Assembly: GCF_902167635.1 (NCBI RefSeq)
Contig: NZ_CABHMS010000006.1
Span: forward strand, 124,001 to 188,000
Length of the DNA stretch: 64,000 nt
Origin: Chitinophaga vietnamensis
GTDB taxonomy: Bacteria > Bacteroidota > Bacteroidia > Chitinophagales > Chitinophagaceae
Direction: 5' to 3'
The notes below the pieces were generated by a model. It made no database searches and was not told the DNA's origin. It worked only from the letters and a program-made list of their open reading frames with translations. Shown in pieces: positions 1 to 64,000 of the stretch (its first letter is position 1; every line of letters starts with the position of its first letter). Both the position numbers and the translations under genes were made by a program.

Positions 1-1647
1 GCCAGAGAACAAAATAATGTCAGCAGCCCCAAACAATTCATTGCCGGACGTACCTGCACCGGTTGCAAAATCACCATCAACAACGACACTGTGCATGTTT
101 ATACTACCGGCGCATTTGCTGTGAGGAGAGATTTACAACAGGGCCGCAGCACCTTCAATATCACCGCCACCGATCCTAACGGTGAAACCTACACGAAATC
201 CGTCAGCTTTTATTATAATCCGCCACCAGCGCCCATTGCCACCTCGGCATTCCGTATCGACTATATTGATATCAGCCCAAAAGGCAATGTGGAGCTATCT
301 GAAGGCGATACCCTGCGCATTAAAATGAAAGGTTATCCAGGTGGCAAGGCTAGCTGGTTCGATGATGTTCCCCTGCGGGAGCTGCCGGCCGATCAGGCAG
401 GCGTAGCGGGCATCTATACGGGCATACATGTGATAGGGCCTGAAGATTCGTTGCTCAATGGCAAGCTGTTAGTGCAACTGCGGCTCCCGAACGGCAACGC
501 CGCTTCTCTCTACAGCCCTTACCGCTATACCGTCATGCACCGTGAAACACCACTCACCGGGCGCACCATCGACAACATGACCTATCTTACCTCCAGCCCC
601 GAAGGCGACCGCCTGGGGCCGGAAAAGATCGGATACCTCGATAAAGGCGTATTGATGCACATCATCGGCAAGCAGCACGACTACTACAAAGTGCGCCTGT
701 CGTCCGGACAAACTGCTTTCATTCCCGAACCGCTCGTAGACACCGAAATACCGCAAGAACAGCTGCCCGTCAGCATTGTATCAGATGCGAAAATATGGGG
801 AGACGAGCAATTCGATTATGTGTCAATCGCATTAAGTGACAAGATGCCCTACACATCTACCCAGATCGTATCTCCCGGTAAGATCATTATCGATGTACAC
901 GGCGTATATGCCGAGCAGTCGGTGAGCAATGCCATGCAAAACACCAGGGAAATTACGCAGGTATCCTGGGGCAAACCCGCGCCAGACGTGTTTCGTATGA
1001 TATTGTCACTGAAACACGCTCCCTGGGGATATAAAATTTACTACGAAGGCAACAGGCTAACGGTAAGGGTTAAACGTGTTCCGTCAGATTTGTCTCTGCG
1101 CAACCTCACCATCGGCATCGATCCGGGGCATGGCGGCAGTAATCCCGGCGCCTCCGGCCTCACGGGCTCCTCTGAAAAACAATTAACGCTCGTGCTTTCC
1201 CTGCTGCTGAAATCCGCACTGGAAAAGGAAGGCGCACGTGTGCTCATCACCCGCACCAGCGACCAGTTTGTAGCCAATGAAGACCGTCTCTCCTATTACC
1301 GCAATGCTGATCCCGACCTGCTGCTCAGCATCCACCTCAATTCTTCCGTGAACCCGGTAGATGTAAACGGCACCGCCACTTACTATAAACATCCTTTCTG
1401 CGAACCGCTGTGTGCCGCTATCCACAAGCGTTTGCTGGAAACGGGCCTCAACGATTTTGGCAACAACGACGGCTTCAATTTCATTCTTAATAATCCAACT
1501 GAATTTCCAGATGCGCTGGTAGAAACACTCTTCCTCAGCAATCCTGCCGATGAAGAGAAAGTGCTGGAACCTGCCTTCCGGCAGCTGATGGTGGAGAAGA
1601 TCGTGATGGGCTTGAAAGATTACCTGGCCGGAATACAAAGTCGTTGA
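1..1647 (+). CDS. N-acetylmuramoyl-L-alanine amidase (5' partial)
   Basis: Periplasmic zinc amidase that cleaves the lactyl ether-linked peptide from muramic acid in peptidoglycan. The frame is open to the first base of the window, so the N-terminus is missing; the first in-window start-like codon (GTG at 91) is not taken as the start. In order the visible protein has a beta-rich N-terminal region, an SH3-like segment (about bases 540-740), an AMIN-like beta domain (about 770-1080), and a C-terminal Amidase_3 domain. In the last, zinc ligands and catalytic residues are visible as GHGG, a Glu in SSEKQ, the His of SIHLNS and the Glu of ALVETLFLSN. It ends convergent with the M28 gene. Family call is firm; exact substrate is not. 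Confidence 0.93.
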   Translation, partial: AREQNNVSSPKQFIAGRTCTGCKITINNDTVHVYTTGAFAVRRDLQQGRSTFNITATDPNGETYTKSVSFYYNPPPAPIATSAFRIDYIDISPKGNVELSEGDTLRIKMKGYPGGKASWFDDVPLRELPADQAGVAGIYTGIHVIGPEDSLLNGKLLVQLRLPNGNAASLYSPYRYTVMHRETPLTGRTIDNMTYLTSSPEGDRLGPEKIGYLDKGVLMHIIGKQHDYYKVRLSSGQTAFIPEPLVDTEIPQEQLPVSIVSDAKIWGDEQFDYVSIALSDKMPYTSTQIVSPGKIIIDVHGVYAEQSVSNAMQNTREITQVSWGKPAPDVFRMILSLKHAPWGYKIYYEGNRLTVRVKRVPSDLSLRNLTIGIDPGHGGSNPGASGLTGSSEKQLTLVLSLLLKSALEKEGARVLITRTSDQFVANEDRLSYYRNADPDLLLSIHLNSSVNPVDVNGTATYYKHPFCEPLCAAIHKRLLETGLNDFGNNDGFNFILNNPTEFPDALVETLFLSNPADEEKVLEPAFRQLMVEKIVMGLKDYLAGIQSR

Positions 1648-1651
1648 AACG

Positions 1652-1692
1652 CGTAAGCCCTTGAAGCGCTTTGAGCGCTTCAAGGGCTTACG
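1652..1692. terminator. Hairpin between convergent genes, 19-bp perfect stem
   Basis: Perfect inverted repeat with 19-base arms (1652-1670 and 1674-1692) and a TTG loop, starting 4 bases after the amidase stop codon. There is no T tract on either side, so it may act as a shared gene-end barrier or 3'-end stabiliser rather than a classic Rho-independent terminator. Confidence 0.6.
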
Positions 1693-1729
1693 GAACCGCA
1701 GTTTGCTGCCGCAGTCATTTTAATATCCT

Positions 1730-3952
1730 CTAAATTTTTTCCAGTACTTCTTTTTGCAGATAAGCAGCCAGCCTGTTGATGGCCGCAGCTGCTACGCTGA
1801 TCTGTTCTTTCGCCTCTGTCCATTTGCGTTGCTCAATGGCTTCGCGTACGCCAGGAATAGTTTTCACACCATAGCCTGTGTAAAAGCCAGGAGCATACAG
1901 CGTGTGCTTGTACCATGCGCGTGATGGCAGGCCCTTGTCGGAAAGCAGCTGTTGCTCGGCCTGGAACAAGGCTTTGTTTACCTGTTCGTTTTTTCCATCA
2001 ATCTTTTTAAGGGAGATGGCTTGCGTAACGGTGTCCAGCGCTACCAATGCATTTTGCAATGGCGAGAAATCGATGTAAGGTACAGCTGCTTTGGGAGCCG
2101 GTGGCAGCAGGTGTTTGGCGGTATCTGTCACCAGCTGGTATTTGTTTTCCTGTATCAGCTGGTTGTCGATAGCGGTGGATTCGCGCAGGCTGGCGGCCAT
2201 TTCTGTAAGTTCTGTTACATAGCCGTTCACGGTTTCGTACAGTTTGCGGAAGTCGAAAGGCAGGGTAACGGCATCGGCTATACGCAAAGCAGTATGGCCG
2301 GCAGTTTTAGACAAGGCTACGCCGTAATCGAAAGTAGGATCTTTGAAACGGCGATACAGGTCGTAAGAGTCGTAGATAGAATGATATTCTCCTCCCGGAT
2401 CTTCGCCGCCATAGCCGAAATCCAGCGATGGCACACCGAGGTGTTGCAGGAAAGAAGAGTAATCGGAACCGGAGCCCATGGCGCCGATGGCGATGCCTTG
2501 CTTCGCGAGTTTTTCTTTTTTCTGCTTAGGTGTGGCGGCGCGGAATACGTCGAGGGCCTGTTTGCGGGCCACTACGTTCACTTTAGTTTGCGGATCAATC
2601 ACTTCGCGACCTACTTCATTGACAAGCGTTTCCAGGGCATGGGAGCCGCTGGCACCGAGGAATCCGCGGCCATTGCCATCGGAGTTGATATATACCACTG
2701 CCTTTTGTTGCAATTCGGCAGCATGATCTTCCACCCATTCGGTGGAGCCGAGCAGGCCGGGCTCTTCGCCATCCCAGGCGCAATATACCAAGGTGCGGCG
2801 AGGGCGGTATCCGTCTTTGGCGAGGGCGCCGATGGCTTTGGCCTCTTCAAGGAGTGCCGCAAGACCGCTGATCGGATCGGCTGCGCCATTTACCCAGGCA
2901 TCGTGGTGGTTGCCACGGATCACCCACTGGTCGGGCAGTTCGCTGCCCTTCAGTTTCGCGATCACATCATAGCAGGGGCGTATTTGCCAGTCGAACGCCA
3001 GTTTCAGATGCACTTTGGCTTTTCCCGGCCCGATGTGGTAAGTGATGGGCAGTGCGCCGCGCCAGTCGTCGGGCGCCACGGGGCCTTCAAGCGCCTTGAG
3101 CAGCGGTTCGGCATCGTGATAGCTGATAGGCAGTACGGGGATCTTGAGGAGGTTGGTAGCCGCTTGCCGGTCGAGCCTTTTGGCATCGGCCGTAGCGCCA
3201 ACATCGGGTGTAAGCGGATCGCCGGGATAGATGACCATATCCATGATAGAGCCACGCTGTACGCCATATTCATTTTTATACGGCCCTTTCGGATATACGT
3301 CACCGTTATAGTAGCCGTCGTCTTTGGGATCGGAGTAGATGAGGCAACCGATGGCGCCGTGTTCCTGTGCCACTTTGGGTTTGATGCCTCTCCAGGAATG
3401 GCCGTATTTGGCAATCACGATCTTGCCTTTCACGCTTACGCCTGCACGCTCGAGGTATTCATAATCTTCGGGGAGGCCATAGTTCACGAATACCAGTTCT
3501 GCATTTACATCGCCATCAGCGCTCCAGCAGTTATAGGTGGGCAGTTGTCCATCCTGGCCGGAGGTAGCGTCTTCCTTGAGGGCGGGCTCTTTGAGCACGG
3601 CCTTATAGGTGGTGGGGCTGATGAGTTCGAGCTGCCGCTCTTTCGGGATGGGGAATAGCACCTGGTAGGTGACGATATTCGCATCCCAGCCATAGCTTTT
3701 GAAGCGGCGCAATATCTCTTCTGCTATGGCTTTGCCGCGGGCCGAGCTGATGTGATGTGGCTGCGACGATAGTTCCTTGATGGTTTCACCGATGTTCCGG
3801 GCGCTGAGCTGTTGATCGAAACGGGCTTCCAGCTGGAGTTGGCGGTTGGCAAGGTCGTCGGGGAATCCCAGCATTTTCTTCCCCTGCGCATGTGCTAACC
3901 CGCTGATACCGAGCGATACAGCCAGTATGCGGGCGAAATAATTTTTTGTCAT
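1730..3952 (-). CDS. Secreted M28 metallopeptidase, glutamate carboxypeptidase II-like
   Basis: Predicted exported zinc aminopeptidase/carboxypeptidase of the PSMA/transferrin-receptor type, 740 residues. A signal peptide covers about residues 1-22 (ends AHAQ). A PA-type insert lies at about 130-310 and the M28 core follows. Likely metal and catalytic residues are His349 (GNHHDAW), Asp359 (AADP), Glu396-Glu397 (WDGEE), Asp425 (INSD) and a His in the YHSIYDS segment. The C-terminal 150 residues resemble the helical dimerisation domain. Start is the ATG directly before the signal peptide. It is monocistronic and divergent from the AhpD-like gene. Physiological substrate is not evident; periplasmic peptide scavenging is likely. 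Confidence 0.92.
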   Translation of the reverse strand: MTKNYFARILAVSLGISGLAHAQGKKMLGFPDDLANRQLQLEARFDQQLSARNIGETIKELSSQPHHISSARGKAIAEEILRRFKSYGWDANIVTYQVLFPIPKERQLELISPTTYKAVLKEPALKEDATSGQDGQLPTYNCWSADGDVNAELVFVNYGLPEDYEYLERAGVSVKGKIVIAKYGHSWRGIKPKVAQEHGAIGCLIYSDPKDDGYYNGDVYPKGPYKNEYGVQRGSIMDMVIYPGDPLTPDVGATADAKRLDRQAATNLLKIPVLPISYHDAEPLLKALEGPVAPDDWRGALPITYHIGPGKAKVHLKLAFDWQIRPCYDVIAKLKGSELPDQWVIRGNHHDAWVNGAADPISGLAALLEEAKAIGALAKDGYRPRRTLVYCAWDGEEPGLLGSTEWVEDHAAELQQKAVVYINSDGNGRGFLGASGSHALETLVNEVGREVIDPQTKVNVVARKQALDVFRAATPKQKKEKLAKQGIAIGAMGSGSDYSSFLQHLGVPSLDFGYGGEDPGGEYHSIYDSYDLYRRFKDPTFDYGVALSKTAGHTALRIADAVTLPFDFRKLYETVNGYVTELTEMAASLRESTAIDNQLIQENKYQLVTDTAKHLLPPAPKAAVPYIDFSPLQNALVALDTVTQAISLKKIDGKNEQVNKALFQAEQQLLSDKGLPSRAWYKHTLYAPGFYTGYGVKTIPGVREAIEQRKWTEAKEQISVAAAAINRLAAYLQKEVLEKI

Positions 3953-4097
3953 AAGAAGATCCAGATATGATGGTTGATTCGGGTTTTATCCAAACAAGAT
4001 ACGAATAGTCCATCATAATGATAGACTTTTTTGATGGATGATTATTGACGAATAACTTTTTGTTATGAAGGATAAATACAGGTTATAGGGCAAACAG

Positions 4098-4114
4098 TCT
4101 ACTTAACCAGTAGA
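4098..4114. promoter_or_regulatory. Candidate operator, inverted repeat
   Basis: TCTACT and AGTAGA arms separated by five bases lie just upstream of the -7 element of the AhpD-like gene, where a -33 element would be expected. No recognisable TTTG is present there, which would fit control by an activator or repressor. Suggestive only. Confidence 0.3.
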
Positions 4115-4120
4115 TTACTC

Positions 4121-4128
4121 TATATTTG
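4121..4128 (+). promoter_or_regulatory. Bacteroidota -7 element (TATATTTG)
   Basis: Exact match to TAnnTTTG, about 60 bases before the ATG of the AhpD-like gene. A matching -33 TTTG is not seen at the usual distance. Confidence 0.5.
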
Positions 4129-4188
4129 TAAATCCTTTCATAGCTTTAACCCTGTGAAACATTAATATTAATTGTAAACAGCATAGAT

Positions 4189-4533
4189 ATGTCAAACGCG
4201 ATACAGGAGTTTAACGACTACCGCGCCAAGATGAATGAAGTTATATTGGGCAAGCAGAACAAGGTGATCAACCGTTTGTTCAACCTGGACACGAACACGT
4301 ATGCCGAAGGTGCGTTGAGCACCAGAACGAAGGAAATGCTGGGGCTGGTGGCCTCTATGGTGCTGCGCTGCGACGACTGTATCAAATACCACCTCGGAAA
4401 GTGCCATGAACAGGGCATTTCCACGGAAGAAATGTATGAGATATTTGCCGTGGCCAATATTGTGGGTGGCACGATCGTAATACCGCATACCCGCCGTGCA
4501 GCCGAGTATTGGGAAGAATTGCAGGCACAGTGA
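4189..4533 (+). CDS. Carboxymuconolactone decarboxylase / AhpD-family protein
   Basis: A 114-residue all-helical protein of the CMD/AhpD family. The redox motif is present as Cys61-Asp-Asp-Cys64 followed by His68, with an upstream acidic residue (Glu49), the arrangement of the AhpD thiol proton-relay centre. That suggests thiol peroxidase or disulfide reductase chemistry rather than true lactone decarboxylation. It lies 61 bases before the korB-type gene on the same strand, so the two are probably co-transcribed; a role in protecting the oxygen-sensitive ferredoxin oxidoreductase is an inference. Start ATG at 4189 is the only one that gives a full-length family member. Confidence 0.88.
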   Translation: MSNAIQEFNDYRAKMNEVILGKQNKVINRLFNLDTNTYAEGALSTRTKEMLGLVASMVLRCDDCIKYHLGKCHEQGISTEEMYEIFAVANIVGGTIVIPHTRRAAEYWEELQAQ

Positions 4534-4594
4534 TCATTTATTTACAGGTATCTGTCGTAACTTTACAGACTACATTTTACATTAATTCATACAA

Positions 4595-5629
4595 ATGTCA
4601 ACAGCAACTATAGCTCCGCAGGCCTTAACGGCAAAAGACTTTGCAACGGACCAGGAAGTGCGCTGGTGCCCTGGCTGCGGCGACTACTCTATACTTAAAC
4701 AGGTTCAGACCATTATGCCTTCGCTGGGTATTCCCCGCGAAAATATTGTGATCGTATCAGGGATCGGCTGCTCTTCCCGCTTCCCTTATTACATGAACAC
4801 ATATGGCATGCACTCGATCCACGGCCGCGCTACGGCCATTGCCTCTGGCCTCAAGGCTACCCGCCCGGAATTGAGCGTATGGATCGTGACCGGCGATGGC
4901 GACGGCCTCTCTATCGGTGGTAACCATACCATCCACCTGTTACGCCGCAATTTCGATGTGAACGTGATGCTGTTCAATAACCAGATCTATGGTTTAACGA
5001 AAGGCCAGTATTCGCCTACGTCAGAGGAGAACAAAGTCACTAAATCCACGCCTTTCGGCAGTATCGATCACCCGTTCAACCCGCTGGCACTGGCCCTCGG
5101 CGCCGACGCCACCTTCATTGCGCGCAGCATGGACCGTGATCCCAAACACCTGCAGGAAATGCTGAAACGCAGCCACGCCCACAAAGGCGCGTCATTCCTG
5201 GAGATATACCAGAACTGTAACATCTTCAATGATGGCGCATTTGAGGTATTTACCGAAAAGTCCAGCAAGGCAGATGAAACCATCTTCCTGGAACAAGGAC
5301 AGCCGCTCATCTTTGGTGCACAGAAAAACAAAGGCATCCGCCTCGACGGCCTGAAACCCGTAGTGGTGGAGCTGGGCAGCAAATACAGCGCCGCCGACCT
5401 CTGGGTGCATGATGAAAATGATTTCTATAAAGCGCAGTTGCTCACCCGCATGTTCGACGATGCGCGCATTGAAGGCCATCTTCCGCGGCCTTTCGGTGTG
5501 TTCTATCAGGTAAACCGCGCTACCTACGAAGATATTATGGCTACCCAGTTAAGCGATGCCATCGCTAAAAGAGGCCCTGGCGACCTGGATAAGCTGCTCG
5601 CAGGGAATGAAACCTGGACCATTAAGTAA
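4595..5629 (+). CDS. korB: 2-oxoacid:ferredoxin oxidoreductase, beta subunit
   Basis: Thiamine-diphosphate-binding subunit of a 2-oxoglutarate (or related 2-oxoacid) ferredoxin oxidoreductase, 344 residues, typical family length. The N-terminal CPGC motif (Cys25, Cys28) and Cys59 are present, as expected for cluster ligands. The ThDP motif begins at GDGD (100-103) and ends with FNNQIYG (about 127-133). The partner alpha/gamma subunit is not adjacent: upstream is the AhpD-like gene and downstream is a convergent LysE gene. Substrate choice between 2-oxoglutarate and other 2-oxoacids cannot be settled from the sequence. The stop codon lies inside the arm of the terminator palindrome. Confidence 0.93.
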   Translation: MSTATIAPQALTAKDFATDQEVRWCPGCGDYSILKQVQTIMPSLGIPRENIVIVSGIGCSSRFPYYMNTYGMHSIHGRATAIASGLKATRPELSVWIVTGDGDGLSIGGNHTIHLLRRNFDVNVMLFNNQIYGLTKGQYSPTSEENKVTKSTPFGSIDHPFNPLALALGADATFIARSMDRDPKHLQEMLKRSHAHKGASFLEIYQNCNIFNDGAFEVFTEKSSKADETIFLEQGQPLIFGAQKNKGIRLDGLKPVVVELGSKYSAADLWVHDENDFYKAQLLTRMFDDARIEGHLPRPFGVFYQVNRATYEDIMATQLSDAIAKRGPGDLDKLLAGNETWTIK

Positions 5630-5680
5630 TAAAACAAAAAGCCCCGCCATCTGGCGGGGCTTTTTGTTTTATTACTTAAT
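5621..5680. terminator. Bidirectional terminator, 28-bp perfect palindrome
   Basis: GCCCCGCC/GGCGGGGC core stem with a 4-base loop and T5GT4 tail on plus, mirrored by A4CA5. The pairing continues outward to give perfect 28-base arms (5621-5648 and 5653-5680). The stop codons of both converging genes (5627-5629 and 5676-5678) lie inside the arms. Confidence 0.92.
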
Positions 5681-6314
5681 GGCCTAATGTGCCAACATCA
5701 AATAATACTTTATACAACAGCACGAGGCCGAAGATCACCATGCTGGCGCCGGCAACGCGGTTGAGCCAGATCACATTGGTGAGGGTAAGTTTATGACGGA
5801 TCTTGTCTGATATAAATACTTTGAGAATATCTGCTGATAACACAAGACTGAGGCATACTCCATACATTACCAGGCGATGGCTCACCGGCGTAGCGCTGTA
5901 GGCAATACATACCGGTAACCAGAAGATCACCACACCCGGGTTGAGGGTGTTCATCAGAAAGCCCGCCAGCCATATCTTCAGATAGTCGTGCGTACGGAAC
6001 ATTTCCGGCTTCTCTTCTCCCGTACTGATCTTCACTTTCTTGAAGAACAATCCATAAATCCCCATACAGATCAGCAGGATACCGCCCCCGATACCGATAG
6101 AACGGTTATAACCTTCCAGGCCACTGATGAAAGAGGTAGACAGATTACCGACAGATACAAAGAATATATCGCTCAAAGACACACCCAGCGCGAAACTGAT
6201 GCCTGCCTTGAAACCATTGTTGATGCTGTATTTGATAATGGCAAATATTACCGGTCCTACCGATAACGACAGAAATAATCCCAATCCGAGTCCTGCTACA
6301 ATTGCTGCTATCAT
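5676..6314 (-). CDS. LysE/RhtB-family amino-acid exporter
   Basis: Inner-membrane efflux protein of 212 residues with the six-helix LysE pattern: N-terminal helix with GLFLSLSVGPV, a GISFALGVSLSD segment, and a paired helix with NTLNPGVVIFW. The start ATG overlaps the stop of the upstream GH3-type gene in a 4-base ATGA (6311-6314), so translation is probably coupled. The family exports amino acids or small related molecules. The coupling to an acyl/amino-acid adenylase hints that it exports that enzyme's product or substrate, which is inference. Confidence 0.9.
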   Translation of the reverse strand: MIAAIVAGLGLGLFLSLSVGPVIFAIIKYSINNGFKAGISFALGVSLSDIFFVSVGNLSTSFISGLEGYNRSIGIGGGILLICMGIYGLFFKKVKISTGEEKPEMFRTHDYLKIWLAGFLMNTLNPGVVIFWLPVCIAYSATPVSHRLVMYGVCLSLVLSADILKVFISDKIRHKLTLTNVIWLNRVAGASMVIFGLVLLYKVLFDVGTLGH

Positions 6315-7855
6315 GCTTGCTGCTTCACTGTTTTTCCTGCGAGGAATTTTTCCCAGTCTTTCAGCTTGTCGCCTTTCATTACCCTGGGGAACTTGTTCAT
6401 GGCGCCTTCCTTGCCTTTGTAGCGGAGGTAGTCGATGAACACATCGTTAGGCAATATCTCTACAAACACATCTTTGAGGGCAGATGTTCGTTCTACGGCG
6501 TAATCGTCGTTTACCTCTGCGAGGGTTTGATCGATGATCTCGCGCACTTTGGCAGCATCCACATTCACATTATCGGTACCGATATACCAGCGGTGTGCAA
6601 AGAGGTTCTGGTACGGGAAACCCGCTACCGTGAACTCTTTCACGGTGATACCTAGTTTTTTCTGCACAGTATCGATGGCTTTGTTCATGTTATCGATGCT
6701 CATGTGCTCTCCGCAGAGGCTGAGGAACTGTTTGGTGCGGCCAACGATCGTGATTTCATGTTCTTTTACAGAAGTGAATTTCACAACGTCGCCGATGAGG
6801 TAACGCCAGGCGCCGGCGCAGGTGGAGAGCATCACCGCATATTCCACATCTTCCACCACTTCGTTGATCATGTAAGATTTAGGGTTGGGTTTCACTTCGC
6901 CATCGGCATCGAAGTTCTCTTCGTTGAAGGGAATAAATTCGAAGAAGATGCCGGCGTTGAGTACCAGTTTAATACCTTTTGTGCCGGGGCGGGCCTGGAA
7001 TCCGAAGGAGCCTTCGGAAGCCATATACGTTTCGATGAAGGTGATCGGCTTGCCGAGCAGCTTCTGGAAGCTTTCGCGATAAGGCTCGAACGATACGCCG
7101 CCATGGATATAAATGGCCAGGTTAGGCCATATCTCGTGAATATTTTTTACGCCGTGGTATTTGATGATCTCTTCCAGCACGATCTGCACCCAGGCAGGTA
7201 CGCCGCATACGGTGCCCACGTCCCATTGCCGGGCCTTACGTACAATCAGCTTGATACGCTGTTCCCAATTGGGTTTGCGGGATATCTTGCCACCAGGCTT
7301 GTAGAAACGGCGGAACCATTTCGGGATATTCTTCGCCTGGATACCGCTCATATCGCCTTCGTAGTAGTCGCCTTTCTCGAAAAGCGAAGTGGTACCGCCC
7401 AGCATGAGGATACCTTTTTCAAAAGAGCGGGGCGGCACGTTGAAGTTAGCCATGGAATAGAGCTGCTTCACGCCCACTTTCTTCACTGTTTTGAGCATAT
7501 CGCGGGTAACAGGGATATGCTTGCTCGCCGACTCCGAGGTACCGGAGCTCAAGGCAAAATATTTGATCTTCTCCGGCCAACTCACGTTAGCTTCCCCTTC
7601 CAGGCAGCGGTACCACCACTCTTTGTGCATCTTGGTATAATTATGCACCGGTACTTTCTCACGATACTGACTGATAAAGTTGGCGCTATCCAACATCTCC
7701 TGGAACTGGTAATGGCGCCCGAATTCAGTGTTCTTGGCTTTCTCCAGCAAACGGTGTAACACCTGAAGCTGGTACTGGCGCGGTGTTCCTAACTTAAATG
7801 TGAACTTTTTCCTGATCCGTAACGACCGGGAAATAAGATTACCTATTATGGCCAT
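6311..7855 (-). CDS. GH3-family acyl-adenylating enzyme
   Basis: Member of the GH3 auxin-responsive promoter family (ANL superfamily-related), 514 residues from the ATG at 7855. An upstream TTG in frame at 7876 is possible but less likely. Visible family features are the serine/threonine-rich nucleotide motif (ALSSGTSES), the YMASEGSFGFQ segment and the RYLIGDVVKF segment that binds the adenylate. Plant homologues link amino acids to carboxylic acids such as jasmonate or indole-acetate; substrates of bacterial members are mostly unknown. It has no N-terminal transmembrane helix. It is followed with a 4-base overlap by the LysE exporter gene. Confidence 0.88.
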   Translation of the reverse strand: MAIIGNLISRSLRIRKKFTFKLGTPRQYQLQVLHRLLEKAKNTEFGRHYQFQEMLDSANFISQYREKVPVHNYTKMHKEWWYRCLEGEANVSWPEKIKYFALSSGTSESASKHIPVTRDMLKTVKKVGVKQLYSMANFNVPPRSFEKGILMLGGTTSLFEKGDYYEGDMSGIQAKNIPKWFRRFYKPGGKISRKPNWEQRIKLIVRKARQWDVGTVCGVPAWVQIVLEEIIKYHGVKNIHEIWPNLAIYIHGGVSFEPYRESFQKLLGKPITFIETYMASEGSFGFQARPGTKGIKLVLNAGIFFEFIPFNEENFDADGEVKPNPKSYMINEVVEDVEYAVMLSTCAGAWRYLIGDVVKFTSVKEHEITIVGRTKQFLSLCGEHMSIDNMNKAIDTVQKKLGITVKEFTVAGFPYQNLFAHRWYIGTDNVNVDAAKVREIIDQTLAEVNDDYAVERTSALKDVFVEILPNDVFIDYLRYKGKEGAMNKFPRVMKGDKLKDWEKFLAGKTVKQQA

Positions 7856-7981
7856 TAATTTTCTATTAAACTGCAAAAATATCGAATAATATTGTCGGTT
7901 TCACGGATTTGTGAATTTAGAGCTGTTCTTTTCACAAACAAATTCAAAAATTCTCACATCCATAAATTCCACAATAAAATA

Positions 7982-8013
7982 CCAAAATATCTAAATACCT
8001 AAATACCCAAATC
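7982..8013. repeat. Degenerate octamer tandem repeat (4 units)
   Basis: Four 8-base units in register (CCAAAATA, TCTAAATA, CCTAAATA, CCCAAATC), directly upstream of the -7 element of the next gene. Related period-8 repeats occur near 9879, 49551 and 59533. Confidence 0.5.
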
Positions 8014-8017
8014 ATGC

Positions 8018-8025
8018 TACCTTTG
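8018..8025 (+). promoter_or_regulatory. Bacteroidota -7 element (TACCTTTG)
   Basis: Exact TAnnTTTG match 37 bases before the start of the inositol-phosphatase-type gene. The region where a -33 would sit is occupied by octamer repeats. Confidence 0.55.
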
Positions 8026-8062
8026 CGGCATACTTCAAGTACGGATAAAAACTACTAGTCCA

Positions 8063-8833
8063 ATGTTAAAAGCAACTTTACTCAAAGCTACAGAAGCCGG
8101 CGGAAAAATACTGCAACAATATTTTAATGGCCCTTTTGAAGTGAGCAGCAAAAGCACCCTGAACGATCTCGTAACAGAGGTAGATAAAAAATCGGAAGCA
8201 GCCATCATCAGCACCATCCATGAGGCATTTCCAGACCACTTTATCCTCAGCGAGGAAGTGGGCGAGATCAGGAAGAACTCCGAGGTGAAATGGATCATTG
8301 ACCCGATAGATGGTACTGTGAATTTTGCCAATGGCATCCCCCTGTGCTGTGTGTCCATCGGTGTGGAGAAAGACGGAGAAATGGTGCTGGGCGCAGTTTA
8401 CAATCCCTTCATGAACGAATTGTTCATCGCGGAAAAAGGTAAAGGTGCTACCCTCAACGACAAACCTATCAAGGTATCTTCCAATACAAATATCGCCAGA
8501 TCATGCCTGGTAACAGGCTTCGCATACAAATGGGAAGATTCTGTGAACAGCCCCCTCGCCGTATTTGAACGTGTTATCAAACAGGGCCTGCCTATACGCC
8601 GCCTCGGCTCTGCCGCCATAGACCTCTGCTGGGTGGCCTGCGGCCGCTTCGATGGCTTCTATGAACATGCCCTCCACGCCTGGGACGCCGCAGCAGGATA
8701 TCTCATCGTGGAAGAAGCCGGCGGAAAAGTAACCGACTTTAACGGCGGAAAATATTCTCCTTATCAACAAACAATCCTGGCTACCAATGGTCATATCCAT
8801 GAACCACTGGCCAACCTGGTAAATGGTAAATAA
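8063..8833 (+). CDS. Inositol monophosphatase family protein
   Basis: Magnesium-dependent, lithium-sensitive-type sugar/inositol phosphatase of 256 residues. Metal-binding residues are seen as Glu64-Glu65 (SEEVGE), the DPIDGT motif at 80-85 (Asp80, Asp83), and Asp208 in the WDAAAG motif. Length and motif spacing are typical of SuhB/CysQ-like enzymes. The stop is 5 bases before the GTG start of thiL, so the two are co-transcribed. The exact substrate (inositol phosphate, fructose bisphosphate, NADP or PAP) cannot be read from the sequence. Confidence 0.92.
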   Translation: MLKATLLKATEAGGKILQQYFNGPFEVSSKSTLNDLVTEVDKKSEAAIISTIHEAFPDHFILSEEVGEIRKNSEVKWIIDPIDGTVNFANGIPLCCVSIGVEKDGEMVLGAVYNPFMNELFIAEKGKGATLNDKPIKVSSNTNIARSCLVTGFAYKWEDSVNSPLAVFERVIKQGLPIRRLGSAAIDLCWVACGRFDGFYEHALHAWDAAAGYLIVEEAGGKVTDFNGGKYSPYQQTILATNGHIHEPLANLVNGK

Positions 8834-8838
8834 TTATT

Positions 8839-9873
8839 GTGGAACAAGAAAGAACTGAAATAAACGACCTCGGTGAATTTGGCCTGATAGACCATCTCAC
8901 CCGCAACGTAGAAATACAAAACGCCAGTACCGTATTAGGTATCGGCGATGATGCCGCCGTTATCGACCATTTCGGCAAACAAACCGTGATCAGCACCGAT
9001 ATGCTCGTGGAAGGCATCCACTTCGACCTGATGTACACGCCCCTCAAACACCTGGGCTACAAATCAGTGGTGGTGAACCTTTCAGATATCTACGCCATGA
9101 ATGCTACGCCAACGCAGATCACCGTCAGCATCGCATTCTCCAACCGCTTCTCACTGGAAGCCCTCGACGAATTTTATGAAGGCATATATGCCGCCTGCGA
9201 AAAATATGGCGTTGACCTTGTGGGCGGCGATACCAGCAACTCACAAAAAGGTCTGATCATCAGCATTACCGCTATCGGTGAAGTAACGCCCGACCAGTTC
9301 GTGAAAAGATCTACCGCCCAAAAAGGCGACCTGATCTGCGTTTCAGGCGATCTTGGCGCAGCTTATCTCGGCCTCACCCTCCTCGAAAGAGAGAAAAAGA
9401 TCTTCCTGGAAAATCCTTCTCTCTCCCCCGATCTCGAAAATCAAACCTATATCATCGGCCGCCTGCTCAAGCCGGAAGCCAGAAAAGATATCATCGACTT
9501 CCTCCACGAAAGCGAGATCGTGCCCACCGCCATGATGGACGTGAGCGATGGCCTCAGCTCCGAAGTACTCCACCTCTGCAAACAGAGCAACCTCGGCGCC
9601 GTCATCTATGAAGATAAAATTCCCGTGGCCCAGGAAAGCCGCGAAATGGCGCTCAAATTCGGTCTCGACCCCACCGCCTGCGCATTGAGCGGCGGCGAAG
9701 ACTATGAGCTGCTCTTCACCATGAAACAACAGGACTACGATAAAATCGTGCTGAATGAGCAGATCAGCGTAATCGGCTACATGGCCGATATCTCCGAAGG
9801 AGTACACATCCTCACCAAAGGAGGCAATAAGTTCAAGCTGGTTTCACAAGGCTGGAATGCCTTCAAGCAATAG
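8839..9873 (+). CDS. thiL: Thiamine-monophosphate kinase
   Basis: ATP-dependent kinase converting thiamine monophosphate to thiamine diphosphate, the last step of cofactor synthesis; 344 residues. Family motifs are GIGDDAA (Asp37, Asp38), STDMLVEGIHF (Asp54 to Phe62), NLSDIYAMNA (around Asp83) and the GGDT motif at 129-132. The start is a GTG at 8839, five bases after the preceding stop, and gives the standard N-terminus. The product is the cofactor of the ferredoxin oxidoreductase subunit encoded about 3 kb upstream, though the two genes are not in one operon. Confidence 0.94.
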   Translation: MEQERTEINDLGEFGLIDHLTRNVEIQNASTVLGIGDDAAVIDHFGKQTVISTDMLVEGIHFDLMYTPLKHLGYKSVVVNLSDIYAMNATPTQITVSIAFSNRFSLEALDEFYEGIYAACEKYGVDLVGGDTSNSQKGLIISITAIGEVTPDQFVKRSTAQKGDLICVSGDLGAAYLGLTLLEREKKIFLENPSLSPDLENQTYIIGRLLKPEARKDIIDFLHESEIVPTAMMDVSDGLSSEVLHLCKQSNLGAVIYEDKIPVAQESREMALKFGLDPTACALSGGEDYELLFTMKQQDYDKIVLNEQISVIGYMADISEGVHILTKGGNKFKLVSQGWNAFKQ

Positions 9874-9875
9874 AT

Positions 9876-9931
9876 ATTTTTTGATTTACGGATTTACGGA
9901 TTTTTTGATTTAAATCCGTAAATCAAAAAAT
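9876..9931. terminator. Convergent gene-end hairpin made of octamer repeats
   Basis: Perfect 21-base arms (9876-9896 and 9911-9931) with a 14-base loop, T-rich on plus and A-rich at the far side. The sequence is built from period-8 units (TTTTGATT, TACGGATT twice, TTTTGATT, TAAATCCG). It sits between thiL and the convergent GT39 gene and may stop transcription from both sides. Confidence 0.65.
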
Positions 9932-9938
9932 CCCTAAA

Positions 9939-11618
9939 TTATTTCTCCACGGTTACCTTTATAGTAGGACTATTATGCGTGGGTGGAAGTTCACCCGCAA
10001 ATACGCAGAATTTCAACTGATAATCACCGGGCTTGTCGGGCATCACCACTTCCAGGCTGATCAAACGCCTTACCATGGCCCTTTCCAGCGTGAGTGTGGA
10101 TTTCACCGGCGGGAACATTTCCTCTTTCTTTGTAAACCCGTATCCCAGCACCGGCTCATTTTTCCAATCGATCGGAATAGGCTGGCGATAACCGTTCTGC
10201 GGTTGCAGGAACACGTTCACATGTTCGCCCCGGTGCGCCTTTATCTTCAGCATGGCGGGTTTCAGCTGTATCAATGAATAAGAATAGTATGCCGGCATCA
10301 TATAATAGTCCCAGTTGGCACGATGGGTTTTGATACTGTCGCTTACGGGAATGCCCGCCCCTGGCTCAAATACGATCATCGCCGGTTTTCTCCATAATTC
10401 CTTCTCCGTATCCCAGAAATTATATTGGCTTCTGCGCGCATACCTCGTATTGAGGCTATACGATAATCCGCCGGTATAGAACATGTACTTTGACGGCAAC
10501 TGGTAACTGTTCAAAAACACCACTGGCTTGCCTTCCGCACGGGCGGCGATCTTCGCGGTCCACTCTTTGTTATGGTGTATCTCCGGCCTGATCTCGAACT
10601 GCGGCATGAAATCCCATATCATATATACGCGCGTTACCAGCACCAGCAATAGCGATACCGGTAAGGTGTACAATAATATTTTCTGGGAGAATCCTTTTCT
10701 CACAATAGCCTGATGTGCGAGGATCACGGCAGGCGTAAACAGCATCACCGTCCAATTGGCCTCCACCCTGCCTTTGAAGGTACTGATCATAAAAAATACC
10801 AGTACCCCGATGAGATTTACTTTCAGCGCACGCTCAAAAGTATTCTGTATCGGGCAGCGGAAAGCATAATAGAGAATGAGCCATCCCAGCAGCGGACCAA
10901 AGAGCAACAGCTGCCCCGCTAGATAATCCAGCGTGTAGCTGATATCATAGGAAGACGCGTTACGGTCTACCAGATGGTATTGCAGGGAAGGGAAACCATG
11001 CGTGTACTGCCAGTAGATATGCGGCAGGAACAGGATGGTAGTGATGATGCAGGCAATATAGAACTTGAAAACCCGCAACAGGTTGATGTTAGAGACCACC
11101 GTGAAGAACACCAGCAGCACGCCATGATATTTACTGTAAAACATCAGGGCCATGGAGATGCCCAGCAGCAGCGTATTACGCCAGTTCTGTTCAGCAAGGA
11201 AAGTGCGGTATGCCCAGAAATATAATGCGGCAAAGAAGATCAGCGGCACATCCGGTACCGCCAGGATACCGCCTATCTGCATGGCGCCCATGGAGCCGAT
11301 GATCAGGTAGAAAAGTTTATTGTCCTTCGAAGCCAGCAGCTTCGCCGTTACCCAGAGGGTGAGCGTATTCACGATCACCACGAAGAACCTTACCCCCAGC
11401 TCGTTGTGGAAGATGCTGTAACCGGCTTTGATCATCAGTGCGATTATGGGAGGATGATCGAAGTAACCCCAGTCCATATGCCGGGAGTACACCCAATAAT
11501 ACGCCTCATCATCCCAGAGCTCTGAAAAGCAGGCCTGTAGAAGGCCCAGCACCAGCCAGCCGAGCAGAAAAAGGTTTTTGTACTGATTTTTTATAAAGAA
11601 GCGCTTTATAGCATCCAT
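9939..11618 (-). CDS. GT39/ArnT-like membrane glycosyltransferase
   Basis: Polytopic membrane glycosyltransferase of the PMT_2/ArnT type, 559 residues. The first periplasmic loop carries the acidic LWDDEAYYW motif (Asp36, Asp37) and the DHPP motif typical of polyprenyl-phosphate-sugar-dependent transferases. About ten to twelve hydrophobic helices fill residues 15-350, followed by a soluble C-terminal domain of about 200 residues. It likely transfers a sugar from an undecaprenyl-phosphate donor to a lipid or protein in the periplasm; acceptor unknown. It is the last gene of the minus-strand run that starts at pcrA, 39 bases after nagA. Confidence 0.87.
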   Translation of the reverse strand: MDAIKRFFIKNQYKNLFLLGWLVLGLLQACFSELWDDEAYYWVYSRHMDWGYFDHPPIIALMIKAGYSIFHNELGVRFFVVIVNTLTLWVTAKLLASKDNKLFYLIIGSMGAMQIGGILAVPDVPLIFFAALYFWAYRTFLAEQNWRNTLLLGISMALMFYSKYHGVLLVFFTVVSNINLLRVFKFYIACIITTILFLPHIYWQYTHGFPSLQYHLVDRNASSYDISYTLDYLAGQLLLFGPLLGWLILYYAFRCPIQNTFERALKVNLIGVLVFFMISTFKGRVEANWTVMLFTPAVILAHQAIVRKGFSQKILLYTLPVSLLLVLVTRVYMIWDFMPQFEIRPEIHHNKEWTAKIAARAEGKPVVFLNSYQLPSKYMFYTGGLSYSLNTRYARRSQYNFWDTEKELWRKPAMIVFEPGAGIPVSDSIKTHRANWDYYMMPAYYSYSLIQLKPAMLKIKAHRGEHVNVFLQPQNGYRQPIPIDWKNEPVLGYGFTKKEEMFPPVKSTLTLERAMVRRLISLEVVMPDKPGDYQLKFCVFAGELPPTHNSPTIKVTVEK

Positions 11619-11657
11619 TCGTAAAACACAATGATTAATCCTGCGAAGATACTGCTA

Positions 11658-12755
11658 TTAAGAGTAAACTACTGTTTCACCGTTTTTGGGCATGACAAGA
11701 AAAACAGCTTCACAGCCGGCAGCGATGCGCCCCAGACGGTCGTCGAGGCCCAATGCCCTTGCGGGATACAGCGATGCCATACGCAATGCTTCGCGGATGC
11801 TGCACACCTCATTCTTCACACAGTTGCGCACTGCCTGCAACATGGTAAGGCAGGAGCCGGACAAAACACCCGTACCGCTTACATAGCGGTCTTTCTCCCG
11901 GATATAAATATAATGGCCTTCGTGGTTCTCTTCCACGGCATCTGTGATGAGGAAAAGACGCTGGCCCATGATCTTTTTGCTGATACGGATAGACGCAAAA
12001 TCTACGTGTATGCCATCCGCCACCACGCTGGCATATACCTGCGGGTGATCGTAAACCGCCCCTACCAGGCCAGGAGCACGGCTTTCCAGCGGCGACATAG
12101 CATTGAAAAGATGGGTAGCATGATGCACGCCTTCGTTAAACGACGTATAGGCCTGTGCGTAAGTAGCGTTGCTATGGCCAGCAAACACGGTGATGCCAGC
12201 CTCCCGCAATTGCGCTACCAGTGCGGGATCGCAGCATTCTGGCGCCAGGGTGATCATCTTCACCACATCGCTGCCGTTTTCAAGTATCCAGTCGATATCT
12301 TCTTGCGCAGGCGTGCGGATATATTGCGACAGGTGAGCGCCTTTCTTGACGGGATTGATGAAAGGCCCTTCCAGGTGCAGTCCCAGCACGCCGGGGAGGC
12401 CCTGTGCCCAGTATTCCCTTACGGCCTCTATGGCCTTCAACATAATATCGGATGAAATAGTAGCCACGGTAGGCATAAAGTAAGCGGCGCCACCGGCCTT
12501 GCTGTATTCATAAATAGCGGTGAGTGCTTCCACATCAGGATAGAGCGAAAACAGTTTGCCATTGCCGCCATAGATCTGTAAATCGATCAGCGCCGGGGCC
12601 ATGAAAGCGCCTTGCAGGTCAATTGTATCGAGGCCGGCAGGCAGTGTGGCGGCGGGCACTACATCAGTGATACGGCCCTGATCCGAGATCACGGCATGAT
12701 CTTCCAACAGCTGTTCTCCAGTGAAAACACGGGCATTTACGTACGCAGTGGGCAT
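11658..12755 (-). CDS. nagA: N-acetylglucosamine-6-phosphate deacetylase
   Basis: Metal-dependent amidohydrolase removing acetate from GlcNAc-6-phosphate, 365 residues. As in the E. coli enzyme there is no HxH after strand one (DLQIYGG). The expected residues are otherwise present: Glu129 (HLEGPF), His194 (AGHSN), His215 (THLFNAM), His250 (DGIH) and catalytic Asp272 (LITDA). No nagB or PTS gene is near, so deamination must be encoded elsewhere. It starts 11 bases after the VOC gene. It would recycle amino sugars from chitin or the cell wall. Confidence 0.95.
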   Translation of the reverse strand: MPTAYVNARVFTGEQLLEDHAVISDQGRITDVVPAATLPAGLDTIDLQGAFMAPALIDLQIYGGNGKLFSLYPDVEALTAIYEYSKAGGAAYFMPTVATISSDIMLKAIEAVREYWAQGLPGVLGLHLEGPFINPVKKGAHLSQYIRTPAQEDIDWILENGSDVVKMITLAPECCDPALVAQLREAGITVFAGHSNATYAQAYTSFNEGVHHATHLFNAMSPLESRAPGLVGAVYDHPQVYASVVADGIHVDFASIRISKKIMGQRLFLITDAVEENHEGHYIYIREKDRYVSGTGVLSGSCLTMLQAVRNCVKNEVCSIREALRMASLYPARALGLDDRLGRIAAGCEAVFLVMPKNGETVVYS

Positions 12756-12766
12756 GTCAATAAAGT

Positions 12767-13156
12767 TTAGGCGGGTACTTCGTATAACTCTAAAGGTAAT
12801 CCATCAGGATCAGCAAAAAAAGTAAATCGCTGATTTGTATACGGATCAATGCGCACAGGCTCTGTTGCTACGCCTTTGCTGTTGAGTTGTACCACGGCCT
12901 TGTCGATATCGTCGACAACAAACGCCAGGTGCCGCAGCCCGCGGGCTTCGGGCCGGCTTACACGCTCCGGAGGAGCAGGGAAGGAAAAAAGTTCTATCAC
13001 GTAATGCCCGTCCAGCGCCAGGTCCAGCTTCCAGGAGTCGCGCTCGGCGCGGTATACTTCCTGAATGATGGTCAGCCCCAATACTTCCGTATAGAACTGT
13101 TTGCTACGTTGATAATCAGAGCAGATAATAGCAATATGGTGGATCGCTTTCAGCAT
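12767..13156 (-). CDS. VOC-family metalloprotein (YaeR/glyoxalase-like)
   Basis: Vicinal-oxygen-chelate protein of 129 residues made of two beta-alpha-beta-beta-beta units. The four expected metal ligands are visible at His7, Glu55, His76 and Glu123. The C-terminal FADPDGLPLELYE motif is typical of YaeR-like members whose substrate is unknown. Its ATG overlaps the stop of the preceding omega-amidase gene by one base (TGATG), so they are translationally coupled. A glyoxalase I role is possible but not shown. Confidence 0.87.
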   Translation of the reverse strand: MLKAIHHIAIICSDYQRSKQFYTEVLGLTIIQEVYRAERDSWKLDLALDGHYVIELFSFPAPPERVSRPEARGLRHLAFVVDDIDKAVVQLNSKGVATEPVRIDPYTNQRFTFFADPDGLPLELYEVPA

Positions 13157-13953
13157 CAGCCCAGGATGGTGAACGCATCGGCGTCTTTGAGGAAAGGAAT
13201 ATTTTTTCTCACTTCATCCAGTCGCTCACGTTGAAGGGTATACGTAAAAATATCTTCGTCGTGAGATTTACGGTAGATGATTTCGCCCATAGGGTCGATG
13301 AGACTGGTTTCTCCGCTATGATAGATGTTATTGCCATCGTTGCCTACGCGGTTTACGCCGATCGCAAAGCATTGGTTTTCGATGGCGCGGGCCTGCAGCA
13401 GGGTGTTCCAGGCGGTATTCCTTCTTTCGGGCCAGTTGGCAACGTATACCAGCAGGTCGTAGGCAGGGGCGCCGGTTTCCGGCAGGATGGTATTGCGCGC
13501 CCATACCGGGAAGCGCATATCATAGCAGATGTTGAGATTTATTTTCCAGCCTTTCACCTGTGCGATCAGGCGCTTGCTGCCGGGGTGGTAGTGCTCCTGT
13601 TCGCCGGCATAGCCAAAGAGATGGCGTTTGTCGTAGGTGCCGAAAGTGCCGTTGGGCAGCATCCAGATCAGGCGGTTGAGGTATTGGCCGTTTTCTTCGA
13701 TGATCAGACTTCCGGTAAGGATGATATTCTTTTCAGCAGCTTTTTTCTTCATCCACTGAACGGCGCTGCCATCCATGGTTTCGGCGAGGCGCTCCGGCGC
13801 CATGCTGAAGCCGGTACTGAACATCTCCGGTAAAAAAACTACTTCCGTACGCTCCCCGATGCGGTCGATCTTTTCATCGAACATGCGGAGATTGGCGGCG
13901 ATATCTTCCCAATGTAATTGCGTCTGTATCAGTGTTACCTTTAAATCTGACAT
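13156..13953 (-). CDS. Nitrilase-family amidohydrolase (omega-amidase/YafV-like)
   Basis: Carbon-nitrogen hydrolase of 265 residues with the complete catalytic triad Glu43 (LPEMFSTGF), Lys109 (YDKRHLF) and Cys143 (ICYDMRFP). The FSTGF context and overall length match YafV/omega-amidase enzymes that hydrolyse 2-oxoglutaramate or 2-oxosuccinamate in metabolite repair. No signal peptide. Overlaps the following VOC gene by one base. Preceded by recX, with a 64-base gap. Confidence 0.9.
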   Translation of the reverse strand: MSDLKVTLIQTQLHWEDIAANLRMFDEKIDRIGERTEVVFLPEMFSTGFSMAPERLAETMDGSAVQWMKKKAAEKNIILTGSLIIEENGQYLNRLIWMLPNGTFGTYDKRHLFGYAGEQEHYHPGSKRLIAQVKGWKINLNICYDMRFPVWARNTILPETGAPAYDLLVYVANWPERRNTAWNTLLQARAIENQCFAIGVNRVGNDGNNIYHSGETSLIDPMGEIIYRKSHDEDIFTYTLQRERLDEVRKNIPFLKDADAFTILG

Positions 13954-14017
13954 CGTTGAAAATTGTGAAACAAATTTACAGCCTGCACCGTTAGAAACTT
14001 TTCAAATTATGTGCTGC

Positions 14018-14479
14018 TTATTCCTCATTATTTGCGATTTGTTCAAGCGCCTCCTGGATAAGCTCTTGCTCAAAGCCCCGCTGTAGCAGGTATTGGGCCG
14101 TTTTGTATTTTCTTTTGTAGGGCTGCGCCTCATGAACCGACTCATATTTCTTCGCTGCGATTTTCAGCAGGGTAGCGAAATAATCTTCTTCATCGATCTC
14201 TTCCATCCCTTTTTTGATACAATAGGCAGATACCTGTTTTTGTTTCAGCGCTGCCTGTATCTTTTTCCGGCCCCATTGCTTCATGCGGAACTTGCCGCCG
14301 GCAAAGGCTTTCGCATAGCGCTCTTCGTTGATGAAATTATCAGCTATCAACAGCGCGATGGCCTCCTCTGCTTCGGGGCCACGGATCCCCAGCTCCAGGC
14401 ATTTGTATTTCACCTCCTGGTGGCAGCGTTCCTGGTAAGCGCAGTACTGGCGCAGCTTTTCAATCGCTTGTTGCAGCAT
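14018..14479 (-). CDS. recX: RecX-type regulatory protein
   Basis: Small three-helix-repeat protein (153 residues) that modulates RecA filament growth. Recognised by the repeated helical pattern with the WGRKKIQAALKQK and the AQYLLQRGF segments typical of RecX. Only 4 bases separate its ATG from the pcrA stop codon, placing it in a DNA-repair transcription unit with the helicase. RecA itself is not in the window. Confidence 0.88.
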   Translation of the reverse strand: MLQQAIEKLRQYCAYQERCHQEVKYKCLELGIRGPEAEEAIALLIADNFINEERYAKAFAGGKFRMKQWGRKKIQAALKQKQVSAYCIKKGMEEIDEEDYFATLLKIAAKKYESVHEAQPYKRKYKTAQYLLQRGFEQELIQEALEQIANNEE

Positions 14480-14483
14480 GGCC

Positions 14484-16820
14484 TTATCTTACGATGCGCA
14501 GTTTGGCGTAGTTAAGCATGATCTTTTTCTCACCGCCGCCTTTGGGAAACACCACGGTGGCAATACGGTTGTTGGGTGCGCCTTCCATGGCAGTGATGGT
14601 GCCGAATCCGAATTTCTGGTGCTCCACTTCCATGCCTGGCGTCATTTCTGCCGGGTCATCGGGGGCGAAGCCCGGGGTAGGCACATGCGTAGAAGCCGCG
14701 GAGGATACGGGTTTGGGAGCAGGCCGGGGGTTGCTGCCCTGCGGTGGTGATGCAGGCGTTTTCTTCTGCATGCGGTCAAACATATTGCCGCCGCTGCCCC
14801 ATCCGCCGCCATTGTTGCTGCTGCCAAAGGCATTGCGTACGCTGCCGCCGCCGGCATAGCTGCGGTCGATATATTTCTCCGGCATCTCTTCGAGGAAGCG
14901 GCTGGGCTCATTCTGCACCAGGTTCCCGAAACGATAACGACTGTTGGCGTAAGTAAGCCACAGGCGCGCTTTTGCACGGGTAATGGCCACATAGAACAAA
15001 CGACGCTCTTCTTCCAGCTCTTCACGGGTATTGATAGACATACCGCTTGGGAAGAGCGTTTCCTCCAATCCTACGGTAAATACTACCGGAAATTCGAGGC
15101 CCTTTGCCGCGTGAATGGTCATCAGCTTCACCACGTCGCTGTCTTCATTGCCGCCTTGATCGGCATCGGTGAGCAGCGTGATCTGCTGCAGGTAAGAGCC
15201 GAGGCTCTTGTCCAGCAGCTCCCCTTCTTCATCGGGCGTTTCCGTAAATTCCTTGATGGAGTTGAGCAGTTCCTGCACGTTCTCATAACGGGCAAGCCCC
15301 TCCGTAGTTTTATCGTTGAAGAGCTCTTTTACAATATTGGTGGATTTACCTACCGCTACGGCCACATCGTAAGCATTGTGCCTGGTCAGCATCGCCTGGA
15401 AGCTGCGTATCATGGTCACAAAACCTTCGATCGCTTCGAGCGTGCCTCCTTTGAAACCAAACTCCCTGGCCCTTTCCAGCACTTCCCACATGGTGATGTT
15501 ATGGTCGTTGCTGAGCACCACCGTTTTTTCGATGGTGGTTTTACCGATGCCACGCACGGGATAGTTGATGATCCTTTTGAGGCTTTCCTCATCGCGGGTA
15601 TTCATCGTAATGCGCAGGTAGGCTACAAAGTCCTTGATCTCTTTACGTTGATAGAACGACAGGCCACCGAAGATGCGGTAAGGGATTGCTTTACGGCGCA
15701 GGCTTTCCTCAAAGGAGCGGCTTTGCGCATTGGTACGGTAAAGGATCACGAAATCGCGGTTATCGTAGTGATTGCGCAGTTTCTGTTCCGCGATGGTATC
15801 TGCCACAAATTTGCCCTCTTCGTTGTCGGTCATGGTGCGCACCAGTTTGATGGTATCGCCTTCGGCATTGTCGGTCCAGAGGTTCTTTTCGATCTGGCCT
15901 TTATTATGCGCGATCACTTCATTGGCAACGTTGAGAATGGATTTGGTACTGCGGTAGTTCTGTTCCAGCTTCACCACACGGGCATCGTCGTAGTCTTTTT
16001 CAAACTGCAGGATATTCTGTATGGTGGCGCCACGGAAGGAATAGATACTTTGTGCATCATCTCCCACTACGCAGATATTTTCATGCACGGCTCCCAGTAA
16101 TTTGATGATCTCGTACTGTGCAGGGTTGGTATCCTGGTACTCATCGATCATGATGTACTTGAACTTGTGTTGGTACTTATGCAGTACTTCCGGGAAACTT
16201 TTGAGCAGCACATACATTTTAAACAGGAGATCATCGAAGTCCATCGCGCCGTTCTTGAAGCAGCGTTTGGCGTACATATCATAGATCTTGCCGATAAGCG
16301 GGCGGTTGGCGCGCATATCTTCCTGTTGCACGTAGTAGTCGTGCTGGTACTCCTCGGGGCTCATCAGGCTGTTTTTAGCAGCGGAGATGCGGTTATAGAC
16401 GAAGTTGGGTTTATAATGTTTATCATCAAGATTGAGTTCATTGATGATGGTTTTGAGCACGCTCTTGGCGTCGTCGGTATCGTAGATGGTGAAATCGTTG
16501 GGATAGCCCAGTTTATGCGCTTCTGCGCGCAACAGGCGGGCAAATACGGAGTGAAAGGTACCTATGTAGAGGTTACGGGCTTCGCTGCCGCCGAGGATCT
16601 TTTCCACGCGTTCTTTCATTTCGCGTGCGGCCTTGTTGGTAAAGGTGAGCGACAAAATATTAAACGCGTCCACGCCATTGTTCATCAAATGGGCAATACG
16701 GGTGGTCAGTACTTTTGTTTTGCCGGAGCCGGCGCCTGCCACGATCATCAAAGGCCCGTTGAGATGGATCACTGCTTCCCGCTGCCGTTCGTTAAGCTCG
16801 TCTAGGTAGTTTGCCTTCAT
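14484..16820 (-). CDS. pcrA: ATP-dependent DNA helicase PcrA/UvrD
   Basis: Superfamily I 3'-5' helicase of 778 residues. Motif I is AGAGSGKT (28-35), motif Ia follows (LTFTNKAAREMK), motif II is DEYQDTN, motif III VGDDAQSIYSFRGA, motif IV QNYRST, and motif V and VI are HAAKGLEF and VAITRAK. The C-terminal tail is glycine/proline-rich and ends in a Tudor-like PcrA_UvrD domain (MEVEHQKFGFGTI). The ATG at 16820 is preferred; a GTG directly before it is also in frame. It unwinds DNA in repair and replication and heads the run with recX. Confidence 0.95.
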   Translation of the reverse strand: MKANYLDELNERQREAVIHLNGPLMIVAGAGSGKTKVLTTRIAHLMNNGVDAFNILSLTFTNKAAREMKERVEKILGGSEARNLYIGTFHSVFARLLRAEAHKLGYPNDFTIYDTDDAKSVLKTIINELNLDDKHYKPNFVYNRISAAKNSLMSPEEYQHDYYVQQEDMRANRPLIGKIYDMYAKRCFKNGAMDFDDLLFKMYVLLKSFPEVLHKYQHKFKYIMIDEYQDTNPAQYEIIKLLGAVHENICVVGDDAQSIYSFRGATIQNILQFEKDYDDARVVKLEQNYRSTKSILNVANEVIAHNKGQIEKNLWTDNAEGDTIKLVRTMTDNEEGKFVADTIAEQKLRNHYDNRDFVILYRTNAQSRSFEESLRRKAIPYRIFGGLSFYQRKEIKDFVAYLRITMNTRDEESLKRIINYPVRGIGKTTIEKTVVLSNDHNITMWEVLERAREFGFKGGTLEAIEGFVTMIRSFQAMLTRHNAYDVAVAVGKSTNIVKELFNDKTTEGLARYENVQELLNSIKEFTETPDEEGELLDKSLGSYLQQITLLTDADQGGNEDSDVVKLMTIHAAKGLEFPVVFTVGLEETLFPSGMSINTREELEEERRLFYVAITRAKARLWLTYANSRYRFGNLVQNEPSRFLEEMPEKYIDRSYAGGGSVRNAFGSSNNGGGWGSGGNMFDRMQKKTPASPPQGSNPRPAPKPVSSAASTHVPTPGFAPDDPAEMTPGMEVEHQKFGFGTITAMEGAPNNRIATVVFPKGGGEKKIMLNYAKLRIVR

Positions 16821-17023
16821 CACGAAAAATGCTGTTTATGGTATTTTTTTAGATTCCCGAAGGGTGTAAAAGTACGAAAATCGACGACGATTTACGAATT
16901 AAGAATTGATGATGCGCAGACGAGGGCCACAAACGAAGGTGCAGTAGATACTGGCAGCTCGCCGCGCGGGGTGCGGGCAAGGCAGCATGGCATCCTTGAA
17001 TATGTTTTCCTCCCGAATGTTCT

Positions 17024-17524
17024 TTAGTGCCGGGTAATACGTGTTTTCAACATTTTTCTTGCAAAGTGGATACGGCTTTTCACTGTTCCAAGCGGCTCAT
17101 CCAGGATAGCGGCGATCTCGTAATATTTGTACCCCTCGAAGTACAGCATAAAGGGTTGTTTGAAGATGATGGGCAGATTATACACGGCCATCTGCACGTC
17201 TTTCACCCGCAGGTCAGACTCTGCAAAGTTCCCCACTGCAGAAGGCTGATGGCTCAGCAGGTAATCGCCCACTGCGCTGTCCAGCAACCGGAACTGGCGG
17301 TTGCCACGGCGGTAATTGTTGATGAAGATGTTCCGCATGATCGTGTACAGCCAGGCGCGGATATTAGTGCCGGCGAGGTACTTGTCGCGGTTGGACAATG
17401 CTCTGAAAAGGGTTTCCTGGTAAAGGTCTTTGGCCGACTCAGCGTCCTTTGTCAAGGTAACGGCATAAGGCCGCAAAAAATCGGCGTTTCCCAGTAACAA
17501 ATTGTTGAATTCGGTGGATGACAT
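17024..17524 (-). CDS. ECF-type RNA polymerase sigma factor
   Basis: Sigma-70 family, region 2 plus region 4 only, 166 residues from the ATG at 17524 (MSSTEF). The reading frame continues upstream but that part looks noncoding. Region 2 is seen as DLYQETLFRAL...WLYTIMRNIFINNYRR; region 4 as QPFMLYFEGYKYYEIAAIL...GTVKSRIHFARK. No anti-sigma factor gene is adjacent, unlike FecI-type systems, so control is probably by another route. Targets are unknown. Confidence 0.9.
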   Translation of the reverse strand: MSSTEFNNLLLGNADFLRPYAVTLTKDAESAKDLYQETLFRALSNRDKYLAGTNIRAWLYTIMRNIFINNYRRGNRQFRLLDSAVGDYLLSHQPSAVGNFAESDLRVKDVQMAVYNLPIIFKQPFMLYFEGYKYYEIAAILDEPLGTVKSRIHFARKMLKTRITRH

Positions 17525-17815
17525 AACGGTTAACTTTAAAATTTTCGTAATCGGGCTACAGTGAGGGCCCTCCGGGGGACCGGGAGTAAAGATGCCTGCA
17601 GCGATGGTACTCACCGGGTACTCCGGCACCGGTGCTACTGCCTGCATACAGGAAAGACACGGATAGCGGCGGTATCAACACCTTGGTCCATGCCTTTGCC
17701 GGCGACTATCCAGGTGTTCTGGGTCTCATAAGTTTGTGTTTTAGTTTTAAAAAATCTACTTGCATATGGGGCTTGTTTAATCCACTTGGAACAGGTAAAT
17801 GACAAAAAACAATAC

Positions 17816-18346
17816 TCAGCGCTTCCGTAATCGTAATGCCAGCGAGATCAACATAATGCCTGATATTACTGCATAGAAGCCAAACATCCAGGTAAGTGTG
17901 ATGGCTGCCGCCACCGGGTTGGCGGCCAGCAGTATGCCGAACAGGACTGTCAGCAAACCGCCCAATATATACCAGCCTTCTCCAGTAATCAGCTTCCGCA
18001 GGCGGATCGCGATGATGATCTCGAACAAGCCTGCGATCATGGCCCAGAATGCTACGAGGTAGATCAATGCCGCTCCTGTAGCAAAAGGATTGTACAACGT
18101 TAGGATGCCTAATACAACACCCACCAGGCCAGATAACAGAAAGACTCCCCAGTTTTCGGTGGTCTTGCGCGCCGCAATGGCGCCTATAACAGAAAAGAGA
18201 CCTGCAATGAAAAGGTAGGCTCCCAGGAAAACAACCAATGTGGTAAAGGTAATACCCGGCCAGAAGATGGCCAATACACCCAACACGAGGGCAAAAATCC
18301 CTCTCAACAGAAAAATCCACCAGTATGCACTATAAAAATTAGGCAT
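17816..18346 (-). CDS. HdeD-family (DUF308) membrane protein
   Basis: A 176-residue protein with six predicted membrane helices arranged as three repeated hairpins, each with a glycine-rich motif such as VLGVLAIFWPG, VLGILTLYNP and LFGILLAANP. This repeat is the hallmark of the HdeD/DUF308 family. E. coli HdeD is linked to acid resistance at high cell density; function here is unproven. It stands alone between intergenic stretches of about 290 and 500 bases. Confidence 0.88.
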   Translation of the reverse strand: MPNFYSAYWWIFLLRGIFALVLGVLAIFWPGITFTTLVVFLGAYLFIAGLFSVIGAIAARKTTENWGVFLLSGLVGVVLGILTLYNPFATGAALIYLVAFWAMIAGLFEIIIAIRLRKLITGEGWYILGGLLTVLFGILLAANPVAAAITLTWMFGFYAVISGIMLISLALRLRKR

Positions 18347-18850
18347 GCATTCTCGCTTTATGGTTTCACAATCACCGGCTTAAATTCAGGCTGGACAGGG
18401 AAGACAGACAATTCGCGCACATGTAAGCATTTCCGTTTTGCTCTTTAACAATGCTCAGCTTTGCTCTAACATACCACTTATGTACAGCATGCTATATACC
18501 GTATAACCTTAACGGCTACACGAACCCTGCCAGGTATATCACTCAGCGCTGAAAAATTTACGGAGACAGGTGTTTTCATACAAAATGGTAGTTTAACAAC
18601 ATTGTCGATAAACGGGGCCAAAGCTGATTTACTCGTTCTAGGATCTTCTTAACCGCCTGATATTATATCGATTTGAACAACAACAGGTTAGTAAAAATTT
18701 TTAAAGGGAGGTCTGACTCTCGTTAATGATTGGACCTTCTGACACACAATAACATCCACAAAAAATTAGACTCTTAAATAAATTTATCATTTTTTGTTAA
18801 AATAAACAAAAAAGAAATAAGGGCTTAACAAGAAAACAATATTGCGGGTA
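18347..18850. other. Intergenic region without a recognisable gene
   Basis: About 500 bases, becoming A/T-rich after 18690. No open frame with coding character, no T-tailed hairpin and no exact TAnnTTTG match were found on either strand. It presumably holds the upstream region of the HdeD gene and the 3' end of the M28 peptidase transcript. Confidence 0.4.
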
Positions 18851-20344
18851 CTAAGGCTCGTGCCTGTCTACCACCAGTCGCGCATCACGGTTCGCAATAT
18901 CCCAGGCCGTATAGAACACCAGCCGGGCGCGGCGCGCCAGCAATTCGTAATTGATCTTCTCTACAGTATCAGTGGGTTTGTGATAGTCTGCATGGGTGCC
19001 GTTGAAGTAAAAAATGATGGGAATATTATGCTGGGCAAACATGTAGTGATCTGAGCGATAATAGAAACCTTCGGGATCATTAGGACCACTAAATTTATAA
19101 TCCAGTTGCATTTTAGTGTAGGCGTGGTTAGCCTTTTCATTGATAGGACGCAGTTCGGAACTGAGTTTGGAATCGCCAATGATGTATACGTAGTTGGTAT
19201 CTCTTTCATGCGCGGGGTCTATCCTGCCCACCATATCGATGTTGAGGTCTACCACGGTATTCGCCAAAGGATAAATGGGGTGTTCCGTATAGTAGCGTGA
19301 TCCCAGCAAACCTTTTTCCTCACCGGAAACAGTCATGAACACCATGCTCCGGCGAGGGCCATGGCCGGCCTTTTTAGCCCTTCCAAAAGCTTTTGCGATC
19401 TCGATAACAGCAGTAGTGCCGGAGCCGTCGTCATCAGCCCCGTAATATATTTTCCCGTCGTGAATACCCAGGTGATCATAGTGAGCGGTCACAAAAACGA
19501 TCTCATCTTTTTTATCGCTGCCTTCCAGAAAGCCGAGCACATTGGAAGGAGAATAGGTAATACTTGATTTCTCCAATGTGATATGTATGGGCGCGCTAAC
19601 GTTAACGGGCACACGCAGTCCTTTGTCGATATCCACCAGAAGACTGTCGCCACTGCTCACGCCCAATATGGCCGCGGCCAGCGCGGGCGTAATGTAATAC
19701 AGGTTGGGAGCTGTGGTAGGCTGCCGATCCATGTACAGGCCTGTTTTACGTATCTGTTCCGCGTCGAGCTTGCGATATTGCCTCGCATAGGCGCTGGTGT
19801 AGAGGATCGCTTTGGCGCCGGCATCGGCTGCCAGCTTGGGTTTATTGATGGCGCGTCCGTTCTCTCCCCCTTCCCTGACCAGTACGATCTTGCCTTTCAC
19901 ATCCAGGCTGTCGTAATTGATACCATATCCTGCATATACCACCGGCGCGCTGAAATCCTCATTGTGTGCGGCCCGCAGGTCGGCGAGATATTCTTCTCCG
20001 TATTGAAAGGTTTTATGATTAACCGTGATGGAGCTGTGTACCAGGGTGTCATTGTACATGGGATAATGTTGCTCCCACTGTCCATTAGCGCCAGGTTGAA
20101 GGCCTGCGGCCTCGAACTGGCTGATGATATAGGCGGCTGCCTTCTGTTGCCCCCTGGTAGCCGTTTCGCGGCCTTCCATGCCGGGGCCTGCAATCACATG
20201 GAGCTGCTGCCTGGCTGCTGCTGCCGTAATACCTTCGCCGTAAAGCGTTGCTACCGGACGGGCCGCCGCAGGCGCCTGCTTCGCCATCTGGGCGCTGGCA
20301 TTCAATAACAGCAATGAACAACAAACCGTGACAAAAACTCTCAT
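18851..20344 (-). CDS. Secreted M28 aminopeptidase with PA domain
   Basis: Exported zinc aminopeptidase, 497 residues from the ATG at 20344, which directly precedes a signal peptide (about 1-19, ending NASAQ). A PA-like insertion spans about 125-215. M28 ligands are His288 (TAHYDHLG), the GADDDGSG aspartates (304-306), Glu342-Glu343 (GEEKGLLGS), Asp370 (NIDMVGR) and a His in DYHKPTDT near 456. Not closely similar to the larger M28 enzyme at 1730-3952. Likely a periplasmic or surface peptidase for nutrient uptake. Confidence 0.92.
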   Translation of the reverse strand: MRVFVTVCCSLLLLNASAQMAKQAPAAARPVATLYGEGITAAAARQQLHVIAGPGMEGRETATRGQQKAAAYIISQFEAAGLQPGANGQWEQHYPMYNDTLVHSSITVNHKTFQYGEEYLADLRAAHNEDFSAPVVYAGYGINYDSLDVKGKIVLVREGGENGRAINKPKLAADAGAKAILYTSAYARQYRKLDAEQIRKTGLYMDRQPTTAPNLYYITPALAAAILGVSSGDSLLVDIDKGLRVPVNVSAPIHITLEKSSITYSPSNVLGFLEGSDKKDEIVFVTAHYDHLGIHDGKIYYGADDDGSGTTAVIEIAKAFGRAKKAGHGPRRSMVFMTVSGEEKGLLGSRYYTEHPIYPLANTVVDLNIDMVGRIDPAHERDTNYVYIIGDSKLSSELRPINEKANHAYTKMQLDYKFSGPNDPEGFYYRSDHYMFAQHNIPIIFYFNGTHADYHKPTDTVEKINYELLARRARLVFYTAWDIANRDARLVVDRHEP

Positions 20345-20360
20345 GTGGTTATTTTTACGG

Positions 20361-20396
20361 AGAAAAAAAGAGCTGCGTAACATCACACAGCTCTTT
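20361..20396 (-). terminator. Rho-independent terminator after rpiB
   Basis: On the minus strand a 9-bp stem AAAGAGCTG/CAGCTCTTT with a 12-base loop runs into seven T residues. It lies 61 bases downstream of the rpiB stop and just before the M28 peptidase start, separating the two transcripts. Confidence 0.8.
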
Positions 20397-20456
20397 AATA
20401 TACAAAATTTATGTAATCGTTATAATAGAAAATGTTGTGTGGCAAACCACTGCGGC

Positions 20457-20915
20457 TTACAGACAGGCCATTTTACGCACGCGGTTTTCGTGCCTGCCGC
20501 CTTCAAATGGCGTAGCCACGAAAACATCCACCATCTGGTTAGCAGCAGCCGTATCCACAAAACGTGCAGGGATGCAAAGCACATTGGCATTGTTATGGGA
20601 GCGTGCAAGCCTCGCCAGCTCTTCGCCCCAGCAGATCGCTGCGCGGATGCCCTGATGCTTGTTAGCCGTGATAGCTACGCCATTGGCGCTGCCACAGATC
20701 AATATACCGAATGCCGCTTCTTCTCTCTCTACCGCAGTAGACACAGGATGCGCATAATCAGGATAATCTACCGAATCTTTTGAGTGCGTACCATAATCTT
20801 TTACTTTCAATCCTTTCGCTTCCAGGTAAGAGATCACTTCTTCTTTATATTCAAATCCTGCGTGATCGGCGCCTATGGCTACAGGCAGCGCAAGATTAAA
20901 GGTAGTTTGTTCCAT
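20457..20915 (-). CDS. rpiB: Ribose-5-phosphate isomerase B
   Basis: Pentose-phosphate enzyme interconverting ribose-5-phosphate and ribulose-5-phosphate; 152 residues, RpiB/LacAB fold. Motifs seen are GADHAGFEYK (Asp17, His18), the catalytic Cys74 in ICGSANG, and SHNNANVLC with His107. Start ATG at 20915 gives the usual length. It is 46 bases downstream of tatC on the same strand and followed by a terminator. Confidence 0.95.
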   Translation of the reverse strand: MEQTTFNLALPVAIGADHAGFEYKEEVISYLEAKGLKVKDYGTHSKDSVDYPDYAHPVSTAVEREEAAFGILICGSANGVAITANKHQGIRAAICWGEELARLARSHNNANVLCIPARFVDTAAANQMVDVFVATPFEGGRHENRVRKMACL

Positions 20916-20961
20916 AACAATACGGTTTGTTTGTTAAAAATGTTGGCGCGTTATGCTGTTA

Positions 20962-21825
20962 TCACGACCACTCTTCTACTTCTTTTTCTTCCTTGGCGAG
21001 TTTTCCTTCGCGGTCACGCAATGCTCTCTTGGATATAAAGATACTGATTTCGTAGAGTAAGTACAGCGGCGTAAATACGATGAGCTGATCCACGATATCC
21101 GGCGGCGTAATGATCGCTGCAAGAACGAGGATCACTACAATCGCGTGGCGGCGATAGCTGCGCAGGAATTGCGGCGTGAGGATACCGATTTTCGTGAGGA
21201 AGAACACCAGCACCGGCAACTCGAACAAAATACCCATACCCAAGATGATCTGTGTCATCAGATCAAAATAATCATCGATGAAGAACTGGTTCACCGCTTT
21301 GGTAGTAACGGTATAGGATGCGAGGAAGTTGATGGTAAAAGGAGCCATCAGGAAATAAGCGAAGAGGATACCCAGGAAGAATTGGAAAGATACCCAGAAG
21401 ATCACGCCTCTGGCGCCTTTCAGCTCTCTTTCTTTCAATGCTGGTTTTACAAAGCGCCAGAACTCCCAGAAAATGTAAGGAAAGGCGCATACGAAGCCGA
21501 TAATGAACGCCGATCTGAATTGCAGCATGATCTGCCCCACCATCAGGTGGTTCTGAAATTGCGTCTTTACAGGCGTGATACACAGATTATCCCCCAGGCC
21601 CACTGAACGGCCCAATGCACAAAGAATACGATACGATGGAAAATTCGGATTGGTAGGCCCGAAGACTATTTTGTCCAATATCTCTTCTGTGTAGATAAAT
21701 CCGAATATGCTGAAAATAACGAGGGCGAAAAATGATCTGATGATGTGCCAGCGGAGATCTTCCAGGTGGTCGAAGAACGACATCTCTGCCTTGTCGTTAT
21801 TGTTCTTAAATATTTTCTTTAACAT
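20962..21825 (-). CDS. tatC: Sec-independent (Tat) translocase subunit TatC
   Basis: Polytopic core of the twin-arginine translocase, 287 residues with six membrane helices. The N-terminal MSFFDHLEDLRWHIIRS matches the TatC signature including the conserved Glu of HLEDLR, and the first periplasmic loop is enlarged, as is common in Bacteroidota. No tatA is adjacent. The C-terminus is highly charged. Probably co-transcribed with rpiB. Confidence 0.95.
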   Translation of the reverse strand: MLKKIFKNNNDKAEMSFFDHLEDLRWHIIRSFFALVIFSIFGFIYTEEILDKIVFGPTNPNFPSYRILCALGRSVGLGDNLCITPVKTQFQNHLMVGQIMLQFRSAFIIGFVCAFPYIFWEFWRFVKPALKERELKGARGVIFWVSFQFFLGILFAYFLMAPFTINFLASYTVTTKAVNQFFIDDYFDLMTQIILGMGILFELPVLVFFLTKIGILTPQFLRSYRRHAIVVILVLAAIITPPDIVDQLIVFTPLYLLYEISIFISKRALRDREGKLAKEEKEVEEWS

Positions 21826-22039
21826 GTTTATGCGATCGAACGATGTTGAATGCGGTTTGTATTCAGGATCACAAATATAGCTGTTGCATACTACAAATTA
21901 CAGCCCGTTGATCATAATTCAGATTGTTTTTAATCGGGCTTTAAGACAATAGCGATCGTCATTTCCACATAATGGAAACAATCAACAGTAAAAATGTATT
22001 TCCTGGAAAGTGAAGCGGAGCGGGCGTTGAGGTAGGTAC

Positions 22040-22077
22040 AAAAAAAGAGCCAGCCCGAGAAGAATCAAGAGCCGGCC
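22040..22077 (-). terminator. Rho-independent terminator (minus)
   Basis: Stem GGCCGGCTC/GGGCTGGCT with three G-T pairs, 12-base loop, then C and seven T on the minus strand. Confidence 0.6.
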
Positions 22078-22204
22078 TTTCATCCATTGTTTGTTAACCC
22101 CAAAAAAGTTGAATTCGAGAATGTCTTTGGCTTCCAGATCAACTACTTACCTAATTGATGGCAAGCGTTCAGAATAAGTAAGAATCTCTGGTAGCTTTTA
22201 TTTT
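22040..22204 (-). ncRNA. Candidate small RNA, promoter-to-terminator unit
   Basis: On the minus strand a TATTTTTG element (22211-22218) with a TTG 19 bases further upstream predicts a start near 22204. A terminator at 22040-22077 ends it, giving about 165 nt. Inside, CCAG/CTGG and ATCAA/TTGAT segments can pair. A 33-codon ORF starting MKGRLL overlaps the terminator and is not convincing as a gene. Alternatively this is an extended 3' UTR of the CNNM-type gene, whose stop is at 22460. Confidence 0.35.
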
Positions 22205-22459
22205 GTAATACAAAAATAACAAGAATTATTTTATTATCAATGTTGGAACACTTTTTTTACAACCTTTTAACAAAAATCAAATCATTGTGTTACATCACCT
22301 ACAGCAAATGTATATAATCCGTGTTAAATTCCTACTACTTTTTTGAAAAACGTTTTAGCAGTAATTGTTATTGTTCCGTTAATACAAATATTATTAAAAA
22401 ATTAATATTAACCTAATTTATTCTCAACAATTGTATGAACGGTAAAACTGATCAAGTTA

Positions 22460-23719
22460 TTATACTAAAATCTTCATTTTCACCATTTCAATCCTGGTGT
22501 CCGTTACATTGAGTATATCAAATTCATAATCATCTATAATGATCCTTTCCTTAATCCTCGGAATAGTTTCGTGATGATTGATGATATAACCGGATAAAGT
22601 TTCACTTTCGTCTTCCGGAAAATCAAGTCCGTACTTTTCATTCAAATAATCAAGCTCCAGACGACCGGAGAAAATGTATTCTTTTTCTGCAATCTGCTTC
22701 TCTACAAATTCTTCTTCATCATGCTCGTCCTTGATCTCTCCGAAGATCTCTTCCAGCACATCTTCGATCGTTACAATACCTGCAGTGCCACCAAATTCAT
22801 CCACTACCCAGGCAATGCTCTTGCGTTCCTTGTTAAACTTGCTGAGCAAATCAATAGCGCTCATCGTTTCCGGAACAGCCAGGATCGGGTGTATAATACT
22901 GGCGATATCCTTGGGCGACCGGAACAGGTCTAACTGATGGATATAGCCAAGAATATTGTCAATACTGCCTTCGAAGATGATGATCTTCGACAGCTTGGTA
23001 TCCATGAATTTCGTTCTGGCTTCACTGATAGGGCTGTTGATCTCCAATGATTCGATCTCTTTACGGGGAATAAGACAACCGCGGATCTTCACATGTGCAA
23101 GTGATAATGCATTTTCAAACAGCTCGGTGTTGAGCTCCTGATTCTCTGCCATGTGTTGCTGCGACTGACGGATAAAATGCTCTACATCCACGCGGGTAAA
23201 GGATTCGCGGGTTTCCAGTATCCTTACGTTGAAGAGATATTTCAACATCCATTCCGAGATAGACACCAGCACATTACCGATGATGTACAGCGGTTTTGCC
23301 ACGAAAGAGATCGGCAATGCAAAGAAGCTGAGCAATGCTTCCGGCCTTGAGCGGAAAATAGCTCTGGGCACAAAGAAGCCAAGGAACAACATCAGCAGCG
23401 TAGCTAACAAGATGCCCACGAGGATCATGAGCGGCGCTTTGTCGGCCTCCGCAGGCGGCGTAGGTTGCGGAGCTTGTAACACGCCCGCTACCATGATACT
23501 GTAGATCACCAGCGTGATCGTAAGACCTACCAGGCTGGTGGCCAGGAAACGGCTGGGATTTTCATTAAAGCTTGCCAAAATTTTGCCCGTAGCCCTGCCC
23601 TGCTTCTTCTTCAACTCGATGCTGAGTTTATTCACATTGGCAAAAGCCGCTTCAATACCAGCAAAGAAGCCGGCCAGCAATACCAGGAAAACTAAAATAA
23701 TAATTGTGTATCCGTCCAT
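22460..23719 (-). CDS. CNNM/CorC-type membrane protein with CBS pair (GldE-like)
   Basis: Inner-membrane protein of 419 residues. N-terminal CNNM domain with about four hydrophobic segments (residues 4-160), then two CBS domains (about 200-325; GCLIPRKEIESLE, WVVDEFGGTAGIVTIEDVLEEIFGEI) and a C-terminal CorC_HlyC domain. This architecture is used in magnesium or cobalt export and, in gliding Bacteroidota, by GldE. Which applies here is not decidable; no gld gene is adjacent. Last gene of the DUF4290-murA-gmk run, 42 bases after gmk. Confidence 0.88.
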   Translation of the reverse strand: MDGYTIIILVFLVLLAGFFAGIEAAFANVNKLSIELKKKQGRATGKILASFNENPSRFLATSLVGLTITLVIYSIMVAGVLQAPQPTPPAEADKAPLMILVGILLATLLMLFLGFFVPRAIFRSRPEALLSFFALPISFVAKPLYIIGNVLVSISEWMLKYLFNVRILETRESFTRVDVEHFIRQSQQHMAENQELNTELFENALSLAHVKIRGCLIPRKEIESLEINSPISEARTKFMDTKLSKIIIFEGSIDNILGYIHQLDLFRSPKDIASIIHPILAVPETMSAIDLLSKFNKERKSIAWVVDEFGGTAGIVTIEDVLEEIFGEIKDEHDEEEFVEKQIAEKEYIFSGRLELDYLNEKYGLDFPEDESETLSGYIINHHETIPRIKERIIIDDYEFDILNVTDTRIEMVKMKILV

Positions 23720-23761
23720 CCCAACAAAAATAATGAATTAGGAAAAGCAACAATCAACCAG

Positions 23762-24331
23762 CTATTTTATATTTAAAAAATCTGTCACCAGATCTTTCAC
23801 TTCTTCGTAAGCCCGCTCCAATACATCGTTTACCACGATCTTGTCGAATTCATGGGAGAACGACAGCTCGTAACGCGCCTTGGCCAGCCGCTCGTCGAGC
23901 GAATCCGCAGTTTCGGTGCCGCGCTCGCTGAGGCGCTCGCGCAGGGTATCGATCGAAGGCGGTTGTATAAATATAGTCAATGCTTCCTGATGATAGTGTT
24001 CTTTGATGGAAAGCGCGCCTTTTACATCGATATCCACCATGGGCACCTGGTTGTTGTTCCAGATGCGTTCCAGCTCACTTTTAAGGGTGCCATAATATTT
24101 GCCGGCATACACCATTTCATATTCTGCAAATTCATGCGCATCTATTTTCTGATGAAACTCTTCGAGCGTGAGGAAATAGTAATCTTTACCATTCACCTCA
24201 TTGCCGCGCGGGGCGCGGGTAGCGGCGGAAATGGAGAAAGCCAGCTGCGGCAGTTCGGCCAGCAGTTTTTTTACGATGGTAGTTTTACCGGCGCCGGAAG
24301 GCGCGGTGATGATGATGATCTTTTTTTCCAT
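23762..24331 (-). CDS. gmk: Guanylate kinase
   Basis: Essential kinase converting GMP to GDP, 189 residues. P-loop APSGAGKTT at about 9-17, the GMP-binding region with TRAPRGNEVNGKDYYF, and EYEMVYAGKYYGT are all present. It lies between murA (90-base gap with a weak hairpin) and the CNNM-type gene. Confidence 0.95.
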   Translation of the reverse strand: MEKKIIIITAPSGAGKTTIVKKLLAELPQLAFSISAATRAPRGNEVNGKDYYFLTLEEFHQKIDAHEFAEYEMVYAGKYYGTLKSELERIWNNNQVPMVDIDVKGALSIKEHYHQEALTIFIQPPSIDTLRERLSERGTETADSLDERLAKARYELSFSHEFDKIVVNDVLERAYEEVKDLVTDFLNIK

Positions 24332-24357
24332 AACTGTTTGTCGGTTACCACAAATGC

Positions 24358-24400
24358 AAAACCCAAAAACCGGCGGAAAGTTGCCTGGAATTTGGGTTTT
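24358..24400 (-). terminator. Weak hairpin between murA and gmk
   Basis: AAAACCCAAA (24358-24367) pairs with TTTGGGTTTT (24391-24400) around a 23-base loop. Only four T residues follow on the minus strand, so partial attenuation or mRNA processing is as likely as termination. Confidence 0.35.
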
Positions 24401-24421
24401 GGTAAAGTTCTTTCGGATTAT

Positions 24422-25729
24422 TTACACTCTCTTGATATCTGCGCCCAGTTTTCTGAGCCTTTCGTCGATGTACTGGTATCCGCGGTCGATCTGGTCGATG
24501 TTTTGAATGGTGCTCTTTCCTTCTGCACTCAGCGCAGCGATGAGCAGGGATACGCCGGCACGTATATCCGGCGACGACATGGTGATGCCGCGCAAAGGAT
24601 GCTGGCGTCCCAGGCCGATCACAACGGCACGGTGCGGATCGCAAAGCACGATCTGTGCGCCCATGTCGATCAGCTTGTCCACAAAGAACAGGCGGCTCTC
24701 GAACATTTTCTGATGGATCATCACGCTGCCTTTGGCTTGCGTAGCCACTACCAGCACGATGCTGAGCAGGTCAGGCGTGAAGCCGGGCCAGGGATGATCG
24801 GATATAGTGAGAATAGAACCGTCGAGGAAGGTTTGTATCTCGTAAGCGTCCTGTGAAGGAATGTAGATATCGTTATCTCTGAATTCCATGTGGATGCCCA
24901 GCTGGCGGAACTTTTCAGGGATGATACCGAGATGTTCGATGCCGGCATTCTTGATGGTGATCTCGCTCTGCGTCATGGCGGCGAGGCCGATGAAGGAACC
25001 TATCTCGATCATATCAGGCAGCATGCTGTGTTCGCAGCCGCCGAGGTGGGAAACGCCTTCGATGGTGAGCAGGTTGGAGCCTACGCCGGAAATGCGCGCG
25101 CCCATGCGGTTCAGCATCTTGCAAAGTTGCTGCAGGTAAGGCTCGCAGGCGGCGTTGTAGATAGTGGTAACGCCTTGCGCCATTACGGCGGCCATCACGA
25201 TATTGGCGGTACCGGTAACGCTGGGTTCATCGAGCAGCATGTAAGTGCCTTTGAGACCATCCGTTTCGAGGCGGAAGTAATTATCGTCCGCATCATAAAG
25301 GAATTTAGCGCCCAGTTTCTCAAAACCGATGATATGTGTATCCAGGCGGCGGCGGCCGATCTTGTCGCCGCCGGGCTTGGGGATAAAAGCCCTGCCGAAG
25401 CGCGCCAGCAGCGGGCCCGCGATCATCACGGAACCACGCAGCCTGCCTGATTTCTTCTTGAATTCAGCGCTCTGCAAATACTCGAGATCGATATTATCTG
25501 CCTGAAACTCGCAGGTATCGCGACTGATACGGTTAATCTTTACACCTGAATCTCCCAACAATTCTATCAACAGGTTAACATCTACGATATCGGGAATATT
25601 GGTAATGGTCACCTTTTCCGGTGTCAGCATAACGGCGCTGATGATCTGTAAAGCTTCGTTTTTGGCGCCTTGGGGTATAATTTCCCCTTTAAGACGGTGG
25701 CCGCCTCTTACTTCAAAAGCACTGCTCAC
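24422..25729 (-). CDS. murA: UDP-N-acetylglucosamine 1-carboxyvinyltransferase
   Basis: First committed enzyme of peptidoglycan synthesis, adding enolpyruvate to UDP-GlcNAc; 435 residues. Lys23 and Asn24 (GAKNEA) match the substrate-binding pair. The catalytic-loop cysteine of the E. coli enzyme (Cys115) is replaced by Asp122 in PGGDKIGRRRLD; enzymes with Asp here are known to be active and insensitive to fosfomycin. The start is GTG at 25729, which shares a GTGA overlap with the DUF4290 stop. The loop PGFTPDLLS near the C-terminal third carries the other conserved Asp. Confidence 0.95.
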   Translation of the reverse strand: MSSAFEVRGGHRLKGEIIPQGAKNEALQIISAVMLTPEKVTITNIPDIVDVNLLIELLGDSGVKINRISRDTCEFQADNIDLEYLQSAEFKKKSGRLRGSVMIAGPLLARFGRAFIPKPGGDKIGRRRLDTHIIGFEKLGAKFLYDADDNYFRLETDGLKGTYMLLDEPSVTGTANIVMAAVMAQGVTTIYNAACEPYLQQLCKMLNRMGARISGVGSNLLTIEGVSHLGGCEHSMLPDMIEIGSFIGLAAMTQSEITIKNAGIEHLGIIPEKFRQLGIHMEFRDNDIYIPSQDAYEIQTFLDGSILTISDHPWPGFTPDLLSIVLVVATQAKGSVMIHQKMFESRLFFVDKLIDMGAQIVLCDPHRAVVIGLGRQHPLRGITMSSPDIRAGVSLLIAALSAEGKSTIQNIDQIDRGYQYIDERLRKLGADIKRV

Positions 25730-26448
25730 TTGTTCCTGTTTTTGTTGTATTTGTTATTGTGCTTGTTGTTGTTATTCTTGCCGCTGTTATTGCCGCTTTT
25801 GAATTTGTTTTGCTGGAAGCTCTTCCGCTTGCCGCTGCTGGTGCGGAAATGTTCTCCTACATTGCCATTGGCAAGGGTATTACCGCCCTGTCCGAATGCA
25901 GCAGGAGCAGGTGTTCCAACGGGAGCATTGCCCGGGAAATATTCCAGTCCGCCATTGGTAATAGAAGCCAGTTCCGCTTTAATGGCGTCGTCATGCACGC
26001 TTTCCTTGTGCCAGTTAGAATAAGCCAGCTTCATGTAGTTGGCAACGGTTTGTGTAAAGCCTTCTTTCTTTTCAGGGTTCTCTTCCTGTAAAGCTTTATC
26101 GATCACCATTTCCAGGTTCTTGCCGAAGTGGCGGTTCCGGGGATATTTTTTGGGATAAGGAAGTCTGTCGGGCTTTGCTCTCAGTGTTTCCTGAGTGGGG
26201 ATGGGGTAAGGTGATTCCACCTTCAGGTTAAAACTGGAGATATTGAAGATGTGATCCCAGAGTTTATGCCTGAAATCCTCCACATTTTTCAGATGCGGAT
26301 TCAGCGTACCCATCAGCTCTATTACTGCCATGGCATTGCGCTGGCGGTCCATATCGTCCTCGATGGTCAGCAGAAATTCTACCATTTTCTGGATATTTCT
26401 GCCATACTCTTTCATTATCAGGTGATTACGCGTGGTATTGTATTCCAT
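25726..26448 (-). CDS. DUF4290 family protein
   Basis: A 240-residue protein of a family found in Bacteroidota, function unknown. The first 170 residues are helical and conserved in character (EYNTTRNHLIMKEYGRNIQ, GTLNPHLKNVEDFRHKLWDH). The last 70 are low-complexity, rich in Asn, Lys and Gly, and probably disordered and nucleic-acid-like in charge. It starts the murA-gmk run and overlaps murA by four bases, implying coupled translation and a link to cell-envelope growth. Confidence 0.85.
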   Translation of the reverse strand: MEYNTTRNHLIMKEYGRNIQKMVEFLLTIEDDMDRQRNAMAVIELMGTLNPHLKNVEDFRHKLWDHIFNISSFNLKVESPYPIPTQETLRAKPDRLPYPKKYPRNRHFGKNLEMVIDKALQEENPEKKEGFTQTVANYMKLAYSNWHKESVHDDAIKAELASITNGGLEYFPGNAPVGTPAPAAFGQGGNTLANGNVGEHFRTSSGKRKSFQQNKFKSGNNSGKNNNNKHNNKYNKNRNK

Positions 26449-26621
26449 TAGTGTTATTTAAAAGTATTATTTGATGATGGAACATCTCAAGTGAAGAAGT
26501 AAATCGGCAACATCTGTGCAAACATAATAAAAAAAAGCGAGGAACATTTCACCGCATCGTAAGTCTTGAGCATGAAGAAAAAAAGCCTAATTTCAGCGGG
26601 CAAAAAAATCCGGATTTCCTC

Positions 26622-27323
26622 ATGACCAAACTCCCCATATTGCTCCTGCACGGTGCGCTGGGCGCCAGCTCGCAATTCGCATCCCTGGCCGCTTTGCTCG
26701 AGCCTCACTATGACGTATATACGCTGAACTTCAGCGGGCATGGCGATGTCCCCTTCTCCGGGAAAGGTTTTAATATACCTGTATTTGCAGACGAAGTGAT
26801 CCAGTTCCTGGAAAAGCATGACCTGGCCTTTGTACACATATTCGGTTACAGCATGGGCGGCTACGTAGCCATGTACCTCGCACGGCATGCACCTGAACGG
26901 ATAGGCCATGTGATCACGCTGGCCACCAAATACAACTGGAATGAAGCCACTGCGGGCAGGGAAGTAAAACAGCTGGACCCTGCACTGATCGAAGAAAAAG
27001 TGCCTGCCTTCGCTCAAACCCTGGCGGAACGGCATGCGCCCAAAGACTGGAAAGAAGTAGTGAATAAAACAGCACAGCTGATCAGCGAGCTGGGAGGACA
27101 ATCGCCTTTAAAGATGCAGGACTATGCGCAGGTGGTATCACCTTGCATGTTGATGTTGGGCGACAAAGACCATATGGTGTCTTTCCAGGAAACGATAGAA
27201 GTTTATAAAGCCTTGCCCCTGGCGCAATTCACGGTATTGCCGGATACAGTACACCCACTCGAGAAAGTGGATGTACCGTTGCTGGCATATTTTATCAGGC
27301 GATTCACGACCCAGAAGATATAA
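26622..27323 (+). CDS. Alpha/beta hydrolase
   Basis: Soluble alpha/beta hydrolase fold protein, 233 residues. Oxyanion motif LLHGALG at the N-terminus, nucleophile Ser in GYSMGG (about residue 76), acid Asp in LGDKDHMV (about 187), and base His in DTVHPLEK (about 213). The lid is small. No signal peptide. Substrate unknown; an esterase or thioesterase role is typical. Flanked by divergent DUF4290 and convergent kynA, so it is monocistronic. Confidence 0.88.
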   Translation: MTKLPILLLHGALGASSQFASLAALLEPHYDVYTLNFSGHGDVPFSGKGFNIPVFADEVIQFLEKHDLAFVHIFGYSMGGYVAMYLARHAPERIGHVITLATKYNWNEATAGREVKQLDPALIEEKVPAFAQTLAERHAPKDWKEVVNKTAQLISELGGQSPLKMQDYAQVVSPCMLMLGDKDHMVSFQETIEVYKALPLAQFTVLPDTVHPLEKVDVPLLAYFIRRFTTQKI

Positions 27324-27329
27324 GCGCGC

Positions 27330-28259
27330 TTACTCTCCCATGGCCAGTTTGCCCCAGTTGTCCAATTCCTCTTCTGACCATAATTCAGGGAAGAAAATGA
27401 TCCGTTTATTTTTCGGCGGCAGGAACTGTTGCCAGTTGGTACCACCGGTGGCGGCAATGTCTTCCGGTTTTTTATGCAGGTACCTTACTGCTGATTTGTA
27501 GTGCATCAGCGGCCAGCGCACGTTGATGTTCAGGTCATATTCTTTCAGGAGTGGCGCAACTTCCTGCTGATCTGCGGGCGACAGCTGCCGGTAGCACTGC
27601 TGGATATTGCAGTGTTCATAGCGGGTAGCCAGTTTCAGGAAAGGTTCCATGTATTTCAGCTCGAATTGACGCAGGGTCAATGTTTTTTTACCGGTGGCCA
27701 GTTCTGTGGCGCCGCTTCTCCAGTAGATATTATCCAGTACTTCTTTCAGCTCCTTACCCGCCATAGCCGGGCGTTGCGGCTCGTATACCAGGTTCACCAG
27801 CGTGGTGGAGCTGATCTCTATCATGCGGAATTGTCCGCTCTGGAAGCCGCTGGCAGGCAGCAGCGCCATACGGAATTTCAGGAACTGTTCCTTGTCCATC
27901 CCGTCTACCATGATCTCGAAAGAATGGATCAGGTTACGGAAATAGTTATTGATCCTTTTCAGCTGTGTTTTGAAAATATCAGCTGTGAGCTTGGGCGCCA
28001 GGCAGATCTGTTCGATAGCCTGTAGCGACAGTTTGAAATACAATTCCGTTATCTGGTGATAAATGATGAAAATATTTTCATCTGGAATCGGCGTGCGGGG
28101 GTGTTGCAGGTTGAGCAACACATCCAATTGGATATAGTCCCAGTAAGTCAGATAATCCGCGTACAGAAGGCCGTCCAGGTAGGACGACAGGTTCTGACCC
28201 ATGGCGGCATATTTTTCTTCCAGCCGTTTTATTTTCTCGGCAATTTCTGTTGTAACCAT
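27330..28259 (-). CDS. kynA: Tryptophan 2,3-dioxygenase
   Basis: Heme enzyme opening the indole ring of tryptophan to N-formylkynurenine; 309 residues. Recognised by HQITELYFK with active-site His68, the FxSGQFR carboxylate-binding segment, and the C-terminal WPLMHYKSAVRYL with the likely proximal His, followed by TGGTNWQ. Sixty-one bases downstream of an Lrp/AsnC gene, which probably controls it. No other kynurenine-pathway gene is in the window. Confidence 0.92.
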   Translation of the reverse strand: MVTTEIAEKIKRLEEKYAAMGQNLSSYLDGLLYADYLTYWDYIQLDVLLNLQHPRTPIPDENIFIIYHQITELYFKLSLQAIEQICLAPKLTADIFKTQLKRINNYFRNLIHSFEIMVDGMDKEQFLKFRMALLPASGFQSGQFRMIEISSTTLVNLVYEPQRPAMAGKELKEVLDNIYWRSGATELATGKKTLTLRQFELKYMEPFLKLATRYEHCNIQQCYRQLSPADQQEVAPLLKEYDLNINVRWPLMHYKSAVRYLHKKPEDIAATGGTNWQQFLPPKNKRIIFFPELWSEEELDNWGKLAMGE

Positions 28260-28320
28260 GGCGAAAATTAACGATTAAGAACGATATAGCGCACTACCGC
28301 TTATCACTCTTTATCTCTAA

Positions 28321-28788
28321 TTATTCCACCACGTTAATGGTACGATAGAAACTTTCTTCGAGAGAAATAAGGGTCTCGGTTCTTTCTATGCCTTTGATCT
28401 TTTGCAGTTCATCATGCAGGATGCGGCGTAATTGCGTGATATCTTTACAGATGATTTCCGCAAACATGCTATAGCTGCCGGTGGTGTAGTTGAGGCGTAC
28501 CATTTCAGGGATCTTTCTCAGTTCTTTGGCCACAGTGTCGTACATGGAACTTTTTTCAAGATAGATACCGATAAAGGCGATCACATCGTAGCCGATCATT
28601 TTTAAATCTACATGTAATTTAGTACCTTTAACTATACCTAGTTCTTGCAATTTCTTCATTCTCACGTGGATAGTGCCCCCGGAAACGAACAGTTTCTTTC
28701 CCAGGTCTGCATAAGATATCTCAGCGTTGTTCATCATCTCGCTGATGATCTGCAGGTCGAGTTTGTCAATATTCAAATTGTGGCTCAT
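28321..28788 (-). CDS. Lrp/AsnC-family transcriptional regulator
   Basis: Feast/famine regulator of 155 residues. N-terminal winged helix-turn-helix (LDLQIISEMM...SYADLGKKLFVSGGTIHVRMKKL) and C-terminal RAM domain (VIAFIGIYLEK, GSYSMFAEIICKD). Adjacent and upstream of kynA on the same strand, which suggests it senses an amino acid, possibly tryptophan, and controls kynA; ligand is inferred. Divergent from the tRNA-like gene. Confidence 0.92.
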   Translation of the reverse strand: MSHNLNIDKLDLQIISEMMNNAEISYADLGKKLFVSGGTIHVRMKKLQELGIVKGTKLHVDLKMIGYDVIAFIGIYLEKSSMYDTVAKELRKIPEMVRLNYTTGSYSMFAEIICKDITQLRRILHDELQKIKGIERTETLISLEESFYRTINVVE

Positions 28789-28871
28789 TTTTACAATTTG
28801 TTTTTGATTGTTTTAAACTTATATGCAAATATTTAAAAAATATCGAAAATTCAAAAATTTTTCTTAAAAAA

Positions 28872-28903
28872 TTTGCAAGAAATTCCCCATCTCTTTAGAT
28901 TTG
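28872..28903 (+). promoter_or_regulatory. Full Bacteroidota promoter of the tRNA-like gene
   Basis: TTTG (28872-28875), 20-base spacer, TAGATTTG (28896-28903): an exact match to the -33/-7 consensus with ideal spacing. The predicted start is near 28910, about 55 bases before the mature tRNA-like 5' end. Confidence 0.75.
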
Positions 28904-28964
28904 CATTATAATCGTTACTGATACAGCGATCGAAAAGCGCCGCTGACAATGATTACACAAACTT

Positions 28965-29107
28965 TGTGGGGTGATGAAATTGGCAGACATGCCCTCTTGT
29001 CTCGGGGGTGGGGAGTCCAGGATAAACGTAACATAATTGGGTTGACCACTAATCTTACTTGTGTTATGGCTAACTGCCCCGTGGAGGTTCGAATCCTCCT
29101 CCTACAG
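28965..29107 (+). tRNA. Unusual class II tRNA-like RNA, anticodon GUC
   Basis: A cloverleaf can be drawn without forcing. The acceptor arms 28965-28971 and 29100-29106 pair over 7 bp with two G-T pairs, with G29107 as discriminator. The D arm (28974-28990) has a leucine-type AAATTGGCAGA loop. The anticodon stem is 28992-28996/29004-29008 with loop TTGTCTC, so the anticodon is GUC (28999-29001), with U33 and C38. The T arm is GGAGG-TTCGAAT-CCTCC (29083-29099). Between anticodon and T stems is a 74-base variable region containing a 10-bp helix (29027-29036 with 29059-29068). No encoded CCA. Leucine-type body with aspartate-type identity bases; a degenerate tRNA-Leu pseudogene is the alternative. 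Confidence 0.6.
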
Positions 29108-29123
29108 CTGAATTGGTTTAAAG

Positions 29124-29155
29124 AGTCCGCGGGCATTGCTTCGCGGGCTTTTTTG
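29124..29155 (+). terminator. Terminator of the tRNA-like gene
   Basis: AGTCCGCG (29124-29131) pairs with CGCGGGCT (29142-29149) around a 10-base loop and is followed by T5GCT4. It sits 17 bases after the tRNA-like 3' end and before the trmB promoter. Confidence 0.85.
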
Positions 29156-29189
29156 CTTTTATCCCCTTTCCAATGTTCCGCTTTCGGCT

Positions 29190-29197
29190 TACTTTTG
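29190..29197 (+). promoter_or_regulatory. -7 element of trmB (TACTTTTG)
   Basis: Exact TAnnTTTG match ending five bases before the trmB ATG, which would give a leaderless or nearly leaderless mRNA. No clear -33 element. Confidence 0.45.
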
Positions 29198-29202
29198 CCG
29201 GA

Positions 29203-29907
29203 ATGGGACAGAAAAAATTACAACGCTTTGCAGAAATAGAGACCTTCCCCAACGTACTCATCTACCCGGAAGGCATGCAGGGAAAATGGCACGAACACTT
29301 TCAAAACAATCATCCCCTCACCCTGGAACTGGCCTGTGGTAAAGGAGATTACACCCTGGGCCTGGCACGTATGTTCAGCAACAGGAACATCATCGGTGTG
29401 GACCTTAAAGGCAACCGCATCTGGAGAGGCGCCAAAACCGCGCTGGATGAAAAGCTGTCTAACGCCGCCTTCCTCCGCACACAAATAGATAAACTCAATA
29501 ACTATTTCGCCCCCGGCGAAATAGAAGAGATATGGATCACCTTCCCCGATCCCTTCCTGCGGCAGTCGAAAGCCAAGAAAAGACTCACCCATCCGAAGTT
29601 CCTACAGCTGTATCAGCCGCTGCTGGCCCCAGGCGCTACCATCAACCTGAAAACGGATTCGGCAGAGCTCTACCGCTTTACACAGGAAGTGATCGCCGCA
29701 GCAGGCTGCACCACCATTGAAGACATAGCTGACGTATACGCTATGCCGGAAGTGCCCGCCCTCCTGCGTATCCAAACCTATTATGAAGGCATGCACCTGA
29801 AAGATGGCCGCACCATCCGCTACCTGAAATTCAGGTTACCCGAAGCGCCGATCGATTGGCGCAGCATTAAACTTCCTTCCGATGAAGCCCTTAGTGGAGA
29901 AGATTGA
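29203..29907 (+). CDS. trmB: tRNA (guanine-N7-)-methyltransferase
   Basis: SAM-dependent enzyme forming m7G46 in the tRNA variable loop; 234 residues from the ATG at 29203, whose MGQKKLQRFAE start matches Bacteroidota TrmB proteins better than the upstream ATG at 29173. SAM motif LELACGKGDYTLGLA, then VDLKGNRIW, and the TFPDPF catalytic motif are visible. Directly downstream of the tRNA-like gene but with its own promoter element. Confidence 0.94.
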   Translation: MGQKKLQRFAEIETFPNVLIYPEGMQGKWHEHFQNNHPLTLELACGKGDYTLGLARMFSNRNIIGVDLKGNRIWRGAKTALDEKLSNAAFLRTQIDKLNNYFAPGEIEEIWITFPDPFLRQSKAKKRLTHPKFLQLYQPLLAPGATINLKTDSAELYRFTQEVIAAAGCTTIEDIADVYAMPEVPALLRIQTYYEGMHLKDGRTIRYLKFRLPEAPIDWRSIKLPSDEALSGED

Positions 29908-30106
29908 TTTCTATTATAATGAAGACGGGTATATGGTATTCACGGAAAAATACCACCTGGACAGAGGCCACTGCTGCGGCAACGGCTGCAAACATTGTCC
30001 TTATTCCTACGAGAGAGTGCCGGAACCCAAGCGGAGCGAGCTGCTCGCCCGCCGGCAAATTCCTCCCGCGAAGTCGCAAAGCAGCAAAGATCAGAACGAA
30101 CTTTAA
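29882..30106 (+). CDS. DUF5522-type small cysteine-rich protein
   Basis: A 74-residue protein with the family core MVFTEKYHLDRGHCCGNGCKHCPY, cited here by its cysteines: a CC-x3-C-x2-C cluster at about residues 31-39, likely a metal site. Function unknown. It overlaps the trmB end by 26 bases in another frame, so it is coupled to it. Its C-terminal tail (from about residue 60) reads into the palindromic repeat element, which probably replaced or extended the original C-terminus. Confidence 0.78.
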   Translation: MKPLVEKIDFYYNEDGYMVFTEKYHLDRGHCCGNGCKHCPYSYERVPEPKRSELLARRQIPPAKSQSSKDQNEL

Positions 30107-30178
30107 GCCCGCAAACCATATCAGCTTCTCGCTCTGCGAGCTTAAAAATCCGCTCTGATCTTTGCTGCTTTGCGACTT
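30071..30178. repeat. Long palindromic repeat element
   Basis: Perfect 25-base inverted arms (30071-30095 and 30154-30178) around a 58-base loop that itself holds nested repeats (TTTAAGC/GCTTAAA and CTCGC/GCGAG). Pairing continues imperfectly outside. It contains the stop codon of the DUF5522-type gene. It resembles a dispersed palindromic element; no second copy lies in the window. Confidence 0.7.
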
Positions 30179-30234
30179 TGCGAGAAAAATCCGCTATGGC
30201 CGCCCGGCGGAAAAAATTTGTCGTAAATTTCAGT

Positions 30235-30678
30235 ATGTCAATACTCAAACTCAAGCTGGACCAGGATCAATTGGTGGAAGATTTTTTTGAAAGCTCCCAC
30301 CTGATAGGCATTGTCTCTTCCGCCCGTGATTACCAGCTCTGCTGGCATATCAACAAACAACTGCACACCAATTTCCGGGCAAATAATTCGCTGGAAATTA
30401 CCTTGTCGAAGAAGACCCGCTCCTTTCATTTTACCGTATTTGAATTTCAGGAGCCTACCAATTCTGTATCACACTATCTCTACAACAACCACTGCCGCGC
30501 CGAATTCCTGCTGCCCGAGCTGAAACATATTCACTATCTCTGGCTGATCAAAGGCGACTACTACCGCCCCGAAGATGTAAAAAAATTATTGGAAGAATTA
30601 CGTAGCGTTCCGCCGGTACAATTAGTATCTTTACTGGATATCCGGGACATCAGGAATAAGATGAACCTTATTTTTTGA
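30235..30678 (+). CDS. IPExxxVDY-type family protein
   Basis: A 147-residue protein from the ATG at 30235. The frame extends 80 codons upstream but that part runs through the palindromic element and is not coding. The C-terminal third has LLPELKHIHYLWLIKG, similar to the signature of a Bacteroidota family of unknown function. No signal peptide or membrane helix. Lies between the palindrome and a pterin dehydratase gene. Confidence 0.72.
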   Translation: MSILKLKLDQDQLVEDFFESSHLIGIVSSARDYQLCWHINKQLHTNFRANNSLEITLSKKTRSFHFTVFEFQEPTNSVSHYLYNNHCRAEFLLPELKHIHYLWLIKGDYYRPEDVKKLLEELRSVPPVQLVSLLDIRDIRNKMNLIF

Positions 30679-30737
30679 TAATTTGACCAAAGACCTACAG
30701 AGAAACCCCTGAAAATAAATCTTAAAAAATTCCTGTT

Positions 30738-30968
30738 ATGTGGGAAGAAAAAAATAATCAGCTTTATCGCGCATTCACGTTCCAAGACTTCCGGGAGGCC
30801 TTTGCATTTATGACCAAAGTGGCGCTGGTAGCTGAAAAGATGGATCATCATCCCTATTGGATCAATGTGTATAACAAAGTAGAGATCTACCTCAGTACAC
30901 ACGATGCAGGTAATATAATCACAGAGAAAGACAAAAAGCTGGCTGCCGCCATCGATAAATTGTTGTAA
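30738..30968 (+). CDS. phhB: Pterin-4a-carbinolamine dehydratase
   Basis: Short (76-residue) member of the PCD/DCoH family, which dehydrates 4a-hydroxytetrahydrobiopterin and recycles the cofactor of aromatic amino-acid hydroxylases. The active-site signature is complete: EKMDHHPYW then the second conserved His in STHDAG. The N-terminal helix is short compared with PhhB of Pseudomonas. No phenylalanine hydroxylase is nearby. Followed 20 bases later by the histidine kinase gene. Confidence 0.88.
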
Positions 30969-30988
30969 TCATTTATATACGCCGCCTC

Positions 30989-33073
30989 GTGAAGCGCATC
31001 TTACTAATGCTGCTGTTGTATTGCTACACGGCAGGTACCTTTGCCATCAATCCCCGTCAGCAAGCTGATACGCTGGTGACCTCCCTGGCCCCCGCACTCC
31101 TGAAACTGGACCTGCGGCCCTATACCGGCGTTTACGCCAACCAGCATGGAAAGATGGGCATCCAGGATGTTTCCCGGATGAGCTTTTCCAGGAATGACGC
31201 CGCTTTCCATGACGCCCAACGCAATAACGGCCGCTCCAATAATTGCTGGCTACAACTGCACGTAAAAAATACAGGCACTAACCCGATCGACTATACGTTT
31301 TTTGCCGGCTGGCACGACTATATGTACTGGTATGTGCAAACGCCAGGCAGCGAACCGCAATTGCTCATGCAAACAGGCCTCATGCTCGACCGTGGCGGCG
31401 TGGAAAGGTGGGACCACTATGGTTTCCAGGTAGCCGTTCCACCTGGCGAAACCCGAACTTTCTATCTCCACATCGTTAATAAATCATTCAACGAAAACCC
31501 GCTGATGCCGGTGCTTTTCAACGCGGCCGCCTTTGTGCAGTTCCATAACAAACAACTGGACGTTTACCGCAAGGAAGCCGTGATAATACTCGTGTTGCTG
31601 GGCATGCTACTGGTATTTTTCAGCATCTCGATCATCAACTATATCCAGCTGCCGGACCGCTCCTACCTTTACTTTGCGATATATGTGCTGGGCCTGATAT
31701 TTTTCTTTGCCCTGCGACTGGAAAGCAAGCCCTATCAGCTTTCTTTCTTCCATCGTTGGCCCATGCTGAAATATTATTGGGATATTCCGGCGCTGCTATT
31801 CTGTTTTTACCTGATGTACCTGCTCTTCGGCAACGCCTTCCTGAACCTGAAAGAACGCTATCCCTTTATGGAACGGGTGTTTACCTGGGTGGCGGCGGCA
31901 GTGGGCGGGCTGATCATTGTGTGCATGTATTGTATTTCAGAAGATCAATACCATCTTCCTACGATCATTTACAGTTATGTATATTTTGGAACGCTGGCGC
32001 CATTGCTGGCTGTATTCGTAGCGCTGGCGCGGCGTTCGCGGCATCATCCGCTGGTGCGGTTTTTCCTTTTCGGATCGGTATGCCTGTACCTGGCCTGCTG
32101 TGGCTCCTTTCTGATGCATGTGCGGCCGCTCGGACTACTGGGCGCGCTCGGCGAGCTCGCGGCGCCTACCATGCTGCTCATCGGCGGCGTGCTGCTACAG
32201 GCCATGTTCTTCCTCGCCGGCCTGAGCTACCGTAATAAACTGGTGCATCATGAACGCACCCGCACACAGGAACTGCTCATTAAACAGCTCAACAAGAACA
32301 AGGAATTACAACGCAAACTGAATGAACAACTCGAAGAACTGGTAAAAGAACAAACTACCGAAATACTCCGCAAGAAACAAGAGCTGGAAGAACAAAGAAA
32401 AAAACAGCTGGAAACAGAATACGATAAAAAATTAACGGAGATAGAGCTGAAGGCCATCCGCGCGCAAATCAATCCCCACTTCATTTTCAACTGCCTCAAC
32501 TCCATCCAGCTGTTCGTGATGCAAAGGGATTTTGAATATGCGCAAAAATATCTCTCTGACTTCTCCTATCTTATCCGCAAAACGCTCGACTTCTCCCGGC
32601 GCAACTTCATCTCGCTGGCCGATGAGATCACGTATCTCAACACATATCTTGGATTGGAAAAAATGCGCTTCGAGAACCGGATGGAATATGAGATCATTGT
32701 AGATCCGGCCATTGCCACCGCTGAACTGGAAATACCTGCCATGTTGTTACAGCCTTATGTGGAAAACGCCGTGAAACATGGCATGACCAACCCCTCGCAG
32801 GCTATTGGTAAATTAAGCATCCGCTTTACGCAGGTAGCCTCCGACATGCTCGAATGCGTGGTGGAAGATAACGGCATCGGCATCGCCCGCAGCCGCGCTT
32901 TGCGCGCCCTGCCCAATCATCATCAGTCTTCAGGAATGGAGATCAGCCAGAACCGCGCAGAGCTGCTGAACAAAATGTATAATACCGAAATACAAATAGA
33001 GATCATCGACAAATCAGCGCAGAATAAGGAAGATAGCGGCACCACTGTACATATCCTGATCCCCCAGTTATAA
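30989..33073 (+). CDS. 7TM-type sensor histidine kinase (LytS-like)
   Basis: Membrane sensor kinase, 694 residues, GTG start at 30989 followed by a signal sequence (about 1-20). A periplasmic 7TMR-DISM-type beta domain spans about 35-190, then seven hydrophobic segments (about 195-425) and a coiled coil rich in Lys/Glu/Gln (about 430-485). The cytoplasmic His_kinase domain has the phospho-acceptor His497 in NPHFIFNCLNS, an N-box-like PYVENAVKHG and a G-box DNGIGI. Its partner is the LytTR-type regulator 23 bases downstream. Ligand is probably a carbohydrate or small molecule bound by the outer domain. Confidence 0.92.
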   Translation: MKRILLMLLLYCYTAGTFAINPRQQADTLVTSLAPALLKLDLRPYTGVYANQHGKMGIQDVSRMSFSRNDAAFHDAQRNNGRSNNCWLQLHVKNTGTNPIDYTFFAGWHDYMYWYVQTPGSEPQLLMQTGLMLDRGGVERWDHYGFQVAVPPGETRTFYLHIVNKSFNENPLMPVLFNAAAFVQFHNKQLDVYRKEAVIILVLLGMLLVFFSISIINYIQLPDRSYLYFAIYVLGLIFFFALRLESKPYQLSFFHRWPMLKYYWDIPALLFCFYLMYLLFGNAFLNLKERYPFMERVFTWVAAAVGGLIIVCMYCISEDQYHLPTIIYSYVYFGTLAPLLAVFVALARRSRHHPLVRFFLFGSVCLYLACCGSFLMHVRPLGLLGALGELAAPTMLLIGGVLLQAMFFLAGLSYRNKLVHHERTRTQELLIKQLNKNKELQRKLNEQLEELVKEQTTEILRKKQELEEQRKKQLETEYDKKLTEIELKAIRAQINPHFIFNCLNSIQLFVMQRDFEYAQKYLSDFSYLIRKTLDFSRRNFISLADEITYLNTYLGLEKMRFENRMEYEIIVDPAIATAELEIPAMLLQPYVENAVKHGMTNPSQAIGKLSIRFTQVASDMLECVVEDNGIGIARSRALRALPNHHQSSGMEISQNRAELLNKMYNTEIQIEIIDKSAQNKEDSGTTVHILIPQL

Positions 33074-33096
33074 TTATTAATGTTAGAGCATGCAAT

Positions 33097-33852
33097 ATGA
33101 TAAAGGCAATTATTATTGATGATGAGCGGAACAGCCGGGACATTATTGCCCTTATGCTGGAAAAGTACTGCCCCCAAGTGAGCATTGCAGCTATGGCCTC
33201 CGATTGCGCTGACGGCATCAGCAAAATAAAAGAACATCAGCCACAACTGGTATTCCTGGATCTCGAAATGCCCGATGGCACCGGGTTTGACATACTCGCC
33301 AATACACAGTCCGATGGCTGCTTTGAATCAATTTTCGTTACCGCCTTCGAGAAAAAATTCCTGCATGTGATCCGCTTCAGTGAAGTGGAGCTGATCCTCA
33401 AGCCTATCGACAAGGAAAGCCTCTTGCAGGCCGTGAATACGATCACACGCCGGATCGAGGCCATGCAAAGCAAACAACGTTACCAGGTATTGATGAATAA
33501 TTTCAACAACAGCCTGCCATCCTCCTGGAAAATAGTGATACCCGGCGCTAACGGAGAAGAATATACGATAACGCTGCCTTCTATAGAATATGTGGAATCC
33601 AGTATGGACAAATGTTATTTCCAACTCGGCTCCGGCACGTACATACAGTCGGCGCGGCCTTTCCGCTACTATGCCGATCTGTTTGCCGGCTTGAAATTCT
33701 TCCAGATCAATCATCAGCAGCTGGTGCAGCTTTCGAGTATTGGCTACTTCTCCCCCGACGATGGCAAGATAGTGCTCAAAAGCGGTACTGTATTGGAGAT
33801 TGCAGAGAGAAGAAGGAAAGACCTCATCGTGCGGCTCCACAGCAACCGTTAG
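33097..33852 (+). CDS. LytTR-family response regulator
   Basis: DNA-binding response regulator, 251 residues. Receiver domain with Asp55 (LVFLDLEMPDG), acidic pocket IIDDE and conserved Lys in ILKPID. The C-terminal LytTR domain (about 145-250) is seen as ITLPSIEYVESSMDKCYFQL and FQINHQQLVQL. Directly downstream of its kinase. Targets unknown. Confidence 0.92.
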   Translation: MIKAIIIDDERNSRDIIALMLEKYCPQVSIAAMASDCADGISKIKEHQPQLVFLDLEMPDGTGFDILANTQSDGCFESIFVTAFEKKFLHVIRFSEVELILKPIDKESLLQAVNTITRRIEAMQSKQRYQVLMNNFNNSLPSSWKIVIPGANGEEYTITLPSIEYVESSMDKCYFQLGSGTYIQSARPFRYYADLFAGLKFFQINHQQLVQLSSIGYFSPDDGKIVLKSGTVLEIAERRRKDLIVRLHSNR

Positions 33853-34025
33853 GAAAAACGTATATCCGGCTCCGTGGTTTCAGGTTTTTCAAAATTTCAG
33901 CGTCTCTTTTTCCGATTTGTTCAATCCCGCTTCTTCGTTTTTTTATAAATGAAAGTGATATCCCTGTTTTTTATACTGATAATGCAAGCGCGCGAAGAGT
34001 ACGTAACAATTTCTTAACAAAAAAA

Positions 34026-34056
34026 TTTGGTGGATTAGGTTTTGGTCGTACATTTG
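34026..34056 (+). promoter_or_regulatory. Full Bacteroidota promoter of the TetR gene
   Basis: TTTG (34026-34029), 19-base spacer, TACATTTG (34049-34056). Exact match to both consensus boxes. Confidence 0.75.
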
Positions 34057-34076
34057 ACCCGCAAAACAAAATAGTC

Positions 34077-34097
34077 AAACGGTCAGTATGACCATTT
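34077..34097. promoter_or_regulatory. Candidate TetR operator
   Basis: Inverted repeat with 9-base arms and one mismatch (core GGTCA-GTA-TGACC, centre 34087), about 20 to 35 bases downstream of the predicted transcription start. Position suits autorepression by the TetR protein encoded next. Confidence 0.6.
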
Positions 34098-34113
34098 TGT
34101 GGAGAACTATACT

Positions 34114-34740
34114 ATGGTAGAACAGGATCAGAAACGGGAAATGATACTGGAAGCAGCACTGAAGCGATTCAAGCGTTTCGGTCTGTCGAAAACGACCATG
34201 GAAGAGGTAGCCCGTGACCTGGAAATCTCCAAAGGCTCTTTGTATTACTATTTTTCCGACAAGGAGTCCATCTATGTGGCGGTGGTGGAGCGGATGATAG
34301 CCGATTGTTTCATTGACATGTCGGCCTATGTGGAAGCGGCGCCTTGCGTGGATGCGGTGATAGCGCGTTACCTGGAGCTGAAAGAGCGGATGTTACTGGA
34401 ATATCATTTTCTCTTCGGTGTGAATGAATGGGTAAAGGAAGCGCCTTCGAAGATGATGCGGCAGATCATTGAATTGCTGCAACAGGTGGAGATCGCGTTT
34501 TTGGAGGGCACTATCAGAAAGGGCGTCAGCAGCGGCGAATTGAATGAGCGCACCGATGCTTCACAAGCGGCCAACCTGCTGGTAAATGTGTTGTTTGGCC
34601 TGTGGGTGATCTGGTGCAAGTGGCAGGCTTCGGGCTTCGACCCGCATGACCGCGAAGGCCTGAGATGCTTTATGGACAAGGAAAAAGAAGTACTCGCCAT
34701 TTTCTTTAATGGCTTAAGATATCGACCAACAATCAATTGA
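34114..34740 (+). CDS. TetR-family transcriptional regulator
   Basis: Repressor of 208 residues from the ATG at 34114. An in-frame GTG at 34099 is less likely since it lies in the operator flank. HTH is clear: TTMEEVARDLEISKGSLYYYFSDKESIY. The C-terminal ligand domain is helical and not assignable to a ligand. It probably represses itself through the GGTCA/TGACC operator, and perhaps the barrel gene 73 bases downstream. Confidence 0.92.
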   Translation: MVEQDQKREMILEAALKRFKRFGLSKTTMEEVARDLEISKGSLYYYFSDKESIYVAVVERMIADCFIDMSAYVEAAPCVDAVIARYLELKERMLLEYHFLFGVNEWVKEAPSKMMRQIIELLQQVEIAFLEGTIRKGVSSGELNERTDASQAANLLVNVLFGLWVIWCKWQASGFDPHDREGLRCFMDKEKEVLAIFFNGLRYRPTIN

Positions 34741-34813
34741 GATTGGCTTTAATGTATGTAGAAGAATCAAAGAATGTAAGTACAGTTTTATTGAATATTT
34801 AAATTTACGAAAG

Positions 34814-35419
34814 ATGAAAAAGTTGATTGTAATGGCCGCAGTAGCACTGTTCGGCACACAAGTAGCAAAGGCTCAGTTTTCAAAAGGCGATGTTATCCTG
34901 GGCGGCAATGTTAACGTAAAAAGTCACTCCGACAAAGTAAAAGACGCTAGCGACAAAAATACCAATACTTCCTTCGGTATCAGCCCCAAAGTAGGCGTAG
35001 CACTGAATCCTAACTGGGTACTGGGTGTTTTCGCTGAATCAAACTTCGGCTTCGAAAAAGACATTAAAGATGTAAAAACCAAAACTTTCGGCATTGCTCC
35101 GGGCGTTTTCGTTCGTAACTACCACATGCTGGGTCAGAGCAAATTTGCTTTCTTCGCAGAAGCGAATGCAGCTTATGATTTTGGCAACAAAAAAATAGGT
35201 GGCGATAAAGTAAGCAGCTACAATGGTTTCAAAGTAAATGTAGCTCCTGGTATCACTTACTTCGTGACTAAACACTTTATGCTGGAAGGTCAGTTCGGTG
35301 GTCTGGGTTACGCTTTCAGACAGGACAAGAACGAAGTTTCCGGCGTCAAAACCAACAACAACGATTTCAACTTCAACTTCACGAAGGAATTCGCGTTGGG
35401 TGTTAACTTCATCTTCTAG
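34814..35419 (+). CDS. Outer-membrane beta-barrel protein
   Basis: Small porin-like protein, 201 residues. Signal peptide 1-20 (ends KAQ), then alternating amphipathic strands with Gly/aromatic turns typical of the Bacteroidota OMP_b-brl domain, ending in the C-terminal aromatic signature GVNFIF. Eight strands are likely. Codon choice is more regular than its neighbours (AAA, GGC, GTA dominate), which suggests high expression. Directly followed by a strong terminator. Function unknown; may be a stress-linked barrel under TetR control. Confidence 0.88.
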   Translation: MKKLIVMAAVALFGTQVAKAQFSKGDVILGGNVNVKSHSDKVKDASDKNTNTSFGISPKVGVALNPNWVLGVFAESNFGFEKDIKDVKTKTFGIAPGVFVRNYHMLGQSKFAFFAEANAAYDFGNKKIGGDKVSSYNGFKVNVAPGITYFVTKHFMLEGQFGGLGYAFRQDKNEVSGVKTNNNDFNFNFTKEFALGVNFIF

Positions 35420-35468
35420 TTGTTGCACACATGTTTTATGTGAAATAGTTAAAGGTTAATAAACGGTG

Positions 35469-35503
35469 CGCCCCGCTGTAGCAATACAGTGGGGCGTTTT
35501 TTT
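35469..35503 (+). terminator. Rho-independent terminator
   Basis: 12-bp stem CGCCCCGCTGTA/TACAGTGGGGCG with a GCAA loop and seven T residues. Confidence 0.92.
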
Positions 35504-35504
35504 G

Positions 35505-35512
35505 TATCTTTG
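35505..35512 (+). promoter_or_regulatory. -7 element (TATCTTTG)
   Basis: Exact TAnnTTTG match 22 bases before the small lipoprotein gene, immediately after the T tract of the previous terminator. Confidence 0.5.
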
Positions 35513-35534
35513 CAACAGAGCAAATTAACCAGTC

Positions 35535-35720
35535 ATGAGGAACCTGAAGTACTGTTTCACCGCAGCCGCGCTAATTATTTCAATGGGCAGTTGCGTTACT
35601 TATCAAACGCAAGGCGGCAACCCGCATGGCCTGCCGCCGGGGCAGGCGAAAAAGATCTACGGCACGCAATCGGCCAAACCATTTGCGCCGGGGCAACAAA
35701 AGAAACAATATAATTATTGA
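35535..35720 (+). CDS. Small predicted lipoprotein
   Basis: A 61-residue protein with a lipoprotein signal peptide (lipobox MGSC, Cys20) and a short Gly/Pro/Gln-rich mature part with a repeated motif (PPGQAKK and APGQQKK). No known domain. Bracketed by its own promoter element and terminator, so it is a free-standing gene. Similar short secreted proteins in Bacteroidota have unknown function. Confidence 0.72.
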   Translation: MRNLKYCFTAAALIISMGSCVTYQTQGGNPHGLPPGQAKKIYGTQSAKPFAPGQQKKQYNY

Positions 35721-35728
35721 TCCAATAA

Positions 35729-35764
35729 AAAAATCCCGCTGCGGTAAGCCACAGCGGGATTTTT
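35729..35764. terminator. Bidirectional terminator
   Basis: AAAAATCCCGCTG and CAGCGGGATTTTT arms (13 bp) with a 10-base loop between the lipoprotein gene and convergent rho. A-rich on one side and T-rich on the other, so it can serve both genes. Confidence 0.9.
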
Positions 35765-35782
35765 GTTTGATATCCTTACTGA

Positions 35783-37492
35783 TTATCCATTCATGGAGAT
35801 CAGGAATTCTTCGTTGTTCTTTGTGCCACGCATATGTTGCAGCATGAAGTGCATAGACTCATCTGTGTTCATATCAGCGAGGTGGTTACGCAGGATGTGG
35901 ATACGTTTCAATGAATCCTTATCCAGCAGCAGGTCGTCGCGGCGGGTAGAAGATGCAGAAACATCGATAGCCGGGAAGATGCGTTTGTTAGCCAGTTTAC
36001 GATCGAGTGCCAGCTCCATGTTACCGGTACCTTTGAACTCTTCGAAGATCACTTCGTCCATTTTGGAACCGGTGTCGATGAGTGCAGTAGCGAGGATGGT
36101 AAGAGAGCCGCCGTTTTCGATCTTACGGGCGGCGCCGAAGAACTGTTTAGGTTTCTGCATGGCGTTAGCTTCCACACCACCGCTCAACACCTTACCAGAT
36201 GCGGGTGCTACGGTGTTGTGTGCACGGGCAAGACGGGTGATCGAGTCGAGCAGGATCACTACATCGTGGCCGCATTCAACCAGGCGTTTTGCTTTCTGTA
36301 AAGCGATAGCGGATACTTTCACGTGTTTCTCTGCGGGTTCGTCGAAGGTAGATGCGATCACTTCTGCTTTCACGCTACGTTCCATATCGGTCACCTCTTC
36401 CGGGCGCTCATCGATGAGCACCACCATCAGGTAGATCTCAGGGTGATTGGTAGCGATGGCGTTGGCCACTTCTTTCAGCAACATGGTTTTACCTACCTTG
36501 GGTTGCGCAACAATAAGTCCGCGCTGGCCCTTACCGATAGGCGTAAACATATCCATGATACGGGTAGAGTAGTTATTGGAAGTGGTGGTGAGCCGCAGTT
36601 TCTCGAAGGGGAACAACGGTGTGAGATAATCGAAAGGCACGCGGTCGCGCACTTCTTCCGGTGATTTACCGTTGATGGTTTCCACTTTGAGCAGCGCGAA
36701 ATATTTCTCTCCTTCTTTCGGTGGGCGTACAGCGCCTTTCACGGTATCGCCGGTTTTAAGGCCGAAGAGTTTTATCTGCGATGGAGATACATAAATATCA
36801 TCCGGTGAGCTGAGATAGTTGTAATCAGAAGAACGCAGGAAACCATAGCCATCGGGCATCATTTCCAGTACGCCTTCGCTGACGATCACGCCATCAAACT
36901 CTATATTAAAAACAGGTTCTTTCTTGTTAGGGAAACGGTTTTTCTGTGCAGCAGGAGAAACAGTTTCTATTTCATCCGGCATTACAAAATCATCATCCTC
37001 TTCCTCTTCTTCTTCCTCTTCCTGTGCAACCGGCGCTGGTGCGGGTATTACTTCTTCTTCCTCATCTTCTGTAAAAGCGGGAATGATAATATCATCATCG
37101 TCGTCGAAAGTAAGAGAAGGGATGCTGTCCAGGTCGATGTCAAAGTCTTTGATCTTAGCTTTGGGAGCGGGTTCTGGAGTTTCTTCCGTTTCTTTTGTTT
37201 TGGTTCCGGTTACCTTTTTGGTTTTTTTAGCGGCAGGTTTCTCTTCAGCGTGAACAGGTTCTTCGGCGGTGTGATTTGCTTCGTCTTTCTTTACTGGTTT
37301 GCGTTTGCGTGCTTTCTTTTCTTCTCCGTTGGCCGGGTTATCTTCAGAAGCCATTACTGCTTGTTTATCGAGGATTTTGTAGATAAGGTCCTGTTTGTTC
37401 AGTTTTTTTGCGTTGGGAACATCAAGCTTCTCTGCAATATCAAGCAGCTCAGGAACGAGCATGTCGTTCAATTGTAAGATGTCGTACATCAT
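35783..37492 (-). CDS. rho: Transcription termination factor Rho
   Basis: Hexameric RNA helicase, 569 residues from the ATG at 37492 (an in-frame TTG is four codons upstream). The N-terminal Rho_N helical domain (about 1-45) is separated from the RNA-binding cold-shock domain (about 195-270) by a long low-complexity insert rich in Lys then Glu/Asp, with runs of eight Glu and five Asp. Primary RNA-binding YGFLRS, P-loop VAQPKVGKT, Walker [15 protein letters not shown] and the Q and R loops are intact. Much longer than the 419-residue E. coli protein because of the insert, which is common in Bacteroidota. Confidence 0.95.
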
Positions 37493-37943
37493 CTGTGTTG
37501 TCAAATTTTAGGAGTGTTGTGAGGTGGGTACCACTGCATACCAACATACACCAATTACTAATAATTGTTTTGAGTCAATAAATTTAATTTGATTATTAAA
37601 TTTGATAGGGAATGATTGAGTTCAGGAACTGCTGATGAAGATGGAAATGTGAACTTAATCAGACAGATTGTAACGCAAGATTAAAACAAGTTTTATTATT
37701 ATCCAAATAAAATTGACCGCCAAATTCCCCTGATTACCTTGCAGCTACTCACTTGCAGGGCTCCCGCCCCCCGGCATCCCAGCAGCAGTGCGCCCTCCGT
37801 TCAGCCCTCCGAATATTATATTATCGTGATTTTTAACATTTCTTTTGCAACCTCCGCTTGCAAAATTCGCGGTAAATGCAAGCAGGCAGGCTATGCACTC
37901 TGAAGTTTTCCACTTATTTTTGCAATCCTAAAATTTTAATATT
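37493..37943. other. Divergent intergenic region between rho and asnS
   Basis: About 450 bases carrying both promoters. The rho side is A/T-rich. The middle (about 37740-37810) is C-rich without a clear hairpin. No small ORF or structured RNA was recognised. Confidence 0.4.
37915..37922 (+). promoter_or_regulatory. -7 element of asnS (TATTTTTG)
   Basis: Exact TAnnTTTG match 21 bases before the asnS ATG. Confidence 0.5.
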
Positions 37944-39383
37944 ATGAGCCAAAGGACGAAAGTCAAACAGATCCTGGCAGACGACAGGACGAACTACGAA
38001 GTCACAGTAAAGGGTTGGGTGCGGTCTTTCCGCAATAACCAGTTTATCGCTTTGAACGACGGCTCTACCAATAATAATCTGCAAATCGTTATTAATACAG
38101 ATAATATAGATGCTGCGCTGATCAAGCGCATCACCACCGGCGCCTCTATCAGTGCTACCGGAGAGGTGATCGCCTCTCTCGGCAAAGGCCAGCGCGTGGA
38201 GCTGAAAGCCTCCACCATCGGGATCCTCGGCGATTGCGACCCTGAAAAATATCCCCTGCAGCTGAAGAACAAGCCCAGCCTGGAATACCTCCGCGAAATC
38301 GCGCACCTGCGCTTCCGGACCAATACTTTCGGGGCTATCTTTCGTATTCGCCATACGCTCGCATTTGCTGTGCACAAGTTTTTCAACGAACGCGGATTTG
38401 TATATCTCCATACGCCGATCATCACCGCCTCCGATGCAGAAGGCGCCGGCGAGATGTTCCGGGTAACCACACTCGATGTGAACAAGCCGCCACGCACAGC
38501 ATCCGGCGAAGTAGACTTTAAAGAAGATTTCTTCGGCCGCTCCACCAACCTCACCGTTTCCGGCCAGCTGGAAGGTGAGCTGGGCGCTATGGCCTTCGGC
38601 GATATCTACACCTTCGGGCCTACTTTCCGTGCGGAGAACTCCAACACAGCCCGCCACCTCGCTGAATTCTGGATGATAGAACCCGAAATGGCCTTCTATG
38701 AACTGGAAGATAACATGAACCTCGCCGAAGCCTTCATCAAATCCGTAATCGGTTACGTACTGGAACATAACCGCGAAGACCTCGATTTCCTCGCGGCACG
38801 CCTCGTAGAAGAAGAAAAACAAAAGCCGCAGCAGGAACGCAGCGAAATGGGCCTCATCGAAAAGCTCGAATTCGTGCTCAACAACGAGTTTATGCGACTC
38901 ACCTACACGGAAGCGATCGAGATACTGAAAGACAGTAAACCTAACAAAAATAAAAAGTTCCAATACCTCATCGAAGGCTGGGGCGCCGACCTGCAAAGCG
39001 AGCATGAACGCTATCTTGTAGAGAAACATTTCAAAAAACCGGTGATCCTCACCGATTATCCGAAAGAGATCAAATCTTTCTACATGAAGCTCAATGCAGA
39101 CGGCAAAACCGTACGTGCGATGGATATCCTCTTCCCGGGCATCGGTGAGATGGTGGGCGGTTCGCAACGTGAAGAAGATTACGACACACTGGTAGCGCGC
39201 ATGAAAGAGATGCACGTACCCGTGGAAGAACTGAGCTGGTTCCTCGATACCCGCCGCTTTGGTACGGCGCCGCATTCCGGCTTCGGGCTTGGCTTTGAGC
39301 GTTTGATCCTGTTTGTGACCGGCATGACCAACATCCGCGACGTGATCCCGTTCCCGAGAACACCCAAGAGCGCCGAGTTTTAA
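37944..39383 (+). CDS. asnS: Asparaginyl-tRNA synthetase
   Basis: Class IIb synthetase charging tRNA-Asn, 479 residues. N-terminal OB-fold anticodon-binding domain ([20 protein letters not shown]). Catalytic motifs: motif 2 around [26 protein letters not shown] and motif 3 [15 protein letters not shown]. The Ser/Asn-type residues distinguish it from AspRS. Its own promoter and terminator bracket it. Confidence 0.96.
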
Positions 39384-39404
39384 TCAGCGCCCGATCATCA
39401 TATC

Positions 39405-39433
39405 AAGCCCGGCTTCCATAGCCGGGCTTTTTT
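39405..39433 (+). terminator. Terminator of asnS
   Basis: Perfect 10-bp stem AAGCCCGGCT/AGCCGGGCTT, 5-base loop, T-rich tail. Confidence 0.92.
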
Positions 39434-39466
39434 ATGGAATTTATCTCTCCACGCGTCTTGATAACA

Positions 39467-39478
39467 GGAAGCGCTTCC
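39467..39478. promoter_or_regulatory. 12-bp palindrome upstream of exbD
   Basis: GGAAGCGCTTCC, perfect palindrome 34 bases before the exbD start. Could be a protein-binding site; not matched to a known regulator. Confidence 0.25.
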
Positions 39479-39512
39479 ACAAAATATTTTCCTCACAGAA
39501 AAACTGATCCTT

Positions 39513-40034
39513 ATGGCAGAGATGAATACATCCCCGCAAAGTGGCCGCCACGGCCACTCCGGAACGCGCGCCACCAAAAAATCTACCCGCGTGGATATGA
39601 CGCCAATGGTAGACCTGGGCTTCCTGTTGATCACCTTCTTTATGCTTACCACCACCATGGCGCAACCCAAGACCATGCAACTGTTGATGCCCCGCAGTGA
39701 TGGCGACTCCATGGCCTTAGCGGAAAAAAAAGCATTGACAGTGATCCTTGGCCCCGGCGGCCGCATTGCATGGTATGAAGGCAGTGGCGGAGATGCGCCG
39801 TCCGTGCACTATTCCAGCTTCTCCAACCAAAAAGGTATCCGTGATGTGATCATCGGAAAAAAAGAAAAAGTGCAGCGTGCCTATCACAAAAATGAGCTGA
39901 TGATACTTATCAAAGCAGACAGGAAAGCGAACTACGCCAACCTGGTAGATATCATGGACGAAATGCTGATCAACAAGATAGACCGGTATGCGATAGTAGA
40001 TATTACGCCGGAGGAACAAAGGTATTTTGAGTGA
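39513..40034 (+). CDS. exbD: ExbD/TolR-type biopolymer transport protein
   Basis: Inner-membrane component that couples proton-motive force to TonB or Tol systems, 173 residues. A single N-terminal helix carries the proton-relay residue Asp34 (TPMVDLGFLLITFFML), followed by a periplasmic domain. The N-terminus is Ser/Thr/His-rich. No exbB/tolQ or tonB is adjacent, so it must pair with partners elsewhere. Its stop overlaps a possible GTG of the next frame, but the oxygenase probably starts at 40073. Confidence 0.88.
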   Translation: MAEMNTSPQSGRHGHSGTRATKKSTRVDMTPMVDLGFLLITFFMLTTTMAQPKTMQLLMPRSDGDSMALAEKKALTVILGPGGRIAWYEGSGGDAPSVHYSSFSNQKGIRDVIIGKKEKVQRAYHKNELMILIKADRKANYANLVDIMDEMLINKIDRYAIVDITPEEQRYFE

Positions 40035-40072
40035 ATTACGTACCTTTAACCTTCCAAAACAATAATCTATTT

Positions 40073-41029
40073 ATGGCTACCACCCACACTATCCCATCCG
40101 TGGACCTCGCGGATTTCACGTCCGGAGATGCCGGCAGAAAAGCAGCGTTTGTGCAACAACTTGGGAAGGCTTATGAGGAAGTAGGTTTTGTGGCAGTAAA
40201 GAATCATGGTATTCCTGATGAACTGATTGCAGACCTCTACAAGTACGTACAGCAGTTTTTCCAGCTGCCTTTTGATATCAAGCATCAATACGAGATCCCG
40301 GAACTGGCCGGCCAGCGCGGCTATACGTCTTTCGGAAAAGAACATGCGAAAGGCTATGAAGCCCCTGACCTGAAAGAGTTTTTCCAGTTCGGGCAAACCG
40401 TGGAAGATAACGAGCAGGTAGATGAAAATTATCCGCCGAACGTGCAGGTGAAGGAAGTGCCGGCGTTTACGCCTACTTTCTTCAAGGCCTACCGCGGCTT
40501 TGAGCAATCAGGCCGTTACCTGCTCCAGGCAATCGCCTTGTTCCTCGGCCTGGATGAACATTATTTCGACGACAAAATTCATAATGGTAATTCCATCCTG
40601 AGAGCGATCCACTACCCTCCTATTACACAGGAGCCGAAATCAGCCATCAGGGCCGAACAGCATGAAGATATCAACCTGATTACCCTGCTGGTGGGCGCTT
40701 CTGCCGATGGATTGCAGATCCTCGACAAGCAAAACAACTGGGTACCGGTCACCTCCCTGCCAGAGCAGATCGTGGTGAACGTAGGCGATATGTTACAACG
40801 CCTCACCAATAATCGTCTGAAATCCACTACCCATCGCGTGGTGAACCCGCCGCGCGAACTTTGGGGCACCTCCCGCTTCTCCATTCCTTTCTTCCTGCAT
40901 CCTAAATCAGGGATGAAACTGGATAGCCTGGAAAGCTGCATCACCAAAGAAAATCCGCTGGCCTACGAGCCTATCACTGCCGGCGAATACCTCGATGAAC
41001 GCCTGCGCGAGATCGGGCTGAAGAAATAA
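40073..41029 (+). CDS. 2-oxoglutarate/Fe(II) oxygenase, isopenicillin N synthase family
   Basis: Non-heme iron oxygenase, 318 residues from the ATG at 40073. DIOX_N domain (SVDLADF...GFVAVKNHGIP) then the 2OG-FeII core with ligands His197, Asp199 (QHEDINLITLL) and His254 (STTHRV), and the co-substrate Arg268-Phe-Ser270. Substrate unknown; the family includes flavonoid-type hydroxylases, ACC oxidase-like and amino-acid hydroxylases. No biosynthetic cluster surrounds it. Ends before a terminator. Confidence 0.9.
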   Translation: MATTHTIPSVDLADFTSGDAGRKAAFVQQLGKAYEEVGFVAVKNHGIPDELIADLYKYVQQFFQLPFDIKHQYEIPELAGQRGYTSFGKEHAKGYEAPDLKEFFQFGQTVEDNEQVDENYPPNVQVKEVPAFTPTFFKAYRGFEQSGRYLLQAIALFLGLDEHYFDDKIHNGNSILRAIHYPPITQEPKSAIRAEQHEDINLITLLVGASADGLQILDKQNNWVPVTSLPEQIVVNVGDMLQRLTNNRLKSTTHRVVNPPRELWGTSRFSIPFFLHPKSGMKLDSLESCITKENPLAYEPITAGEYLDERLREIGLKK

Positions 41030-41357
41030 TGCTCTTTTACATTTAACATCCAACAATAGAAAAGTCCCGGTAAGAATTGACTTCCCGGGACTTTAAGTTT
41101 ATCGTTGCTCTAGGCGCAGGTATTTCTTTAATGGTACAAATATGGTTATTCTTTTGTCCGTCTGGCGGGACAGTTTTCGGCGGCTAATCAATAGAATACA
41201 ACGGATAAAAGGCCATATCATTATCGATAGCCACCCATATTACAAGTACCGTGCCTTTATTGCAACTGTGCGCTGGCATTATTAGCAACGCTGTTGTATT
41301 TTGTGCTGTTTTTTTTCATTAACTTATTTTCCTGAACAAGGAAATCCCTGAAAAACT
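41030..41357. other. Intergenic region before chrA
   Basis: Holds the oxygenase terminator at 41061-41094. Beyond that there is no ORF; a TATTTTG sequence at 41297-41303 could be part of the chrA promoter. Confidence 0.4.
41061..41094 (+). terminator. Terminator after the oxygenase gene
   Basis: AAAGTCCCGG/CCGGGACTTT 10-bp stem with a 14-base loop; short T tail. Confidence 0.7.
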
Positions 41358-42551
41358 GTGTTTTTACGTCACATTCCTTTCCTGAAAGCTGTGTTATTTC
41401 ATAGCCTCACTGCATATGGCGGCCCGCAAGGCCATCTGGCAATGATGATGAAAACGTTTGTACATCAACGTAAGGATGTGACGGAGCAGGAACTGATGGA
41501 GTATAACGCCTTCTGCCAGCTGCTGCCGGGGGCCTCTTCTTCCCAAACCCTCACCCTCATCGGCTATAAGCGCGGAGGCGTATCCCTGGCCATTTTAACG
41601 CTGCTGATATGGATCACGCCGGCCTGCCTGCTGATGGGCTCCCTGAGCTTTTTATTGCAGTATTTCGACCGCAGCACCCTGCGGACCGATATCTTCAAAT
41701 ACGTACAGCCGATGGCGGTAGGCTTCCTCGCCTATGGCGGTATCAAGGCTTTCCGCATCAGCATCAATAATACCGCCACCTTCATCATCATGATAGTGGC
41801 CATGTTCACGGCCTTTTACCTGAAATCGCCCTGGACTTTTCCGGCCCTGATCATATTGGGTGGCATCGTATCCAACTTCAGTAACAAGCGTATCCCTGAT
41901 TTTGAAGACAAGCCCAAAAAAATACAGTGGGGTAATATCTGGTTGTTTGTATTACTATTTGTGCTGGCGGGATTTTTTTCGGAGCTGGCACGTACGCATC
42001 ACTGGATCACACGGCGGCCTTTCAACCTTTTCGAGAACTTCTACCGTTTCGGCAGCCTGGTATTTGGCGGCGGCGATATCCTCATTGCGATGATGCTGGA
42101 ACAGTACGTAACCCGCGCCAAAACGCAGTTCCTGACGGCAGAAGAGCTGTTGACGGGCGCCGGTATCATGCGGGCCTTGCCGGGGCCTACCTTCTCTATC
42201 TCAGCTTATGTGGGCGGTATGGCTATGCGCAACCTGGGGATGGGTTATCAGTTCCTGGGCTGCATACTGGCGCCTGTAGCGATATTCCTGCCCAGCCTGT
42301 TACTGGTGCTGTTCTTCTTCCCGATATGGCATAACCTGAAAAAATATGTGGTCATCTACCGCGCCCTGGAAGGTATCAATGCGGTGGTGGTGGGGATCAT
42401 GTGGGCAGCCACCTTTATCCTCTTCTTTGCCATCCCGGTGAACAGCGTGAACCTGTCTGTAATGGTGGCCACGCTGGCATTGCTGCTGTTTACCCGCCTG
42501 CCCTCTCCTTTTATCGTACTGGCCTGCCTGTTAATGGGATGGCTGCTATGA
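41358..42551 (+). CDS. chrA: Chromate transporter ChrA
   Basis: Long-chain CHR-family transporter, 397 residues with two homologous halves, each starting with a FGG/YGG-type motif ([14 protein letters not shown] near residue 20 and [12 protein letters not shown] near 235). About ten to twelve membrane helices. Exports chromate by proton antiport or takes part in sulfate-related transport. GTG start at 41358; an upstream in-frame stop is three codons earlier, so no longer start exists. Its last 6 bases overlap the end of the convergent NtrC-type gene. Confidence 0.92.
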
Positions 42552-43889
42552 TACCAGTATATTATATTCTTTGATCTTGTTATAAAGCGTTGTAAGACCG
42601 ATGCCCAGTACTTCTGCGGCTTTGGTTTTGTTGCCTTTGGCAAAGGTCAGCACGCGGGTGATATGCCTCTTTTCCATATCGGCCAGGCTCATGGACGATT
42701 CGTTTTCCGCGGCGCCCTGCTGAAAATCAAAGGGCAACACGGAGGTATCCAGTATATCCGTATCCGTTAGGATGGCGGCACGTTCGATCACATTTTTCAG
42801 TTCGCGTATATTGCCCTTCCAGCTGTGGTGCTGCAAAGCCGCCAGGAAGGCGGGCGTCATGCCGCTGAGACGTTTATTGAGCTTGGGGGCGAACTGCTGC
42901 ATGAACCAGGTAGCCAGCAAAGGAATATCCTTTTTGCGTTCATTGAGCGAGGGGAGTCTTATCTGGAAGGCCGACAAGCGGTAGTAAAGGTCGGCGCGGA
43001 AATGGCCATCGGCGATCTCCTGATCGAGGTGGCGGTTGGTGGCGGCGATGATGCGCACATCCGTTTTGGTAGGACGGGCTTCGCCTACTTTATAGAACTC
43101 CTGCGTTTCGAGCACACGTAGCAGCTTGGCTTGCAGTTCTATGGCCATTTCGCCGATCTCGTCCAAAAAGATGGTGCCGCCGCGGGCTTCTTCAAAAAAA
43201 CCTTTTTTGTCTTTCACCGCACCGGTGAAGCTGCCTGCGATGTGGCCGAACAGTTCACTTTCCAGTATCTCTTTGCCGAAGGCGCTGCAATTTACCGCTA
43301 TAAAGGGCTGCTGACGGCGGTTGCTGGCCTGGTGGATGGCCTGGGCGAATACCTCCTTGCCGGAGCCGGTTTCGCCGAGGAGCAGCACGGTCATATCGGA
43401 AGGCGCCACTTTTTGCGCGAGGGCCACCGCAGCGCTGATTTCGGGAGATGACCCCAGTATGTTATCGAAATTATATTTGCCGCCAATCTTCTTTTCAAGG
43501 TCGCGTATGCGGAATTGCAGGCCGGCCTTGTCCATGGCTTTGCTCACCAGCGGCAGGATACGGTTGTTATCATCTCCCTTGGTGATATAATCAAAAGCCC
43601 CGTTCTTAATGGCCTGCACGCCATCGGCGATGTTGCCATAAGCGGTGAGCACGATCACTTCTGTTTCGGGGTATTTGGAACGGATCACCGGCACCAGTTC
43701 CACACCGTTGCCATCGGGGAGCTTTACGTCGGAGAGCACCACGCGGATCTCTTCTTTCTCGAGGATCTTCATAGCGGCGCGCACGTTAGGCGCCTCAAAC
43801 ATGGTATATCCTTCCAGGCCAAGCAGGCGGCTCATGAGCTTCCGCAGCTGGTCTTCATCATCGATGATTAATATTTGACCTTTTGACAT
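42546..43889 (-). CDS. Sigma-54-dependent response regulator (NtrC type)
   Basis: Activator of 447 residues from the ATG at 43889. Receiver with Asp54 ([10 protein letters not shown]); AAA+ domain with Walker A GETGSGKE (172-179), Walker [10 protein letters not shown]; Fis-type HTH at the C-terminus ([22 protein letters not shown]). The sigma-54 contact loop reads GSFTGA (219-224) instead of GAFTGA. No kinase gene is adjacent. Convergent with and overlapping chrA by 6 bases. Confidence 0.93.
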
Positions 43890-43930
43890 AATTTGCAAAG
43901 ATAGCAGAAAGCGCTATCAAAAAACAGGCG

Positions 43931-44854
43931 TCAGCCTGCTCTTGCTGTCCGCACTATTTTGCGCAGATCGTTGGTATCGCTTTGCATATCATGCCATATC
44001 TCTCCTTTTTCGTGTAGCCGTTGCAGTGAGTTGAAGATGTTGAAGTCATGAATGTTCAGCCGTTCATTTACTTCTGCCCAAAGTAGCGGCATCGATACGG
44101 TAGCACCGGGTTTGGGACGGGCGGAATAAGGCGCCGCAATCGTTTGTCCACGGCTGTTTTGCAGGAAATCGATATACACTTTTTTATTGCGTTGCGATTT
44201 GGAACGGATAACGCTGGTAGTAGCCGGCAGCTGCGCATTTACGGCATTGGCTACCTGTTCGGCAAAAGCGCGGGTATCGTCGTAGGAATGCTTGGGAACG
44301 AGCGGGATAAAGATGTGCAGGCCACGGGAGCCGGACGTTTTCACATAGCAGCTCACGCCCCAATGGTCCAATAATTCCCTGATGTGCTGGGCCGTTTCCA
44401 CTACATATTTAAAATCGATCTGTTCGGGATCGAGGTCAAGCACGGCATAGTCGGGCGTTTCCGGCTTGCGGATGCGGGAGAGCCAGGGATTCACTTCAAT
44501 GCAGCCCAGGTTCACCATATAGGCCAGTGTAGCGGCATTGTTACATACGAGATAATCCACTTCTTTGCCAGTGGAGGTGGCCAGCATGGGCACGCTCTTG
44601 ACCCAGTCAGGCGTTTGGTCCAGGTCGAGGTCTTTCTGATAAAATCCCGGCCGCTTGATACCGTTGGGAAAGCGGTGCAGCGACAATGCGCGGTCTTTGA
44701 TATGTGGCAGGATATAATCTGCTATGGAGAGATAATAATCTATCAGCTGGCCTTTGGTGATCTTCTCATCGGGCCAGTATAGTTTACGCTGATTGGTCAG
44801 GGTTACTTTCCTGCCATTGAGCGTAAGGGTGCGGTCTTCGTTGGAAGTAGCCAT
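43931..44854 (-). CDS. Stand-alone LigD-type primase-polymerase
   Basis: Polymerase domain of the bacterial non-homologous end-joining machinery as a separate 307-residue protein, without ligase or phosphoesterase domains. Archaeo-eukaryotic-primase-fold metal residues are Asp140 and Asp142 (VLDLDP) and Asp229 (VYIDFLQ); the nucleotide motif is KTSGSRGLHIFIP (His180). It follows ku by 20 bases on the same strand. It probably fills gaps at Ku-bound breaks, with a ligase encoded elsewhere. Confidence 0.92.
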   Translation of the reverse strand: MATSNEDRTLTLNGRKVTLTNQRKLYWPDEKITKGQLIDYYLSIADYILPHIKDRALSLHRFPNGIKRPGFYQKDLDLDQTPDWVKSVPMLATSTGKEVDYLVCNNAATLAYMVNLGCIEVNPWLSRIRKPETPDYAVLDLDPEQIDFKYVVETAQHIRELLDHWGVSCYVKTSGSRGLHIFIPLVPKHSYDDTRAFAEQVANAVNAQLPATTSVIRSKSQRNKKVYIDFLQNSRGQTIAAPYSARPKPGATVSMPLLWAEVNERLNIHDFNIFNSLQRLHEKGEIWHDMQSDTNDLRKIVRTARAG

Positions 44855-44874
44855 AGTGAACAGTTTTAGTGTTC

Positions 44875-45654
44875 TTACGATGCACGCTTCTTCGATCCTT
44901 TATTCAGGCTGGCTTTCAGCTGATCAAACAATTCATCACTCTTGGTATGTACCACGCGCAGTTTTTTGACCACCGTTTTCTTGCCGCTGGCTTTGGCTTT
45001 GATGATCTTCAGCAGTTCTGCGTTGTATTCATCTTTGTAGGCGCTGATATCAAATTTCTCGGTGTATTCCTTTACCAATGCCATGGCCATATCCAGTTCT
45101 TTTTTCTGTAACCTTACGTTGGTGGGCAATTCGAGGTCTTTGGGCGAGCGTAGTTCTTCCTGAAAGCGGAGTTGTTGCAGGAGCAGGTAATTTTCGCGCG
45201 GACGTATAACGGCGAGGTGTTCGGAGGTACGCAATACAAAACTGCTGAGGCCTGCTTTGCCGGTTTTCTCCAGCGTTTGCCGCAGCAGCTCATAGGCTTT
45301 CTCACCGCCTTTGCCGGGTTCGAGGAAATAAGGATTTTCGAAGTAGATATCATCGATCTCATTCTCTTCTACAAAAGACGCTATTTCGATGATCTTGCTT
45401 TTCTTCGGCGCTGCTGCTTCAAAATCTTCATCTTCCAGCACCACATATTCATCTTTATACAGATAACCTTTTACAATCTGCTCCCATGGCACTTCGCGGC
45501 CTGTTTCTTCGTTCACGCGTTTGTACTTGATATGGGCCAGGCCTTTGCTGTCCAGCATGTCGAGATCAAGATGACTGTCTTGTGTGGCGCTGTACATTTT
45601 CACCGGGATGTTTACCAGGCCAAAACCGATGGCGCCAGACCAGATCGCTCTCAT
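44875..45654 (-). CDS. ku: Ku protein for double-strand-break repair
   Basis: Homodimeric DNA-end-binding protein, 259 residues. Begins with the family signature MRAIWSGAIGFGLVNIPVKMY; Ku core includes YKRVNEETGREVPWEQIVKGY and the SFV...DDIYFENPYFLEP segment. The C-terminus is Lys-rich, as in many bacterial Ku proteins. Paired with the Pol-domain gene downstream. Divergent from a small conserved gene. Confidence 0.95.
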   Translation of the reverse strand: MRAIWSGAIGFGLVNIPVKMYSATQDSHLDLDMLDSKGLAHIKYKRVNEETGREVPWEQIVKGYLYKDEYVVLEDEDFEAAAPKKSKIIEIASFVEENEIDDIYFENPYFLEPGKGGEKAYELLRQTLEKTGKAGLSSFVLRTSEHLAVIRPRENYLLLQQLRFQEELRSPKDLELPTNVRLQKKELDMAMALVKEYTEKFDISAYKDEYNAELLKIIKAKASGKKTVVKKLRVVHTKSDELFDQLKASLNKGSKKRAS

Positions 45655-45781
45655 ATTTGGAAGTTTTAAGGTGATGAATACTGTTACCCATTACACAAAT
45701 GGTACCATTATGCAGGCTTATAATTGAATAACAAGGCGGCATAACTTTTGGTTTTTTGCTTTTCAATCAAAACCTTATTTT

Positions 45782-46129
45782 ATGGAAAAGCCAGGAGAAA
45801 TGACCACTTTGACCCGTGTGCTTGAAAAGCTGCATGAGCGTGGCTTTGATCATGAACTCAGGATGAGTGACCACGGGCGTATGCAATCTGCTGATACTCA
45901 AAAGATCTATAATCCGGAAGACCTGACCATTATCAAAACCTACCGTTTTGAAGGCGAATCTGATCCTTCGGATGCATCTATTCTTTATGTGATGGAAGAC
46001 AAGGAGGGCGATAAAGGCTATGTGATAGATGCCTACGGCGTGTATAGTTCGCATGAGGAGTCGGGCTTTAATGATTTCATCAAGCAGATACCGGTAGAAG
46101 ACCGGGAAGAACAGCTCTTATTCGGGTAG
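45782..46129 (+). CDS. Conserved protein of unknown function (often mislabelled PRPP synthetase)
   Basis: A 115-residue acidic protein with core GFDHELRMSDHG, PEDLTIIKTYRFEG, SILYVMEDKEGDKGYVIDAYGVY. Similar short Bacteroidota proteins carry the label phosphoribosylpyrophosphate synthetase, but it has none of the PRPP-binding motifs, so that name is not used. Divergent from ku, sharing a 127-base promoter region. Confidence 0.78.
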   Translation: MEKPGEMTTLTRVLEKLHERGFDHELRMSDHGRMQSADTQKIYNPEDLTIIKTYRFEGESDPSDASILYVMEDKEGDKGYVIDAYGVYSSHEESGFNDFIKQIPVEDREEQLLFG

Positions 46130-46148
46130 CAGGCAAGGAACGCATTGC

Positions 46149-46177
46149 ATAGAAGGCCGCCGGTGGCGGCCTTCTAT
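46149..46177. terminator. Bidirectional hairpin terminator
   Basis: 13-bp perfect stem (46149-46161 with 46165-46177), loop GGT, TTTT on the plus side. The stop codon of the proline-rich ORF on minus (46174-46176) lies in the right arm. Confidence 0.8.
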
Positions 46178-46389
46178 TTTGTTTGCGGATTGGCAGGTTT
46201 GCGCTTGATATCTCTATCGGGCACCTCCTCCGGCACCGGTTCTATCTCCGGCTGGTCCGGCGGCGGCTGCGTAGGCAGCGGCTGCGGGGTTCCCGGCGAT
46301 GGCTTATCCGGCTTCGGTTTATCGGGTGTTGGAGGCAATGGTTCATGCTCCGGTACGATACTGATCATGATATGGGTTTTATCTTTCAA
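46174..46389 (-). CDS. Short proline-rich hypothetical protein
   Basis: A 71-residue ORF, about one third Pro with repeated PDKPKP/PDQP-type units and acidic residues. No signal peptide. An inner ATG (MISIVPEHEP) may be the true start. Support: ends in the terminator, divergent from the kinase gene with a free upstream region. Low-complexity composition makes this uncertain. Confidence 0.42.
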   Translation of the reverse strand: MKDKTHIMISIVPEHEPLPPTPDKPKPDKPSPGTPQPLPTQPPPDQPEIEPVPEEVPDRDIKRKPANPQTK

Positions 46390-46546
46390 AAATCAAAGTT
46401 CGTTCCGGACCAGTTCCCGTTTATACTTCCCGGGATGGATGTAGAAATAGTAGGCATACTGTGGAAAATGATGCCCAGTCTGCAATTGCGGGCAAGACCT
46501 CCTTTTTTCGATGGATATTTGCGCGGTAATTAGTAACTTGAAGTAC

Positions 46547-48001
46547 ATGCATTTTTCAGTACATAAAAAAATACGGGTTGGTTTCTTTATTGCATTTACG
46601 GTGATCATCGCCGCATCGATCTTCTCCTATCTCGTAGCGAAGAACTTGCTGGACAACGCCGCCAGACTGAATCATGCCATTGAAGTATCCAAACGCCTGG
46701 AGGTGATTACACGGCAGTTAAAAGAAGCCGAAGCCGCTATACGCGGTTTCAATCTCACCAAAGACAGCTCTTTTCTGGTGCCCTCCATGAAAGAACGCAG
46801 CCTGCGTATTGAGAAAGAATACCAGCTGCTAAGAAAAGTAACCGCTGATAACCCGCGCCAGCAAAGACATCTGGACACCCTCCGCGATCTGCTCACCATC
46901 AAATATGAACAACTGCTGGGAGGTAGCTACACACCTGTAGCCGGCAGCGAAAAAGCCACCGTACAGGAAGGCGAACGCTCCATGGACCGGATCGACCGCA
47001 AAGTACAGGATATGATACGCATTGAAGAAAACCAGGTGCATGAGAAATCAGAACTGTTTCACTTCTTCTCTGTGCTATGGGTGCCCATGATCTTCATTTC
47101 CTCACTGGTGGCCATTGTGATCGGTATCTATTCCTACGTTACCCTCACCCGTGAATTTAAATTGCAGTTGCATATTGAAAGCAAACTGAAATTATATCAG
47201 CGCGATCTGCAACAGAACATCACGCTGCTCAATAAAACCAACCAGGAGCTGGAACAATTCGCCTATGTAGCCTCTCACGACCTACAGGAGCCGCTTCGCA
47301 AGATATCCACCTTCAGCGACCGCCTGCAGGTGAAGTACAAGGAACAATTGCCGCCTGATGCCAGTCAGCTCTTGGACCGTATGGTGGCTGCCGTATCGCG
47401 CATGCGCGTGCTCATCAACGACCTGCTGGTATTTTCCCGCGCCGGCCGCATCACACCGGAAAGTATTACCGAAGTGAACATGAATGAGCTGCTGCAGGAA
47501 GTGATCAGCGACCTCGAGGTAACACTCGAGGAAAAGAATGTACAGGTGAAGTTTGACCCTATGCCGGTGATAGAAGGCAGCGCCACATCGTTCCACCAAT
47601 TGTTCCAGAATGTCCTCGCTAATGCCATCAAATTTGCGCACCCCGAGCGCCGGCTGGAAATCACTATCCGGAGCGAAGTACTGGACGGGCAGGATCTTGG
47701 TATCGTGAAAGAGAACCGCTGGCACGACCAGTTTTGCCGCATCAACATTGAAGATAACGGTATCGGCTTCGACCAGGCCTATGCCGAACGCATCTTTCTC
47801 ATATTCCAGCGCCTGCATGGCATCAGTGAATACTCCGGCACTGGCATAGGACTTGCCATCTGCAAAAAGATCACCGACAGCCACCATGGCTTCATACAGG
47901 CATATGGGTATCCTGATAAAGGCGCTACCTTCGTGATCATCCTGCCATTGCATCAGGCCGCAAAAAAAGTGAACGGCAGTACTGAACAACAAAAAGCCTA
48001 G
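46547..48001 (+). CDS. CHASE3-type sensor histidine kinase
   Basis: Membrane kinase, 484 residues from the ATG at 46547 (MHFSVHKK). An in-frame ATG at 46511 is possible. Two membrane helices (about 10-35 and 175-200) flank a four-helix CHASE3-like sensor (RQLKEAEAAIRGFNLTKDS). HisKA has the phospho-acceptor His244 (YVASHDLQEPLRKI); HATPase_c shows N box (FQNVLANAIKFAH), G boxes DNGIGF and GTGIGL. No receiver in cis. Followed 92 bases later by a second kinase. Confidence 0.92.
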   Translation: MHFSVHKKIRVGFFIAFTVIIAASIFSYLVAKNLLDNAARLNHAIEVSKRLEVITRQLKEAEAAIRGFNLTKDSSFLVPSMKERSLRIEKEYQLLRKVTADNPRQQRHLDTLRDLLTIKYEQLLGGSYTPVAGSEKATVQEGERSMDRIDRKVQDMIRIEENQVHEKSELFHFFSVLWVPMIFISSLVAIVIGIYSYVTLTREFKLQLHIESKLKLYQRDLQQNITLLNKTNQELEQFAYVASHDLQEPLRKISTFSDRLQVKYKEQLPPDASQLLDRMVAAVSRMRVLINDLLVFSRAGRITPESITEVNMNELLQEVISDLEVTLEEKNVQVKFDPMPVIEGSATSFHQLFQNVLANAIKFAHPERRLEITIRSEVLDGQDLGIVKENRWHDQFCRINIEDNGIGFDQAYAERIFLIFQRLHGISEYSGTGIGLAICKKITDSHHGFIQAYGYPDKGATFVIILPLHQAAKKVNGSTEQQKA

Positions 48002-48093
48002 CACCGTTATTGCTATGGAACCTCTGTCGCCAAAATGAGGCAGCATCCACTTTTTGCAGCCCTTTACATGTTTTTAACCGCGAGCTTTTGACC

Positions 48094-49533
48094 ATGACTG
48101 AAGTACCTGTTAATATTCTGATGATCGACGACGATGAAGATGATTTTTTTCTGGTAAGTGAACTACTCAACGATATCTCTCCGGGGCAATATCAACTGGA
48201 ATGGGCGCCTACTTTTGAGAAAGGCATCGCCGCCATTGAAAGGAAAGCACACGACATCTACCTGGTCGATTACCGTCTTGGGCCTTACACCGGCCTGGAC
48301 ATCCTGCATCATTTCCAGCAATTGCAATATGAGATGCCGGTGATCATGCTCACCGGTAAAGGCGATTACAGCATCGACCGCGAAGCCATGCTCGCCGGCG
48401 CCTACGACTATCTGGTAAAAGGAGAGATCAATGCCGACCTGCTCGAAAGGTCCATCCGTTACGCCCTGGATGAATACAGTCACCTCCGCTTTATAGAAGA
48501 AAGTGAAAAAAGATATTACGGCATATTTGAAAAGGCGCATGATCTCATCATCCTCGCCGATTGCGATAAAAATATCATCGATGCCAATCCCACCGCACTG
48601 AGAACGCTGCGCTATTCCAAGGAAGAGCTGTTAAAGCTGCATCTGCGTGATCTCTTCATCTCCAAAGATCAGGGAGAAGAGTTTGTTAATAATATCTGCA
48701 ATGACAACGTCACGGCGACACGCGAATACGAATTTAAAACCAGCGATGCCCGCAAAATGGTGGTGCTCATCAACGCCGTGATGCTGGATGAAGCGGCGCA
48801 GATATTCCTCTGTGTGATACAGGATATTACTGAAAAGAAAAGAGAAGAGCAGGAAAAGCAGCACCAGGAGAAGTTTGTGATCACCGGCCGTATTGCCCGC
48901 GTGATCGCGCATGAAGTCCGTAACCCGCTCACCAACATCCTGCTGGCGGTGAGCCAGTTCAAGGAAGAGCTGAAACCCGCCGCAGAAGAGGAAAGCGCGC
49001 TTTACACCGATATCATCGAACGAAACTGTTCCCGCATTAATCAACTGATCACTGAATTGCTGCACAGCACCCGCATGATAGAACTGCACATGCAGCCCGT
49101 GGGCGTGAACCAGCTGGTGAAACAGGCTTTGGCGCTGGCGGAAGACCGGCTGCAGCTGTATGAAATGCAATTACATCTACAGCTTGCCACGCCCGATATC
49201 GATGTAAATGTAGACGAGGAGAAACTGGTGATCGCGCTGCTGAATATTGTGATCAACGCTATAGAAGCCATGGTACCCGGCAAAGGCATACTAACTGTAA
49301 CGACTACACGCATTAACGATAAGGCCCGGATTCAGATCGGCGACAATGGCGCGGGTATCTCCGCAGAACTGCTGCCACGGCTGTTTGACCCTTTCTATAC
49401 CAGCAAGCCCAAAGGCACCGGCCTGGGGCTTACCAGCACCCAGAACATATTGCTAACCCATAAAGGAAATATACATGTAGACAGCGAGCCAGGCAAAGGC
49501 ACGCTATTTACGCTCACCCTGCCAGCGTTATAG
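48094..49533 (+). CDS. Hybrid REC-PAS histidine kinase
   Basis: Cytoplasmic protein of 479 residues from the ATG at 48094. N-terminal receiver with Asp59 (YLVDYRLG), PAS domain (about 145-260; GIFEKAHDLIILAD), then HisKA with His273 (VIAHEVRNPLTNI) and HATPase_c (NIVINAIEAM, DNGAGIS, GTGLGL). Receiver-first order means it is probably phosphorylated by another kinase, plausibly the CHASE3 kinase upstream, and relays to NtrC- or single-domain regulators facing it. Confidence 0.92.
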   Translation: MTEVPVNILMIDDDEDDFFLVSELLNDISPGQYQLEWAPTFEKGIAAIERKAHDIYLVDYRLGPYTGLDILHHFQQLQYEMPVIMLTGKGDYSIDREAMLAGAYDYLVKGEINADLLERSIRYALDEYSHLRFIEESEKRYYGIFEKAHDLIILADCDKNIIDANPTALRTLRYSKEELLKLHLRDLFISKDQGEEFVNNICNDNVTATREYEFKTSDARKMVVLINAVMLDEAAQIFLCVIQDITEKKREEQEKQHQEKFVITGRIARVIAHEVRNPLTNILLAVSQFKEELKPAAEEESALYTDIIERNCSRINQLITELLHSTRMIELHMQPVGVNQLVKQALALAEDRLQLYEMQLHLQLATPDIDVNVDEEKLVIALLNIVINAIEAMVPGKGILTVTTTRINDKARIQIGDNGAGISAELLPRLFDPFYTSKPKGTGLGLTSTQNILLTHKGNIHVDSEPGKGTLFTLTLPAL

Positions 49534-49541
49534 ATTTTATC

Positions 49542-49632
49542 ATTTGTTTATTTTGATATTTTGATATTTAGGTTCCAGGAAGAACTTCCTGGAACCTAAA
49601 TATCAAAATATCAAAATAATAAAATAAACAAA
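49542..49632. terminator. Very long convergent-end hairpin
   Basis: Perfect 33-base arms (49550-49582 and 49585-49617) with a 2-base loop, and a further ATTTGTTTA/TAAACAAAT pairing after a bulge. Inner part is GC-moderate, outer part is A/T with a TTTTGATA octamer twice. Lies between the hybrid kinase and the convergent NtrC-type gene. Confidence 0.75.
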
Positions 49633-51066
49633 TCAATAATTGATATTGAGCAAGCGTAATTTATTGTAGAGGGTTTTCCGGTCGATATTCAGTAGTTGCG
49701 CGGCTTTTGTTTTGTTATACTTTACCTCTTTGAGCACATTAATAATTTTGTTGTACTCCGCTTGCAGGGCTACTGTTTTGAGATCATTTTCGTTGGCGAG
49801 GATGGCCAGTTCGCCGGCGGCGGGCGCTTCATCGAAGCTCTGGGCAAATGATTCTTTCATTTCCAATGGCAATGCGGCCATGGTGATATCCTGTAACTCC
49901 GGCGTGAGCAGGCATGCGCGGCGGATCACGTTTTTCAGTTCACGGATATTGCCTGGCCAGTTGTAGCGCTGAAAGCATTCCCATACTTCGGCAGATATCT
50001 TGCCGCAGGTTTTGTCCAGTTCTTTTTCCACCTGTTTCACGAAGGCATTTACAAACAGCGGGAGATCTTCTCCGCGTTCGCGCAACGGTGGTATGTAGAT
50101 AGTAAATTCGTTGAAGCGGTGGAACAGGTCTTCCCTGAATTTGCCCCGCTGTACGGATTCCGACAGCTTCTCATTAGAGGCCACGATGATGCGTACATCT
50201 ACAGGAATCTCTTTGAGACTGCCTACACGGCGGATCACTTTTTCCTGCAATACGCGCAGCATAGCCACTTGGATATCGTAGGAAAGATTGGATACTTCAT
50301 CCAGAAAGAGGGTGCCGCCCTGTGCTTGTTCGAAGGCGCCTATCTTGGTATTGATAGCGCCGGTGAAAGCGCCTTTTTCATGTCCGAACAATTCGCTGGC
50401 GGCCAGCTCTTTTGAGAGGCTGCCACAGTCGAGCGCCACGAAGGGCTGGCTATCGCGTTTGCTATGATGATGGATGAGATGCGCCACAGATTCTTTACCG
50501 GTGCCGGTTTCGCCGAAAATGATCACACTGTAATCAGTGGGCGCCACGAGTTTGATCTGGCGGATCAGTTCCTGCGAGTTGTCGCTTTCGCCATAAACGT
50601 ATTTTTCGTTTTTGTCTTGCAGGTTGCGGGAGAGCAGTGTTTCGCGGGCTTCCACTTCATCGCCGGCATCTACGGGTTGAGAGGCCATCCTTTCCTGTTC
50701 GGATTCCTTATGGGAAAATGCTTTGTGCACGAGGGTCAGTATCTCATCCGGATAGAGTGGTTTGGAGAGATAATCATAGGCGCCATTCTTTACCATTTCA
50801 ACAGCGATGCGTACATCTGTATATCCGGTAATGATGATCACAATAATTTGCGGGTTGATCTGATGGATATCTTGCAGCAATTGTGCGCCATCAGTGTCTT
50901 TTAGCCTGTAATCACAGAGTACCAGGTCAAATGATTTTTCCTTCATCAACTTGAGCGCGGCAGTTCCTGTCATAGTGGTATCCACTGCAAAACCGTGTTT
51001 GCTGAGGAACTTGCTCAACAGTGTACAGATATTAATTTCATCGTCAATGATTAAAATATTTTTCAT
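49633..51066 (-). CDS. Sigma-54-dependent response regulator (NtrC type)
   Basis: Activator of 477 residues from the ATG at 51066 (TTG further upstream in frame is rejected). Receiver with Asp52 (VLCDYRLKD), AAA+ with Walker A GETGTGKE, canonical GAFTGA loop and Walker B LFLDEVS, and a C-terminal Fis HTH (YNKTKAAQLLNIDRKTLYNKL). Last gene of the GT4-receiver-NtrC run. Likely output of the adjoining kinases. Confidence 0.93.
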   Translation of the reverse strand: MKNILIIDDEINICTLLSKFLSKHGFAVDTTMTGTAALKLMKEKSFDLVLCDYRLKDTDGAQLLQDIHQINPQIIVIIITGYTDVRIAVEMVKNGAYDYLSKPLYPDEILTLVHKAFSHKESEQERMASQPVDAGDEVEARETLLSRNLQDKNEKYVYGESDNSQELIRQIKLVAPTDYSVIIFGETGTGKESVAHLIHHHSKRDSQPFVALDCGSLSKELAASELFGHEKGAFTGAINTKIGAFEQAQGGTLFLDEVSNLSYDIQVAMLRVLQEKVIRRVGSLKEIPVDVRIIVASNEKLSESVQRGKFREDLFHRFNEFTIYIPPLRERGEDLPLFVNAFVKQVEKELDKTCGKISAEVWECFQRYNWPGNIRELKNVIRRACLLTPELQDITMAALPLEMKESFAQSFDEAPAAGELAILANENDLKTVALQAEYNKIINVLKEVKYNKTKAAQLLNIDRKTLYNKLRLLNINY

Positions 51067-51127
51067 ACTATAAAGATGTGGTGATTTCAACAGCTCAATT
51101 AAAATTACTAATAAATACCCGGGGATA

Positions 51128-51493
51128 CTAACTTTTTATATGATCGATGAGTTCATCGACATGCTTTACGCTAAAGGGTTTCGCGAGAAAAAACATGGCA
51201 CCCGCTTTGAGCGCGCGTTGTTTTTCCATGCCATTGTCATAAGCGCTGATGGTGATCACAGGCAAAGTGGGGCATTGTTGTTTGATCAGCGGCAAAGCAT
51301 CCAGGCCTGAGCCATCCGGCAGGTGTATATCCAGGAATAAGAGATCGGGCTGATGACGTTGCAGGTATTGCAGGCCTTCGCTCAGCGCGTGTACGTATTT
51401 CACCGCATATCCATGCCTTACGAGGCTGAGTTGCAATAATCTGCAGATATCCGGTTCATCGTCGATAATGAGGATGCACGGTCCTTTCGTCAT
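51128..51493 (-). CDS. Single-domain response regulator
   Basis: A 121-residue receiver without an output domain, from the ATG at 51493. A longer in-frame ATG at 51550 exists but lies outside the fold. Asp55 (LFLDIHLPDG), acidic pair DDE, and Lys in AKPFS are present. It overlaps the end of the GT4 gene by 38 bases in another frame and lies 61 bases before the NtrC-type gene. Probably a phosphate carrier in the relay. Confidence 0.9.
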   Translation of the reverse strand: MTKGPCILIIDDEPDICRLLQLSLVRHGYAVKYVHALSEGLQYLQRHQPDLLFLDIHLPDGSGLDALPLIKQQCPTLPVITISAYDNGMEKQRALKAGAMFFLAKPFSVKHVDELIDHIKS

Positions 51494-53768
51494 TGGATCT
51501 GTTGAAACCGATTCGTGCCGGTTCCAGGCTGTTTTGTTTGTTCGTAACATATCTGTGCTTGTTCCATTCTTCCATTAAAAGTCGTGCCATCAGATAACAA
51601 ACGGTTGATTCGGCGCCCTGGTTCTGGTTCACATTATTCTTTTCCAGGCCATCATAGCAGCCGTAGGTCAGCGGATTGTATATCAGCTGTTTCAGGTGAT
51701 TGTTACCCAGGTACCAGCTGAAAGCCAGGCGCATCTTTTCCAGGTAAGAATGATTTTTTGTGGCGTGATAAAAAGTATAGAGCGACAGCATCGTGTAAGC
51801 TACTTCGATAGATTGTTCACCGCCTTCCGGTATCGTTGTATTGTTGCGATGGAGCCATGTTTTATTGCTGATCACTTTTATGTGGTTGTCGTTGAATGTT
51901 TTATTACAAAGGAATGCAAGGCTTTCCTCCGCGATGTTGCGGAAGGCGGCTTCGCCGGTCACGAGATGGGCCATCATCATGGCTTCCGGCAGTACGGCGT
52001 TGCCGTAGGTGAGATATGGTTCGAACCATTTCCAGTTATCGTCGGCTTCGTTTGTCCAGCAGGTTTGCAGACGGGTGGCGAGTGTACGGATGATATCTGC
52101 CGCGATGCCGCCGGGGCGGTATTGCAGGAAATAGTACAGTCCTTTGATCGCAAAGGCAATAGCACGGGGCGACCGCAGCGATTCTATCCAGCGCAGGCAG
52201 GGCCGGAAAAGTGAATACACTTCCTGTACTGCATCAAAAGGGAGATGGCGATGCGCATACAAGGCATAGCCCAAAGCCCATACTGCACGGCCATTGGCGT
52301 CTTCCAGGTTTACCTCATCGTTCATGCTGTTGAAACTCCCGCCGGCATCTACGTAGTTGAGAAATTTTCCGGATGGTTTCTGGCAATAGCCGATGAAGCT
52401 GATGTATTTGCGGCATAGTGTGCTCACGAAGCTGCTGGGCTGCATCACGCGGCTGTACATGCACATGGTGATGAGCGCGCGGGCGTTGTCGTCCAGCGTA
52501 TAGCCCGATGCGGGGTCCGGCACATCATGCTGTGCAAACTGGATCATGCCAAATTCGTCGGTGAGGCGGTCGATATGATCGAGATAGGGCGCTGGCAGAT
52601 TGGGCAGCCATATTTTTTCTTCCGACAAGATATCACTGATCAATGCCATGTGCGCAATAGCGACATTTTCCCAGATGGAGCTGCGTGTTTTTTCGGTGGC
52701 GCAAACGCTCATGCGGCGCCGTAGTTCCGGATTGCCGAGCAGACGCATGGCGGCGGCGGCGAGCTGTGAAGGCTGGTTGAAATCGATCAGGCAACCGCAA
52801 TTTTCATCCAGCATTTCGCGCGCCTGTACAAAGGACGTTGAAATAACAGGGCAACCCGCGCTCATCGCGTATACAAAAGTACCGCTCACCGCCTGGTGAG
52901 GATCTTTGGAGGTGAAGAGATAAATATCGGTGAGGGAGAGATAATCGAGTAATGTTTCCAGGGAGAGGTAATTATTTACAAAGCGCACGTGGGCTTCGAG
53001 GCCATATTCCTTTACCAGCCGTTCGAGCGAGTTGCGGTATTGTTCGCCCTCACGTGCGGCCACCACCGGATGCGTTTTGCCGAGAATGAGGTACAATACA
53101 TCGGGATATTGCCGTACGATTTCGCGCATGGCGCTGATGGCGGTTTCGATACCCTTGTTCTCACTAAGGAGACCGAAGGTACTGAGCACTGTCCTGCCTT
53201 GCAGCTGATATTGGCGTTTGAGTGCCTCGGCATCATCCACGATATGTGCGTGGGTGCCATGCGGGATATGCGCGATCTTGTCTGCCGGCACATGATACAC
53301 TTCCTGCAATAGCCTGGCGGAGGCCTGCGTCATCACCAATACTTTGGCGGCCAGCGTGCTAAGGAGGCTTACTACTTTGATACATTTATGATCAGGATAC
53401 GGCAATACGGTGTGGAAGCGGATGATAAAAGGTTTATCAAGCAGCGAGAGCATGCCCAGGAGGTTATGACCATATTCACCACCATAGAGGCCAAATTCGT
53501 GTTCAAAGCAAATCAGGTCGATGGTGTTATCGGCATTCAGTTGTTGGGCAAATGCGAGGCAGCTGTCGGGATCAAATGGATCGATGCTGCGGGTAACCGG
53601 CCATGCTATCGGGGGCGCTGCTGCGCCGGCTTCCTGTAGTGCGCATATTTCAATATTGATTTTGCCGGAAAAATTTTTCTGCATGGCATTCACAAGATCC
53701 TGTGCAAATGTAGCAATACCGCACTCACGGGGCGGATAAGAGGTAACAAAGAGCAAGGTTCTATTCAT
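51456..53768 (-). CDS. Two-domain GT4 glycosyltransferase
   Basis: A 770-residue protein. The first about 370 residues are a GT-B fold GT4 enzyme (VTSYPPRECGIATFAQDL; STFGLLSENKGIETAI; the EX7E-like region near FVYAMSAGCPVIST). The next about 380 residues are helical with repeated acidic motifs (YTLDDNARAL, NLEDANGRAVWALGY, NQGAESTVCYLM), resembling an alpha/alpha toroid of the kind fused to GT4 domains in sugar-biosynthesis clusters. Product unknown, probably a storage or surface oligosaccharide. First gene of the operon with two response regulators. Confidence 0.85.
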   Translation of the reverse strand: MNRTLLFVTSYPPRECGIATFAQDLVNAMQKNFSGKINIEICALQEAGAAAPPIAWPVTRSIDPFDPDSCLAFAQQLNADNTIDLICFEHEFGLYGGEYGHNLLGMLSLLDKPFIIRFHTVLPYPDHKCIKVVSLLSTLAAKVLVMTQASARLLQEVYHVPADKIAHIPHGTHAHIVDDAEALKRQYQLQGRTVLSTFGLLSENKGIETAISAMREIVRQYPDVLYLILGKTHPVVAAREGEQYRNSLERLVKEYGLEAHVRFVNNYLSLETLLDYLSLTDIYLFTSKDPHQAVSGTFVYAMSAGCPVISTSFVQAREMLDENCGCLIDFNQPSQLAAAAMRLLGNPELRRRMSVCATEKTRSSIWENVAIAHMALISDILSEEKIWLPNLPAPYLDHIDRLTDEFGMIQFAQHDVPDPASGYTLDDNARALITMCMYSRVMQPSSFVSTLCRKYISFIGYCQKPSGKFLNYVDAGGSFNSMNDEVNLEDANGRAVWALGYALYAHRHLPFDAVQEVYSLFRPCLRWIESLRSPRAIAFAIKGLYYFLQYRPGGIAADIIRTLATRLQTCWTNEADDNWKWFEPYLTYGNAVLPEAMMMAHLVTGEAAFRNIAEESLAFLCNKTFNDNHIKVISNKTWLHRNNTTIPEGGEQSIEVAYTMLSLYTFYHATKNHSYLEKMRLAFSWYLGNNHLKQLIYNPLTYGCYDGLEKNNVNQNQGAESTVCYLMARLLMEEWNKHRYVTNKQNSLEPARIGFNRSNDERTVHPHYRR

Positions 53769-53984
53769 TGGACATCAATTTAGCCGGTCAAAGAAAATTT
53801 AGTGCTGTTGGAAAAGATTTTCAAATATCAATCCAATGGCTGCTGTATAGCGGGCCTGCTGGTAGCGGACTGAAAAAGTGTAGAATCCTTTCCACAGCTT
53901 TTCTGGTGTAATGAGGAATGTGTGGAGGGAAAAAAATTTTAGCTTTTTTTAAAAAAAGATGGTTTTGTTAACATCTGGTAAAGA

Positions 53985-54013
53985 TTTGACGTAATCATTT
54001 ATGATTATATTTG
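53985..54013 (+). promoter_or_regulatory. Promoter of the short unit at 54020
   Basis: TTTG (53985-53988), 17-base spacer, TATATTTG (54006-54013). The spacer is slightly shorter than the usual 19-21 bases. Confidence 0.55.
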
Positions 54014-54019
54014 TACAGC

Positions 54020-54158
54020 GACAAAACACTTAAAAATCCACCGCAATGCGCTTCTTGACTAATGGGCAAAACAGCAAGCAGGCACACCTGGAGTGTGCTG
54101 CAGGTAATTAATCAGAACCAATCAATGCGCCGGTTTTCCAGCCGGCGCTGTATTTTTT
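54020..54158 (+). ncRNA. Candidate small RNA or short-peptide gene
   Basis: About 139 nt from predicted start to terminator. Contains a 21-codon ORF (54046-54111, starting MRFLTNG) and a GCACAC/GTGTGC hairpin inside it. Could be a small regulatory RNA, a leader peptide gene or a small toxin-like peptide; no homologue recognised. The region before it (53769-53984) holds only the upstream DNA of the GT4 gene. Confidence 0.45.
54127..54158 (+). terminator. Rho-independent terminator
   Basis: GCGCCGG/CCGGCGC 7-bp stem, 8-base loop, then TGTA and six T. Confidence 0.88.
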
Positions 54159-54355
54159 GTCTGTAGCGGAAGATCATGGATGGATAGCACATTTATCATC
54201 TTTTATAAAGATGATAATTTACATTTCTGCATTTTGCCGCAATCTTGTCTATTTTAGCTTTACGAATAGCCCCGGGCTTAACCATTAAAGAGTGACACAG
54301 ATTCGAAAACAAACGAGGGAATAAAAGTTTATTAACAACAAAATCACCGCGGCTT

Positions 54356-54634
54356 ATGCGTAACATTTCCTGTACGTTCAATGTGGACGGTATACCGACC
54401 AAACTGATGTTAAGAAAAGTGGCGAAAGAAAGACGGTTTATGGCCTTTGTGGATGGCGTAGCCACCGAGTACATTATCTCTGATCACACCAATGAAATAG
54501 AATATTATGATGGCCCTCCGCTCAATGATTTTTTCTTTGAGAGAGTGCGCTGGCTGATCAAACAATATTTTCCGAATGTGAAAGCGATTGTGAAGATCGG
54601 GGAAGACGATTACGAAGACTATGACGATTATTAA
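54356..54634 (+). CDS. Conserved hypothetical protein
   Basis: A 92-residue acidic protein; no domain recognised. Ends with a strongly acidic and tyrosine-rich tail (EDDYEDYDDY). The core (FMAFVDGVATEYIISDHTNEIEYYDGPPLNDFF) looks like a small beta fold. Coding support: normal codon use and a downstream GC hairpin. An overlapping minus-strand ORF is judged a shadow. Confidence 0.65.
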   Translation: MRNISCTFNVDGIPTKLMLRKVAKERRFMAFVDGVATEYIISDHTNEIEYYDGPPLNDFFFERVRWLIKQYFPNVKAIVKIGEDDYEDYDDY

Positions 54635-54663
54635 TATCTGATACTCTAAAGAAGAAGATGTGT

Positions 54664-54685
54664 CCGGGGGGACTCTTCCCCCCGG
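54664..54685 (+). terminator. GC hairpin after the hypothetical gene
   Basis: CCGGGGGG/CCCCCCGG stem with a 6-base loop; only a short T tail (CTTTA). Confidence 0.55.
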
Positions 54686-54704
54686 CTTTACTATGGGGAT
54701 ACTG

Positions 54705-54731
54705 CCTGTTTCAAGCCTGTTTCAAGCCTGT
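54705..54731. repeat. 11-bp tandem repeat
   Basis: CCTGTTTCAAG occurs twice in tandem plus a five-base third unit, downstream of the GC hairpin and just before the gpsA end. Confidence 0.5.
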
Positions 54732-54764
54732 ATAGTGCCAGTATAATACCAGTGCTCTCTCAGG

Positions 54765-55793
54765 TTAAATAAACCCTTTCTCCAATGCGAGGAATGCCTC
54801 GACAGGATGCAGTTGCTGCCACAGCACTGCGAAAACAGCCTGCGCTACCGGCATATAAGCGCCGATATGCCGGTTCATTTCATGCAAACATTTGCTCGCG
54901 TAATAACCTTCCGCAATCATATTCAACTCCAGCTGGGCGGCCTTTACACTGTAGCCCTTCCCTATCATATTACCAAACGTACGGTTACGGCTATGTAGTG
55001 AATAGCAGGTAACCAGTAGATCGCCAAGGTATGCGCTGGCAGTATAGTTATGCACCATCATCTCCGTTCCTTTTTCTGCCGCTTTGTTTTCTTCGTATTT
55101 TTCCAGGAAGGCTTGCATCTCACGAAAACAGTTGGCGATAAACACGCTGAGGAAGTTATCGCCATATTCCAGGCCATGCGCGATACCTGCCCCCAACGCA
55201 TATACGTTTTTCATCACGGCGGCCAGCTGTACGCCAATCACGTCTGTATTCACGATCGTTTGCAGGTAGCTGCCCGTGAAAAGATCCGCAACAGCCTGTG
55301 TGCGCTCCTGCTGCAAGCCTGAAAACGTAAGGTAGGAAAGCTTTTCATTCGCCACCTCTTCCGCATGGCAAGGGCCCGTGATCGTGAAATACTGATCCAG
55401 CGGGAGATCGAAGGCCTCTTGCAGATACTCGTTGATCAGCACATTGGTGCTGGGCACGAGGCCTTTGATAGCAGAAACAATGCGTTTATTTTTCAAGGCG
55501 TCTTCAGGCAATACGCCGAGCACATCTTCAAGGAATGCCGAGGGAACGGCCAGCAGCAGCAGGTCGCAGGCGGCCACTACTTCTTCGAGATGGCTGCTTA
55601 GTTCCAGCAGGCTGGTATCAAAATATACAGAAGTGAGATAATGCTTGTTGTGATGCCGCAGCTGCATATGGCGGATCGTATCTTCGTTGCGGATCCACCA
55701 ATGGATATGGTGGCCATTGTCCGTCAGAATCTTTGCCAGCGCAGTGGCCCAACTGCCACTGCCGATTATACCTATACTGTTTTCCTTGCTCAC
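54765..55793 (-). CDS. gpsA: Glycerol-3-phosphate dehydrogenase [NAD(P)+]
   Basis: Makes sn-glycerol-3-phosphate from dihydroxyacetone phosphate for phospholipids; 342 residues. Rossmann motif GSGSWATALAKIL, the SAIKGLVPST segment, the GPCHAEEVA variant of the GPSFA motif, and the catalytic Lys in MKNVYALGAG. GTG start at 55793. It follows the terminator of the efflux operon, so it has its own promoter. Confidence 0.93.
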   Translation of the reverse strand: MSKENSIGIIGSGSWATALAKILTDNGHHIHWWIRNEDTIRHMQLRHHNKHYLTSVYFDTSLLELSSHLEEVVAACDLLLLAVPSAFLEDVLGVLPEDALKNKRIVSAIKGLVPSTNVLINEYLQEAFDLPLDQYFTITGPCHAEEVANEKLSYLTFSGLQQERTQAVADLFTGSYLQTIVNTDVIGVQLAAVMKNVYALGAGIAHGLEYGDNFLSVFIANCFREMQAFLEKYEENKAAEKGTEMMVHNYTASAYLGDLLVTCYSLHSRNRTFGNMIGKGYSVKAAQLELNMIAEGYYASKCLHEMNRHIGAYMPVAQAVFAVLWQQLHPVEAFLALEKGFI

Positions 55794-55829
55794 AGCGCAA
55801 AATTTTACGCAATGTAAGCAAATAAAAAT

Positions 55830-55861
55830 GATAAAGCCGGCGCAGTGGCGCCGGCTTTATC
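55830..55861 (-). terminator. Terminator of the efflux operon
   Basis: Perfect 14-bp stem (55830-55843 with 55848-55861), loop AGTG on plus; T-rich tail on the minus strand. It ends the operon that finishes with the HlyD-like gene. Confidence 0.88.
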
Positions 55862-55880
55862 ACAAGGAGTGATCCTCTTA

Positions 55881-57266
55881 TTATTTTTGAGCGCCTTCGA
55901 AAAGCTGTGTTTTAGGCACCACCTTTACTTTCTTGCCATTGGCCAGCGTGCGTGATACAGCGCTGTAAGGCGCGCTGATCACCTCGTCGTTGTCGCTGAG
56001 GCCTGAGAGTATTTCGATATTGGTATCATCCTGAAGACCTGTTTTCACCGTTACCATCTTCACGGTATTATCCTTTTTATTGAGGAGGAACACCACTTCA
56101 TTCACATCGGGTTTAGTGTTGCTGGCAGCGCCTGGCGTGGTATTATCTTGCACTGCGGGCGCTTTTTTACCGCCTTTGGTGGTATCTGTATCGCGGGTGG
56201 TAACAGCATTGATGGGAATCGACAGTACGTTATATACGTGTCGTGTCTGGATGTCAACGCTGGCGCTCATTCCAGGGCGGAAAGGAAAACTTTTCTTCAC
56301 ACCTGGTTGGATCAGGTCCGCATAGCTTTCAGGCAGGATGCGGATATGTACGATATAGCTGGTTACCTGTTCCGCGGAAGAAGCGCCGGACGATACTGTT
56401 GCGGAAGCCGCGCCCTTACTGGAACTGGCGATCTGCGTAACAATACCTTTGAAGCGGCGGCTGTTATAGGCATCCACTTCGATAGAAGCGGTATCACCGT
56501 ATTTTACTTTCGGGATATCGTTCTCTCCAACATCCACCTGCACTTCCATGGCGTTCATATTAGCGATACGCAGCATTTCTGTACCGGTCATCTGCGCGGT
56601 ACCTACTACACGTTCTCCTTTTTTAACGGAGAGCAGGGAGATGATACCACTCATAGGAGCGGTGATGGTAGTTCGTCCCAGGTTTTTATTGGCCTCGGTG
56701 AGGTTGGCCTGGGCGCTGGCTACGGCGTATTTGTTACTGTTGATCTGTTGTATGGCAGCGTTGTAATCAGCCAGGGAAGCGAGGTAGGTGCCTTCAGAAG
56801 TTTCAAATTCTGCCTTGGAGATCACTTTCTGAGTGTACAAGGTTTTGTTACGTTCGTAAGCTGCTTTATTCTGGTCCAGACGGGCTTTGTAAGAGTTGAG
56901 GGCAGCGGCGGTATTGGCCAGCTGGGCTTGCGACTGGCTCACAGAAGCGGCGGCCTTGTCCACCATAGAACCATAGATATCTGCGTATATGCGTGCCAGT
57001 ACCTGTCCTTTCTGTACAGAGTCGCCTTCCAATACAAGCAGGTCGGTGATTTCGCCGGAAACGTCGGAGCTCACCTTTACTTCTACTTCAGGATAGATCT
57101 TTCCGCTGGCAGTCACAATTTCTGTGATATTTTTGCGGGATGCTTTGTCGGTAGCTACAGAGATTGCCTCTTCTTTTCCAATCACTCCGGATGCTTTCAG
57201 TACCAGGAGTAAAATAACGAGTGAACCAAGAATGCCTATGAGCCAATAGAGTGTCTTTTTCTTCAT
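55881..57266 (-). CDS. Membrane-fusion protein (HlyD/MacA-like)
   Basis: Periplasmic adaptor of a tripartite efflux pump, 461 residues. One N-terminal membrane helix (about 7-28), a biotinyl-lipoyl-like hairpin (GKIYPEVEVKVSSDVSGEI and APMSGIISLLSVKKGERV), an Ala/Gln-rich coiled coil (about 105-195), then beta-barrel and membrane-proximal domains. A disordered Thr/Lys/Pro insertion lies near residues 355-385. Last gene of the operon, 22 bases after the TolC-like gene. Confidence 0.92.
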   Translation of the reverse strand: MKKKTLYWLIGILGSLVILLLVLKASGVIGKEEAISVATDKASRKNITEIVTASGKIYPEVEVKVSSDVSGEITDLLVLEGDSVQKGQVLARIYADIYGSMVDKAAASVSQSQAQLANTAAALNSYKARLDQNKAAYERNKTLYTQKVISKAEFETSEGTYLASLADYNAAIQQINSNKYAVASAQANLTEANKNLGRTTITAPMSGIISLLSVKKGERVVGTAQMTGTEMLRIANMNAMEVQVDVGENDIPKVKYGDTASIEVDAYNSRRFKGIVTQIASSSKGAASATVSSGASSAEQVTSYIVHIRILPESYADLIQPGVKKSFPFRPGMSASVDIQTRHVYNVLSIPINAVTTRDTDTTKGGKKAPAVQDNTTPGAASNTKPDVNEVVFLLNKKDNTVKMVTVKTGLQDDTNIEILSGLSDNDEVISAPYSAVSRTLANGKKVKVVPKTQLFEGAQK

Positions 57267-57288
57267 AAAGCAGTTTATTACCCGGACC

Positions 57289-58737
57289 CTACAGGGATAT
57301 TTTCTGGTCCCTGTAGAACTCCAGCAATTTCATTTTAAAAATATAATCGTACTGTGCGGATACTTTGTTAATCTGCGCGGTGAACAATTTACTTTGAGTA
57401 GTGATATAATCGATGGTGTTCATTAATCCGATGTTGAAGCGTTTGGTGGCAAAGTCATACGCTTTCTGGGCGGCATCCACGCCTTTGGACGAGGCGATGA
57501 ATTTTTGCATGGCGGCTACTGCATTGGCGTGCGCGGTGTAGATGTCCTGGCGCAGCTTCTGGCGGTCGGCCTCGCGGGTAAGCTCCATGTTCTGCACATT
57601 CAGTTTGGCTTTGGCCGCATTGGTACGGGCCTGCCAGCCATTGAAGAGGGGCACGCGCATGGTAAGCTGTATGTATTGTTGTGTAGTATTACTCAACTGA
57701 TCACCGAAGGGGATCAGCTTATCACCAATTCTATCAACATGATAAGAGGTGTCTACTACCTTATAGTTATTGTTCACTACCCGCCCGATAGTATCTACCC
57801 TGAAATAGGGCGTACCATATATAGGCAGTGTACTGGCGTTGGAATAGTTGGTGGTTACGCCTGCGGCCAATGAAAAGGAAGGATACAGCTGCGCTCTTAC
57901 CGATTTGAAATTCTTCCTTGCAGAGGCGATCCTCATTTCATCCGACATGAGCAGAGGATAGCTGGTGAGGGCAGCGCTGTACACCATTTCCGGCGCCATC
58001 TCATCGAGGCGGGCCAGCGGCAGGGTAGCAATATTCTCTGGTATCTCCGGCTGGAAAGGAATGTCGAAACCCAGGTTCAGCAAGGCTTTCACCTGCAGGA
58101 TAGACAGGATCACCTGGTTTTGTGCGGTTACCAGGTTGGTGCTGTCGGTTGCCAGCTGCGCTTCCAGGTCGGCCTGGTTGCTTTCCGGCACAGAGCCTGC
58201 GATCACGAGCTTTTTGGTATTCTCCAGGTTGGAGATGGTTTGTTTCACCTGCACCTGGTTCACTTTCAGCTGCTCGTTGTTCAACAGTATTTGCAGGAAC
58301 GCAGTGGCCACGTTAAAGGCAAGATCATTGCGCGCTTTATCCATCAGGAAGCTGTTTGATCTCGCATCGTACTTGTTAGCCTGTATCAGGTATGTTTTAG
58401 AGAACCAGTTGAAGATATCTGACTGGGCAGTTAATCCACCACTGGCCTGAAAAATAGACGAGTTGATGTAGGTGTTGGTTTGAGGGCTGGGAACACGTCC
58501 TGTACTCCAGCCTGCGCTGGCGTTACCATTGAGGTTGGGGATCTGTGATAACTGGCTTTGTTTTAAAGTCAGCTCCGACAAACGTTTCTGTACGTCCTGT
58601 TGTTTTACCTGAATGTTATGTTGCAAAGCATAATCCACACAACGTTGCAAACTCCACGTATCCTGTGCTACAGCCTGGGACATGTTAGCAAACATGAATA
58701 AAAGCAGGCCAAAGCCTGCGAGTTGGGATAATCTCAT
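57289..58737 (-). CDS. TolC-family outer-membrane efflux protein
   Basis: Trimeric outer-membrane channel of 482 residues from the ATG at 58737, which directly precedes a signal peptide (about 1-24, ends AVAQ). Two OEP repeats with long helices and a C-terminal RFNIGLMNTIDYITTQSKL signature typical of TolC. The frame continues upstream but that is noncoding. A TATTTTTG element lies 7 bases before the start, so an internal promoter is possible. Confidence 0.92.
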   Translation of the reverse strand: MRLSQLAGFGLLLFMFANMSQAVAQDTWSLQRCVDYALQHNIQVKQQDVQKRLSELTLKQSQLSQIPNLNGNASAGWSTGRVPSPQTNTYINSSIFQASGGLTAQSDIFNWFSKTYLIQANKYDARSNSFLMDKARNDLAFNVATAFLQILLNNEQLKVNQVQVKQTISNLENTKKLVIAGSVPESNQADLEAQLATDSTNLVTAQNQVILSILQVKALLNLGFDIPFQPEIPENIATLPLARLDEMAPEMVYSAALTSYPLLMSDEMRIASARKNFKSVRAQLYPSFSLAAGVTTNYSNASTLPIYGTPYFRVDTIGRVVNNNYKVVDTSYHVDRIGDKLIPFGDQLSNTTQQYIQLTMRVPLFNGWQARTNAAKAKLNVQNMELTREADRQKLRQDIYTAHANAVAAMQKFIASSKGVDAAQKAYDFATKRFNIGLMNTIDYITTQSKLFTAQINKVSAQYDYIFKMKLLEFYRDQKISL

Positions 58738-58744
58738 AACATGA

Positions 58745-58752
58745 CAAAAATA
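58745..58752 (-). promoter_or_regulatory. -7 element before the TolC-like gene
   Basis: TATTTTTG on the minus strand, ending 7 bases before the chosen ATG. Matches TAnnTTTG; no -33 found. Would allow TolC and HlyD expression apart from the permeases. Confidence 0.4.
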
Positions 58753-58863
58753 TAATAATTGTGATGATACTTTTCTTTCCTTATTGATAGATGGTAAAAT
58801 TTTAGTAGGTATGGCATCATACCTGACTAATTTAAAATACAACATAATCTTTTTTTTACACTT

Positions 58864-59532
58864 TTATCGAGATTGTATGCGACCATCACTGATCTGTATA
58901 ATCCTGTTGCCGTAGGTGGCATTCACATCGGAGTGTGTTACCTGAACAATGGTGATCCCGTCTTGTGTGTTGAGTTGTTTAAATAATTCCATGATCACTT
59001 TTGCCTGGTCGGAATGCAGGTTACCGGTGGGTTCGTCGGCAAGGATCACGCGGGGTTCGGCCACGATGGCGCGCGCGATGCCCACCAGCTGTTGCTGGCC
59101 GCCGGAAAGCTGGTTGGGGAACAAGTCTTTCTTGGCAACGATATTGAAACGGTCCAGCACATCGGCCACACGGCTTTTGCGCTCGCCGGCAGGGATATTC
59201 TTATATAAGAGTGGCGTTTCAATATTTTCATACACGGTAAGTTCATCGATGAGATGATACGCCTGGAATACGAAACCGATCGCGCCCCGATGCAGCTGCG
59301 TACGTTTTTTCTCGTTCATCCGGTCTACCCTTTCTCCCTGGAAAAGATATTGCCCGTCGGAAGGTTCTTCCAACAGCCCCATGATATGCAGCAATGTTGA
59401 TTTACCGGACCCGGACGGACCCATAATCGACACAAACTCGCCTTCATTGATCCTCAGGTTCACATCTTTCAGTATTTCATTCTTACCGAATCCCACCGGG
59501 TAGTATTTGGAAATGTTCTGCAGTTCTATCAT
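58864..59532 (-). CDS. ABC transporter ATPase (MacB/LolD type)
   Basis: Nucleotide-binding subunit, 222 residues. Walker A GPSGSGKS (38-45), signature LSGGQ and Walker [12 protein letters not shown] are intact; the residues after the signature read QQLVG where QQRVA is usual. Energises the two FtsX-type permeases upstream in mechanotransmission-type export. Located between permease B and the TolC-like gene. Confidence 0.94.
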
Positions 59533-59564
59533 GATATTTGATTATTTGGATATTTAGATATTGG
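59533..59564. repeat. Degenerate octamer tandem repeat (4 units)
   Basis: Four 8-base units (GATATTTG, ATTATTTG, GATATTTA, GATATTGG) filling the gap between permease B and the ATPase gene. Confidence 0.5.
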
Positions 59565-59565
59565 G

Positions 59566-61995
59566 TTATTCTGTTCTTAATGATTGTACCGGGTTACTGA
59601 GTGCAGCACGGATGGTTTTCAGGCTCATGACCACCAGGGCCAATGCGGCCATACCGAGGCCGCCAACGGCAAATACCCACCAGCTCAGGGTTGTACGGTA
59701 GGCGTATCCCATCAGCCAGTGATACATCACATACCAGGCTACCGGGATTGCTAATATAAAGGCAATAATGACAAGACGCATAAAATCTTTTGTGAGCAGC
59801 GTTATCATTTGCCAAACGGTAGCGCCAAGCACTTTCCGGATACCGATCTCACGCCGGCGCTGATTGGTGGTGAAGATCACCAGCCCCAGCAAACCCAATG
59901 CACTGATGAAGAAAGCAAGACCCGCGCACCAGCGTAACAAGGTGCCGGTATGCTGCTCTTCATAATACATGGCCTCAATGGACTTATCGAGAAAAACACT
60001 GGAAAATGTTTCTTTCGGATATACGTTCTTCCAGGCCTTTTCTATTTTTTCGAGCGCAGTTTTCCATACCACACCGTTGGTTCCCGGCGCCTGCAATTGT
60101 ATCATCAACCTGCGGTGCTGGTTCAGTCCATCGCTGGCGATGGCCAGTTCAGGAATGGCGCCACGCATGGAGCCTGTATTGAAATCCTTTACTACGCCCA
60201 CCACAGGGTGATTGTTGATCGTCACGCCGATAATGTCTTTAGGATCATGGAAACCGAATCCCTTCACTGCCATTTCATTCAGTACCCATTCCCGGGCGGT
60301 ATCGCTGCTGACCAGGTTGCGGCCCGCTACCAGCTGCAATTTGAACAAAGGGATAAAGGCGCTGTCGCCATAGCGCATCTGTATATTTTTGCTGATCTCC
60401 TTCTTCCCGTCTTTGTACATGAACACAGTGCTGACAGATCCGGAAAATGCCGGCAGCTGGCTGGCAAGGCTTACCATGGCCACTTCAGGGATAGCGCTGA
60501 TCTGCTGTTGCAGCGCTTTGCGTTTCACGAGATCTCCATCCATAAAGGGAGTGCGTACCATCACGATGGCGTCTTTGCGGAAACCCATATCCTTATGAAT
60601 GGCGAAATCTATCTGCTTGCTCACAACAATAGTAGCGATGATGAAGAACTGCGCCACGGCAAACTGCGATACGGTCAGCGTTTTACGCAACCATGCTTTG
60701 CCGCCGGTACTGTCTACCTGCGTTTTCAATACGGCCACCGGCTGGAACCTTGATAACACCAGGGCCGGATAGATGCCGCACAATACGGCCGTTAACACAG
60801 ATAATACCAACAGAAACAGTAACACCGGCCAGGTAAACAATTGCATTACAGGCAAATTTGCCGGCAGGAATGAGCGGAAGTTAATGATCAGCAAAGGCGC
60901 TATCACCAAAGAACACAGCGAAGCTATCAACGTCACCACCAGCGTTTCTCCCATGAACATAGCTACCAGCTGAGGTACGGTACTGCCCATCGTTTTACGC
61001 ACGCCGGTTTCGCGGGCGCGCTGCCCGGCCTGCGCAGTATTGAGATTGATAAAATTGATCACTGCCAGCAACAACAAGGCTAACGCCACCATACTTTGTA
61101 TGAACAGTGATTTTTTGTTGGCCGTACGGTTGAAGGTACCATAATCATCGTCGAAATGCAGCGCTGTTAATGGCTGCAATTTTAACCTGGTGAAAGTGTT
61201 GGCATCTTTTTTAACATGCTGGTCGAAGAGGAAGTTCAGGCGGGCATCCATTTCGGCGATACTTGTACCTGTCTTCATTTTCAGCAATGTTTGCGAGGCT
61301 GAATTAACATTGTTCCATTCGGTAACATTGTAAAGATTTTTTAGGCCCGTGCTGTAAATGGTGGCGATCGACTGGAACATGCCAAACCTGAAGTCTGTTT
61401 GACCGGGCATATCTTTTACAATACCGGTAACGGTTACACGAATAGAGTCGTCGATCACCATCTCCCTGCCTACTATCGCATAGGGCGCCATGCCCGGGAA
61501 ATAGGTAGCGGCGCGGTTTTCGGTGAGCACCGCCGAAAAGGGCTGTTGCAGCGCAGTTTCCGGCTTGCCTGCTACCCATTGATAAGGAAATATCCTGAAA
61601 TAACTGCTATCTACATAAGCGATATCATTCTCTTCCGGCCTTAATTCACGCGGCACATTATGATCTCCTGTTACCACGATATGCGAGGTAAAATCGTCTA
61701 CAAAAAACTGGGCCACCGTCTCCGCCTGCGGGAGGTCCTGCCGGATGGTAGCCGCCATAGGCACAGCTACGCCCGCATTGTGCACGCTATCTCCTGAAAA
61801 GTGAATATTGGATGCCAGACGGCATACCCGATCGCTGTCCGGCACTCCTTTATTGAAGCTGCTTTCGTAATATACCACCAAGGCCATCACCAGCGCAGCG
61901 CTGATGCCTACTACCAACCCCAGTATGTTCAACACTGAAAAGGCCTTGTTACGCCAGATATTACGAATGGCTACCAATAAATAATTTCTGATCAT
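59566..61995 (-). CDS. MacB/FtsX-type ABC permease B
   Basis: An 809-residue permease with MacB_PCD periplasmic domains and eight membrane helices: one at the N-terminus (NKAFSVLNILGLVVGISAALVM), a group near 285-440 and one near 690-800 with the FtsX motif (RRREIGIRKVLGATVWQM). The length and internal repeat are typical of duplicated FtsX permeases in Bacteroidota. Acts with the ATPase encoded 33 bases downstream. Cargo unknown; lipoprotein, antibiotic or peptide export are options. Confidence 0.92.
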   Translation of the reverse strand: MIRNYLLVAIRNIWRNKAFSVLNILGLVVGISAALVMALVVYYESSFNKGVPDSDRVCRLASNIHFSGDSVHNAGVAVPMAATIRQDLPQAETVAQFFVDDFTSHIVVTGDHNVPRELRPEENDIAYVDSSYFRIFPYQWVAGKPETALQQPFSAVLTENRAATYFPGMAPYAIVGREMVIDDSIRVTVTGIVKDMPGQTDFRFGMFQSIATIYSTGLKNLYNVTEWNNVNSASQTLLKMKTGTSIAEMDARLNFLFDQHVKKDANTFTRLKLQPLTALHFDDDYGTFNRTANKKSLFIQSMVALALLLLAVINFINLNTAQAGQRARETGVRKTMGSTVPQLVAMFMGETLVVTLIASLCSLVIAPLLIINFRSFLPANLPVMQLFTWPVLLFLLVLSVLTAVLCGIYPALVLSRFQPVAVLKTQVDSTGGKAWLRKTLTVSQFAVAQFFIIATIVVSKQIDFAIHKDMGFRKDAIVMVRTPFMDGDLVKRKALQQQISAIPEVAMVSLASQLPAFSGSVSTVFMYKDGKKEISKNIQMRYGDSAFIPLFKLQLVAGRNLVSSDTAREWVLNEMAVKGFGFHDPKDIIGVTINNHPVVGVVKDFNTGSMRGAIPELAIASDGLNQHRRLMIQLQAPGTNGVVWKTALEKIEKAWKNVYPKETFSSVFLDKSIEAMYYEEQHTGTLLRWCAGLAFFISALGLLGLVIFTTNQRRREIGIRKVLGATVWQMITLLTKDFMRLVIIAFILAIPVAWYVMYHWLMGYAYRTTLSWWVFAVGGLGMAALALVVMSLKTIRAALSNPVQSLRTE

Positions 61996-62008
61996 GGTAT
62001 AAATGTTT

Positions 62009-64000
62009 TTATTCAGATCTCAAACTGATAACAGGATTGATCCTCGCGGCTTTCAGCGATTGCACACTCACCGTGAGGAAGGCGATCACGATAGCGATCA
62101 TACCTCCTGCCAGGAATATCCAGGCACTTAGCGAAGTGTGATAAGCAAAATCACCCAGCCAGCGGTTCATCGCCAGCCATGCCAGCGGCGAAGCCACACA
62201 CAATGCTATGAGCACCAAACGCAGGAAATCTTTCGACAGCAACATCACCACGCTGCCTACTGAAGCGCCCATCACCTTCCTGATACCGATCTCTTTGGTA
62301 CGCTGCTGTGCTGTAAAGGCAGCCAGGCCCAGCAAACCAAGACAGGAGATTACAATGATCACCAGCGAGAAAGTAGTGAGGATATGACTGGTCCTGTATT
62401 CTCTCTTGTAGATATCATCAAACTCCTGGTCCAGAAAATGATAAGCGAAAGGCTCCGCCGGCAATGCGCCGTTCCACACCTGCTCTACATCTGCGATGGT
62501 GCGCTGCCAGTTGCTGCTGGCGGTTTTCACCAACACTTTGCCGAACCAGTAATATTCAGGGAATACCACAATCGGATCGATCCCTCTTTTCATACTGGCG
62601 AAATGAAAATCCTTCATCACGCCTTTGATCATGCCATTGCGCCCATTCAGAGATACCCTTTTTCCGATCGCATCGTTGGGTGTCCAACCTAATTTTTTTA
62701 CAGCGGTTTCGTTGAGAAAGAAATGATATACCTTCTTATCATCTTCCTGTAAAACATCCCGGATATCTGCCTCCGTGAGGTCCTCTCCCGCCACCAGCCT
62801 GATATCCATCGTTTTCAGATAATCCTTCTCCACCGGCACGGCTGCTACGTTCATTGCATAGTCGGCGGGTTTGGTTTCGATCTTGCCAAGGGTATAACCG
62901 CCTTCCGTTTTCACCGGCGAATCGTAAGAGGCGCTCACATGCTGCACGCCCGGCGTCTGTAGTAATCGTTCTTTAAATGTCCGTAGTCTATCGCTGTTCA
63001 TCTTGCTGCCATCCAGCACCAGCACCTGCGAGCGGTCCATACCAATGTTCTTGTGCTGGATATAATACAGTTGCTTTCCAACAACAATGGTGCAGATGAT
63101 AAAAAATACAGATGCGGCAAACTGAAATACCACCAGCGTTTTACGCACAGCGCCACCACTGGCGGCCGACAGCTTCCCTTTCAGCACCTGCACCGGCTTA
63201 AAGGCCGACAGGAACATCGCGGGATAAGTGCCGGTAAGGAAAGCGGTGCCGACAAACACAATGCCCAGCAAAGCGTATATACGGTACCCCTTAGTACCGC
63301 CAAAATGGAGCCGTGTATCCGCAAGATGATTGAACAACGGCAACAAGTATAAGGACAACACCCATCCCAGCAGGATCGCTGCAAAGGTGATCATCGTAGA
63401 TTCCGCCATGAATTGCCAGAATATCTGCCCGCGATGCGCGCCCACGGCCTTGCGCACGCCGATCTCGCGGCTTCGCTCTGTAGAGCGCGCAGTGGCCAGG
63501 TTCATAAAATTGATACAGGCAATCAACAACAGCATCACTGCAATGATCATCAGGATGTAATTATAGCGGATATCGCCCCCCGCTTCCGTAGAGTTGCCCG
63601 CGATGGAATGCAGGTGAATACCGGTAACCGGCTCTGGCGTCATATCCAGCGTAGCGCCCTTACTGCCGCCCATCTGCGGCATCAGCACATTTTTTACATA
63701 GTCGCCAATCCTTGCATGCAATGCGGACGGCGTAGTGTTATCATTCAGCTGCACATAAGTGTAATAGTTAGGCGCATCCCAGTTGTCTTTCTTTCCAAGC
63801 GACGCCCAGCTGGCCACAAACTCATATTTCAGATGCGTATTGGAAGGCGCATCGTCTGTAATGCCCGTCACCAGCATATCCTGGCTATTAACACGTACCG
63901 TTTTACCGACAGGGTTTTCCGCTCCGAAATACTTTTTCGCAGCAGAAGCTGTCATCACCAACATATTGGGGCCACTCAGTACGGTGGCCGCATTGCCTTC
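62009..64000 (-). CDS. MacB/FtsX-type ABC permease A (5' partial)
   Basis: Paralogue of permease B, cut by the right window edge; the frame is open to base 64000, so the N-terminal part is missing. About 663 residues are visible, with a MacB_PCD domain then FtsX repeats (RSREIGVRKAVGAHRGQI and RTKEIGIRKVMGASVGSV). Thirteen bases before permease B, so the two are probably one transcript and form a heterodimeric or paired transporter. Confidence 0.9.
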   Translation of the reverse strand, partial: EGNAATVLSGPNMLVMTASAAKKYFGAENPVGKTVRVNSQDMLVTGITDDAPSNTHLKYEFVASWASLGKKDNWDAPNYYTYVQLNDNTTPSALHARIGDYVKNVLMPQMGGSKGATLDMTPEPVTGIHLHSIAGNSTEAGGDIRYNYILMIIAVMLLLIACINFMNLATARSTERSREIGVRKAVGAHRGQIFWQFMAESTMITFAAILLGWVLSLYLLPLFNHLADTRLHFGGTKGYRIYALLGIVFVGTAFLTGTYPAMFLSAFKPVQVLKGKLSAASGGAVRKTLVVFQFAASVFFIICTIVVGKQLYYIQHKNIGMDRSQVLVLDGSKMNSDRLRTFKERLLQTPGVQHVSASYDSPVKTEGGYTLGKIETKPADYAMNVAAVPVEKDYLKTMDIRLVAGEDLTEADIRDVLQEDDKKVYHFFLNETAVKKLGWTPNDAIGKRVSLNGRNGMIKGVMKDFHFASMKRGIDPIVVFPEYYWFGKVLVKTASSNWQRTIADVEQVWNGALPAEPFAYHFLDQEFDDIYKREYRTSHILTTFSLVIIVISCLGLLGLAAFTAQQRTKEIGIRKVMGASVGSVVMLLSKDFLRLVLIALCVASPLAWLAMNRWLGDFAYHTSLSAWIFLAGGMIAIVIAFLTVSVQSLKAARINPVISLRSE

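Follow-up and report, generated by a model that had tools for sequence, protein, structure and literature searches.

The acceptor and T stems of tRNA-Sec and of allo-tRNAs form 12- or 13-bp composites of the classes 8/4, 9/3 and 8/5. Some allo-tRNAs carry a GUC anticodon, as described in the accessible part of PMC7609411. In the accessible part of PMC9976931, the determinants of bacterial AspRS are given as G73, G10, G34, U35, C36 and C38, and G73 is listed as an antideterminant against LeuRS. We analyzed a window of 64,000 nt from Chitinophaga vietnamensis (contig NZ_CABHMS010000006.1, positions 124,001 to 188,000) that appears to encode a stand-alone non-coding RNA joining a Leu-like class II body to a tRNA-Asp-like anticodon loop and discriminator and to a large, structured variable arm.

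With tRNA-Leu this RNA family shares the sequence of the D arm and its loop, the 7/5 acceptor and T stems and an extended variable arm, and tRNA-Leu genes are the runners-up to the element under our covariance model in this genome; the family differs in having G73 in place of A73, a GUC loop, a variable region of 39-131 nt in cellular copies, and conserved internal-loop motifs. G34, U35, C36, C38, G73 and G2-C71 are those of tRNA-Asp, and the loop CUGUCUC resembles CUGUCAC; unlike tRNA-Asp, the family has a class II body, mostly no G10, a U1-A72 pair, no purine at position 37 and a huge arm. The long variable arm, G73 and a presumed non-standard use recall tRNA-Sec and the allo-tRNAs, whereas the acceptor and T stems are canonical (7 and 5 bp, not a 12- or 13-bp composite of the 8/5, 8/4 or 9/3 type), GUC is nearly fixed and the arm is far larger. 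Like tmRNA, the element has tRNA-like ends, is a stand-alone gene and occurs on some of the same viral contigs, but it has a complete anticodon arm and is not matched by the tmRNA model RF00023. GOLLD RNA (RF02032) is likewise a large, ornate structured RNA found beside phage tRNAs, although GOLLD measures about 400 nt and no match exists between the two. By the criteria tested, the element does not qualify as an ordinary tRNA-Asp, tRNA-Leu, allo-tRNA or tmRNA.

Structure of the RNA and of its family

The window RNA is tRNA-shaped, 144 nt long and located at 28965-29108 on the plus strand. Its parts are the following.

28965-28971, plus strand: acceptor stem, 5' strand (U1 G2 U3 G4 G5 G6 G7), pairing with 29100-29106
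28974-28990, plus strand: D arm, with a 3-bp stem (AUG/CAU) and the Leu-type loop AAAUUGGCAGA
28992-29008, plus strand: anticodon arm, CCCUC-UUGUCUC-GGGGG, with a 5-bp stem
28997-29003, plus strand: anticodon loop UUGUCUC, with G34 U35 C36 at 28999-29001, U37 at 29002 and C38 at 29003
29009-29082, plus strand: giant variable region, 74 nt
29010-29013 with 29077-29080, plus strand: stem A, 4 bp, with a 4-nt 5' bulge at 29014-29017
29018-29020 (CAG) with 29074-29076 (CUG), plus strand: stem B
29021-29026 (GAUAAA) and 29069-29073 (GCUAA), plus strand: conserved internal loop flanked by stem B
29027-29036 with 29059-29068, plus strand: distal stem C, 10 bp, whose apical loop carries GGGUUGACCAC
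29083-29099, plus strand: T arm, GGAGG-UUCGAAU-CCUCC, 5 bp
29100-29108, plus strand: acceptor stem, 3' strand, with G73 (29107) and an encoded C74 (29108)

The full cloverleaf of the original prediction, with its Leu-type D arm and canonical T arm, is thus present base for base. The GUC anticodon, C38 and G73 are read directly from the sequence, as are the variable region of about 74 nt with its 10-bp helix and the 7-bp acceptor with its U1-A72 and two G-U pairs. The span originally given (28965-29107, 143 nt) holds for the structure, but the 3' end is better set one base further on, at C74, since the tRNA-Asp genes of the same genome likewise encode G73-C74. The canonical features of a class II tRNA cloverleaf (7-bp acceptor, D arm, anticodon arm of 5 bp and 7 nt, 5-bp T arm, T loop) are all found.

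Each of the 37 base pairs in the annotated structure is of a standard type. Single-sequence folding does not favor the cloverleaf (-37.6 kcal/mol, against a minimum of -49.0 kcal/mol), and the fold z-score of -1.74 is modest in that 9 of 200 shuffled sequences fold equally well or better; the case for the cloverleaf therefore rests on comparison. In an alignment of 28 homologues, the acceptor, D, anticodon, proximal variable and T helices have 100% of their cells paired and the distal variable helix 80.7%, and 19 of 34 pairs have changed on both sides. Not one of 500 shuffles reached any of five pairing measures, and pairing fell to 47-59% when the partners were displaced by 1-3 columns. The original prediction had staked itself on two points, stems conserved in relatives and a locus free of any tRNA-Leu annotation by covariance models; the stems are conserved with compensatory changes, and the covariance-model check finds no tRNA-Leu there. 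Judged by sequence comparison, the fold is established and the element is a genuine member of a widespread family of tRNA-like RNAs.

A covariance model built from this alignment (R1) scored the window copy at 164.5 bits and copies at two named Chitinophaga loci at 165.2 (L236) and 165.0 bits (L158). The next-best matches in the same genome were tRNA-Leu(gag) at 50.2, tRNA-Leu(tag) at 48.0, tRNA-Leu(caa) at 44.1 and tRNA-Ser(gct) at 36.8 bits. The earlier description of a leucine-type body agrees with these tRNA-Leu scores and with the D arm, to which we limit it. Beside tRNA-Ile(tat) of the same genome, R1 also picked up a 141-nt stretch with a T-arm-like end (L042:1334-1474, minus strand; 21.9 bits, E 0.009), which is possibly another tRNA-like gene or a remnant of one.

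The variable arm has a covarying architecture of its own. Across 258 distinct copies, all selected for GUC and C38, the four positions of stem A pair in 246, 252, 244 and 246; its two middle pairs covary clearly above shuffling, and its two outer pairs hardly vary. One of the two arm motifs was missing from 37 of these copies; in the 221 others the pairs of stem B form in 183, 215 and 217 (at most 131, 156 and 168 after shuffling), the 5' bulge measures 4 nt in 187, and the internal loop reads GAUAAA in 141 and GCUAA in 153. The distal part ranges from almost nothing, in viral copies of 97 nt (L305, L322, L353), to long hairpins. An apical motif GGG(U/A)NGACCAY belongs to part of the family only (55/108, 36/101 and 44/55 copies in three sets).

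ARAGORN called no tRNA and no tmRNA in the whole window, and Rfam 15 placed no family on the window element at gathering score. At 14 further carrier loci no gathering match lay over the element, while the ordinary tRNAs there were detected. In a permissive Rfam scan the tRNA model (RF00005) aligned to part of the T arm only (18 model positions, 13.6 bits); matches to His_leader (25.3 bits), ar14 (17.6 bits) and others, below gathering, were considered chance. Among the matches listed, three ARAGORN calls overlapped the element in viral loci and none did so in 79 cellular loci. The RNA family was not found in Rfam 15 or in the open-access literature searched, and the accessible parts of PMC7609411, PMC9976931, PMC8450103 and PMC2864571 contain no description of it; as far as these sources show, this widespread tRNA-like family has apparently gone undescribed. 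Phage and plasmid records held no annotated relatives: one unannotated uncultured phage of 636 kb (LR756504) matched, and the other records gave short partial matches, several of them on annotated tRNAs, or nothing.

Occurrence and gene context in hosts and viral contigs

At the DNA level, the element turned up in 43 of 59 relatives searched: all 36 genomes of the same genus, among them its own, plus seven belonging to other families of the order. At a cut-off of E<=1e-18, R1 detects it in 238 of 396 genomes of an order sample (225 of 350 among the good ones), with up to 5 copies per genome; a looser count of 334/396 (E<=0.001) was set aside and repeated at 1e-18, the weaker matches being taken as ordinary tRNA-Leu. 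In a class sample 67 of 345 genomes, other families included, pass 1e-14, of which six show nothing more than a match of 84-87 nt and 60.6-61.9 bits, probably to tRNA-Leu. A phylum sample gave 32 of 296 at 1e-15, including two genomes of a family (f131) in another class of the phylum, with three neighboring copies each. A motif scan of a named GTDB collection matched at least 120 stretches; those listed include Chitinophaga, Niabella, Niastella, Terrimonas, Ferruginibacter, Dyadobacter, Spirosoma, Cyclobacterium, Algoriphagus, Echinicola, Belliella, Fulvivirga, Marivirga and Saprospiraceae, as well as one Ignavibacteriales MAG that may be a binning error. R1 confirmed the element in 80/80 GTDB loci tested among the matches listed. 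Tandem arrays of three to five copies occur (L127, L128, L113, L234, L433), some of their copies nearly identical and some differing in the distal arms.

The window element is flanked as follows.

28321-28788, minus strand: divergent gene for an Lrp/AsnC-family regulator (PF01037, E 1e-16; PF13404)
28872-28903, plus strand: TTTG-N20-TAGATTTG, a match to the promoter pattern TTTG-N18-21-TAnnTTTG, its box ending about 60 nt before the RNA 5' end
29120-29153, plus strand: intrinsic-terminator-like hairpin with a T run
29173-29907, plus strand: gene for a PF02390 methyltransferase, directly downstream

We take TTTG-N18-21-TAnnTTTG to be the Bacteroidota-type promoter consensus. A scan for sigma-70 type promoters upstream of the window element found none. 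A strict TTTG-type promoter is present in 74 of 206 cellular upstream regions, against a control mean of 0.62 in 100 shuffles by blocks of two bases. The single terminator-like hairpin of the window (0.4 expected in shuffles) is weak alone, but such a structure comes after 103 of the 207 cellular copies (shuffled controls: 1.3). In both comparisons related genomes are not independent. At the level of sequence, promoter- and terminator-like flanks are thus frequent among the cellular copies; of the viral copies, 0/57 have a TTTG-type promoter and 2/56 a terminator.

The most widely shared neighbor seen is the Lrp/AsnC gene, which lies divergently within 700 nt at 49 of 74 GTDB loci with visible upstream sequence, at 13 of 26 further loci and at 0 of 60 visible viral loci, all among the matches listed. 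No Lrp/AsnC gene was found within 1500 nt of ordinary tRNAs at 30 loci of the same genome, and the cellular and viral neighborhoods yielded no partner gene shared by every lineage. The PF02390 methyltransferase, which we take to be TrmB-like, occurs at 7 of 36 loci. In ordinary tRNAs the variable loop is the site at which TrmB acts, and the link of this neighbor to the element may or may not be due to chance. A cis-regulatory leader of the methyltransferase gene was rejected on the 7 of 36 count and on the terminator-like hairpin between the two, and a coding sequence was rejected because copy length varies from 97 to 212 nt (258 distinct copies).

The same motif occurs in metagenomic viral contigs of IMG/VR, in at least 120 stretches, and R1 finds the element in 80/80 viral loci tested among the matches listed, one of them cut by a contig end. 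A terminase-large-subunit-like cluster lies downstream on the same strand at 36 of 79 viral loci, and portal-like genes at 25 of 79, among the matches listed; PhoH-like genes are near some copies. The terminase-like and portal-like names come from one representative each in PHROGs, and the gene just upstream of many viral copies received no PHROG name (one representative). The gene order is reminiscent of crAss-like phages.

Contexts were parsed for 69 of the 80 viral loci and 79 of the 80 GTDB loci among the matches listed. An ordinary tRNA or tmRNA is present in 32 of the 69 viral loci among these matches, the nearest one on the same strand in 32/32 and within 50 nt in 17; 16 of these 17 lie at 4-13 nt, with near-identical contigs kept in the count. 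A tmRNA stands beside the element at 4/69 viral loci, and no ordinary tRNA lies within 500 nt at any of 79 cellular loci, again among the matches listed. From these counts, viral copies sit with tRNAs and cellular copies are separate genes. At one viral locus (L328:4645-12247) the element, a tmRNA, 25 tRNA calls and a GOLLD RNA (268 bits) occur together.

Some viral contigs also carry a second kind of tRNA-like RNA, several per contig, with very similar acceptor and T arms and long, dissimilar middles that replace the anticodon and variable arms. It has UAGUCAGG at its 5' end and CCUGACUAC with A73 at its 3' end, and was seen at these positions.

L301:5129-5277, 6142-6263, 6477-6617 and 7682-7831, minus strand: second viral kind
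L310:4587-4707 and 9979-10113, minus strand: second viral kind
L314:4906-5050 and 5865-5974, plus strand: second viral kind

Anticodon loop and discriminator

Base identities were counted in 108 distinct copies, mostly better-scoring matches, that had been found by blastn or R1 with the loop not fixed. We removed sequences that contained N, measured less than 95 nt or had no GGYA D-loop motif, together with identical copies. The pattern-found viral and GTDB sets, which are biased for the loop, were left out, as was a viral set of 66 rows with 11 non-GUC loops that we took as another RNA kind.

The anticodon is GUC and position 38 is C in 108/108. G73, C74, U1-A72 and G2-C71 each occur in 107/108, the exception being one mis-ended row, and the 7-bp acceptor and 5-bp T stem likewise in 107/108; the commonest T loops are UUCGAAU (50) and UUCGACU (34). 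The anticodon loops are UUGUCUC (66), CUGUCUC (27), UCGUCUC (9), CGGUCUC (2), CUGUCGC (2), CCGUCCC (1) and UGGUCUC (1); among the 258 copies filtered for GUC and C38, CUGUCUC is the commonest, with 120. Position 37 is U or C in 106 of the 108, G in 2 and A in none, and position 33 is U in 95, C in 10 and G in 3. Ordinary tRNAs of the same genome have U33 in 54/54 and a purine at 37 in 54/54 (55 distinct ARAGORN calls less one with a two-base anticodon, which cover part of the 60 Rfam hits in the genome). All three ordinary tRNA-Asp genes have the loop CUGUCAC, from which CUGUCUC differs at position 37 only and the UUGUCUC of the window at positions 32 and 37; they begin with G1-C72, unlike the U1-A72 of the element.

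In a viral scan with the stem bases fixed and the loop open, GUC appeared in 80/80 loci read (81 stretches, 47 distinct contexts). Copies with UCGUCUA, lacking C38, made up 3 of the 47 contexts, and one viral copy had A37.

Departures are found among 23 diverged copies taken from low-scoring matches, one of 24 rows (23.5 bits) having been dropped as no clear member. GUC is kept in 20/23 and C38 in 21/23; G37 occurs in four, spread over three families (L435, L431, L426), and A33 in six. The three without GUC are L422 (CUCUCUC), L421 (CUAUCUC) and L425 (CGUUCUA), and the two without C38 are L428 (A38) and the degenerate L425. Two of the copies without GUC come from one genus (g216): L421:2338-2415, 78 nt long, has lost the big arm and has an AUC anticodon, and ARAGORN calls it tRNA-Asp(atc), while in L422:2071-2187 base 34 has changed to give CUC. 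The two loci of the family outside the class (L423, L424), with three neighboring copies each, have the loop CAGUCUC, whose A33 is the most extreme departure at this position that we saw.

The family thus keeps G73, G34, U35, C36 and C38 (107-108 of 108), that is, all listed AspRS determinants except G10: position 10 is A in 85 copies, U in 15 and G in 8. The A73 of tRNA-Leu is replaced by G73. Of the two bases expected for decoding, a purine at 37 is found in only 2/108, though U33 is found in 95. With bases facing the synthetase nearly frozen and base 37, less often base 33, off the norm, we infer an RNA read by AspRS and unread by the ribosome. The original suggestion of an RNA that may be charged with aspartate and used outside normal decoding draws strong comparative support from these near-invariant bases and from the loss of purine 37 and, in part, of U33; the missing G10 counts against it.

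Proposed aspartate charging and alternative readings

On our preferred reading, to which we give about an even chance, the RNA would be charged with aspartate by AspRS, would not be built for ordinary decoding, and would dock a partner on its variable arm. AspRS, LysRS and AsnRS are each present once in the genome, which holds no other PF00152 protein, so that the charging enzyme would be the housekeeping one; a dedicated AspRS paralogue was rejected on the same ground. A gene for asparagine-tRNA ligase follows the element at a distance of about 9 kb (window ~38295-39362, plus strand; G000:C6:162295-163362). The housekeeping aspartyl-tRNA synthetase would read G34-U35-C36/C38 and G73 and load the RNA with aspartate. 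Since position 37 is no longer held as a purine and some copies have also given up U33, the aspartylated RNA would not serve as a normal reader of Asp codons. Docking would take place on the variable arm, with its stem A, 4-nt bulge, stem B, GAUAAA/GCUAA loop and variable distal hairpins: a partner bound there would use, sense or sequester the aspartyl-RNA, and the process it serves would be tied to translation and, in a good many hosts, to amino-acid regulation by Lrp/AsnC. The RNA is tRNA-like in its fold and in its viral gene context, and probably in its aminoacylation. Counting against this reading are the absence of G10, a U1-A72 unlike tRNA-Asp, the three diverged copies without GUC, the diverged and viral copies that lack C38 or have a purine at 37, the retention of U33 in 95/108, a cloverleaf that is not the energy minimum, the absence of Lrp/AsnC from 25 of 74 GTDB loci, 13 of 26 further loci and 60 of 60 viral loci with visible upstream sequence among the matches listed, and the near-absence of promoter and terminator signals from viral copies.

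Several other readings have to be weighed against it. The RNA could be a specialized decoding isoacceptor, a second tRNA-Asp that is slow or reserved for a special context or stress and whose arm recruits a dedicated factor, as in tRNA-Sec/SelB. The near-invariant GUC, the frequent U33, the G37 of three families and the placing of viral copies beside tRNAs, in 4/69 loci a tmRNA among the matches listed, would fit such a role; pyrimidine 37 in 106/108, C33 or G33 in 13/108 and A33 in one lineage, none of them seen in the 54 ordinary tRNAs, do not, and an ordinary tRNA-Asp coexists with the element both in the host and in viral loci L314, L320, L328 and L346. We think this unlikely. The three ordinary tRNA-Asp genes of the host also led us to reject a replacement of tRNA-Asp. 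Similarly doubtful is an uncharged regulatory RNA on a tRNA scaffold, with the ends serving processing or stability and the loop or arm binding a target, perhaps as a decoy for AspRS or for a GU-type anticodon nuclease. Its appeal lies in the divergent Lrp/AsnC gene at 49 of 74 visible GTDB loci among the matches listed, the promoter and terminator signals, the plasticity of the arm and the presence in viral contigs. However, G73, G2-C71 and the encoded C74 are conserved along with the loop, which argues that the acceptor end matters, and no other exact copy of the apical motif GGGUUGACCACUAA exists in its own genome, where the two sites with one mismatch both lie in apparently coding stretches.

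Charging by SerRS has slightly gained, and our preferred reading slightly lost, on account of the GUC allo-tRNAs and the diverged copies, though we still regard serylation as improbable. It would make the element a class II RNA with G73, G2-C71 and R4-Y69 that is serylated whatever its anticodon. SerRS relies on a large variable arm, G73, G2-C71 and R4-Y69 (PMC9976931, accessible part), and R4-Y69 is found in 24 of 28 homologues; allo-tRNAs are serylated regardless of anticodon, GUC being among the commonest anticodons of the 8/4 type (PMC7609411, accessible part). The family mostly lacks C72 and C11-G24, however (U1-A72 in 107/108; C11-G24 in 3/28), its stems of 7 and 5 bp are neither 8/4 nor 9/3, and serylation leaves the near-invariance of GUC and C38 unexplained. 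A decaying tRNA-Leu gene or a chance cloverleaf, to which the odd acceptor pairs, the missing ARAGORN call, the weak single-sequence folding and the few diverged copies might point, is hardly credible given fully paired helices, compensatory changes and conservation across the order and beyond. The idea of a decaying tRNA, raised in the original prediction, thus falls for the family as a whole and could apply only to a few diverged copies such as L421 and L425.

Returning to aspartate charging, a bolder form of our preferred reading, which we advance tentatively and put somewhat short of an even chance, would make the element a new, non-decoding, aspartate-charged 'third-class' tRNA with a giant structured arm, conserved in Bacteroidota and their phages. 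Its charging state or aspartyl group would feed a dedicated process, be it tRNA-dependent modification, Lrp/AsnC amino-acid sensing or protection against an anticodon nuclease.

An RNA present in 238 of 396 genomes of the order, sometimes in arrays, and in many viral contigs has been passed over by ARAGORN in the window and by Rfam at the loci tested. Its family separates two readings of the anticodon: the bases that face the synthetase are nearly frozen, and base 37, which faces the ribosome, is changed. If the proposed charging is true, the family would represent a naturally occurring tRNA scaffold employed outside normal decoding, and it would offer a handle on an aspartyl-tRNA-dependent process common to hosts and their phages.
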